This document shows, in pieces, positions 1-43,759 of a DNA stretch of 43,759 nucleotides (the stretch's first letter is position 1; each line of letters begins with the position of its first letter). The translations under genes were made by a program, and so were the position numbers. Source of the DNA: Verrucomicrobiota bacterium (GTDB lineage Bacteria > Verrucomicrobiota > Verrucomicrobiia > Opitutales > Opitutaceae). The notes beneath the pieces are model-generated. The model was not told where the DNA came from and did not search any database. It saw nothing but the letters and a program-made list of their open reading frames with translations. The DNA lies in the NCBI GenBank assembly GCA_026398135.1, contig JAPLTN010000048.1:1-43759 (forward strand). The letters are read 5' to 3'.

Positions 1-29
1 CCCGCCGTAGCGTGAACGGGTTTGCGAAC

Positions 30-51
30 GGCGGGGTGCGGCGACCCCGCC
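30..51. repeat. GC-rich hairpin downstream of yggS
   Basis: Perfect 8-bp arms GGCGGGGT (30-37) and ACCCCGCC (44-51) enclose a 6-base loop. It lies about 37 bp past the stop codon of the minus-strand YggS gene. There is no T-run on either side, so it may be a structured 3' end rather than a textbook terminator. Nothing else was seen in 1-87. Confidence 0.4.
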
Positions 52-87
52 CTACATTCTACGGCTATGGCTTGATTTGAAATGCCC

Positions 88-801
88 TCAGCGCGCCCCA
101 AACAACGCCGAGCCCACCCGCACGCACGTGCTCCCGGCCGCGATCGCCAGCTCGATATCCGCGCTCATGCCCATCGAAAGCTCGGGCAAGGCCACCCCGA
201 AGCGCCCCGTAAACTCATCCCGCAGCGCCCGCAGATTGGCAAAAGTTCGCCGCGCATGCTCCGCCGTCTCCGCCGCATCCGCGCCCAGCGGCGCGATGGT
301 CATCAACCCATCCACCCGCAGATTCGGAGCCGCCAGCGCCGCCTCCAGCAAACGCGGCGCATCCTCCGGCTCGCAGCCAAACTTCGCCGGATCACGCCCG
401 GCATTGACCTGCAACAAGACCGCCAGCGGCCGCCCCAGCTCCCCGGCCGCCTTGTCCAGCTGGCGCACCAGTTTCTCCGAATCCACGCTCTGCACCCGGT
501 CAAAGGTCTCGGCCGCCAGCTTCGCCTTGTTGCTTTGCAAATGCCCGATCAGCTCCCAGCGCAACGCCGCCGCCCCGGCCGCCGCCGCCAGCGGACGCTT
601 GGCCGAGGCTTCCTGCACCCGGTTTTCCCCCACCGCCGCCAGCCCGTGCCGCGCCGCATAAATGGCCGCGTCGGCCGGATGCGTTTTCGTTACAGCTAGA
701 AGTTTTACTTCTCCCGCCGCCCGCCCCGACGCCAGGCAAGCCGCCGCGATCCGCGCTTCGACTTTTTCGACACGGGAAAAGAATTCTTCATAGGTGATCA
801 T
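88..801 (-). CDS. yggS: YggS/PROSC-family PLP-binding protein
   Basis: A 237-residue protein of the YggS/YBL036C/PROSC family, a single-domain fold-type III PLP protein involved in vitamin B6 and amino-acid homeostasis; the family has no firmly known enzymatic reaction. The PLP lysine sits in LLAVTKTHP (K39). The family motifs GENRVQEA, WELIGHLQSNK and LSMGMSADIELAI are all present, and the C-terminal GSALFGAR matches the usual end. Length is normal. The ATG at 801 is the only sensible start. The gene is divergent from the LysR regulator with 78 bp between them, so the two probably share a control region. Family assignment is firm; the physiological role is from family knowledge. Confidence 0.95.
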   Translation of the reverse strand: MITYEEFFSRVEKVEARIAAACLASGRAAGEVKLLAVTKTHPADAAIYAARHGLAAVGENRVQEASAKRPLAAAAGAAALRWELIGHLQSNKAKLAAETFDRVQSVDSEKLVRQLDKAAGELGRPLAVLLQVNAGRDPAKFGCEPEDAPRLLEAALAAPNLRVDGLMTIAPLGADAAETAEHARRTFANLRALRDEFTGRFGVALPELSMGMSADIELAIAAGSTCVRVGSALFGAR

Positions 802-822
802 AGTGTAAGCTGGTTTTCTCTG

Positions 823-850
823 TTGCAGTGGAATTAGATGAAATTATACC
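823..850 (+). promoter_or_regulatory. candidate sigma70-type promoter of the LysR gene
   Basis: TTGCAG (823-828) and TATACC (845-850) are spaced by 16 bp, upstream of the LysR start at 880 in an AT-richer island between divergent genes. Judged by eye from the consensus only. Confidence 0.35.
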
Positions 851-868
851 CTAAAAGCACAATTTAGG
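850..868. promoter_or_regulatory. inverted repeat, candidate LysR autoregulatory operator
   Basis: Perfect inverted repeat CCTAAA (850-855), 7-bp spacer, TTTAGG (863-868). It contains a T-N11-A type arrangement typical of LysR-family sites. It lies between the candidate -10 box and the LysR start codon, where bound protein would block its own transcription. Inferred from position and symmetry. Confidence 0.4.
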
Positions 869-879
869 CCCAAAACCCC

Positions 880-1782
880 ATGCAAATCGAGAACTTCAAA
901 ATCTTCGCCGATCTCGTGGAGACGAAAAGCTTTTCCAAGGCGGCCAAGATCAATGGCATCACCCAATCCGCCGTCAGCCAGCAGGCCCGCGCGATGGAAA
1001 AAACCTTCAAGGCGCTGCTCATCGACCGCAGCCAGAAGCAATTTCAGCTTACCCGCGAGGGCTACCAAGTTTACGAATCGGCCAAGGAGATCCTGCATAC
1101 CTACGATAAGCTGGATTCGGACCTGCAAGAGCTAAAAAAAGTCATCAGCGGCACCATCCGCATCTCGACCATTTACTCCATCGGCCTGCACGAACTGCCT
1201 CCCTACATTAAAAAGTTCCTCCAGGATTTCCCCTCCGTGAACGTACGGGTGGAATACCGGCGCAACAACCTCGTTTACGAAGACATCCTGCACAACTCGG
1301 TGGACTTCGGGCTCGTCGCCTTTCCCCTCAAACAACGCCAGATCGAGATCCTCCCCTTCCGCAACGACCGTCTCGTCCTCATCACCCCGCCCAACCACCC
1401 GCTGGCGAAAAAAGGCGAAGTCTCGGTCTCCGAACTGGCCGGCCACAAATTCATCGGCTTCGATCCCGACATCCCCACCCGCAAGGCGGTGGACCAGATC
1501 TTCCGCGACCATAAACTCGAAAACTGCGAGCCCGTCATGGAGTTCGACAACATCGAGACCGTTAAACGCGCGGTCGAGATCGACCACGGCATCGCCATCG
1601 TGCCCCAAGCCACCGTTCAACAAGAAGTTAAAGCAGGCACTCTCGCCGTGCTCAAACTCAAGGGCAAAGACTTCACCCGCCCCCTCGCCATCCTCCACCG
1701 CAAGGGCCGCGTGCTCACCCCCGCGATGAAAAAGTTCATCGCCACCCTGGGCATGGAACTCGGCATCGGCGGCCCGGTTTAA
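880..1782 (+). CDS. LysR-family transcriptional regulator
   Basis: A 300-residue LysR-type regulator. Residues 1-60 form the winged helix-turn-helix (FSKAAKINGITQSAVSQQ is the recognition-helix region). About residue 85 onward is the periplasmic-binding-protein-like effector domain, beginning ISGTIRISTIYSIG. Its ligand cannot be read from sequence. Length is typical. The ATG at 880 gives the standard N terminus (MQIENFKIFADLVETKSF). The gene is divergent from yggS, and an inverted repeat between promoter and start suggests autoregulation. The next gene downstream, a thioredoxin, is 158 bp away and probably separate. Confidence 0.93.
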   Translation: MQIENFKIFADLVETKSFSKAAKINGITQSAVSQQARAMEKTFKALLIDRSQKQFQLTREGYQVYESAKEILHTYDKLDSDLQELKKVISGTIRISTIYSIGLHELPPYIKKFLQDFPSVNVRVEYRRNNLVYEDILHNSVDFGLVAFPLKQRQIEILPFRNDRLVLITPPNHPLAKKGEVSVSELAGHKFIGFDPDIPTRKAVDQIFRDHKLENCEPVMEFDNIETVKRAVEIDHGIAIVPQATVQQEVKAGTLAVLKLKGKDFTRPLAILHRKGRVLTPAMKKFIATLGMELGIGGPV

Positions 1783-1940
1783 CGCCCCGAGGATTTGCGA
1801 TTTCGCCGCATCGGGCGGTAGCTCGTTCGGCCAAGCCCTGCCCAAGGGCTCGACAACGCCAACGGGAATTTTTTCCCGCTTTGGCGTATCTCATGCACGT
1901 CAGCGCTGTCCGAGCTGTCTCACCCACCACTCCACCACCC

Positions 1941-2480
1941 ATGAAATCCCGTCTCCGCCTCGTCCCCCTCAGCCTCGCCGCCGCCGCCCTATTGGTTGCT
2001 GGCATCCTCGCGCCCGCCTTCCGGGCCGACGCCCAGCCTCTGCTGCCCAAACCCGCCACCCTGCCCGTCATGGGCCCCTCGCCCACCTGGCAATTAACCA
2101 CCCTCGACGGCAAACCCATCGGCAAAGACACCCTCAAGGGCAAAATCGTCGTCCTCGACTTCTGGGCCACCTGGTGCCCGCCCTGCGTGCGCGAGATCCC
2201 CGGCTACGTGCAGCTCCAGAAGAAGTACGCCGATAAGGGCCTCGTCATCGTCGGCCTCTCGGTGGACCAAAAAGGCGCCGCCGTCGTCGAACCCTTCGCC
2301 AAGAAAAACGCCGTCAACTATCCCCTCGCCCTCGTCTCGCCCGAAATCATCGAAACCTTCGGCGGTATCGAGTCCATCCCGACCACCTTCCTGATCGACC
2401 GCGAAGGCAATGTCCGCCACCGCAAGGTCGGCGCGATGGAAACCGAGGAATACGAGAAACTCATCAAGTCGCTGCTCTAA
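1941..2480 (+). CDS. TlpA/ResA-like membrane-associated thioredoxin
   Basis: A 179-residue thioredoxin-fold protein of the TlpA/AhpC-TSA group. Residues 1-35 are a signal peptide or membrane anchor (MKSRLRLVPLSL followed by an Ala/Leu core and an AQ-type cleavage region), so the protein acts in the periplasm. The active site WATWCPPC has redox cysteines C79 and C82, and the cis-proline loop is SIPTTFLIDREG. Members reduce disulfides, often in cytochrome c maturation or general thiol homeostasis; no cytochrome genes lie nearby, so the partner is unknown. An upstream in-frame start at 1881 exists, but the ATG at 1941 gives a proper signal peptide and was preferred. Confidence 0.9.
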   Translation: MKSRLRLVPLSLAAAALLVAGILAPAFRADAQPLLPKPATLPVMGPSPTWQLTTLDGKPIGKDTLKGKIVVLDFWATWCPPCVREIPGYVQLQKKYADKGLVIVGLSVDQKGAAVVEPFAKKNAVNYPLALVSPEIIETFGGIESIPTTFLIDREGNVRHRKVGAMETEEYEKLIKSLL

Positions 2481-2522
2481 TTTCGCCGGCCCGTCCCCGG
2501 CCCGCGTTCGCGTTCCCCCGCC

Positions 2523-2879
2523 GTGTCCGCCGTTGCCGACTCCGCCGCCACCCTCCAAGACTCCGCCGCGTGCCTGCGCTGCGGAGTTTGTTGTTTTTCC
2601 CACCTGGAAACCTACGTGCGGGTGACCGGCGATGACTGGACCCGCCTCGGCCCCGATGCCGAACGCTTCGCCCACTTCGTCGGCAACCGCGCCTACCTCC
2701 GCATGACCGACGGCCACTGCGCCGCCCTCGCCGTGCGCACCGCCGCCGACGGAGCCCGCGAATACGTTTGCCGCATCTATGAACGCCGCCCGCAAACCTG
2801 CCGCGACCTCGCCTGCGGTTCCCCCGAATGCGAAGGCGAACGCGCCCTCAAGAGCGAACGCCCCGCCGCCGCCACCTAA
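2523..2879 (+). CDS. YkgJ-family cysteine-cluster protein
   Basis: A 118-residue protein of the YkgJ/CxxCxxCC (UPF0153) family, thought to bind zinc or an Fe-S cluster. It has the diagnostic N-terminal CLRCGVCC and the C-terminal pattern CRIYERRPQTCRDLAC followed by one more Cys. Function is unknown. The start is a GTG at 2523, 42 bp after the thioredoxin stop, so co-transcription with it is plausible, and a redox link is possible but inferred. It converges on the DUF4202 gene with only 7 bp between stops. Confidence 0.85.
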   Translation: MSAVADSAATLQDSAACLRCGVCCFSHLETYVRVTGDDWTRLGPDAERFAHFVGNRAYLRMTDGHCAALAVRTAADGAREYVCRIYERRPQTCRDLACGSPECEGERALKSERPAAAT

Positions 2880-2886
2880 TCCCGCC

Positions 2887-3474
2887 TCACCCCGCCAACG
2901 CCGTGCGCACCAGCGCCGCGATGGGCGCGGGCAACTCCAGCGCCAGCGCCGCCGCCTGCGCCGCCGGACTCATCTTGCGCCAGGTCTTGCGCAGAATATC
3001 GACGAACTTCTCCTCGGTGTAGTCCGCATGCGTCGCCGCGAAATCCGCGATCTCGTTCTCCAAAAACACCAGACACGCCGCGTCTTCCAAAACCTGCGTG
3101 CCTGCATTGGTTTTAAGACCGGTTTTCGAGACCCACGTAGCCACCTCCGCCGCCTCGCCCGCCTCAACTCCGGCCGCGAGCAACAACTCGCGCGCCCGCT
3201 CCGCCTGCTTTACGTAGAGCCCTCGCCGCCACGCATGGTAACCAACCTTATCCAGCGGATAGCTCGCCCGCGGCGTCAGCCAGCGCTCCAAGTGCTGACA
3301 CCGCGCCGCCAGCCGCAAATGCGGCGCCGCGTCCGGCACCAGACGCACCACCCACGCCTCCACCCGCTCGCCATAAACCAGCTCGGCGGCGCGCCCGTCG
3401 GCGGCCCGTTTGGGGTCGGCGGCATGGGCCGCGTCGATGGCCGAGCGCGCCCGCTCGTAAGCTTCGTTGCTCAT
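2887..3474 (-). CDS. DUF4202 domain-containing protein
   Basis: A 195-residue protein matching the DUF4202 family by its conserved blocks: AIDAAHAADPKR near the N terminus, then LRLAARCQHLERW, PRASYPLDKVGYHAWR, and a C-terminal FLENEIADF/DILRKTWRKMS region. The conserved His and Asp residues recall HD-type metal enzymes, but no activity has been established that I know of. No signal peptide or membrane segment, so cytosolic. It lies 18 bp downstream of the hypothetical gene at 3493-3960 on the same strand, suggesting a two-gene operon. Confidence 0.8.
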   Translation of the reverse strand: MSNEAYERARSAIDAAHAADPKRAADGRAAELVYGERVEAWVVRLVPDAAPHLRLAARCQHLERWLTPRASYPLDKVGYHAWRRGLYVKQAERARELLLAAGVEAGEAAEVATWVSKTGLKTNAGTQVLEDAACLVFLENEIADFAATHADYTEEKFVDILRKTWRKMSPAAQAAALALELPAPIAALVRTALAG

Positions 3475-3492
3475 GTTAGTCGCGCAGGAAAA

Positions 3493-3960
3493 TCAACCCT
3501 TGGCCCCGCGCAGCAGAATGATGTGCGCCAGATCGTGTTTCTCGAACTCGTCCCAGTACCCGTCCTCGATCTCCTTGAGCCGTAAATCCGCGTCGATCGG
3601 CGGCCCGCCCTTGCCCTTGGCGTGACTGCGCGCCTGCTCCGCCGCGAGATCGCGATCTGCCAGACGGGCAACCAGCTCGTGCCAGAACAAATCATTGGAG
3701 TAATCGCCCTCGATCTTCCGCAGGCGTTCGTCTTCGAGCATTTTCTCCGAAGGCATGAGCAGGCCGTTGCTCGCCACCGTCACCATGTCCGCGCAGCCCA
3801 GCGGCGTGGCCAGATCAAAGATCTTTTGCTGGATTTCCTGATAACGGGCGAGGTGCGGATTCTCCTCCTCGGGCGGACGCGCGCCCGCGATCACGCGCGA
3901 CCCGAGATAGGCGAGTTCCAGCAAACGGGCGTATTCCTTGGCGGTGAACATTACCTTCAT
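3493..3960 (-). CDS. conserved hypothetical protein
   Basis: A 155-residue soluble protein that I do not recognise. It begins MKVMFTAKEYARLLEL and is rich in charged residues, with no signal peptide, membrane segment or clear catalytic motif. The open frame extends upstream to 4056, but that extension is low-complexity Gly/Arg, so the ATG at 3960 was chosen; the ATG at 3951 is also possible. It is followed 18 bp later by the DUF4202 gene on the same strand, so the two are probably co-transcribed. Confidence 0.7.
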   Translation of the reverse strand: MKVMFTAKEYARLLELAYLGSRVIAGARPPEEENPHLARYQEIQQKIFDLATPLGCADMVTVASNGLLMPSEKMLEDERLRKIEGDYSNDLFWHELVARLADRDLAAEQARSHAKGKGGPPIDADLRLKEIEDGYWDEFEKHDLAHIILLRGAKG

Positions 3961-4114
3961 AAGCACTCGAAATGCACCGCCCCCGCCCCTCGGCGCAAGG
4001 CCGTAAGGCGCCCCACCCCAAGCCAACCTCCCCAATCCTCCATCCCGCCGCGCCACCCACCTTCGCCATCAACCCTCTCCCTCCACCCGTCCTTTCCCCA
4101 GCGCCCCCAGCATC

Positions 4115-4135
4115 AAGTAACCTATTAGGTTACTT
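4115..4135. repeat. palindromic intergenic repeat (empty IS110 target)
   Basis: Arms AAGTAACC (4115-4122) and GGTTACTT (4128-4135) enclose TATTA. The left flank (CCCCCAGCATCAAGTAACC) nearly matches 19376-19395, and the right flank matches 21030-21042. It is therefore a second, uninterrupted copy of the site in which the IS110 element at 19.4-21.0 kb sits. Located in the 270-bp gap upstream of glyQS, which otherwise shows nothing recognisable. Confidence 0.75.
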
Positions 4136-4230
4136 TGCCTGCTTCGCGTTTCGCTCCACGCTCCACGCCGCCGCCTCATCCGCCGCCGCCATTGACCGCG
4201 CCGCGCCCGCCCCGCTAAACATTCCCGCTT

Positions 4231-5778
4231 ATGTCCACGCCCGCCGCCTCCGCCGAACCCGCCAACCTCATGGAAGCCGTCGTCTCCCTCGCGAAACGCC
4301 GCGGCTTCGTTTTCCCCTCCTCCGAGATCTACGGCGGACTCAACGGCTTCTTCGACTACGGCCCCCTTGGCGTCGAATTGAAGAAAAACATCCGCGACTG
4401 CTGGTGGAACGACATGGTCCGCCGCCGCGACGACGTCGTCGGCATCGAGACCTCCATCATCATGCATCCCAAGATCTGGGAAGCCTCCGGCCACGTCGCC
4501 GGCTTCAGCGACCCCCTCGTTGACTGCAAAGTCTCCAAAAACCGCTACCGCGCCGACCAGCTCTTCTGGTCCCCCATCGTCATCACCAGCCCCGAAGGCG
4601 TGACCGCGATCCACGGCTACGTCTCGGCCCTCGAAAACGAAAATACCGCCGAGGAACTCCAGGCCGCCGCCGAACTCTTCAAACGCAAAAAAGCCATCGT
4701 CGGCACCCTCGCCCCCGTCCAGCCCAAGGACTTCACCGAAGCCACCGCCGACGAGGTCGCCAAGATCCCCTCGCCCGCCACCGGCAACCCCGACCTCACC
4801 CCGCCCCGCGCCTTCAACATGATGTTCCAGACGAACGTCGGCGCCATGACCGACGCCTCGTCCGTCGCCTACCTCCGCCCCGAGACCGCCCAGGGCATGT
4901 TCGTCGATTTCAAGAACGTCGTGGACACCGGCCGCGTTAAACTCCCCTTCGGCATCGCCCAGACCGGCAAATCCTTCCGCAACGAAATCACCCCGCGCAA
5001 CTTCATCTTCCGCTCCCGCGAGTTCGAGCAGATGGAGATGGAATTCTTCATCCACGAGGACGACGACTGGGCCAAGTGGCACCGCTACTGGATCGACTGG
5101 TGCACCGGCTGGCTCAAGAGCATCGGCCTGCCCGCGTCCCATCTTTCCGAATACGATCACCTCAAGGAGAAACTCGCGTTCTACTCCAAGGGCACGACCG
5201 ACATCATGTTCAAGTTCCCCTTCGGCGTGCAGGAGCTCTGGGGCATCGCCGCCCGCGGCAACTACGACCTCGGCCAGCACGAAAAAGCCAGCGGCGTGCC
5301 CCAGGCCATCTTTGACGAAACCTCCAAAAAGAAATTCGTTCCCCACGTCATCGAGCCCGCCGTCGGCCTCGACCGCATCTTCCTCGCCACCCTCTGCGCC
5401 GGCTACGCCGAAGAGGCCGTCACCGACGAGAAGGGCAACACCGAGCAACGCACCGTCCTGCGCTTCAGCCCCCGCATCGCCCCGGTCAAGGTCGCCATCC
5501 TGCCCCTGCTCAAAAACAAGGAGACCCTCACCGACCGCGCCAAGGCCCTCTATAAAAAACTCCAGCGCCGCTACGCCGTGTTCTACGACGAGGGCGGTGC
5601 CATCGGCCGCCGCTACCGCCGCCAGGACGAGATCGGCACGCCGTGGTGCGTCACCATCGACTTCGACACCATCGAAAAGCCCGGCGACACCTTCACCCTG
5701 CGCGAACGTGACTCCATGGCCCAGCGCCGCGTGACCGAAGCCGAACTCTTCGCCCTGCTCGAAGAACAGGTGTATTAA
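4231..5778 (+). CDS. glyQS: glycyl-tRNA synthetase (alpha2 type)
   Basis: A 515-residue class II glycyl-tRNA synthetase of the single-chain dimeric type, charging tRNA-Gly with glycine in the cytosol. The N terminus carries the signature [18 protein letters not shown]. Motif 2 is around residues 243-270 ([19 protein letters not shown]), motif 3 lies in the region [14 protein letters not shown], and the anticodon-binding domain runs from about residue 420 ([10 protein letters not shown]). Length fits bacterial members, which have about 460-520 residues. The ATG at 4231 follows a pyrimidine-rich leader without a visible Shine-Dalgarno or T-box. The helicase gene starts 21 bp downstream. Confidence 0.97.
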
Positions 5779-5799
5779 CCCGCCACCCTCGCCCTCGCC

Positions 5800-9525
<3,726 letters not shown>

Positions 9526-9528
9526 ACT

Positions 9529-12725
<3,197 letters not shown>

Positions 12726-12767
12726 CGAACCTCAGACGCGCCCTCGCCCGCTCCACCCCACGCTATT

Positions 12768-12785
12768 AAAGGAAGCCCTTCCTTT
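12768..12785. terminator. candidate terminator hairpin after the helicase pair
   Basis: AAAGGAAG (12768-12775), CC, CTTCCTTT (12778-12785), followed by an AT-rich stretch, 43 bp after the helicase stop. It lacks a clean T-run. The remainder of 12726-12876 is AT-rich and carries no gene. Confidence 0.4.
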
Positions 12786-12876
12786 CCTTAATAAGATTTC
12801 CGCTATTAAGCCTTCGTTACAATAATCATAGCCTATTAAGCTTTAACACATAGTGAGTGCCATTCGGCCAAGTTTG

Positions 12877-13785
12877 TTAGGGCCAAGTTAGTAGGGAACC
12901 GTCTCGCAACGATTGCCGCACCTCTCCAGATGTGGTCCTCCACAAAACACTGAGCTCATTTCCTCTCGAAGAAAAATCTTTGGGGCTAACTTCCAAGGGT
13001 AGCTTTCTTTCCGAAATGATGCGCATGAGTTGGTAGGTTACGTTTGCAGGTCCTGCGTTGGGATTTTCAAGAACGTTTCCGCCAAAGTTAGCAGACCTGT
13101 GATTCATGCCATATCTTGCCTCGATTATGGTAAGTTCTGGGCGGGGCCAAGGAAGTGATTCGTAAAAACCACCCTTGCCGTCTAGGAAACGGGTTAAGTC
13201 TTCGTTGGACACCAAGGTATTTTCTACAAAAAGACGGAAGGCTTTCTCATCAATGCGCACCCAAATGGCGCTTTGATCTCCGTCTTTTAATGGTCGCGCT
13301 AGAAGCAGCCAAAACATGGGGTCAATACGAGACATTCGGTATCCGCCTTCTGCCGGCGAGGCTTCGATCCTTTCTAGCGAGCCTTTGATCTCCAACTTGC
13401 GCGAAATTTCATGGATTGATGAATCTAATTTGAGGCCAAGTTTTTTGGCGCGTGTGATCTGTTCTTGTGTGAAAGCTTGGTCTGAATCCGATAGTTTATT
13501 CAGACTGATTTTGAAAAGCACTGAATCGCTGCTTCTGCGGATGATTACGGTTTGATTGTCGGCGGCGACAAGCGAGCCCTCGAAACTTTGATTATTTTGA
13601 TTTGTCCACTGCTTAGCCGAAAGGTTAGGCTGAACAAGAACTGGAGCTGGAGCTGGAGCTGGAGCTGGAGCTGGAGCTGGAGCTGGAGCTGGAGCTGGAG
13701 CCCAAAGTTTGGAAATTTTTGGCCAATATTGAACTGTCGCTACAATAATCGCTAAAAAAACAAGGGCTTTTAGTAAACTTTTCAT
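12877..13785 (-). CDS. membrane-anchored SHD1-like domain protein with Ala-Pro linker
   Basis: A 302-residue protein. The N terminus MKSLLKALVFLAIIVATVQ is a membrane anchor, followed by about ten Ala-Pro pairs that form a stiff extracytoplasmic spacer. The segment QWTNQNNQSFEGSLVAADNQ through LNKLSDSDQAFTQ resembles an SHD1 (SLA1 homology 1) domain, common in Planctomycetes and Verrucomicrobia, where its ligand is mostly unknown. The C-terminal 180 residues are unrecognised. An open frame extends upstream to 14226, but that is antisense to the Fic gene, so the ATG at 13785 was chosen. Base composition is clearly lower in GC than the neighbours, suggesting horizontal acquisition. Confidence 0.8.
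   Translation of the reverse strand: MKSLLKALVFLAIIVATVQYWPKISKLWAPAPAPAPAPAPAPAPAPAPVLVQPNLSAKQWTNQNNQSFEGSLVAADNQTVIIRRSSDSVLFKISLNKLSDSDQAFTQEQITRAKKLGLKLDSSIHEISRKLEIKGSLERIEASPAEGGYRMSRIDPMFWLLLARPLKDGDQSAIWVRIDEKAFRLFVENTLVSNEDLTRFLDGKGGFYESLPWPRPELTIIEARYGMNHRSANFGGNVLENPNAGPANVTYQLMRIISERKLPLEVSPKDFSSRGNELSVLWRTTSGEVRQSLRDGSLLTWP
13641..13700. repeat. hexanucleotide tandem repeat (CTGGAG)x10
   Basis: Ten uninterrupted copies of CTGGAG on the plus strand. They encode the (Ala-Pro)n linker of the minus-strand SHD1-like protein. A 6-bp unit keeps the reading frame, so copy-number changes would lengthen or shorten the linker by two residues each. Confidence 0.95.
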
Positions 13786-13806
13786 CAGTGCAGAACTTGA
13801 ATAAAT

Positions 13807-14409
13807 TTGATTATAATAATCAAGACGCGAAAGACCGCTGTCCCCATTCTTATTAAAGCCGCGCTGGCCCACGTCCAGTTTGAGACCATCCACCCCTTTC
13901 TCGACGGCAACGGCCGCATCGGCCGCCTCCTGATCACGTTGCTGCTCTGCCACGATAACGTCCTGCATCAGCCCCTGCTCTACCTGTCGCTGCACCTCAA
14001 AAAAAACCGCGCCGAATACTACGAGCTGCTCCAACGTGTGCGCCTGGAGGGAGTTTGGGAGGAATGGCTTCTGTTCTTCCTTCGCGGTGTAGCCGAAACC
14101 GCCGAACAAGCTGCGGGCACAGTCAAACGGGTCATAACCTTGTTCGCCACCGACGCGCAACGCATTGAAACCCTCGGTCGCGCCGCCACCACCACGCTTC
14201 GCGTTCACCGGCTGCTGCAAAAACAACTCTCTATTAGTGCCCGCACCGCCGCCACCACCCTGGATCTGTCTTTTCCGGCTGTAAACGGGGCCTTGGAAAA
14301 ACTCGTCGAACTCGGCATCGCCCGCGAACTCACCGGCACCCCGCGCAACCGAGTCTTCGCCTACGACGCCTACCTCCGCATCTTAAGCGAAGGCACCGAG
14401 CCGCTATAA
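13807..14409 (+). pseudogene. Fic-family protein, 5'-truncated remnant
   Basis: The first recognisable residues (PILIKAALAHVQFE, from about 13843) are the middle of a Fic domain. The catalytic loop HPFLDGNGRIGR (about 13891-13926) is intact, followed by the usual Fic C terminus and a winged-helix-like tail (SARTAATTLDLSFPAVNGALEKL) ending at TAA 14409. Intact proteins of this type are about 370 residues, so some 160-180 N-terminal residues are missing. That includes the substrate flap and, in class II Fic proteins, the inhibitory helix. The break abuts the low-GC SHD1 gene, suggesting deletion or replacement on insertion. No good start codon is present: the frame opens with TTG at 13807. Fic enzymes AMPylate proteins; this copy is probably dead. 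Confidence 0.8.
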
Positions 14410-14439
14410 TTTCACGCTATAATCAATGCGCGCAGGCGT

Positions 14440-15045
14440 TTAACTCTGAAGCTTTCGCAGGCCTTTCAAGTGACTCGAAATCATCGCTGAAATTTCATCG
14501 ATGGAGTATTTTGCAGGAGCGCATTTCTCCGCCCACGAACGGCCCGGGTGCATAACATCCCAAAGCGGACGTTGCCCCCCGTAGCGACCGGAGCCCGGAT
14601 CATGATTGCCAAAGCCCTCGACAACCAAGTTCCAGAGCGGACGGTAACGTTGAATCATCAAACTCTCCGCGAGAGGAATCCAGATATCGTCCACCACCAA
14701 ATGCCGACAAGCGAAGTGTCCAAGATCGAGCGCCGGGACGCATTGCAGGGAATCGGCATGCTCTCTTAAGCGATTATACAAGGCACTGGAGTGGGCCGAG
14801 GCGTCCGCCGACAAGCCCTTTCGGCCGCCCGCTGGTATCGCTTTACCCACATAAATCGGGTGTGTTGCCGCCTTTTTGTTAATCCGAACCAACGGTGCAT
14901 AAGCTTCGTGGTCGCCATGATAATAAATCGCGTAAATCCCCGCGCCGTTAAAGGCCGCAAGATTCGATAATGGCCGGGCTGGCTCCTCCAAAAGCGCATC
15001 CACCACGCTTTTGCCCAAATTGGTTTTATCGAGTGGATTAAACAC
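14440..15045 (-). CDS. Eco29kI-like GIY-YIG type II restriction endonuclease
   Basis: A 201-residue endonuclease of the Eco29kI family, GIY-YIG fold. Visible motifs are GAGIYAIYYHG (the GIY strand), PIYVGKA (the YVG strand), RLREHADS, LVVDDIWIPLAESLMI (catalytic Glu) and PLWN with GFGNHDPGSGR. The family prototype cleaves CCGCGG; specificity here is inferred from similarity and the matching methyltransferase. The ATG at 15045 overlaps the end of the methyltransferase gene by 8 bp, so it is co-transcribed and probably translationally coupled after its methylase, a common safety order. Length is normal and no lesion is seen. Confidence 0.88.
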   Translation of the reverse strand: MFNPLDKTNLGKSVVDALLEEPARPLSNLAAFNGAGIYAIYYHGDHEAYAPLVRINKKAATHPIYVGKAIPAGGRKGLSADASAHSSALYNRLREHADSLQCVPALDLGHFACRHLVVDDIWIPLAESLMIQRYRPLWNLVVEGFGNHDPGSGRYGGQRPLWDVMHPGRSWAEKCAPAKYSIDEISAMISSHLKGLRKLQS

Positions 15046-16174
15046 GGACGATGCTTGGTTGCGTATTTAGCGCGGAAAAAATTGAGGATGCCACGACTTG
15101 AGCTAGCCGAACCGGAACCGCGTTTCCGAGCTGCCGCATGCTCTCCGACCAAGACCCCGCCAATTTCCAATCGTCGGGGAAGGTTTGGATACGCGCAGAT
15201 TCACGCACCGAGAAATACCGCACCGAGCCGTCCGGATAACGAAGCATGTTTTCACCACCAGGTACTCCGTGGTCACCGGCTTTCAATGCTTTGGCCGGCT
15301 CGTCCAAGGGACTGCCCGTGTGCCCGGGGTAAGATTTGGCTCCGGCCTGCGGCCAATGACTCTCCTTGACTCGTGCCAAACTAGGTTCGCCCAAGCCTTT
15401 TAGCGCATCTCGCACGGTGCGCCAACGCTCGACGGAGCCGAAGAGCTCCGCTCCGGCAGGTATTTTTCGCGGCACGCCGTCCGTGGGTGCCGGGATACGG
15501 TGCGCACGCCAATAGACACCCGTTTCCCATTGGTCGCGCAACAAAGCCTCCTTGCTGTGCGTAGCGGCGGGAAAAAACCAGCGCGCGTTTAAATTGCGCC
15601 GAAACCCAACAAAAAACACCCGGTGCCGATGCTGGGGCACGCCGTAATCCGCCGCGTTCGCCAGATGGATGCTCACCTCGTAAACCGGCTCCGATACGGT
15701 GCGCGCCGAGGTGTGATGGCGCTCCAAGCGGCGTAGATTCGTTTCCCAATCCACGTTAGCCGATACCGGATAATCCGGATACGTGAGCTGCAATCTTACG
15801 AACTCGACGTAGTTTCTAAAACACGGCCGTAGCAAACCACGCACGTTTTCAAAAACAAAGGCTTGGGGGCGCAGTTCCCGCACCGCCCGTACCGCCTGAG
15901 GAAACATATCCCGTTGATCGTTATAGCCATTGGCCTTTCCCCCCATCGAAAACGGCTGGCATGGCGGCCCGCCAGCTACCACCTCCACCGGACCTAGCGC
16001 GCTAAAATCAATTTCACGAACGTCTGTTTCCAAGACCTGCCACTGCGGACGATTTAGCCGTAAGGTGCTGCAGGCATGCGTATTTCGCTCAATCAAAGCC
16101 ACCGTCGAAAACCCGGCTTGTTCCATGCCAAGAGCCAAGCCACCCGCACCGGAAAAAAGCTCTAGCGAACGCAT
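15038..16174 (-). CDS. DNA (cytosine-5) methyltransferase
   Basis: A 378-residue C5-cytosine methyltransferase, methylating DNA from S-adenosylmethionine. Motif I is LELFSGAGGLALGM, motif IV GGPPCQPFS (catalytic Cys), motif VI FENVRG, motif VIII QHRHRVFFVGF, and motifs IX/X ARIQTFPDDW and RQLGNAVPV. The target-recognition region lies between VIII and IX. Paired with the downstream Eco29kI-like nuclease, it should protect the same site, perhaps CCGCGG. The ATG at 16174 gives the typical N terminus MRSLELFSG; TTG 16180 and GTG 16177 are alternatives. It appears intact, so the system is probably active. Confidence 0.93.
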   Translation of the reverse strand: MRSLELFSGAGGLALGMEQAGFSTVALIERNTHACSTLRLNRPQWQVLETDVREIDFSALGPVEVVAGGPPCQPFSMGGKANGYNDQRDMFPQAVRAVRELRPQAFVFENVRGLLRPCFRNYVEFVRLQLTYPDYPVSANVDWETNLRRLERHHTSARTVSEPVYEVSIHLANAADYGVPQHRHRVFFVGFRRNLNARWFFPAATHSKEALLRDQWETGVYWRAHRIPAPTDGVPRKIPAGAELFGSVERWRTVRDALKGLGEPSLARVKESHWPQAGAKSYPGHTGSPLDEPAKALKAGDHGVPGGENMLRYPDGSVRYFSVRESARIQTFPDDWKLAGSWSESMRQLGNAVPVRLAQVVASSIFSALNTQPSIVRV

Positions 16175-16247
16175 CACCAAGCGTTCGTCGGCAAATTACC
16201 GGCTGTCAATTCCTGCGGAGCTCGCCCCCAAACCCGCCCCGCACCCC

Positions 16248-16511
16248 TCAGAACCACTCTTTTTTGCCCGTGATGTAGGTGGCCACGAATTCGTCGTCGG
16301 ACTTTGTCAGATACAAAATCCCCTCGATCAGCCCGATGATGCCCATCACGAACGCCGCAATGCCGAAGGTGAGTACCGAAACCAAAAGCATGATCACACC
16401 CGCCTTGGTGTAACCGAGGATGAACTTATGGATGCCCAAGGCCCCCAGCAGAATGCCGAAGATTCCCGCCACGATTTTCTTTTCCGCGCCGGCCGGTTTG
16501 ATGTCGCTCAT
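16248..16511 (-). CDS. TM2 domain-containing membrane protein
   Basis: An 87-residue inner-membrane protein with a TM2 domain: two transmembrane helices (VAGIFGILLGALGIHKFILG and the VIMLLVSVLTFGIAAFVMG region) joined by a short turn containing the typical GIHKFILGY motif, then IIGLIEGILYL. Function is unknown; TM2 proteins occur widely and are often linked to membrane or stress functions. It stands alone, convergent with nothing, 73 bp after the methyltransferase start region. The ATG at 16511 is the natural start. Confidence 0.88.
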   Translation of the reverse strand: MSDIKPAGAEKKIVAGIFGILLGALGIHKFILGYTKAGVIMLLVSVLTFGIAAFVMGIIGLIEGILYLTKSDDEFVATYITGKKEWF

Positions 16512-16836
16512 GTTTAATTCGTTTAAAGGTTAAATAGGTTCAGCTTACTACTTGCAGGGCACTTAGGTGAAAGCGGCGCGTCAACCTGTTACTCAATCGG
16601 CTAGTATTGAGTGCTGACGTCTCAGCGTCGTTTCCGATCTCTGTGCCCTCTGTGTCCGCTCAAGTGCCCTCTGTGCAATGTGCTCGACATCTCGCCTCGC
16701 TGCTCGCCTTCGCCTGCATGGCCTCCGGCTGAGGCCATTGGCCGAACCATCGCCCCCCGTGTTTCGCGAAGCGAAACCGCTGCGCCCAAGCGGCGCTCAT
16801 TGAGCCGCCGCATTAGCGGTTCAAACCCTGTATTAA
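16512..16836. other. 325-bp gene-free stretch with several hairpins
   Basis: No coding potential I can support. It holds four inverted repeats: ACTCAAT/ATTGAGT (16591-16597/16606-16612), ATGGCCTC/GAGGCCAT (16718-16725/16731-16738), GTTTCGC/GCGAAAC (16761-16767/16771-16777), and GGC-CTCA/TGAG-GCC around 16791-16808. It also holds a near-repeat of CCCTCTGTG at 16646-16679. The TM2 promoter should lie at the left edge. The rest may be degenerate repetitive DNA or a structured RNA. Confidence 0.5.
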
Positions 16837-18201
16837 CTACTTCAAGTTGTCGCCGTCGCCAGCACTGCCCCCGGGCGCGTCATCGGCCTCTTCCAACACC
16901 GCGCGCACCTCGGCAATCAACCCGTCCAGTTCAGCCAAAATCGCCGTCACCTCGGCGTGCACCTCAGCCAGCCAGACCGGCTCGGCCAGATCCTGCTCCT
17001 CGGCCGCGACCAAGCCGGCCAGCGCATCGTGCAGATGCCCCCGGGCTTTCTTCAGCCGCACCAACACCCCGCCGGCAAACAAGGCCTCGGGCGGCCAGGT
17101 TTCCTCGTCGCCCGCCGCGCCAAAGGCCCCCGCCAGCTTGGCCCCGGCGATCATCGTGCCATTGGCCAGCTCCCACAAGGGATGCTCGGCCGAGCTCGCG
17201 TCATCCAGCCAGCCGCGCTCCTTTAAATCCGCATGCACCCGCTCGGTCAGCAGCGTGCTCCGCGTCACCAAGGGATGCTCCATCTCCTCGTCGTCCGCCA
17301 GCCAGTCCTCGTCCTCCCCGCCCGGCTCCGCGTTCTTCGTATCCGCGCCGATCTCGGTCAGCGCCGCCTCGGCCGCTGCATTCATCTCCTCGATCCATTC
17401 AGCTCGCGCCGCCTCTTCTTCCGGCGTTGCCGGATCAGGCTCAGGTTCGTCGCGTTCACGCCGCAGACGCGCCCGCTCCTCCTCCATGATACGCTCAAAA
17501 TCCAGCGTCTCGCCCGCCGCCTGCGCCCGCGCGATGCGCGCCTGCACCCGATCCAGCAGCAAATCCATGCGCGCCTGCTCCGCGTCAGCCTGGGCCTCGC
17601 CCGCACTGGTCGGCTCATCGTCATCCGTCGGATCCCCCCCGCCCGCAAACCCGGCATCCTCCATGTTCGCCGCGACCTCTTCGGTCTCGCCGGTCAACTG
17701 GTTTAAAAACGTCAGTCCCGCCCGTCCGTTGGTCTCCTGTTGCGCCGCTTCCTCGGCCTCAGTCATGGTCCAGGAGGGCTCCCCCAAAAGCTCCAGCTCG
17801 TAGCCGGCCGACTCGATTACGACGCGGCCGTTTTGCTCGCTGTACCATTCGAGATACACGCTGTTGCCCCAATGCCAGGGAAAAGGCCGCTTCGCCTTAA
17901 CGCACTCCAGCAGCTCCTCCATCGAGCAATCCGGCACCTTCACCTTGCGCGAAGCCGTGATGTCGCCCACCGCGCCGCGCTGCTCGCTCGCCAACCCGTT
18001 CAAGACCTCAGGCTGCGCCACCACCGGAGCCGGATTCGTGAAGCGCAACACATGCCCCGCCACATCGCGCCACGCGTTGCCGGTGAGGTTCAGGACCACC
18101 GGCTCATCGCGGCCCAAAAACCACAGGCGTCCGGTCACGCGACCACGCGTGGTGTTGTCGATTTCGCCGCGAATCAGGGGTTCTTCTATACGCCAGGCCA
18201 T
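16837..18201 (-). CDS. large acidic conserved hypothetical protein
   Basis: A 454-residue soluble protein. Residues 1-130 (MAWRIEEPLIRGEIDNTTRG, then LWFLGRDEPVVLNLTGNAWRD and GHVLRFTNP) look like a conserved beta-rich domain that I associate with uncharacterised proteins of Verrucomicrobia-type bacteria. The centre is strongly acidic and low-complexity with predicted coiled-coil stretches (ARMDLLLDRVQARIARAQA, ERIMEEERARLRRERDE). The C-terminal 150 residues are helical and end in a Gly/Asp-rich tail. No signal peptide, membrane segment or catalytic motif. The frame opens upstream at 18243, but the ATG at 18201 gives the conserved start. Confidence 0.75.
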   Translation of the reverse strand: MAWRIEEPLIRGEIDNTTRGRVTGRLWFLGRDEPVVLNLTGNAWRDVAGHVLRFTNPAPVVAQPEVLNGLASEQRGAVGDITASRKVKVPDCSMEELLECVKAKRPFPWHWGNSVYLEWYSEQNGRVVIESAGYELELLGEPSWTMTEAEEAAQQETNGRAGLTFLNQLTGETEEVAANMEDAGFAGGGDPTDDDEPTSAGEAQADAEQARMDLLLDRVQARIARAQAAGETLDFERIMEEERARLRRERDEPEPDPATPEEEAARAEWIEEMNAAAEAALTEIGADTKNAEPGGEDEDWLADDEEMEHPLVTRSTLLTERVHADLKERGWLDDASSAEHPLWELANGTMIAGAKLAGAFGAAGDEETWPPEALFAGGVLVRLKKARGHLHDALAGLVAAEEQDLAEPVWLAEVHAEVTAILAELDGLIAEVRAVLEEADDAPGGSAGDGDNLK

Positions 18202-18330
18202 GCGTGAAACATAGCGCCCGCGCCGCCGCCCGCCAGCCCGCAATCACGCCGCAGGCTTGCGACCTTGCCGGGCCGCTTCATTAACCCATGCCAGCGCGAG
18301 CGGCACCCGTCCCTCGACGCCAAACCGGCC

Positions 18331-19089
18331 ATGACCCACAAACCGTTTAAGCAAAACCCCGCGCGCACTGCCCTGAGTCGGCTGGCCCGGCTGCTCACCC
18401 CGTCCTGGTGGCGCTCCGCCGCCTCCGAAACCGCCGCCTCCGCCCAACGCGTTTCCGCCACCCCCGCCACCCTCGCACCCGGCAATCCCGGCGCGCCCCG
18501 CCCCCGCATTCTGATCCTCAACGCCTCCCTGGCCGGCCCGGCCGGCAACTCGGCCCGCCTGCTCGCCCTGTTGGAAAGCCACCTCTCGCCCCACGCCGAT
18601 CTGGTGCGCGCCGAACTCGCCGGCCCCGACGCCTTCGGTTTCGAGCGCCTCGAGCCCGCCCTGCGCAACGCGGAGGCCTTTGTCATCGCCACCGGCACGC
18701 ACTGGGATTCCTGGAGCTCGCCCCTGCAAAAATTCCTTGAAGACGCCACCCCCGCCGAGGCCACCCCGCTCTGGCTGGGCAAGCCGGTCGCCGTGCTCGT
18801 CACCGAGCACAGCACGGGCGGCAAAGGCGTGCTCTCCCGCCTGCAAGGCGTGCTGGTGACCCTTGGCTGCACCCTGCCGCCGCTCTCCGGCCTGGTGCTT
18901 TCGCAGGCCGCCCAGCTCGCGCGCGCCGGCGACGAGCGCTCGGCCGCGCTGGCGGCGGATTTCTGGTCGCCGGAAGACGTGCGCGTGGCGGCGCACAACC
19001 TCCTGCTCGCCGCCCGCCAGCCCCGCGTGGCCTGGAAAACCTGGCCGGTGGACCGCGCCGACTTCCACCGCGTCTGGCTGCGCCCCTGA
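18331..19089 (+). CDS. flavodoxin-fold NAD(P)H-dependent reductase
   Basis: A 252-residue protein. Residues 1-60 are a variable, Ala/Ser-rich leader. The NADPH-dependent FMN reductase/flavodoxin fold starts at about residue 58 with RILILNASLAGPAGNSARLL, the phosphate-binding loop for FMN. It continues with EAFVIATGTHWDSWSSPLQKFLED (second flavin loop) and KPVAVLVTEHSTGGKGVLSRL (third). Such enzymes reduce FMN, quinones or azo/nitro compounds; the substrate is unknown. The ATG at 18331 was chosen over 18265. It is divergent from the acidic hypothetical gene and followed by a tRNA gene. Confidence 0.82.
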   Translation: MTHKPFKQNPARTALSRLARLLTPSWWRSAASETAASAQRVSATPATLAPGNPGAPRPRILILNASLAGPAGNSARLLALLESHLSPHADLVRAELAGPDAFGFERLEPALRNAEAFVIATGTHWDSWSSPLQKFLEDATPAEATPLWLGKPVAVLVTEHSTGGKGVLSRLQGVLVTLGCTLPPLSGLVLSQAAQLARAGDERSAALAADFWSPEDVRVAAHNLLLAARQPRVAWKTWPVDRADFHRVWLRP

Positions 19090-19165
19090 GCAAACAACCG
19101 TCTCACGCCACGTAAAAGGCTCGACCCGCGCGCCGACAATCGCCGAAGTTCCCCACCTTATCTGA

Positions 19166-19241
<76 letters not shown>

Positions 19242-19407
19242 ACTCGCGAAGCAAAGGCTAAATCCTTGTTATCTTGCTGCCGATGCATGCCGCCGCGCGA
19301 CCGCACCGTTTTACCTTAAGAGCGCACATCCCTCTCGTTCGCCCCCTCCCTCCACTCCTTCACTCCTTCTTACCGCCCCCCAGCATTAAGTAACCTCTCA
19401 AGAAACT

Positions 19408-20796
19408 TCACGCTTGGGCGGGCGTTGGGATGAGTTGGAAGCCGAGATCCTTGGCCTTGGCTTTGAGGCGGGCGAGGGTGCGGGAGCGGTGGAGCTCGCT
19501 GGCCCCATCGTGCAGGTCCGGACGGTAGGCTTGGCGGGTTTTGATCATCACATACAAAATACGTGCGAGCTTGTTGGCCACCGCCGTGATGGCGGCTGCT
19601 CCCCCGAGCTTGGCGCGCATGCGCCGATAGTGTTCGCCGAGTTCGTTCTTGGCATGGTGCAGGGCTTGCGCGGCCATGCGCAACGCCCGGGCCACCCGGT
19701 TGGTGCTCGGTCTGGTGCGTGCGCCGAGCACTTTGCCGCCGCTAATGCGGTTGTCGGGGCATACCCCCAGCCACGAGGCAAAATGCTTGGCGGTGGGGAA
19801 TGCCGAGAGGTCGCCGCCAAGTTCGCTCCAGAGGGTCTGGGCGGTGAGCACGTTGATGCCCGGCACCGCACACAAGTCCACTCCATGCAGTCGGGTAAGC
19901 AGCTCGTGCGCTGCGAAGCCCGGCGCAGCTTTGCCCGCCGACTTCGGTTTGCTCGCGGGCGCCGGGCTGGGCTCGGCTTGGGCAGGCGGCGCCAAGTCGT
20001 TGAGCCGACGACCCAGCTCGGCGTCGAGCCGGGCGATTTGATTTTGCAAAAACTGATAGCCCTCGAACGCCTGCTTCAGGCAGAAGAGGTGTTCGCTGCG
20101 GTAGTCGCCGCTCAGCAGGGTCGCTTCCGTGGCCTTGACGCGTTTGTCGCGGTGGCGGGCCAGCACGGCAGGATCGCGCTCACCTTGCAGGATGGCCTCG
20201 ACAATGGCCGTGCCGGTCTGGCCGGTAATGTCGGCAAGAACATGATGGATCTGGAGATTCATTTGATCGAACGCCTTGTGCATGTGCTGGATATGCCAGC
20301 TGGAATGGTGCACCAGCGCATCACGCTGACGCCAGAGCGCACGCACCCCGCGCACCTCGGCGGCGGGCCGGAAGGCTCCGCGCAACAGTCCGACGGAGTG
20401 CAGGTATTGCAGCCACTGGCAGTCCATCACGTCGGTCTTGCGGCCGGGCACATTCTTGACGTGGCGGGGATTGACCAGACAGACCTCGATCTTTGCCTCC
20501 TCCAACAGCTCGGCCAGGGGTATCCAATATACGCTGGTCGCTTCCATCGCCACGCTCTTGATCCCGAAGGACTGCAACCACGCGACCAGCGCTCGCAGGT
20601 CTTCGGTAAAGGTGGGAAAAGAGCGCACCGGCTCGCTCGTGAGCGCGCTGGGCAGCGCGACGTAAATCTCGCGGGCACCGATGTCGGCGCCGGCGGCATG
20701 GGGGTTGATAACAGGCTGGATGGTCTGGACTTTGGTCTTGCGAGCACGAGGCATGGCTTGGGTAGGGTTGGTGGCGTCGCCTCCAGGCGGCCCCAT
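19408..20796 (-). CDS. IS110-family DEDD recombinase/transposase
   Basis: A 462-residue transposase. The N-terminal RuvC-like DEDD domain has D38 (GADIG), E85 (VAMEATSVYW) and D122/D125 (GRKTDVMDCQWL). A helical linker follows. The C-terminal transposase_20 domain carries LLTRLHGVDLCAVPGI and the serine region RISGGKVLG, the likely nucleophile, before an ARALRMAAQAL helix. All expected residues are present, so the element is probably active. The ATG at 20796 gives a 14-residue leader; ATG 20754 (MPRARKTKV) is equally possible. The family recombines donor and target DNA guided by a bridge RNA encoded in the noncoding end. Confidence 0.93.
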   Translation of the reverse strand: MGPPGGDATNPTQAMPRARKTKVQTIQPVINPHAAGADIGAREIYVALPSALTSEPVRSFPTFTEDLRALVAWLQSFGIKSVAMEATSVYWIPLAELLEEAKIEVCLVNPRHVKNVPGRKTDVMDCQWLQYLHSVGLLRGAFRPAAEVRGVRALWRQRDALVHHSSWHIQHMHKAFDQMNLQIHHVLADITGQTGTAIVEAILQGERDPAVLARHRDKRVKATEATLLSGDYRSEHLFCLKQAFEGYQFLQNQIARLDAELGRRLNDLAPPAQAEPSPAPASKPKSAGKAAPGFAAHELLTRLHGVDLCAVPGINVLTAQTLWSELGGDLSAFPTAKHFASWLGVCPDNRISGGKVLGARTRPSTNRVARALRMAAQALHHAKNELGEHYRRMRAKLGGAAAITAVANKLARILYVMIKTRQAYRPDLHDGASELHRSRTLARLKAKAKDLGFQLIPTPAQA

Positions 20797-21027
20797 GCGC
20801 TCAAGCTAGAGTTGGCACTCTCTCAAACGGGATGCAGCCCTCGCGGGCCGCTCACCACTGACAGGCGCGAGCGCATGGGCACCACGCTATTAGCCGGGCT
20901 TGGAAAGAGCACCAGGGTCGAGACGGTTTGAGCTTGCCCCTGTCGGCGTCGCCACCGGCCAGCGTTACCAAAAACGCCCCTCCGCCAAGTTTCTTTCCTG
21001 AAAGGTCGCGCAACGCGCGGGTGTTCG
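20797..21027 (-). ncRNA. candidate IS110 bridge RNA (left-end noncoding region)
   Basis: The 231-nt noncoding end upstream of the recombinase is where IS621-type bridge RNAs are encoded. In transposase sense it folds readily: GCGTT-TTTGGT-AACGC near its start, then GGGGCA...TGCCC closing a loop of about 55 nt. That loop contains CTAATAG (20887-20893), identical to the target half-site ending in the AG core. Further 3', TTGAGAG (20820-20826) is identical to the element's other end including the core (19395-19401). This order, target-like guide then donor-like guide, fits a bridge RNA. The complementary right-hand guides were not convincingly found. Confidence 0.55.
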
Positions 21028-21133
21028 CTATTAGGTTACTTTGGCCGTAGGACCCGGCAGAGTAAGCCCCAGCTTGCTGCCCGCCGCCCCTGCGCGGTTT
21101 GACCACTCGCTGGCCCGACCTACCGTGCGCCCG

Positions 21134-23221
21134 ATGCTGCTACGCGACTTCGCAGGCCTGCAGACTCTCATGCTGCCCGACGCGTGGCAGCGAGACGCCG
21201 TGCATGCCCTCCAGGCGGGGCACGACGTCATCGTTGATGCCCCGACCGGAGCCGGCAAAACCCACGTTTTCGAGTGCTACGTGGAACAGGCCAGCTTCGC
21301 CCGCCGCGCCGTCTTCACCGTGCCCACCCGCGCCCTCGCCAACGACAAATACGCCGAATGGCTGGCCCGCGGCTGGCGCGTCGGCATCACCACCGGCGAC
21401 CTCTCCGTCTCTCCCCACGCCCCCGTCGTCGTCGCCACCCTCGAAGCCGCCCAAGGCGCCCTGCTGCGCGCGCAAACCGGACAAGACCCCACCACCACCG
21501 TCCGCCTGCCCGACCTGCTCGTCATCGACGAATACCAGTGGCTCTCCGACCCCGCGCGCGGCAACCACTACGAAGGCGTGCTCGCCACCCTGCCCGCCCA
21601 CGTCCAGCTCCTGCTGCTCTCCGGATCCGTGGCCAACCCCGGGGACGTCGCCTCCTGGCTCACCCGCCTGGGCCGGCAAGTCCGCATCGTGCGCACCGCC
21701 GTCCGACCCGTGCCGCTCGAGGAAGTCGAAATCGACGATCTCGTGCACGGCCTGCCTTCCGAGATCGGCAGTTTCTGGACGCGCCGTGTGGCCGGGGCCC
21801 TGCGCGAAAACCTGGCCCCGGTGCTCATCTTCGCCCCCCACCGCGCCGACGCCGAGCGGCTGGCCCGCCAGCTCGCCCGCGAACTCCCGCTCGCCGACCC
21901 GCTGCCGCTCACCCCGGAACAACAATCGCTGGCCGGACCCGTCCTCGCCAAACTGCTCGCCCGCCGCGTCGCCCACCACCACAGCGGCCTTTCCTACGCC
22001 CAGCGCGCCGGCCTGATCGAACCCCTGGCCAAAGCCGGTCAACTGCGCGCCGTCGTCGCCACCCTCGGCCTCGCCGCCGGCATCAATTTTTCCCTTCGCT
22101 CCGTCATGCTCACCGCCGCGAGCTACCGCGCCGGCGCGCTCGAACGCGACATCGCCCCCCACGAATTGCTCCAGATGATCGGCCGCGCCGGCCGCCGGGG
22201 CATGGACGACACCGGCTACATGCTGGTCTCGGGCCGCACTCCCCGCCTGCGCCGGGCCGCGCCGCTTCGCCTCAAACGCTCCGCTCCCCTGCCCTGGGCC
22301 ACGTTGCTCCGCCTGCTGACCCCCGGACGCTCCGCCCTCGAGCTGGCCCACGATATGGCGCACCGCTTCTTCACCGAAACACCGCTTCTTCTCGGGGCGG
22401 AAAAGACCTCCCGGCTGCCCGCCCCGCCGCCCTGTAACCAGCTTACCGATACCGGACGCGCCCGCCTGGTCCGCCGCCGCCGCGATCCGTTTCCCGGCTG
22501 CGCCGTCTGCGCGCTTCGCCCCGCCTGCCTGGCCCTGCCCCCCGAGCCCACTCTGCTCTGGGAATGGCAACGCGCGGGCCTGCTGGACAAACGCCTGCGC
22601 CTCACCGCCCGGGGCGCCATCGCCTCCGTCTTTCTCGGACCCGAAGGCCTCGCCCTCGCCGCCGGCCTGGAAGACCGCCGCTACCCGCTGGAACATCTGC
22701 TCTTCGATTGCGCCAACCTTTTCGCCGGCGACCGCTTCGCCGGCACCAACCCCCGCCGCCTCGGTCGCCTGGTCCAGGTCTGCGAAAAAACCTACCGCCG
22801 CGCCAGCGTGGATGGCTACCTGGACGAAGGCGTGCCGCCCGCCTACGGCCACGGCGCGAGCGAGATCGTGCAGGCCCTGGCCGAGCGCACCACCTCGCGC
22901 GGCGCGCTCGCCGGCTCGCTGGCCGACGATTTCGCCCACGCCGGGCGGGGCGACATCGACCGCCTGCTCACCGAATGGCGCAGTTTTTTGAAAAACCTCG
23001 CCGCCGCCGGCCCGCTGACTCCGGGCCTGACCTTTGCCACCGAGCCGCTCCGCGCCCGTTGGGATGAAGCGCGAACCCTCGCCGCCCGATTACTCGGCGA
23101 CGCCCGCGCGCACGCATTACCCGCGCTGCCCCCGCTCACGCCCGAACAAAAACGGGCCGTGCACCACCGGCTCTCCCGCGCCATCGCCCTTGATCGTACC
23201 ATCCCTGCTCACGCCCGCTGA
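21134..23221 (+). CDS. Ski2-like DEAD/DEAH-box helicase
   Basis: A 695-residue superfamily 2 helicase with a Ski2/Hel308-like layout. The Q-motif region is QRDAVHALQAGHDVI, Walker A is DAPTGAGKTHVF, motif Ib VVVATLEA, motif II DEYQW (DEYQ rather than DEAH), motif III LLLSGSVANP, motif IV APVLIFAPHRADAE, motif V GLAAGINF, motif VI MIGRAGRRG. The C-terminal half includes a Cys cluster (CAVCALRPAC) and a helical domain typical of the group. It acts on RNA or DNA; substrate unknown. The ATG at 21134 was chosen; the open frame reaches 21041, and GTG 21125 is possible. The IS110 element ends 105 bp upstream and may have displaced the native promoter. Confidence 0.87.
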   Translation: MLLRDFAGLQTLMLPDAWQRDAVHALQAGHDVIVDAPTGAGKTHVFECYVEQASFARRAVFTVPTRALANDKYAEWLARGWRVGITTGDLSVSPHAPVVVATLEAAQGALLRAQTGQDPTTTVRLPDLLVIDEYQWLSDPARGNHYEGVLATLPAHVQLLLLSGSVANPGDVASWLTRLGRQVRIVRTAVRPVPLEEVEIDDLVHGLPSEIGSFWTRRVAGALRENLAPVLIFAPHRADAERLARQLARELPLADPLPLTPEQQSLAGPVLAKLLARRVAHHHSGLSYAQRAGLIEPLAKAGQLRAVVATLGLAAGINFSLRSVMLTAASYRAGALERDIAPHELLQMIGRAGRRGMDDTGYMLVSGRTPRLRRAAPLRLKRSAPLPWATLLRLLTPGRSALELAHDMAHRFFTETPLLLGAEKTSRLPAPPPCNQLTDTGRARLVRRRRDPFPGCAVCALRPACLALPPEPTLLWEWQRAGLLDKRLRLTARGAIASVFLGPEGLALAAGLEDRRYPLEHLLFDCANLFAGDRFAGTNPRRLGRLVQVCEKTYRRASVDGYLDEGVPPAYGHGASEIVQALAERTTSRGALAGSLADDFAHAGRGDIDRLLTEWRSFLKNLAAAGPLTPGLTFATEPLRARWDEARTLAARLLGDARAHALPALPPLTPEQKRAVHHRLSRAIALDRTIPAHAR

Positions 23222-23231
23222 ACCGGTGCCG

Positions 23232-24083
23232 TTACCGAAACCGCGCCAGCCGCGCCGTCACGTCGGCGCGCAAGCGGTCCACATAGGCCAGGGTATAATC
23301 GGCCACGTCGAGCGCCGGGTCGTTGACCAGCGGGGTAAGATCCATCGCCCAAGTGATGCCCGCAAGCCGGTCGGTGGCGTGCGAGATGTGGAAGGTCGCG
23401 TGCGCCAGCCGCCGCCCCTGCGCGGCCAGATCGTAGCGTTTGCCCCCGCTGATTTGTGAATCAAAGGCCCCCAGCAACTCCATCGCCAGCCGGGGGCGTC
23501 GTCCGCTGTCCAGCGCAACTTTGTCGGCATCCACCATCCAATCCAGATCGCGCCACACCTCCGCGCCCAGCACCCGGCGCGGGCGTCGCTCCGGCGGCAG
23601 GGCGCGGAGCGCCTCCAGGCTGCGCAGGAAAACCGCCACGTGGGTATCGTGCTTGTCCGCCGGCTGGTGCAGGTAAACCACCGCGGGCGAGCAGCCCGTG
23701 AATATCGCCGCCAAATCCGCCGCCACGCCAGGGTGGCCGGGCGTTTTCACCTCGGCGCTGGGATGCGCGAGCTGAAGCTGGATCGCGTAGCCGCCCAGCC
23801 GCGCCGCCGCGCGTTGCTCCTCGCGGCGCACCGCCTGCATCTGCTCGTCGCTAAACTGCGCATACGGACCCGAACGGGGCGAACCGGCGCCGTTGGTCAC
23901 CACCACTCCGCCGAAGGCCTTGCGCTCCGGCTGGTCCAGACAATCGCAGATGCCGTCGTGGGCGAGAATCTCGATGTCGTCCTGATGCGCCGCCACGCAC
24001 AGGTGGGTGACCCGCGCCAGCGCGGCTTCGGGCGCGGCCCCGTCGGGCGTGAACACATCGGCTTCGGCTCGGGAAAAACGCAT
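23232..24083 (-). CDS. PIG-L family deacetylase
   Basis: A 283-residue protein of the PIG-L/LmbE family, zinc-dependent hydrolases that de-N-acetylate GlcNAc-type substrates. The metal motif is AAHQDDIEILAHDG (a variant of AHPDDE), with the downstream zinc histidine in KHDTHVAV. There is no signal peptide, so it is cytosolic. The ATG at 24083 gives MRFSRAEADVF. The following gene in transcription order (upstream at 24125-25048) is a sugar nucleotidyltransferase 41 bp away on the same strand, which suggests an operon acting on amino-sugar metabolites; that link is inference. Confidence 0.85.
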   Translation of the reverse strand: MRFSRAEADVFTPDGAAPEAALARVTHLCVAAHQDDIEILAHDGICDCLDQPERKAFGGVVVTNGAGSPRSGPYAQFSDEQMQAVRREEQRAAARLGGYAIQLQLAHPSAEVKTPGHPGVAADLAAIFTGCSPAVVYLHQPADKHDTHVAVFLRSLEALRALPPERRPRRVLGAEVWRDLDWMVDADKVALDSGRRPRLAMELLGAFDSQISGGKRYDLAAQGRRLAHATFHISHATDRLAGITWAMDLTPLVNDPALDVADYTLAYVDRLRADVTARLARFR

Positions 24084-24124
24084 AAGGGAAAACGGGCGAT
24101 TAAACAGCGGAGTCGGCGGGCGGT

Positions 24125-25048
24125 TTATTTCAAAGGAGAGGCATAGACGCCACATGCCACCAGACCGGCCAACGCGGCCTGCACGCGGGGCTTGTCCTCG
24201 CGGTAGGTGACGCCGAACCAATGGTCGGCAGTGGGCAGCACGAGCACGTGCGCCGCCCCCGCCTGAACCAGCGCGTTCACGGCGGCGGGCAGGTAAAACT
24301 CGGCTTTTTCCTCGCCGCCGTGCGCGGCGAAAAAGCCCAGCCAGCCCGCGTCGAGCTGGGGCAGAAACTCCGGCGTAAAACCCCAGCAGTTCATCGACAC
24401 CGGCGTGGCCGGATCGTAGCGCCGCCCCGCGCCCACCTCGGCGGCGCGGATGCCGGTGTGCTCCTCGATGTCGCGCAGCGCGCCATCCGCCGCCACCGTG
24501 CACACCCCGCGCGAGACCGCGCCATGCTCGGAAAGGGTGTTGCCCAGCGGAAAACCCACCATCGCATAAACCGGCACGCCCCCCGCCGCGCCGCCGGATT
24601 GAGCGCGCAAAAACGCCGCCAGCGCGGCCAGCGATTGCGCGCCGTAAAAATCGTCCGCGTTTACCACCGCGAAAGGCCCGTTTAACGCGGCCCGGGCGCA
24701 CCACAGGGCGTGACCGGTGCCCCAGGGTTTCACCCGCCCGACAGGCAGCACTCCACCTTCCGGCAGGAGATCCAGTTCCTGAAAGGCGTAGTCCACTTGC
24801 ACCCGCCCGGCGAAACGTTCGCCTACGCTGGCGCGGAAGGCATCGGCAAAATCACGCCGGATGATAAAGAGCACGCGGCCAAAACCCGCCCGCGCCGCAT
24901 CATGGACCGTGTAGTCGAGCACGGTTTCGCCCGACGGGCCCATCGGGTCGATCTGCTTGAGCCCGCCGTAGCGCGAGCCCATGCCGGCGGCGAGGACAAC
25001 AAGGGTGAGCAGCGGAGCGGCGGCGGTATCAGTGGCGGGCGAGGACAT
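24125..25048 (-). CDS. sugar-phosphate nucleotidyltransferase family protein
   Basis: A 307-residue nucleotidyltransferase of the GT-A/Rossmann-like type that activates sugar phosphates with NTP. The nucleotide-binding signature is LAAGMGSRYGGLKQIDP near residue 19, the metal-binding aspartates lie in VVNADDFYG, and the C-terminal half has SMNCWGFTPEFLPQL. The substrate is not readable. The ATG at 25048 is natural. It is transcribed toward the PIG-L gene with 41 bp between. Just upstream lies a 51-bp copy of the 3' end of the membrane gene at 25734-26177, which suggests that gene once adjoined this one directly. Confidence 0.85.
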   Translation of the reverse strand: MSSPATDTAAAPLLTLVVLAAGMGSRYGGLKQIDPMGPSGETVLDYTVHDAARAGFGRVLFIIRRDFADAFRASVGERFAGRVQVDYAFQELDLLPEGGVLPVGRVKPWGTGHALWCARAALNGPFAVVNADDFYGAQSLAALAAFLRAQSGGAAGGVPVYAMVGFPLGNTLSEHGAVSRGVCTVAADGALRDIEEHTGIRAAEVGAGRRYDPATPVSMNCWGFTPEFLPQLDAGWLGFFAAHGGEEKAEFYLPAAVNALVQAGAAHVLVLPTADHWFGVTYREDKPRVQAALAGLVACGVYASPLK

Positions 25049-25062
25049 GAGCGCGATTTAGG

Positions 25063-25113
25063 GATGCGCGAGCAGAGCCGCCGCCGCCCAGCCCAGCAAG
25101 CCCGCGCGCGCGG
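25063..25113. repeat. 51-bp direct repeat, copy 1
   Basis: Differs at a single base (25094 C versus 25770 T) from 25739-25789. On the minus strand it reads as the end of the membrane protein gene (ARAGLLGWAAAALLAH) followed by Pro and a TAA stop, so it is a detached duplicate of that gene's 3' end. Confidence 0.9.
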
Positions 25114-25150
25114 AGTTGCCAGCGACCGAGGAATCCACACCGTCTAAGCC

Positions 25151-25378
25151 ATGAGCACATTGCCCTCACGCATTACTTTTAACCCGAATCAGTGCGGCGG
25201 ACGTCCCTGCATTCGAGGGATGCGCATTCGGGTAAAAGACGTTTTGGAGATGCTCGCCGCTGGTGCGCCGCAGGATGAAATCCTGGCTGATTATCCTTAT
25301 TTGGAGCGCGAGGACATCACCGCTTGCCTGGAGTATGCGGCTGCGCAGGTGGATCACGCGGTGCTGACCCTGCAATGA
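25151..25378 (+). CDS. DUF433 antitoxin-like protein
   Basis: A 75-residue DUF433 protein: ITFNPNQCGGRPCIRGMRIRV, then VLEMLAAGAPQDEILADYPYLE and DITACLEYAA, a helix-turn-helix type fold. DUF433 proteins are encoded upstream of PIN-like DUF5615 proteins and are taken to be their antitoxins and repressors. The stop overlaps the start of the toxin gene (ATGA at 25375-25378), so the two are translationally coupled. The pair sits between two 51-bp direct repeats and probably arrived as a cassette. Confidence 0.9.
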   Translation: MSTLPSRITFNPNQCGGRPCIRGMRIRVKDVLEMLAAGAPQDEILADYPYLEREDITACLEYAAAQVDHAVLTLQ

Positions 25379-25707
25379 GGTTTTTAATCGACGCGCAATT
25401 ACCACCAGTGATGGCGCGATGGCTGGAGGAGGCCGGGCACCAAGCCGAACACTTGGAAGAGGTGGGGTTGCGCGATGCCGAAGACAGAGTCGTATGGGCG
25501 CATGCTTTGCGGGTCGGCGCGGTCATCGTGACCAAGGACGAGGATTTTGCGGATCGCTCCATCCGCGCCAGTGGCGGGCCGGCAGTCGTCTGGCTACGCG
25601 TGGGCAATGCGACCAACCGCGCCTTGCGTGCTTGGTTAACCCCTCGATTGCCGGGTGTGCTGGAGGTGCTGGCCCGTGATCATCACCGCTTGGTTGAAGT
25701 GCGTTAA
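25375..25707 (+). CDS. DUF5615 PIN-like toxin
   Basis: A 110-residue PIN-like (DUF5615, Mut7-C related) protein, the presumed RNase toxin partner of the DUF433 protein. Acidic residues expected at the metal site are D6 (MRFLIDAQLPP), the LRDAEDR segment and the TKDEDFADR segment. The ATG at 25375 overlaps the upstream TGA; the longer open frame from 25324 is rejected because it lies inside the antitoxin gene. Toxicity and target are inferred from family knowledge. Confidence 0.9.
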   Translation: MRFLIDAQLPPVMARWLEEAGHQAEHLEEVGLRDAEDRVVWAHALRVGAVIVTKDEDFADRSIRASGGPAVVWLRVGNATNRALRAWLTPRLPGVLEVLARDHHRLVEVR

Positions 25708-25733
25708 AGTTCCCTGAAACCGGCGTGGCGAAG

Positions 25734-26177
25734 TTAACGATGCGCGAGCAGAGCCGCCGCCGCCCAGCCTAGCAAGCCCGCGCGCGCGGTCCAGAGCAGG
25801 GTGCGCGGCCAGTTGAGCAAGGTCACCAAGCGGGCATCGGAAACCGACGGAGAGCGCTGGAGCCGGACATGCAAGGGAACGATCAGGCCGAAGGTCAGAG
25901 CCCAGACCAGAACGACCATGCTTGTTCCCGCGAGAGCAACGAAGGTGAGCCCGCCGCGCACCCACACCGCCGCCAGCGCCGCCTCGACCAGCATAAGCGG
26001 CGCGGCCACGAAGCCCATGCTCCGGGTATAGGCGGCATGGTAGCTCCGAAAGACCGAGCCGCCGCCCTCGGTCAGCAAGGGCTCGAAGCGAGGGTATATT
26101 GCGAGTTGCACGGTCCAGCATAGTCCGGCGAGCGTGCAAGAAGCGGCGAATTGGGCCAACAACCAGCGTGGATCCAT
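25734..26177 (-). CDS. small integral membrane protein
   Basis: A 147-residue protein with four predicted transmembrane helices: around residues 5-25 (LLAQFAASCTLAGLCWTVQL), 50-75 (GFVAAPLMLVEAALAAVWV), 78-100 (LTFVALAGTSMVVLVWALTF) and 125-145 (AGLLGWAAAALLA). Conserved features are WTVQLAIYPRF, FRSYHAAYTRSMG and LNWPRTLLW, which I associate with an uncharacterised bacterial membrane family. The ATG at 26177 was chosen over the longer frame to 26360, whose extra residues are not membrane-like. Its 3' end is duplicated at 25063-25113. It is divergent from the TerC gene. Confidence 0.75.
   Translation of the reverse strand: MDPRWLLAQFAASCTLAGLCWTVQLAIYPRFEPLLTEGGGSVFRSYHAAYTRSMGFVAAPLMLVEAALAAVWVRGGLTFVALAGTSMVVLVWALTFGLIVPLHVRLQRSPSVSDARLVTLLNWPRTLLWTARAGLLGWAAAALLAHR
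25739..25789. repeat. 51-bp direct repeat, copy 2
   Basis: The 3' end of the live membrane protein gene, matching 25063-25113 at 50 of 51 bases. The two copies enclose the DUF433/DUF5615 pair and are 676 bp apart. Confidence 0.9.
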
Positions 26178-26334
26178 GCCGCACCCTGCACGACGACTGT
26201 GCACAGCGCAAACGTCCGACGACTGACCCAGTTGGAATTTGCCGTTTGGTTTCCAAAGCGTCCAGTCTGGCTTGAGCGCGGGAGTCGGGCCGGTTCTCTG
26301 GCGGGCCGACCTCGCGTCGCACCTTACACCCATC

Positions 26335-27405
26335 ATGCAAAACCTGATCCTCTTTCCCATCGCCGACTACTGGTGGCTCTACGGCCTCTTCACCTTGTTC
26401 GTGCTCGGCATGCTCGCGCTCGATCTCGGTGTGTTTCACCGAGACGCCCATGTCGTCACGGTCAAGGAGGCGGCCGGCTGGAGCGTGGCCTGGATTTCGC
26501 TCGCGATGATCTTTGCCTACGGCTTTTGGCAATACTCGCTTTGGAAATTCCCCCAGTATCCGCCTCTGCTTGACGCGCTGGCGGCACAAGGGGTGACCAG
26601 CACGGCGGCAATCGCGGCCGAGGCCTCGCGACTGGCCAACCAGTCGGCGCTGGAATTTCTGACCGGCTTCGTGGTCGAGAAGGCCCTCTCAGTGGACAAT
26701 ATCTTCGTATTTGTGGTGGTGTTTTCCTACTTCGCTATTCCGGCCAAGTACCAGCACCGCGTGCTCTTCTACGGTATTTTGGGCGCGCTGTTTTTCCGCA
26801 TAATTTTCATCTCTCTGGGCTCCGTTCTCATGCAGTATGAGTGGGTAATCTGGATCTTCGGTGTCTTCCTGATCCTGACCGGTATCAAGATACTGTTCGC
26901 ACCGGAAAAGCCCATCGAACCGGAGAAAAACCCGATCATTCGTCTGTTGAAAAAATTTCTCCCCATCACACCCAGCTTGGACGGCGACAAGTTTTTCCTG
27001 CGCAAAAACAATGTGCTCCACGCCACGCCCCTGTTCGTGTGTTTGGTCTTCATCGAAGTGACGGACATCGTCTTCGCGGTGGATTCGGTGCCGGCGATTT
27101 TCGCCATCACCAAAGAGCCGCTGATTGTTTTCACATCCAACGTCTTCGCGATTCTGGGTCTGCGGGCATTGTTTTTCCTGCTGGCGGGAGTCATGCACAA
27201 GTTCTGGGCGCTTAAATTCGGACTGGGGCTCATCCTCGCCTTCGTGGGTCTGAAGATGGTGTACCTGAACCACGCTTTTGGCGGCAAGTTCCCCATCACG
27301 TGGTCACTGGGCATCATCGGCATTCTGCTAGCCTTGTCGGTGGCCTGGTCGCTGGCCTTCCCGAAGAAGGCCGAAGCCGGTGCGCCGGGCGCGGCGGCGC
27401 ACTGA
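26335..27405 (+). CDS. TerC/Alx-family integral membrane protein
   Basis: A 356-residue membrane protein of the TerC/Alx family with about nine transmembrane helices. Family members include Mn2+ exporters and tellurite-resistance proteins, acting in the inner membrane. Conserved acidic motifs within the membrane are visible: LDLGVFHRDAH near residue 26, EKALSVDNIFVF near 115 and IEVTDIVFAVDSVPAIFAIT near 240, the last two forming the inverted-repeat transport core. The ATG at 26335 gives MQNLILFPIADYWWLYG, a typical start. I looked for a yybP-ykoY manganese riboswitch in the 157-bp leader and did not see one. Confidence 0.92.
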   Translation: MQNLILFPIADYWWLYGLFTLFVLGMLALDLGVFHRDAHVVTVKEAAGWSVAWISLAMIFAYGFWQYSLWKFPQYPPLLDALAAQGVTSTAAIAAEASRLANQSALEFLTGFVVEKALSVDNIFVFVVVFSYFAIPAKYQHRVLFYGILGALFFRIIFISLGSVLMQYEWVIWIFGVFLILTGIKILFAPEKPIEPEKNPIIRLLKKFLPITPSLDGDKFFLRKNNVLHATPLFVCLVFIEVTDIVFAVDSVPAIFAITKEPLIVFTSNVFAILGLRALFFLLAGVMHKFWALKFGLGLILAFVGLKMVYLNHAFGGKFPITWSLGIIGILLALSVAWSLAFPKKAEAGAPGAAAH

Positions 27406-27425
27406 GTTTGAGGCTTTGGTAGTTT

Positions 27426-27464
27426 GATCGCGCCCAAGGGAGAGACCGGATCCCGGGCGCGATC
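27426..27464. terminator. hairpin between terC-like gene and antitoxin gene
   Basis: Perfect 10-bp arms GATCGCGCCC (27426-27435) and GGGCGCGATC (27455-27464), 20 bp past the TerC-family stop and 36 bp before the antitoxin start. No T-run follows on the plus strand, so it could also be an operator or a structured leader. Confidence 0.45.
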
Positions 27465-27500
27465 TTGCCAAAGGGAAGCAAAGGGCTTCCTTTTTGGTTA

Positions 27501-27782
27501 ATGCCCACGCTCGTTATCAAGTCAGTCCCGGCCAAGCTTCATTCCCGGCTGAAACGCATCGCGGCCGCGCATCGCCGTTCGCTGACCCAAGAGACGATGC
27601 ATCTTCTGGAAAAAGCCCTCGCGGCCGAGGAAGCCACTCCAGCCGAGGCCCCGCGCGCCGGAGCGTCTTATTGGGGGCAACGCCCGCTGGTTCCCGCCTA
27701 TGCGTCCGCCTTGGCCGCCGGGGCTTTTGCCGACGCCGGGGACTCCACCGCTGATGTCTCCGCCGGACGCGACGAGCGATGA
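27501..27782 (+). CDS. FitA/VapB-like ribbon-helix-helix antitoxin
   Basis: A 93-residue antitoxin. The N-terminal 45 residues form an Arc/FitA-type ribbon-helix-helix DNA-binding domain (TLVIKSVPAKLHSRLKRIAA, then SLTQETMHLLEKAL). The remaining acidic/Ala-rich tail should wrap the toxin. The ATG at 27501 was preferred to the in-frame start at 27465. Its TGA overlaps the toxin ATG (27779-27782). It probably represses its own operon; the hairpin just upstream may matter. Confidence 0.88.
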   Translation: MPTLVIKSVPAKLHSRLKRIAAAHRRSLTQETMHLLEKALAAEEATPAEAPRAGASYWGQRPLVPAYASALAAGAFADAGDSTADVSAGRDER

Positions 27783-28222
27783 TCGCCGCCTATTTCGATA
27801 CCGCTTATCTGCTCAAGCTCTACCGCGAAGAGACGGGCTCAAGCGCAGTTCGTGCGCTGGCCGCCAAGGTCGATGTGCTGGTGTGTTCGCTCCATGGCCG
27901 GGCGGAATTGATCGCCGCCACTCATCGTAAAATCCGTGAAGGCACGGCCGCCCCCGCACATTTGGATGCGCTGCTCGCGCAAGTCGCCGCCGACCAGTCG
28001 GCCGGAGCGCTCGATTGGTCGCCAATTACGGAAACTCACCTGAACCGGGTGGCCGATGCCTTTCGTCGCGCTCCCGCCACCGTGTTCCTACGCGCCGCCG
28101 ACGCCCTCCATCTGGCCAGCGCGGCGGAGGCGGGCTTTATCGAAATCTACTCCAACGATCGTCACTTGCTCTCCTCCGCCCCGCTTTTCGGCCTGCGCGG
28201 GGTTGATGTGATCGCGCGCTGA
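27779..28222 (+). CDS. PIN-domain toxin (VapC-like ribonuclease)
   Basis: A 147-residue PIN-domain protein. The acidic Mg2+-binding residues are in place: D7 (YFDTAYLLKLY), E43 (GRAELIAA), D108 (RAADALHLASA) and D127 (YSNDRHLL). VapC toxins cleave specific RNAs such as initiator tRNA or 23S rRNA; the target here is unknown. It overlaps the RHH antitoxin gene by 4 bp and converges on gltB, separated by a strong hairpin. Confidence 0.92.
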   Translation: MIAAYFDTAYLLKLYREETGSSAVRALAAKVDVLVCSLHGRAELIAATHRKIREGTAAPAHLDALLAQVAADQSAGALDWSPITETHLNRVADAFRRAPATVFLRAADALHLASAAEAGFIEIYSNDRHLLSSAPLFGLRGVDVIAR

Positions 28223-28223
28223 G

Positions 28224-28246
28224 GCACAGGGCGTAGCGCCCTGTGC
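28224..28246. terminator. bidirectional terminator hairpin
   Basis: Perfect 10-bp arms GCACAGGGCG (28224-28233) and CGCCCTGTGC (28237-28246) around TAG, immediately after the PIN toxin stop and 46 bp from the stop of the convergent gltB gene. Confidence 0.6.
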
Positions 28247-28291
28247 AGCCCTCGGTTCGGAGGCTCTCCCCGAACCTCAAGCGCAGCTCGA

Positions 28292-31200
28292 TTACACCGC
28301 GCCGACCACTACGGGGACCTTGGCGGGGTCGAAGCGGTAAACCGGCTTGGGGGCGTCGGGGGTCGGAGCGAAGGGCACGACTTTCCAGAACTTGCCCGCC
28401 TCGGATTCCCAGGTCTCGACGAGTTTTTGCGCCTGTTTGCTGCTGGTGAAGCGGAAGTGCAGCGAAATCAAATCGCGCAGGCTCTTCGACTCGGCTTCGT
28501 CGGTGATGCGTTCCAGACCGATCATGGCCGGGTTGATCTTCTTTTCGAAGCCGCCCTTTTCGTCGTAAACGAAGGCCAGGCCGCCCGACATACCCGCGCC
28601 GAAATTCGTGCCGGTTTCGCCGAGAATAACCACCAGACCACCGGTCATGTATTCGCAGCCGTGGTCGCCCACGCCTTCGACCACGGCGGTGGCGCCGGAG
28701 TTGCGCACCGCGAAGCGTTCACCGGCGCGGCCCGCCGCGAACAGGCTGCCGCCGGTCGCGCCGTAGAGACAGGTGTTGCCGATGATGCTCTGGTCCTTCC
28801 AGGAAAAGATCTCGGAGCTCTTGGGGCGGATGATGATTTCGCCGCCGTTGATGCCCTTGCCCACGTAGTCGTTGGCCTCGCCGTTGAGGGTGAGGCGCAC
28901 GCCGTTGACCAGGAAGGTGCCAAAGCTTTGGCCGGCCGAGCCGGTGAAGCTGAGATCGATGGTGCCGGCGGGCAGGCCTTCGTCGCCATTGAGCAGGGCG
29001 ATCTGGCCGGAGAGCATGGTGCCGACGTCGCGGTTGACGTTGGTGATCTTGTAGCGGCGGACGAGGCTCTTGGACATCTTGAGCAACACGTCGCGGGCAT
29101 CCTGCACGATGGCTTCGTCGAGCGAGCCTTCGTTGCCGAAACGCTCGTTGCGCTCGCGGGTATGGTAGCGGTCGAGCTCGCCCGAGGGATCGGGGTTGTG
29201 GAGCAGGCCGCCGAGGTTGAGGAGCTTGGTCTTGGGGTTGGCGGGGTCGTCGATCTGCTCGAGCAAATCCACGCGGCCGATGATGTCGTTGAGGGTGCGC
29301 GCGCCGAGCTTGGCGAGGTAGTGGCGCACATCCTCGGCGACGGCGTTGAAGAAATTGATGATGTTCTCGGGTTTGCCGCGGAACTTGGCGCGCAAGTCTT
29401 CGCGCTGGGTGGCGACGCCGACCGGGCAGGTGTTGAGATGGCAAACGCGGAACATGGCGCAGCCGCCGGCGATGAGGGCGGCGGTGCCGAAGTTGAACTC
29501 CTCGGCCCCGAGCAGGGCGGCGATGATGATGTCGCGTCCGGTCTTCATGCCGCCGTCGGTGCGGAGGACGACGCGACCGCGCAGCTGGTTCATCATGAGA
29601 ACCTGATGGGCCTCGGCGACGCCGATTTCCCAGGCGGAGCCGGCGTTTTTGATCGAGGCGAGCGGCGAAGCGCCGGTGCCGCCGTCATGACCGGAGACGA
29701 GCACGACGTCGGCGTAGGCCTTGGCCACGCCGGCGGCGACGGTGCCGACACCGGAGGAGGAGACGAGCTTCACGCAGACCTTGGCGCGCGGGTTCACTTC
29801 CTTGAGGTCGAAGATGAGCTGGGCCAGATCCTCGATGGAGTAGATGTCGTGGTGGGGCGGGGGCGAGATGAGCATGACGCCGGGCACCGAGTAGCGGAGC
29901 TTGGCGATGAGCGGGGTGACCTTGGCGCCGGGCAACTGGCCGCCCTCGCCGGGCTTCGCGCCCTGGGCCATCTTGATTTCGATTTCCTTGGCGGAGGACA
30001 GGTAGGCAGCGGTGACGCCGAAGCGGCCGGAGGCGACCTGTTTGATGGCGGAGTTGGCGTTGTCGCCGTTAGGGCGGACGTTGAAACGGTCGGGGTCTTC
30101 GCCGCCCTCGCCGGAGTTGGATTTGCCGCCGATGCGGTTCATGGCGATGGCGAGCGCCTCGTGCATCTCGGGGGAGAGCGCGCCGAGGGACATGCCGGCG
30201 GTGGTGAAGCGGCGGCGGATTTCCTCGATGGGGTCCACCTCGTCGAGCGGGATGGCCTTGGCGGGATCGAAGCGGATTTTGAGCAGGTCCTTGAGCGCAA
30301 CGGGGGCGTGTTCGTCGCCCTGAGTTTTCCACTCTTGGTAACCGGCGAAATCGGGCGCTTTGATGAATTTGTTCATCGAGGCGACGACCTTGGGATTCCA
30401 GCCGTGGAATTCGCCTTCGCCGCGCTTGTTGACGCGGTAGTAACCCTCGGGTTGAAGAGCGAGGAGCAGGGAGCCGGGAGCAGGGAGTTCGGCCGGGAAG
30501 GCTTTGGCGTGGCGGCAGAGGGTTTCGCCGGCGATCTGGAGATAGTCGATGCCGCCGATGGGCGAGGCGGTGCCGGTGAAGCACTCGGCGATAACCTTGG
30601 AGGAAACGCCGAGGGCTTCGAACATCTGGCCGCCGCGGTAGGAGGCGAGGGTGCTGATGCCCATCTTGGCCATGATCTTGTAGAGGCCGGCGTCGATGGT
30701 GTCGCGGAAGTTGGCGAGGGCTTTGGCGGGCTCGACCGGTTTGGCGGTCTTGCCGGTGGCGGCGAGCTGGGCGATGGTGCAGAGCGCGAGGGTCGGGTAA
30801 ACGGCGTTGGCACCGAAGCCGAGGAGGGTGGCGATCTGGTGGACTTCGCGGGCCTCGCCGGTCTTGGCGACGAGGTCCGCCTGAAGACGGAGGCCGGCGC
30901 GAACGAGTTGTTGATGCACCGCGCCGACGGCGAGGAGCATGGGGATGCCGGCCTGCCGGGCGTTGACGCCGCAATCGGCGATGACGACGAGCTTGGCCCC
31001 GTCGCGCACGGCCTTCTCGGCGGCGGCGGCGAGGGCCTTGAGGGCGGGTTCGAGGTTAACGGAGGCATTGGCCGCGCCGGGGGCGGCGATGGCGGAGAAA
31101 TGCGCGGAGAGGGTGGCGATGCGGCCCTTTAAAACGGGCAGTTCGATGAGCGCGGCGAACTCGTGATGGAGGAGCACGGGCGAATCGAGTTCGACGAGAC

Positions 31201-32869
31201 CGGTGCTGGCGGGGAGTTCCTCGAAGAGGCCGAGCCGTCCGCCGAGGAGCATGTTGAGCGACATGACCGCCTTTTCGCGGACGGAGTCGATGGGCGGGTT
31301 GGTGACCTGGGCGAAGAGCTGCTTGAAGTAAGTATAGAGCAGGCGCGGGCGGCGCGAGAGGACGGCGAGCGGGCAATCCTCACCCATGGAACCGGTGGGC
31401 TCGAGGCCTTCGGCGAGCGGGGTGAGCACGAGTTCGACCTCGTCGCTCTCGTAACCGAAGGCGATCTGGCCGGGGAGGAGCAACTCGGGCGCGTCGAGGG
31501 ATGGGGCGGGGATGGGGCCGGCGTGGGTCTGGAGGTTGACCAGATGGCCGTCGCACCACTCGCGAAAGTGGCGGGAGGAGGTGATGGCGGCCTTTACCTC
31601 GGCGTCGCGGAGAAATTTGCCGGTGGCGAAGTCGATGGCGATCATGCGGCCGGGCCCGAGGCGGCCGGACTCGATGACCTTGCCGGGGAAGTCGTGCACG
31701 AGGCCGGCTTCGGAGCCGAGGATGACGTAGCCATCGTCGAAAATCTTATAACGGGCGGGGCGCAGGCCGTTGCGATCGAGCGTGGCGCCAACGACTTTGC
31801 CATCGGTGAAGATAATGGCGGCGGGACCGTCCCACGGCTCGATAACGGCGGCGTGGTAGCGGTAGAAGGCCCGGGTCTCGGGGCTGAGGGTCTTATCCTT
31901 CTCCCAGGCCGGGGGCATCATCATCGTGGCGGCATGCAGGGGGCTGCGGCCGCCGAGGGTGAGGAGCTGGAGGGCGTTGTCGAAGGAGGCGGAGTCGGAG
32001 CCGGACGGCTGGACGAGGGGCTTGAGGTCGTCGAAGCGGTCGCCCCAGACGCCGTGGGCGGTGGAGTTTTCGCGGGCGCGCATCTGGTTGCGATTGCCGC
32101 GGATGGTGTTGATCTCGCCGTTGTGCGCCAGCATGCGGAACGGATGGGCCAGCGACCAGGTGGGGAAGGTGTTGGTCGAGTAGCGCTGGTGGAAAATCGC
32201 GAACGCGGTGGTGAAGAGCGGGCTCTTCAGGTCGGGGTAGAATTTCTTGATCTGGGCGGGAGTGAGCAGGCCCTTGTAAACGATGGTGCGGCTGCTGAAG
32301 GAGCAGATGTAGAAACCGGGGATCTTGGCCCCGAGGACGAGGCGTTCGGCGGAGTTGCAGGCGAGGAAGAGCTTGCGCTCGAATTCGTCGTCCGGGGTGT
32401 CGTCCTTGCGGGCGACGAGGGCCTGTACGATGAGCGGCTGGGTATCGAGGGCCTTGCGGCCGAGGCAGGAGGCATCGGTGGGGACTTCGCGCCAGCCAAG
32501 GAAGGCGAGGCCTTCGGCTTTTACCGCGGTCTCGACGATTTTTTTGCAGTGGGCCTGGGCGTAGTCGTCGTCCACCGGCAGGAACATCATGCCGACGCCG
32601 AGATCGGAGTCCTTGAAGAGGGGCTTGTTGATCGAGGCGAGGTAGTCCTTGAAAAACTCGATGGGAATCTGGGTGAGCAGGCCGGCGCCGTCGCCGGTGA
32701 CGGCATCGGCGTCGATGGCGCCGCGATGGGCGAGGGCCTTGAGGGCGGAGATGGCGCGATTAAGCACGTCGTAAGAACGCTCGCCGGTGAGCTTCGCGAT
32801 GAAGCCGACGCCACAGGCATCGTGTTCTTGGTCAAAGGAATAGAGCGGAGACGGGATGATCGTGGCCAT
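28292..32869 (-). CDS. gltB: glutamate synthase large subunit (paralogue 2)
   Basis: A 1525-residue GOGAT alpha subunit: glutamine + 2-oxoglutarate + NADPH gives two glutamate. The N-terminal Ntn amidotransferase has its nucleophile at C19 (EHDACGVGF), exposed after removal of a short propeptide. A central domain follows, then the FMN-binding synthase barrel ([46 protein letters not shown]). The 3Fe-4S cysteines are in [15 protein letters not shown], and the C-terminal GXGXG beta-helix (GGEIIIRP, FAVRNSGATAVVEG) is present. All domains appear intact. It has no adjacent gltD; the only small subunit is 1.9 kb upstream. It is clearly diverged from the copy at 36412-41061, so it is not a recent duplicate. 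Confidence 0.96.
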   Translation of the reverse strand: MATIIPSPLYSFDQEHDACGVGFIAKLTGERSYDVLNRAISALKALAHRGAIDADAVTGDGAGLLTQIPIEFFKDYLASINKPLFKDSDLGVGMMFLPVDDDYAQAHCKKIVETAVKAEGLAFLGWREVPTDASCLGRKALDTQPLIVQALVARKDDTPDDEFERKLFLACNSAERLVLGAKIPGFYICSFSSRTIVYKGLLTPAQIKKFYPDLKSPLFTTAFAIFHQRYSTNTFPTWSLAHPFRMLAHNGEINTIRGNRNQMRARENSTAHGVWGDRFDDLKPLVQPSGSDSASFDNALQLLTLGGRSPLHAATMMMPPAWEKDKTLSPETRAFYRYHAAVIEPWDGPAAIIFTDGKVVGATLDRNGLRPARYKIFDDGYVILGSEAGLVHDFPGKVIESGRLGPGRMIAIDFATGKFLRDAEVKAAITSSRHFREWCDGHLVNLQTHAGPIPAPSLDAPELLLPGQIAFGYESDEVELVLTPLAEGLEPTGSMGEDCPLAVLSRRPRLLYTYFKQLFAQVTNPPIDSVREKAVMSLNMLLGGRLGLFEELPASTGLVELDSPVLLHHEFAALIELPVLKGRIATLSAHFSAIAAPGAANASVNLEPALKALAAAAEKAVRDGAKLVVIADCGVNARQAGIPMLLAVGAVHQQLVRAGLRLQADLVAKTGEAREVHQIATLLGFGANAVYPTLALCTIAQLAATGKTAKPVEPAKALANFRDTIDAGLYKIMAKMGISTLASYRGGQMFEALGVSSKVIAECFTGTASPIGGIDYLQIAGETLCRHAKAFPAELPAPGSLLLALQPEGYYRVNKRGEGEFHGWNPKVVASMNKFIKAPDFAGYQEWKTQGDEHAPVALKDLLKIRFDPAKAIPLDEVDPIEEIRRRFTTAGMSLGALSPEMHEALAIAMNRIGGKSNSGEGGEDPDRFNVRPNGDNANSAIKQVASGRFGVTAAYLSSAKEIEIKMAQGAKPGEGGQLPGAKVTPLIAKLRYSVPGVMLISPPPHHDIYSIEDLAQLIFDLKEVNPRAKVCVKLVSSSGVGTVAAGVAKAYADVVLVSGHDGGTGASPLASIKNAGSAWEIGVAEAHQVLMMNQLRGRVVLRTDGGMKTGRDIIIAALLGAEEFNFGTAALIAGGCAMFRVCHLNTCPVGVATQREDLRAKFRGKPENIINFFNAVAEDVRHYLAKLGARTLNDIIGRVDLLEQIDDPANPKTKLLNLGGLLHNPDPSGELDRYHTRERNERFGNEGSLDEAIVQDARDVLLKMSKSLVRRYKITNVNRDVGTMLSGQIALLNGDEGLPAGTIDLSFTGSAGQSFGTFLVNGVRLTLNGEANDYVGKGINGGEIIIRPKSSEIFSWKDQSIIGNTCLYGATGGSLFAAGRAGERFAVRNSGATAVVEGVGDHGCEYMTGGLVVILGETGTNFGAGMSGGLAFVYDEKGGFEKKINPAMIGLERITDEAESKSLRDLISLHFRFTSSKQAQKLVETWESEAGKFWKVVPFAPTPDAPKPVYRFDPAKVPVVVGAV

Positions 32870-33042
32870 GGATGCGAAAAGTGAATTGGGCGGCGAGCCG
32901 CCAGGGATTTATGCAGGAACCGCGCCGCCTAGCCGAAGGATAAGCGCGCGGTTTTACGGGCATTAGTTGAGTGGCGGAAGCAGGGGGCGAGCGAAATTTT
33001 GTCAAGGCGCGGGGGGTATTCGGGCGTGACGGGGAAATAAAT

Positions 33043-33480
33043 TCAGGGCACAGGCAGACCGGCCGCACGGGCGAGCGCGATTTGGCGGTTATCGAAGCTC
33101 AAAAAAGCGGAGGCTTTGAGGTGGAGCGCGGCGGCGACGTGGAAAACATCAAAGGCGCGGGTGCCGATCAGGGCGCTGTGGGTGGCGGTGAGCTTACGCG
33201 CCTGGGAGAGCACCGGCGGAAGTGGCAGCGTAAACGAGAGGATCGCTCCGGCGGCGAGGTCGGCGTGGAGCCGTTCTTCGGCTTCCACGAGATCAGCCCG
33301 GGAGGATTCGCGGCGGAAAAGGCGCAACTGGAGAGCGTTTTCCATCTCAAATTGCTGCCATGTGGTGAGGATTAGCGGCCGGGCTACGGCGCTGACGGCG
33401 GCCAAGGCGGCGGGAGTATTGGCGTCCGCTAGATACAACGAGACCAACAAGCTGGTATCGGCATAAACCGGCGCACTCAT
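33043..33480 (-). CDS. PIN-domain toxin (VapC-like)
   Basis: A 145-residue PIN-domain RNase toxin: D8 (VYADTSLLVSLYL), E45/E47 (WQQFEMENAL), D111 (AFDVFHVAAAL) and D130 (LSFDNRQ) form the acidic site. It overlaps the Phd-type antitoxin gene upstream by 4 bp. The pair lies between gltB and the DUF2959 gene, 173 bp upstream of gltB on the same strand, so read-through into gltB is possible. RNA target unknown. Confidence 0.92.
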   Translation of the reverse strand: MSAPVYADTSLLVSLYLADANTPAALAAVSAVARPLILTTWQQFEMENALQLRLFRRESSRADLVEAEERLHADLAAGAILSFTLPLPPVLSQARKLTATHSALIGTRAFDVFHVAAALHLKASAFLSFDNRQIALARAAGLPVP

Positions 33481-33737
33481 AGATCCCCGCGTCCTTCGGC
33501 CACAAGATCGGCATGGGTGAGGGTGGAGCGAACGGCGGGCGGGAGTGGCCGCTGACGCCAGTAATCACGGAGAGTGGCGGGTGTTTCGGCAGCCGAAGCG
33601 ACAACTGCCGGGGTAATGGGCGACAGGCGCGCGACCGGATGATTGCGACGGGTAATGATAATCTCCTCCCCCTGTTCGACTTCTGCAATCATGGCAGCCA
33701 ACCCATGTTGGACGGAACGGATGCTGGCGCTTTTCAT
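33477..33737 (-). CDS. Phd/YefM-family antitoxin
   Basis: An 86-residue antitoxin. The N-terminal Phd/YefM fold (KSASIRSVQHGLAAMIAEVE, then QGEEIIITRRNHPVARLSPI) binds operator DNA. The C-terminal tail (LRDYWRQRPLPPAV and on) should neutralise the PIN toxin. The ATG at 33737 gives the typical Phd start; ATG 33758 and TTG 33767 are in-frame alternatives, but the former lies in a perfect palindrome that is better read as the operator. TGA overlaps the toxin ATG. Confidence 0.88.
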   Translation of the reverse strand: MKSASIRSVQHGLAAMIAEVEQGEEIIITRRNHPVARLSPITPAVVASAAETPATLRDYWRQRPLPPAVRSTLTHADLVAEGRGDL

Positions 33738-33758
33738 GTCTAACATAATGTTAGACAT
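33736..33758. promoter_or_regulatory. perfect palindrome, TA autoregulatory operator
   Basis: ATGTCTAACAT (33736-33746), one base, ATGTTAGACAT (33748-33758): 11-bp perfect arms in an AT-rich patch overlapping the antitoxin start codon. Phd-type antitoxins bind such palindromes to repress their operon. Role inferred from position. Confidence 0.7.
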
Positions 33759-33970
33759 TTTTTGCAAGTCAAGAACCGGCAGGAAACCCGACTCACCGTG
33801 CTGCGCGCTTATGACCAGCTCTGACCAGCCGAGCCAGCGGGTTTAACCCCATACCGGGCGCGGAGGGGGTTTGGTATCGTGACCTGCGGTTAATGCCTGG
33901 AAGGCCAACGGCCTCAGTCAGCCGACCCAAGGTCGAGTCCACACGTTTCCGCCAATCCAACCAACCTATC

Positions 33971-34609
33971 ATGAAACCCTTCGCTCCCTACGCTCTTATC
34001 GCCTCCGCCGTCCTCGTCGGGGGCTGCGCTTCCGCCGGCTACGACAAGGCCGCCGACACCTCCATTTCTTTGCGCGAAACCGCCAACAGCATCTCGCGCG
34101 GCAGCGCCCAGGTGGACGCCACTCTGGCGACTTTAACCGATCTGGTGAACAGCCCGGCGGAGAACATCAAACCCCAGTTCCAGAAATTCGACGACTCCGT
34201 GACCAAACTCGCCTCGCTGTCCAAAGAAGTCGGCGAAGACGCGGCCGACATGGAAAAACAGGGTTCCGCCTATTTTAAAAAATGGGACGAGGAGCTGGCC
34301 AAGATCAACAACGAGGACATCCGCTCCCGCAGCACCGAGCGCAAATCCGAGGTCTCCGAGCGCTTCAGCCGGGTGCGCGTGAGCTACTTGCGCGCCAAGA
34401 ACGCGTTCACCCCGTTGATGTCCAACTTGAAGGACATCCGCACCGCGCTGGCCACCGATCTCACCGGAGCGGGCCTCGCCTCGATCCGCTCCACCGCGAA
34501 CCAAGCCAAGGGGGACGCCGGGCCCCTGCGTGATTCGCTAGGCGCGCTGGCGGCGGATTTCCGCGCGCTGGGCGTTTCGCTATCGAGCTCCAGTCCGGTG
34601 TCGCAGTAA
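33971..34609 (+). CDS. DUF2959 family lipoprotein
   Basis: A 212-residue lipoprotein. The signal peptide MKPFAPYALIASAVLVGGC ends in the lipobox LVGGC, so the protein is lipid-anchored outside the cytoplasm. The mature part is almost entirely helical and coiled-coil-like (SLRETANSISRGSAQVDATL, QFQKFDDSVTKLASLSKEVG and so on), as in the DUF2959 family, whose function is unknown. The ATG at 33971 places the signal peptide correctly; the frame opens at 33893. It is convergent with gltD across a long inverted repeat. Confidence 0.87.
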   Translation: MKPFAPYALIASAVLVGGCASAGYDKAADTSISLRETANSISRGSAQVDATLATLTDLVNSPAENIKPQFQKFDDSVTKLASLSKEVGEDAADMEKQGSAYFKKWDEELAKINNEDIRSRSTERKSEVSERFSRVRVSYLRAKNAFTPLMSNLKDIRTALATDLTGAGLASIRSTANQAKGDAGPLRDSLGALAADFRALGVSLSSSSPVSQ

Positions 34610-34669
34610 GCGGCGAAAGCCTTGGCCGGACCGCCTAAAGGCGGGACTCCAACGGGCGGGAGCGCGGAA

Positions 34670-34742
34670 TTGGTCGGGGACGGCCAACTCTACATCACTG
34701 AAACCGGCGTTTCTATGTGTAGCGTTGGCCGTCCCCGGCCAA
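34670..34742. terminator. long inverted repeat between convergent genes
   Basis: Arms of 25 nt at 34670-34694 and 34718-34742 pair almost perfectly (core GGGGACGGCCAAC/GTTGGCCGTCCCC), with a 23-nt loop. It lies between the DUF2959 stop and the gltD stop, so it can act as a bidirectional terminator. A smaller hairpin CGCCT/AGGCG sits at 34632-34643. It may be a copy of a dispersed repeat. Confidence 0.6.
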
Positions 34743-34793
34743 GGTTTTGTGCGCCTCGTGGCGCATAATCGTCCCGAACTAAAAAACGAACCC

Positions 34794-36281
34794 TTACGGC
34801 AGCGTGGTGCTGCCCATGAGGTAACGATCACACTCTCTCGCGGCGGCGCGGCCTTCGTTGATGGCCCAGACGACCAAGCTCTGGCCGCGACGACAATCAC
34901 CGGCGGCGAACACGCCGGGCAGGTTCGTGGTGTGCACGTTGTGGTCGGCTTTAATGTTGCTGCGCGGATCGGTGTCGAGAGTGAGCGCCTTGACCAAGGC
35001 TTGCTCGGGCCCGAGGAAGCCCATCGCCAGTAACACGAGTTGGGCGGGGCGGGTTTTTTCGGTGCCGGGCTGCTCGACGGGAACGAAGGCACCCTTGTCG
35101 TTTTTCTCCCACTTCACTTCGACGGTGACGAGGGACTCGACCCGGCCTTGGGCGTCGGCGTTGAACTTTTTGACTGTGGTCAGATAGACGCGCGGGTCGG
35201 AGCCGTAGCGGGCGGCGGCTTCTTCCTGGCCGTAGTCCACTTTGAGCGTCTTGGGCCACTCGGGCCAGGGGTTGTTGGGCTGACGCTCCAGCGCGGGCTT
35301 GGGCATGATTTCGATCTGGGTGACGCTGCGGCAGCCTTGGCGCAGGGAGGAGCCCACGCAGTCGGTGCCGGTGTCGCCGCCGCCGATCACGATCACGTCC
35401 TTGTCCTTGGCGTTGATGGGGCTGGCGGAGCCGTCGCCGGAGTCGAGCACGGCCTTGGTGTTGGCGGTGAGATACTCCATCGCGAGGTGGATGCCGGCGG
35501 CTTCGCGGCCGGGGGCGGGCAAGTCGCGGCCCAGGGTGGCGCCGGTGGCGAGCACGATGGCGTCGTGGTCTTTGCGGAGCTGGGCCGCGTCATGAGTAAC
35601 GCCGATGTGGGCGTTGCAGACGAATTTAACGCCTTCCTGTTCGAGCAACTGCACGCGGCGGAGAACGACCTCTTTTTTATCCAGCTTCATGTTGGGGATG
35701 CCATACATGAGCAGGCCGCCCGGGCGGTCGGCGCGTTCAAACACGGTGACGGTGTGGCCGGCGGCGTTGAGCTGGGCGGCGGCGGCGAGGCCGGCGGGGC
35801 CGGAGCCGATGACGGCGACTTTTTTGCCGGTGCGCTGGCGGGGGGCGGTGGGGATGACCCAACCCTCGTCCCAGCCCTTGTCGATGATCGAGCACTCGAT
35901 GTTCTTGATCGTGACGGGCGGGTTGTTGATGCCGAGCACGCAGGAGCCTTCGCAGGGCGCGGGGCAGACGCGGCCGGTGAACTCGGGGAAGTTATTGGTC
36001 TTGTGCAGGCGCTCCAGCGCCTCCTGCCAGCGGCCGCGGAAAACGAGGTCGTTGAACTCGGGGATCAGGTTGTTGATCGGGCAGCCGGAAGCCATGCCGC
36101 CGATGAGTTTGCCGGAGTGGCAGAAGGGGACGCCGCAATCCATGCAGCGCGCGCCCTGGTTGCGGAGCTGCTTCTCCTCCAGATGGAGGTGAAACTCGTT
36201 CCAGTCGCGGACGCGCTCGAGCGGGGGCCGGTCGGCGGGGATTTCGCGGAGATATTCAAGGAAGCCGGTAGGTTTGCCCAT
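34794..36281 (-). CDS. gltD: glutamate synthase small subunit
   Basis: A 495-residue GOGAT beta subunit that oxidises NADPH on FAD and passes electrons through Fe-S clusters to GltB. The N-terminal 4Fe-4S cysteines are in [22 protein letters not shown] and [12 protein letters not shown]. The FAD-binding motif is [15 protein letters not shown] (about 155), the NADPH-binding motif [11 protein letters not shown] (about 295), and the C-terminal FAD contact is [20 protein letters not shown]. Length is normal. It follows the first gltB on the same strand after 130 bp containing a long hairpin. It is the only small subunit in the window and may serve both large subunits. Confidence 0.96.
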
Positions 36282-36312
36282 GGGAGGATGGAGGTCGGAG
36301 TTTTAAAATTTT

Positions 36313-36393
36313 AACGCAAAGACGCGAAGGCGCGGAGGTCGCAAAGAAAGGAAGGGAAACTCTGCGTGCTTGGCGGCTTTGCGACTTTGCGTT
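36313..36393. repeat. imperfect inverted repeat in the gltB-gltD spacer
   Basis: A 25-nt arm at 36313-36337 (beginning AACGCAAAGACGC) and its inverted partner at 36369-36393 (ending GACTTTGCGTT) match at 20 of 25 positions. Each arm is itself a loose repeat of an AAGNCGC unit. Such CGCAAAG-type arrays recur in intergenic DNA of many bacteria. Here it could cause partial termination and lower gltD relative to gltB. Confidence 0.6.
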
Positions 36394-36411
36394 GAAGGAT
36401 TGGGGGTTGGA

Positions 36412-39400
36412 TTAGTTTCCGCCGACGCGGCTGGTGTCGCGGGCGTTTTCTTCGAAGGCGGCCATGATGGCTTCTTCGCCGGTCAGGCCTTGGGACTGGG
36501 CTTTCTCGATGCAGGCGAGCATGCGCTTGTAGTCCTTGGGCATCACCTTGACGAATTTCGGGAAGGTGGCGTCCCAATCGGCCAGCACCTCGGCGGCGCG
36601 GGCGCTGCCGGTCAGCTCGGCCTGGCGCTGGATGAGGGCGCGCAACTCGGCCTGCTCGGCGGCGGTCTCGATCTTCTCCATGGCGACCATGGAGAGGTTG
36701 ATGTTGCCCTTGAGCTGGTCGGCGGGGTCGAGCACGTAGGCCACGCCGCCGGACATGCCGGCGGCGAAGTTACGGCCGGTGGGGCCGAGGACGACGACCT
36801 TGCCGCCGGTCATGTATTCGAGGCCGTGGTCGCCCACGCCCTCGACCACGGTGGTGACGCCGGAGTTGCGCACGCCGAAACGCTCGCCGGCGCGGCCGCC
36901 GACGAAGAGTTCGCCATTGGTCGCGCCGTAGAGGGCGACGTTGCCGATGATGATGTTTTCCGAGGGCGCGAAGCCGGAATTGGCCGGGGCGCGGACCACG
37001 ATCTTGCCGCCGGAGAGACCCTTGCCGACGTAGTCGTTGGCGTCGCCGGTGAGGCGGAAGGTCATGCCCTTGGGCATAAAGGCGCCGAAGGACTGGCCGG
37101 CGGAACCGGAGAAACGGATGTCGATGGTGTTCTCGGGCAGGCCGGGCGCGCCGTATTTGCGGGTGACCTCGCTTCCGGTGATGGTGCCGACGACGCGGTG
37201 GATGTTTTTAACCGGAAGCTCGGCCACGACCTTCTCGCCGCGCTCGATGGCGGGGGCGCAGAGGTCGAGCAGGGCGGTGAGGTCGAGGGATTTGTCGAGG
37301 CCGTGGTCCTGGGTCTGCTGGCAGAAACGGCCGACCTCTGGGCCAGCGTCGGGCGAGTAGAGCAGGCTGGAGAAATCCATGCCCTTGGCCTTCCAGTGGG
37401 TGATGGCTTTGCGGGGTTCGAGGCGGTCGGTGCGGCCGACCATCTCGTCGATGGTGCGGAAGCCGAGCTGGGCCATGAGCTCGCGGACCTCCTGAGCGAT
37501 GAAGGTCATGAAGTTGACCACGTGCTCGGGCTTGCCGGCGAATTTCTCGCGCAGGCGCGGGTCCTGGGTGGCGACGCCGGCCGGGCAGGTGTTGAGATGG
37601 CAAACGCGCATCATGATACAGCCGGTGGCAACGAGCGGGGCGGTGGCGAAACCAAACTCCTCGGCGCCGAGCAGGGCGGCCATGATGACGTCGCGGCCGG
37701 TCTTGAGCTGGCCGTCAGTCTCGACCGCGATGCGGGAGCGGAGGTTGTTTAGGACGAGGGTTTGGTGGGTCTCGGCGAGGCCGAGTTCCCAAGGCAGGCC
37801 GGCGTGCCAGATGGAGTTCTGGGGCGAAGCGCCGGTGCCGCCGTCGTGACCGGAGATGAGGACAACGTCGGCGTGGGCCTTGGCGACGCCGGCGGCGATG
37901 GTGCCGACGCCGACCTCGGACACGAGCTTTACGCTCACGCGGGCGCGACGGTTGGCGTTTTTGAGGTCATGGATGAGCTCGGCCAAGTCCTCGATGGAGT
38001 AGATGTCGTGGTGCGGGGGCGGGGAAATGAGGCCGACGCCGGCGGTGGTGTGGCGGGTCTTGGCGACCCACGGGTAAACCTTGCTGCCGGGGAGCTGGCC
38101 GCCTTCGCCGGGCTTGGCACCCTGGGCCATCTTGATCTGGATCTCGCGGGCGCTGACCAGGTAGTGGCTGGTGACGCCGAAGCGGCCGGAGGCGACCTGC
38201 TTGATGGCGGAGTTCTTGGAGTCGCCAAGCTCGTTGGTCCAGGTGAAGCGGGCGGGATCTTCGCCGCCCTCGCCGGTGTTGGATTTGCCGCCGATGCGAT
38301 TCATCGCAATGGCGAGCGTCTCGTGGGCCTCGCTGGAGATGGAGCCGTAGGACATGGCACCGGTTTTGAAGCGGGCGAGGATCTTTTCGATGGGCTCAAC
38401 CTCTTCGAGCGGAATGGCATCGGAGGGCTTGAAATCCAGCATGCCGCGCAGGGTGCACAGGTTCTTCGAAGTGTCGTTCACCAGACCGGTGTAGGCCTTG
38501 AAGGTCTGGTAATCGCCGGTGCGGACGGACTTCTGGAGGGCGTGGATGGATTCGGGGTTGAAGAGGTGGTATTCGCCATCGGCGCGCCACTTGAACTGGC
38601 CGCCGGCGGGGAGGGCGTGGTCGATGGCGTTGCGCGGGCCGAAGGCGTCGCGGTGGCGCATGAGCACCTCTTGCGCGATAACATCGAGACCGATGCCGCC
38701 GACGCGGGAGGGCGTCCAGGTGAAGTAGTGGTCGATGACGTCCTGACGCAGGCCGACGGCCTCGAAAACCTGCGCGCCACGGTAGGACTGGATGGCGGAG
38801 ATGCCCATCTTGGAGGCGACTTTGACGACGCCCTTGGCGGTGGCTTTGACGAGGTTTTTGCAGGCGGTCTTGTGATCGACGCCGGCGAGCACGCCCTCGT
38901 GGATCATCTCGTCGATGGTCTCGAAGGCGAGGTAGGGATTGATGGCGCTCACGCCGTAGCCGAGCAGGACGGCCATGTGGTGAACCTGGCGGGCTTCGCC
39001 GGTTTCGAGCACGATGCTGACCTGGGTGCGCAAGCCCTCGCGGATGAGGTAATGGTGCAGGCCGGCGACGGCGAGCAAGGCGGGGATGGGGGCGTAGTCT
39101 TTGGTGACGCCGCGATCGGAGAGAATGAGGACGTTGACCTCGTTATCCTCAATGGCCCGGCGGGCGAGCACGCAGAGTTCTTCCATGGCCTTGGCGAGAC
39201 CCTGTTCGCCGCGCGAGACGCGGAAGAGAATGGGCAACACGTCCACCTTCAGGCCGGGAAGCTGGAGGCGGCGGATTTTGGCGAATTCCTCGTTGGTGAG
39301 GACGGGCAGGTCGAGCTCGACGCGGCGGCAGGCGGTCGCGCCGGGCTGGAGCAAGTTGCCCTCGGAGCCGAGCCGGGTCTCGGCGGAGGTGATGATTTCT

Positions 39401-41061
39401 TCGCGGATGCAGTCGATGGGCGGGTTGGTGACCTGGGCGAAGAGCTGCTTGAAATAATCGTAGAGCAGGCGGGGCTTGTTGGAGAGGACGGCGAGCGGGG
39501 TGTCGTTGCCCATGGAGCCGATGCCCTCGACGCCGTCCTTGGCCATGGGCAGGAGGATGGCGCGTTCGTCTTCGTGGGTGTAGCCGAAGGCGAGCTGGCG
39601 CTGCTGGAGCGTGTCGCGGTCGGGCGCGGGAAGCTCGGGTGCGGCGGGCAAGTCGTCGATATGGACGAGGTGCTCATTGAGCCAATTGCGATAGGGGAAC
39701 TCGGCGGCGAGCTGGCGCTTGATTTCGTCGTCGGGCACGATGCGGCCCTGCACGGTGTCCACGAGGAACATGTGGCCGGGCTGGAGGCGGCCCTTTTGCA
39801 CAACGTCGGCGGCGGGTATGTCGAGCACGCCGGCCTCGGAGGCGAGGATAACGAGATCGTCCTTGGTGACGTAGTAGCGGGCGGGGCGGAGACCGTTGCG
39901 ATCGAGCACTGCACCGATGACGTGGCCATCGGTAAAGGTCATGGCGGCGGGGCCGTCCCATGGCTCCATCAAGCACGCGTGGTATTGGTAGAAGGCCTTG
40001 CGAGTGTCATCCATGGTCTCGTGGTGGGACCAGGGCTCGGGGATCATCATCATGACCGCGTGCGGTAGAGAGCGACCGGCGAGGTGCAAGAGCTCCAGCG
40101 TGTTATCGAACATCGCGGAGTCGGAGCCGTTGGGGTTGATGACCGGGAGGATCTTCGAGATGTCGTCGCCGAAGGCATCAGAGACGAAATGGGCCTGGCG
40201 GGCGTGCATCCAGTTGATGTTGCCGCGGAGGGTGTTGATCTCGCCGTTGTGGGCGACGTAACGGTAGGGATGGGCGCGATCCCAGCTCGGGAACGTGTTG
40301 GTCGAGAAACGTGAGTGGACCAGCGCAATGGCGGTGGCCATCAGGGGGTTTTGCAGGTCGGGGAAGTAGTTCGCGAGCTGGGTGGTGAGCAACATGCCCT
40401 TATAAACCAAGGTTCGCGAAGACAGGCTGGGGAAGTAGCAGACCTCGGCACCGAGGAAGCCTTCGTCGCGGAGCTCGGCGAGGGCGCGCTTGCGCACGAC
40501 GTAGAGCTTGCGCTCGAAGGCGAGTTCGGTGGCGAGTTCGGCTGGGCGGCCGATGAAGAGCTGGCGGATGTAGGGCTCGCTGGCCTTGGCGGTTTCGCCG
40601 AGGGTGGAGTTGTCGGTCGGCACGGTGCGCCAGCCGATGAAGGAGAGCCCCTCGCTCTGGACGACTTGGGCGATTTTTTCCTCGATCTTGCGACGGTGGG
40701 TGGCGTTGCGCGGCAGGAAGAGGAGGCCGGTGCCGTAGTGCCCGGCGACGGGCAGGGTGAGGCGGGCCTTTTTAGCGGCGTCCACGCAGAAGGCATGCGG
40801 CACTTGGAGGAGAATACCCGCGCCGTCGCCGGTGTTGGGTTCGCTGCCGGCGGCGCCGCGATGATCGAGGTTTTCGAGTACCTGAATTCCCTGGCGCAGG
40901 ATGGAATGGGTGGCGCGGCCCTTCAGATCGGCGACGAAGCCGACGCCGCACGCGTCGTGCTCAAACCAAGGATCATAAAGACCCTGCTTGGCGGGGCGGC
41001 CAGTGCGGGGCTGGCGAGCGGACTGAACAGGGGGGAGGGCAAGGGGACGCGAGTTATTCAC
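36412..41061 (-). CDS. gltB: glutamate synthase large subunit (paralogue 1)
   Basis: A 1549-residue GOGAT alpha subunit, full length. The amidotransferase nucleophile is C38 ([10 protein letters not shown]), behind a 37-residue propeptide longer than that of the other copy. The FMN synthase barrel shows [28 protein letters not shown] and [18 protein letters not shown]. The 3Fe-4S site is [15 protein letters not shown], and the C-terminal beta-helix includes GGKIVVRAP and [14 protein letters not shown]. It lies directly upstream of gltD on the same strand, so this copy is the likely cognate partner. It has the classical gltBD order. Confidence 0.96.
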
Positions 41062-41160
41062 GACGAAAAGGGGAGGAGCGTGGGCGGAAACACCGGGGTG
41101 GGTAAAACTAATGTTCTATTAAAACGATTATTAGCTCCCTGCGTGGAGATATTGGTAAAC

Positions 41161-41190
41161 AAAAAAAGCGGCCCCGGAATCAGGGGCCGC
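41161..41190 (-). terminator. rho-independent terminator of the glutaredoxin gene
   Basis: GCGGCCCC (41168-41175) and GGGGCCGC (41183-41190) form a perfect 8-bp stem. On the minus strand it is followed by seven T (41167-41161). It is placed 62 bp after the glutaredoxin stop and insulates the downstream gltB gene. Confidence 0.85.
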
Positions 41191-41252
41191 CAAAAAGCCA
41201 AAAGACGCGGTGTCCGGCTCAAGCGCCGGGCGGAATCATGAACCGAGAAAAC

Positions 41253-41588
41253 TCAGAAAAACCGCACGGTCTTGGTCGCCATCTTGGCGTGCTCGGCATC
41301 GGAGCAACCCGCGTTGGTGGGAACATCCACCGCTTGCTCGACGGCTTTGATGAGATCGTTGGCCAACAGGTAGTTTTCCACCTCTTCGCCGGAGATGTCG
41401 GCCAGCATGACCCCATCGATCTCGACGCAGGGAGACAGGGGTTGGCCGGACTTGGCGACCATCTCGGCGTAGTTTTCGCGATTGTTGATGATGTCGATGT
41501 CCTCAAAGGCGAGGCCGTGCTTGCGCATGATGGCGCGCACGCCGTTGGACCAACCGCAGGAAGGCTTCAGATAGGCTTTGATGTTCAT
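41253..41588 (-). CDS. monothiol-type glutaredoxin
   Basis: A 111-residue glutaredoxin-fold protein. The active site is PSCGWSNGVR: a single redox Cys (C11) followed by Gly-Trp-Ser, so a monothiol type. The Thr-Val-Pro cis-proline position reads LSPCVEIDG, with an extra Cys before Val. The C terminus carries an unusual tail with one more cysteine (NAGCSDAEHAKMATKTVRFF). Such proteins reduce glutathionylated targets or carry Fe-S clusters; here the partner is unknown. The ATG at 41588 was chosen over an upstream frame to 41630. A strong terminator follows. Confidence 0.85.
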   Translation of the reverse strand: MNIKAYLKPSCGWSNGVRAIMRKHGLAFEDIDIINNRENYAEMVAKSGQPLSPCVEIDGVMLADISGEEVENYLLANDLIKAVEQAVDVPTNAGCSDAEHAKMATKTVRFF

Positions 41589-41727
41589 ATTGGTAGGCGC
41601 GCACCCAAAGCAGAATATTGCAAGGTGCAAGACCGGCGTGGCCGCGACCGAGCTTCGATCTTCGGCCCAGGCTAGAATTGACCCTCAGGCGGCGCAACGG
41701 CGGGATGGACGCGCGGCGAACCCACGC

Positions 41728-42099
41728 ATGAAAACCATCCTTCTCCTCTTTGCCTCCAACGTCTTCATGACCCTGGCCTGGTATGGGCACCTGAAGTGGA
41801 AATTTCTCGAAGGCAAAAGCCTGCTCACCGTCATCGTGGTCTCGTGGTTGATCGCGTTCGCCGAGTACTGCCTCATGGTCCCGGCCAACCGCATCGGCTA
41901 CGCGCAAGGCTTCAGCGGCTACCAGCTCAAGGTCATCCAAGAAGCCATCACGCTCTCGGTTTTCGTCGGTTTCGCGTGGCTGGTGTTAAAAGAACGCCTC
42001 ACTTGGAACTACGCGGTAAGTTTCGCCCTGATTTTTCTCGCGGTGTGGTTCGCGGTGGCCTTCAAACCCGCCGCTCAGGCCCTCACAGAACGCCCCTGA
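41728..42099 (+). CDS. DUF486 family membrane protein
   Basis: A 123-residue inner-membrane protein of the DUF486 family with four transmembrane helices: TILLLFASNVFMTLAWYGHL, LLTVIVVSWLIAFAEYCLMV, AITLSVFVGFAWLVL and YAVSFALIFLAVWFAVAF. The family shares the small-multidrug-resistance/DMT four-helix layout, but its transport role is not established. The conserved VPANRIGYAQGFSGYQLKVIQE loop is present. The ATG at 41728 fits the family start. It is divergent from glutaredoxin and upstream of recA. Confidence 0.88.
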   Translation: MKTILLLFASNVFMTLAWYGHLKWKFLEGKSLLTVIVVSWLIAFAEYCLMVPANRIGYAQGFSGYQLKVIQEAITLSVFVGFAWLVLKERLTWNYAVSFALIFLAVWFAVAFKPAAQALTERP

Positions 42100-42133
42100 G
42101 CGCGAATACTGTTCAGGTGAACAGTATTCGCGC
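42100..42133. promoter_or_regulatory. LexA (SOS) box in a 34-bp palindrome upstream of recA
   Basis: Arms of 16 bp (GCGCGAATACTGTTCA and its complement) enclose GG. The centre, TGTTC-AGGT-GAACA (42110-42123), matches the TGTTC-N4-GAACA LexA motif that, to my knowledge, has been reported for Verrucomicrobia. It sits 98-132 bp upstream of recA, a universal SOS gene. Directly abutting the DUF486 stop, the palindrome could double as a terminator. Confidence 0.75.
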
Positions 42134-42176
42134 TTGCCAGACCGCCCGGCACCGCTTCCCGTTAGCCCATCCTTGC

Positions 42177-42196
42177 AGCCGGGCGATTGCCCGGCT
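42177..42196. promoter_or_regulatory. hairpin in the recA leader
   Basis: Perfect arms AGCCGGGC (42177-42184) and GCCCGGCT (42189-42196) around GATT, ending 35 bp before the recA ATG. Without a T-run it is not an obvious terminator; it may stabilise or attenuate the recA mRNA. Confidence 0.35.
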
Positions 42197-42231
42197 CCCT
42201 AACCGAAACCCATAACGAAAAACATCCCGTC

Positions 42232-43314
42232 ATGTCCAAAGCCGCTCCCGTCAAAACCGCCGCCACCTCCACCGCCGTCGTCGCCGGCCCTGATCGCAAG
42301 AACCTCGATCTCGCCGTCAGCTCCATCACCAAACAGTTCGGCGAAGGCTCGATCATGCGCCTCGGCGACAACCACAAAATGACCGTCGAGACCGTGTCGA
42401 CCGGCTCGCTCGCGATCGACCTTTGCCTGGGCGGCGGCGGCCTGCCCCGCGGTCGCATCATCGAGATCTACGGACCCGAATCCTCGGGTAAAACCACCTT
42501 CTGTCTCAGCGTGATCGCCGAGGCCCAGCGCCGGGGCGGTCTGGCCGCCTTCATCGACGTCGAGCACGCCCTCGACCCCAAATACGCCCGCGTGGTCGGC
42601 GTGAAGCTCGACGACCTGCTCGTCTCCCAGCCCGATTCCGGCGAAGACGCGCTCAACATCACCGAAACCCTCATCCGCTCGAACTCGATCGACGTGATCA
42701 TCATCGACTCCGTGGCCGCCCTCATCACCAAGGCCGAGCTCGACGGCCAGATGGGCGACATGACCATGGGCTCCCAAGCCCGCCTGATGTCGCAAGCCAT
42801 GCGCCGCCTCACCGCCGTGGTGAGCAAAACCAAGTGCATCTGCATTTTCACCAACCAGATTCGCGAGAAGATCGGCGTCATGTTCGGCAGCCCCGAGACC
42901 ACCTCCGGCGGCCGCGCCCTCAAGTTCTTCTCCTCGATCCGCATCGACATCCGCCGCAAGGACCAACTGAAGACCCCGGACGGCAAAATTATCGGCAACC
43001 GCACCAAGATCAAGGTGGTCAAAAACAAGATCGCCCCGCCCTTCACCGAGTGCGAATTCGACATCATGTATGACGAGGGCATCAGCCGCACCGGCTCCCT
43101 GCTCGACCTCGGCCTGGAGCATAAAATCCTGGAGAAAAAAGGCTCCTGGATCGCCTACCAAGGCGAGCTCGTCGGCCAGGGCCGCGACGCCGCCAAAATC
43201 GCGCTCAAGGAAAAGCCCGAACTCGCGGCCAAGATCCAGGCCGCCATCCAGGAGAAGGTCAGTGTGGCTGGCGGCACCGTGGTGACCGGCAGCCCGGTCG
43301 AAGACACGGAATAA
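42232..43314 (+). CDS. recA: recombinase RecA
   Basis: A 360-residue RecA, the ATP-dependent strand-exchange protein of homologous recombination and co-protease for LexA. Walker A is GPESSGKT (residues 81-88), Walker B is [11 protein letters not shown], loop L1 covers the [20 protein letters not shown] region and loop L2 [22 protein letters not shown]. The C-terminal domain ends in an Ala/Val-rich tail. The first 20 residues are an Ala/Thr-rich extension. The ATG at 42232 was chosen because the frame upstream to 42187 overlaps the leader hairpin. SOS control is suggested by the palindrome at 42100-42133. Confidence 0.98.
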
Positions 43315-43346
43315 GCGGCCGACTGATCCTGCCTGCTCCAATCCCA

Positions 43347-43379
43347 AACGCGCCCGGCTCCAGCCGAGGCGCGTTTTTT
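43347..43379 (+). terminator. rho-independent terminator of recA
   Basis: AACGCGCC-CGGC, loop TCCA, GCCG-A-GGCGCGTT, running into six T (43374-43379). It is 32 bp after the recA stop. Confidence 0.9.
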
Positions 43380-43452
43380 GTGTCTGCGGGAAACGAGAAA
43401 CCCGATTTCTCCGCTTCCGCTTCCCCTGCGAGCCAAGTATAAATGCGCCCTT

Positions 43453-43759
43453 ATGATCAAAGGCCAGAAAGTCGTCTGCATCAACGACACCTTCCCCGCA
43501 CTCATCCGCGCCATCTACAAACAGCTTCCGGTCAAGGGCACCACCTACACCATCCGGGAGGTGTTTTTGGGGCGCGAGAAAGTCGTCAAAGGCGGCGACT
43601 CCGCCACCGTGGGCCTGCTGCTCGCGGAACTCACCAACCCCCAGGATCCCTTTCATCAGGGCAAACAGGAGCTCGGCTTTAGCTCGGAGCGCTTCGCCCC
43701 GCTGGAGGAGAAATCCGACGATGCCGCCATTGGCGAAGACGCCGGCGAACTGGTCGGCG
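43453..43759 (+). CDS. hypothetical protein, partial (runs off the window)
   Basis: An open frame of 102 complete codons without a stop, starting at ATG 43453 and reading MIKGQKVVCINDTFPALIRA, then LPVKGTTYTIREVFLGRE. It continues past the window edge. The small beta-rich N terminus looks like an SH3-type barrel of an uncharacterised protein; the visible C-terminal part is acidic (EEKSDDAAIGEDAGE). It follows the recA terminator, so it is probably a separate transcription unit. I do not recognise the family. Confidence 0.7.
   Translation, partial: MIKGQKVVCINDTFPALIRAIYKQLPVKGTTYTIREVFLGREKVVKGGDSATVGLLLAELTNPQDPFHQGKQELGFSSERFAPLEEKSDDAAIGEDAGELVG

Follow-up and report, generated by a model that had tools for sequence, protein, structure and literature searches.

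A probable bridge RNA in the left end of a Verrucomicrobiota IS110-family element, with guides matching a repeated palindrome and the element's own right end

The 231-nt end upstream of the transposase of an IS110-family element very probably encodes a bridge RNA (we put the probability at roughly 0.93), with CTAATAG as left target guide and TTGAGAG as left donor guide. The element is the only one of its family in the 43,759-nt stretch of Verrucomicrobiota DNA analysed here (the window), where it lies on the minus strand and measures 1,633 bp counting one core. In the mechanism proposed, CTAATAG would let the target module read the left half of a repeated 21-bp palindrome, TTGAGAG would let the donor module read the right end of the element itself, and the shared AG core in which the two guides end would serve as the strand-exchange point. 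The two nucleotides after the target guide would correspond to those of the incoming left end, probably aiding strand exchange, and a right target guide located 5' in the target loop would be used in the clade while remaining unmatched at this insertion. The RNA would be expressed and bound by the transposase, which would catalyse insertion by way of a circular intermediate, and 131-bp relatives of the element may be moved in trans.

The element and its insertion point

A Pfam search found both IS110 domains in the transposase, the DEDD RuvC-like domain and Transposase_20 (PF01548 and PF02371), and the protein also matched NF033542, the NCBI model for IS110 RNA-guided transposases in NCBIfam. 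In the PDB two sequences were matched, the IS621 and ISCro4 transposases. Residues D38, E85, D122, D125 and S352 were placed by motif, and published descriptions were followed in assigning them to the DEDD and SG motifs. The full element is present as a single copy in the genome. A scan of IMG/VR with the transposase protein as single query gave no relative, and Rfam at gathering scores gave nothing but a tRNA in the window. The element is flanked by a tRNA gene (19166-19238) and a DEAD-box helicase ORF (21041-23218), from whose first possible start it is separated by about 12 bp.

The insertion splits the palindrome AAGTAACCTAATAGGTTACTT, and the junctions, read in transposase sense, are AAGTAACCTAAT-AG/CGAACACC...CTTGAG-AG/GTTACTT. 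The genome's 23 intact copies of the 21-mer fix the point of insertion as well as the shared AG core, and comparison with them revealed the IS110-family trait of insertion without target duplication, one AG being common to flank and end. The two ends of the element also carry an exactly matching 9-bp subterminal inverted repeat (Table 1). Across 46 elements, the longest repeat between the ends averaged 7.7 bp compared to 6.0 bp for swapped ends (0/5000 permutations).

Table 1. Positions of the element, its predicted RNA and its target in the window, with the basis of each assignment
Feature	Position	Strand	Basis
IS110-family element with AG core at both ends	19395..21029	-	boundaries from 23 intact target palindromes and script
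Transposase, 462 aa	19408..20796	-	PF01548, PF02371, NF033542, PDB matches to IS621 and ISCro4 transposases
Left subterminal inverted repeat AAGAAACTT, 32 nt from left end	20987..20995	-	sequence comparison of ends
Right subterminal inverted repeat AAGTTTCTT, 5 nt from right end	19400..19408	-	sequence comparison of ends
Bridge RNA, part matched by covariance model R1	20814..20939	-	88.2 bits; window is one of 15 model sequences
Target loop 5' side; right target guide by covariation in relatives	20915..20923	-	scan, permutations
Target-module hairpin TGGTGC...GCCCG	20895..20914	-	homologue alignment, fold
Left target guide CTAATAG, core AG at 3' end	20887..20893	-	covariation with flanks
CG, identical to the dinucleotide that begins the element's left end; handshake-like	20885..20886	-	z 5.8, 31 distinct elements
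Donor-module hairpin TGGTGA...ATCCCG	20828..20857	-	homologue alignment, fold
Left donor guide TTGAGAG	20820..20826	-	covariation with right ends
Possible donor-loop closing stem, 5' arm	20869..20880	-	window sequence and its fold only; outside covariance model
Possible donor-loop closing stem, 3' arm, overlapping transposase start codon	20792..20802	-	window sequence and fold only
Interrupted palindrome, left part AAGTAACCTAATAG	21028..21041	-	compared with intact copies
Interrupted palindrome, right part GTTACTT	19388..19394	-	compared with intact copies
Intact 21-bp palindrome elsewhere in window	4115..4135	.	exact 21-mer search

A conserved two-module RNA with covarying guides

CTAATAG and TTGAGAG each occur once on the minus strand of the 231-nt end (20797-21027), at 20893-20887 and 20826-20820, respectively. 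The initial annotation had read them as the target half-site and the element's other end, each joined to the AG core, and both readings are exact: the first is identical to the left flank plus AG (21034-21028) and the second to 19401-19395. The first match was also said to run on across the insertion junction, as it does, reading CTAATAGCG. When the 231 nt were shuffled 20,000 times with dinucleotides preserved, CTAATAG arose in 0.09% of the shuffles, TTGAGAG in 2.3% and both together in none.

Folding the window sequence alone gave nothing beyond shuffles (z -0.08; z -0.91), so a comparison of homologues was needed. The sources of homologues were 372 genomes of the order (seven matching at E 1e-40, own genome included), genome contigs, which gave 49 loci, and plasmids, of which 199 records matched and 30 were fetched. 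The consensus of 15 homologous left ends consists of two similar modules. In the target module, the hairpin TGGTGC..GCCCG is directly followed by the target guide and an ACCG/TGGT stem closes the structure; in the donor module, the donor guide directly follows the hairpin TGGTGA..ATCCCG. A covariance model, R1, built from these 15 left ends with the window included, produced 62 hits at E 1 or below, spread over 59 of the 68 loci. Of 22 plasmid homologues that had played no part in building it, 21 were found to contain the RNA, with E values of about 1e-13 to 1e-22 (the miss was L111). The nine loci without a hit at E<=1 (L024, L026, L035, L039, L040, L042, L044, L057 and L111) include some that are truncated. 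The only hit in the own genome was the RNA of the window, at 20814-20939, upstream of the transposase start at 20796. Among 54 distinct sequences, standard pairs filled 96.5% of the pair cells compared to 32-48% in slid-partner controls, and two-sided changes were found in 9 of 18 base pairs, counts that lean towards the model because the covariance alignment was fitted to it.

The guides change with the landing sites of the relatives, as RNA-guided insertion requires. Counting from the core, 21 of 24 distinct target guides shared at least 6 nt with the upstream flank of their own element (9% with the flanks of other elements) and 18 of 24 at least 7 nt (3% with other flanks), and the mean match was reached by 0/2000 permutations. 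Similarly, nine of ten distinct donor guides matched the element's right end over 7 nt, compared to 3% with other elements (0/2000 permutations). Examples of guide and target are GCAATTAG at GCAATTAG, CGGGTTAG at GGGTTAG, TTCAGTAG at TTCAGTAG and ATGGCGAA at TGGCGAA. The core varies together in target and donor guides, being AG, AA or AT by clade. The target match was missing in L023, L028 and L025 among the 24 distinct guides, and also in L106, L149 and L155, elements tested later or sharing a guide; the donor match was missing in L033 among the ten. The test used one element per distinct guide and kept 42 of the 62 model hits of the first alignment, leaving out five poorly aligned rows (from L041, L043, L045 and L066) and 15 Bacteroidetes rows, whose target runs measured 3 to 8 and whose donor matches in several cases fell within the gene; the target part was further restricted to elements with at least 150 nt upstream. 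An unbiased column scan of 51 elements peaked at the guide columns, with z 15.1 for the target guide and 10.7 for the donor guide, where 95% of the permuted maxima were 3.8 and 4.0, respectively. This larger scan dropped 11 of 62 rows for want of a boundary (four with a target run below 5 and eight with a donor run below 6, one of them both). The initial annotation would have given way had there been no conserved two-loop fold, or had homologues at different targets kept the same CTAATAG; the two-module fold is conserved, and homologues elsewhere carry guides matching their own targets. Tandem arrays are formed where related elements (L152, L099, L158 and L059) sit at the right end of a further IS belonging to their own family; the target guides of these elements equal a donor end.

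Right-hand guides had been sought in the initial annotation without convincing result, and for the target side a statistical signal was now obtained. When every well-filled RNA column was scanned against the right flank in 51 elements, the sole signal among the rows listed came from the columns corresponding to 20915-20923, on the loop's 5' side in the target module (z 6.4 compared to 3.9 for 95% of the permuted maxima). With the core left out and one element per distinct guide, 2.17 of 5 positions paired compared to 1.33 (0/20,000 permutations); the signal was retained in AG-core elements alone (31/20,000) and weak in AA-core elements alone (896/20,000). With the core included, at least four of six positions paired in 20 of 51 elements, compared to 10% of mismatched pairs. 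The right target guide thus appears to lie 5' of the left one in the target loop, and this signal of moderate strength suggests that it is used in the clade while being unmatched at this insertion. In the window copy, two of six positions paired, core included, the mean of mismatched elements being 1.75. This copy thus does no better than they do, and at its site the RNA would read the left half of the palindrome only. The earlier proposal of a system programmed for the palindromic repeat therefore stands for the left half, matched by CTAATAG, but not for the right half, which 20915-20923 does not match. Its IS621-type order likewise stands as far as a target module followed by a donor module, but not for the layout of the target loop, and the partial GGTAAC it mentioned is present in the left end but outside the modelled RNA.

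In 18 of 31 distinct elements, both nucleotides that follow the left target guide agreed with the dinucleotide that begins the element's left end (z 5.8, 0/20,000), with a control against the target's right flank giving z 1.2. A corresponding handshake in the donor loop was significant with the core included, and was dropped because without the core it was not (z 1.7, 1397/20,000 permutations). Scans of the RNA columns gave no clear signal for a right donor guide, and the variable stretch before the donor hairpin (20858-20868), considered for this role, displayed no clear complementarity. The site predicted from both window guides, CTAATAGTCGAGA, had no genome sites with zero or one mismatch; with two mismatches it had 12, compared to 46 for a reversed control pattern.

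The target palindrome and short relatives of the element

CTAATAG has 69 sites in the genome, comprising 26 palindromes (23 intact and three interrupted), the guide itself and others, and with so few sites, 26 of them in palindromes, reading of the left half can still account for the target. The exact 21-mer was found in 19 of 252 genomes of the family, with a patchy distribution that includes its absence from several genomes of the same genus. One genome (G456) holds 36 copies, and another (G475) has six palindrome copies within about 1.8 kb, partly through tandem duplication. The arms vary and yet are complementary in many copies. No R1 hit was found in five palindrome-bearing genomes (G456, G164, G488, G537 and G475), and the repeat therefore exists independently of the IS. 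Opitutus terrae is described in one paper as rich in GTAG-type repeats.

Perfect palindromes, mostly of the form GTAACC...GGTTAC, flank genes for small HTH-like proteins of about 125 aa at 21 of 26 loci (L175-L200). These loci comprised the six best matches and 20 picked further down the list, of which 15 were palindrome-flanked. The proteins have weak Pfam matches to YdaS and HTH_3, below curated cut-offs, and the own genome has one such locus (G000:C19:497-835). Next to HTH-like genes, 43 palindromes were counted in 10.4 kb, compared to 5 in 27.8 kb elsewhere, and the palindrome is alike on both sides of one gene and different between loci. The pairing recalls, by analogy, that of REP sequences and RAYT proteins. 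No description of such a palindrome/HTH-like gene system was found in the literature searched.

Two 131-bp elements in the same genome (G000:C28, L002, and G000:C59, L003) sit in the same palindrome, and have in common with the IS 40 bp of its left end and the right end TTGAGAG. Left end and flank together match the IS over 59 bp at 100% identity in the C28 copy (40 bp of end and 19 bp of flank) and over 57 bp at 96% in the C59 copy, which carries a subterminal repeat, AAGTAACT/AGTTACTT, resembling the arms of the target palindrome. Neither has a transposase or an R1 hit at E<=1. Related fragments were found in two of the other 251 genomes of the family (G451, L171, and G412, L172); the one in G412 is a similar short element with IS-like ends and without transposase or bridge RNA, which ends in TTACTTGAGAG and lies at another target. 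The 131-bp elements resemble MITEs, and might be served in trans by the RNA and transposase of the IS. Among the first 15 of 74 titles listed from the open-licence literature, no report of non-autonomous IS110 elements or MITEs with bridge RNA was found, and the word MITE does not occur in the text of the two 2024 papers checked.

Alternative readings and relation to known IS110-family systems

The resemblance between the palindrome arms (AAGTAAC...GTTACTT) and the subterminal repeats of the short elements, together with the lack of an RNA match to the right half, is what might be expected if the palindrome were recognised as DNA by the transposase itself, the leader's 7-nt matches being chance or relics of an earlier insertion. 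This is highly improbable, since the targets of related transposases differ widely and each agrees with the guide in the leader of the element inserted there, and since shuffling never produced the two matches together. A less remote, though still unlikely, course of events is that the RNA is real and this copy reached the palindrome by homologous recombination with a resident 131-bp element, in which case the site would not be direct evidence of its own guide's choice. The left junction held in common with the C28 and C59 copies and the right guide without a match at the site fit such an arrival, but the left and donor guides match over 7 nt each, as they do in relatives with no short elements in view.

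The layout of the target loop is a matter on which somewhat more doubt is warranted. The right target guide might not lie on the 5' side at all, with the signal stemming from relatives that share right flanks and the layout being IS621-like; the modest size of the effect and its weakness among AA-core elements speak for this. On the other hand, the permutation result held with one element per distinct guide and among AG-core elements alone, and no other column, among the rows listed, rose above the permuted maxima, which leaves an IS621-like layout a minority possibility. A bridge RNA encoded in the 231-nt end remains the preferred reading. A broader and tentative proposal, which we hold at rather less than even odds, is that this IS110 clade combines a left-end bridge RNA, IS1111 guide order, long subterminal repeats and a left-guide handshake, that the member described here parasitises an undescribed HTH-linked repeat, and that its RNA moves the 131-bp elements in trans.

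Like IS621 (PMC11208160, PMC11208158), the element has its RNA on the upstream side of the transposase, with the target module preceding the donor module; its guides end in a dinucleotide core common to both, its pairing includes a handshake-like part, and it inserts into repeated palindromes, as IS621 does into REP (PMC1525189). It differs in its core, AG instead of CT (PMC11208160), in the position of the right target guide, which in IS621 is at the 3' side of the loop with the left at the 5' side (PMC11208160) while the signal here is 5', and in the handshake-like nucleotides, which here stand beside the left guide (PMC11208158, PMC11208160). Moreover, the inverted repeats of IS621 are 2-3 bp (PMC11208160), compared to the 9-bp subterminal ones here, and the IS621 transposase chain has 328 aa compared to 462 aa.

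With the IS1111 group, for which seekRNA has been described (ISEc11, ISPa11 and ISKpn4; PMC11187229), the element has in common subterminal inverted repeats, what appears to be a top-strand complement preceding the bottom-strand complement and, for ISPa11, a palindromic target (REP). In that group, however, the RNA lies downstream of the transposase, the repeats are 7 and 3 nt from the ends (32 and 5 here) and the transposase has 330-350 aa (PMC11187229). The IS110 subgroup with transposases of 395-455 aa, together with ISEc21, resembles it in the upstream noncoding region and long transposase, but ISEc21 has the reverse guide order, with the top-strand complement second, and the passages concerned describe no sTIR for the IS110 type (PMC11187229). 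Among the traits said to separate the two groups, the upstream RNA is thus that of IS110 and not the downstream RNA of IS1111, while neither the absent or very short subterminal repeats nor the guide order of the IS110 group (bottom-strand 5' of top-strand) was found, the latter judged by a right-guide signal of moderate strength. Exceptions to the split are mentioned in PMC11187229, so a mixed layout is not unheard of. The guide order of ISPpu10, ISAar29 and ISHne5 is not given in the text passages of PMC11208160.

Insertion of IS110-family elements into REP palindromes was described by 2006 (PMC1525189), and the target class is therefore not new. As in ISPpu9, ISPpu10, ISRm19 and ISPa11 (PMC1525189), the insertion splits a repeated extragenic palindrome; unlike their REP, this palindrome is of GTAACC type and, at the loci examined, flanks HTH-like genes. 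Bridge and seek RNAs were described in 2024 (PMC11208160, PMC11187229); new are this element, its RNA and the clade's mix of IS110 and IS1111 features. That mix joins features published as separating the two groups and bears on the move of the RNA between element ends. The insertion also illustrates how a left guide of 7 nt can direct an element towards a rare repeat: palindrome copies make up 26 of the genome's 68 non-guide CTAATAG sites. The 131-bp elements, if moved in trans, would be natural minimal donors, and the naturally varied bridge RNAs of the clade, with AG, AA or AT cores and matched targets, are useful for learning what is reprogrammable.
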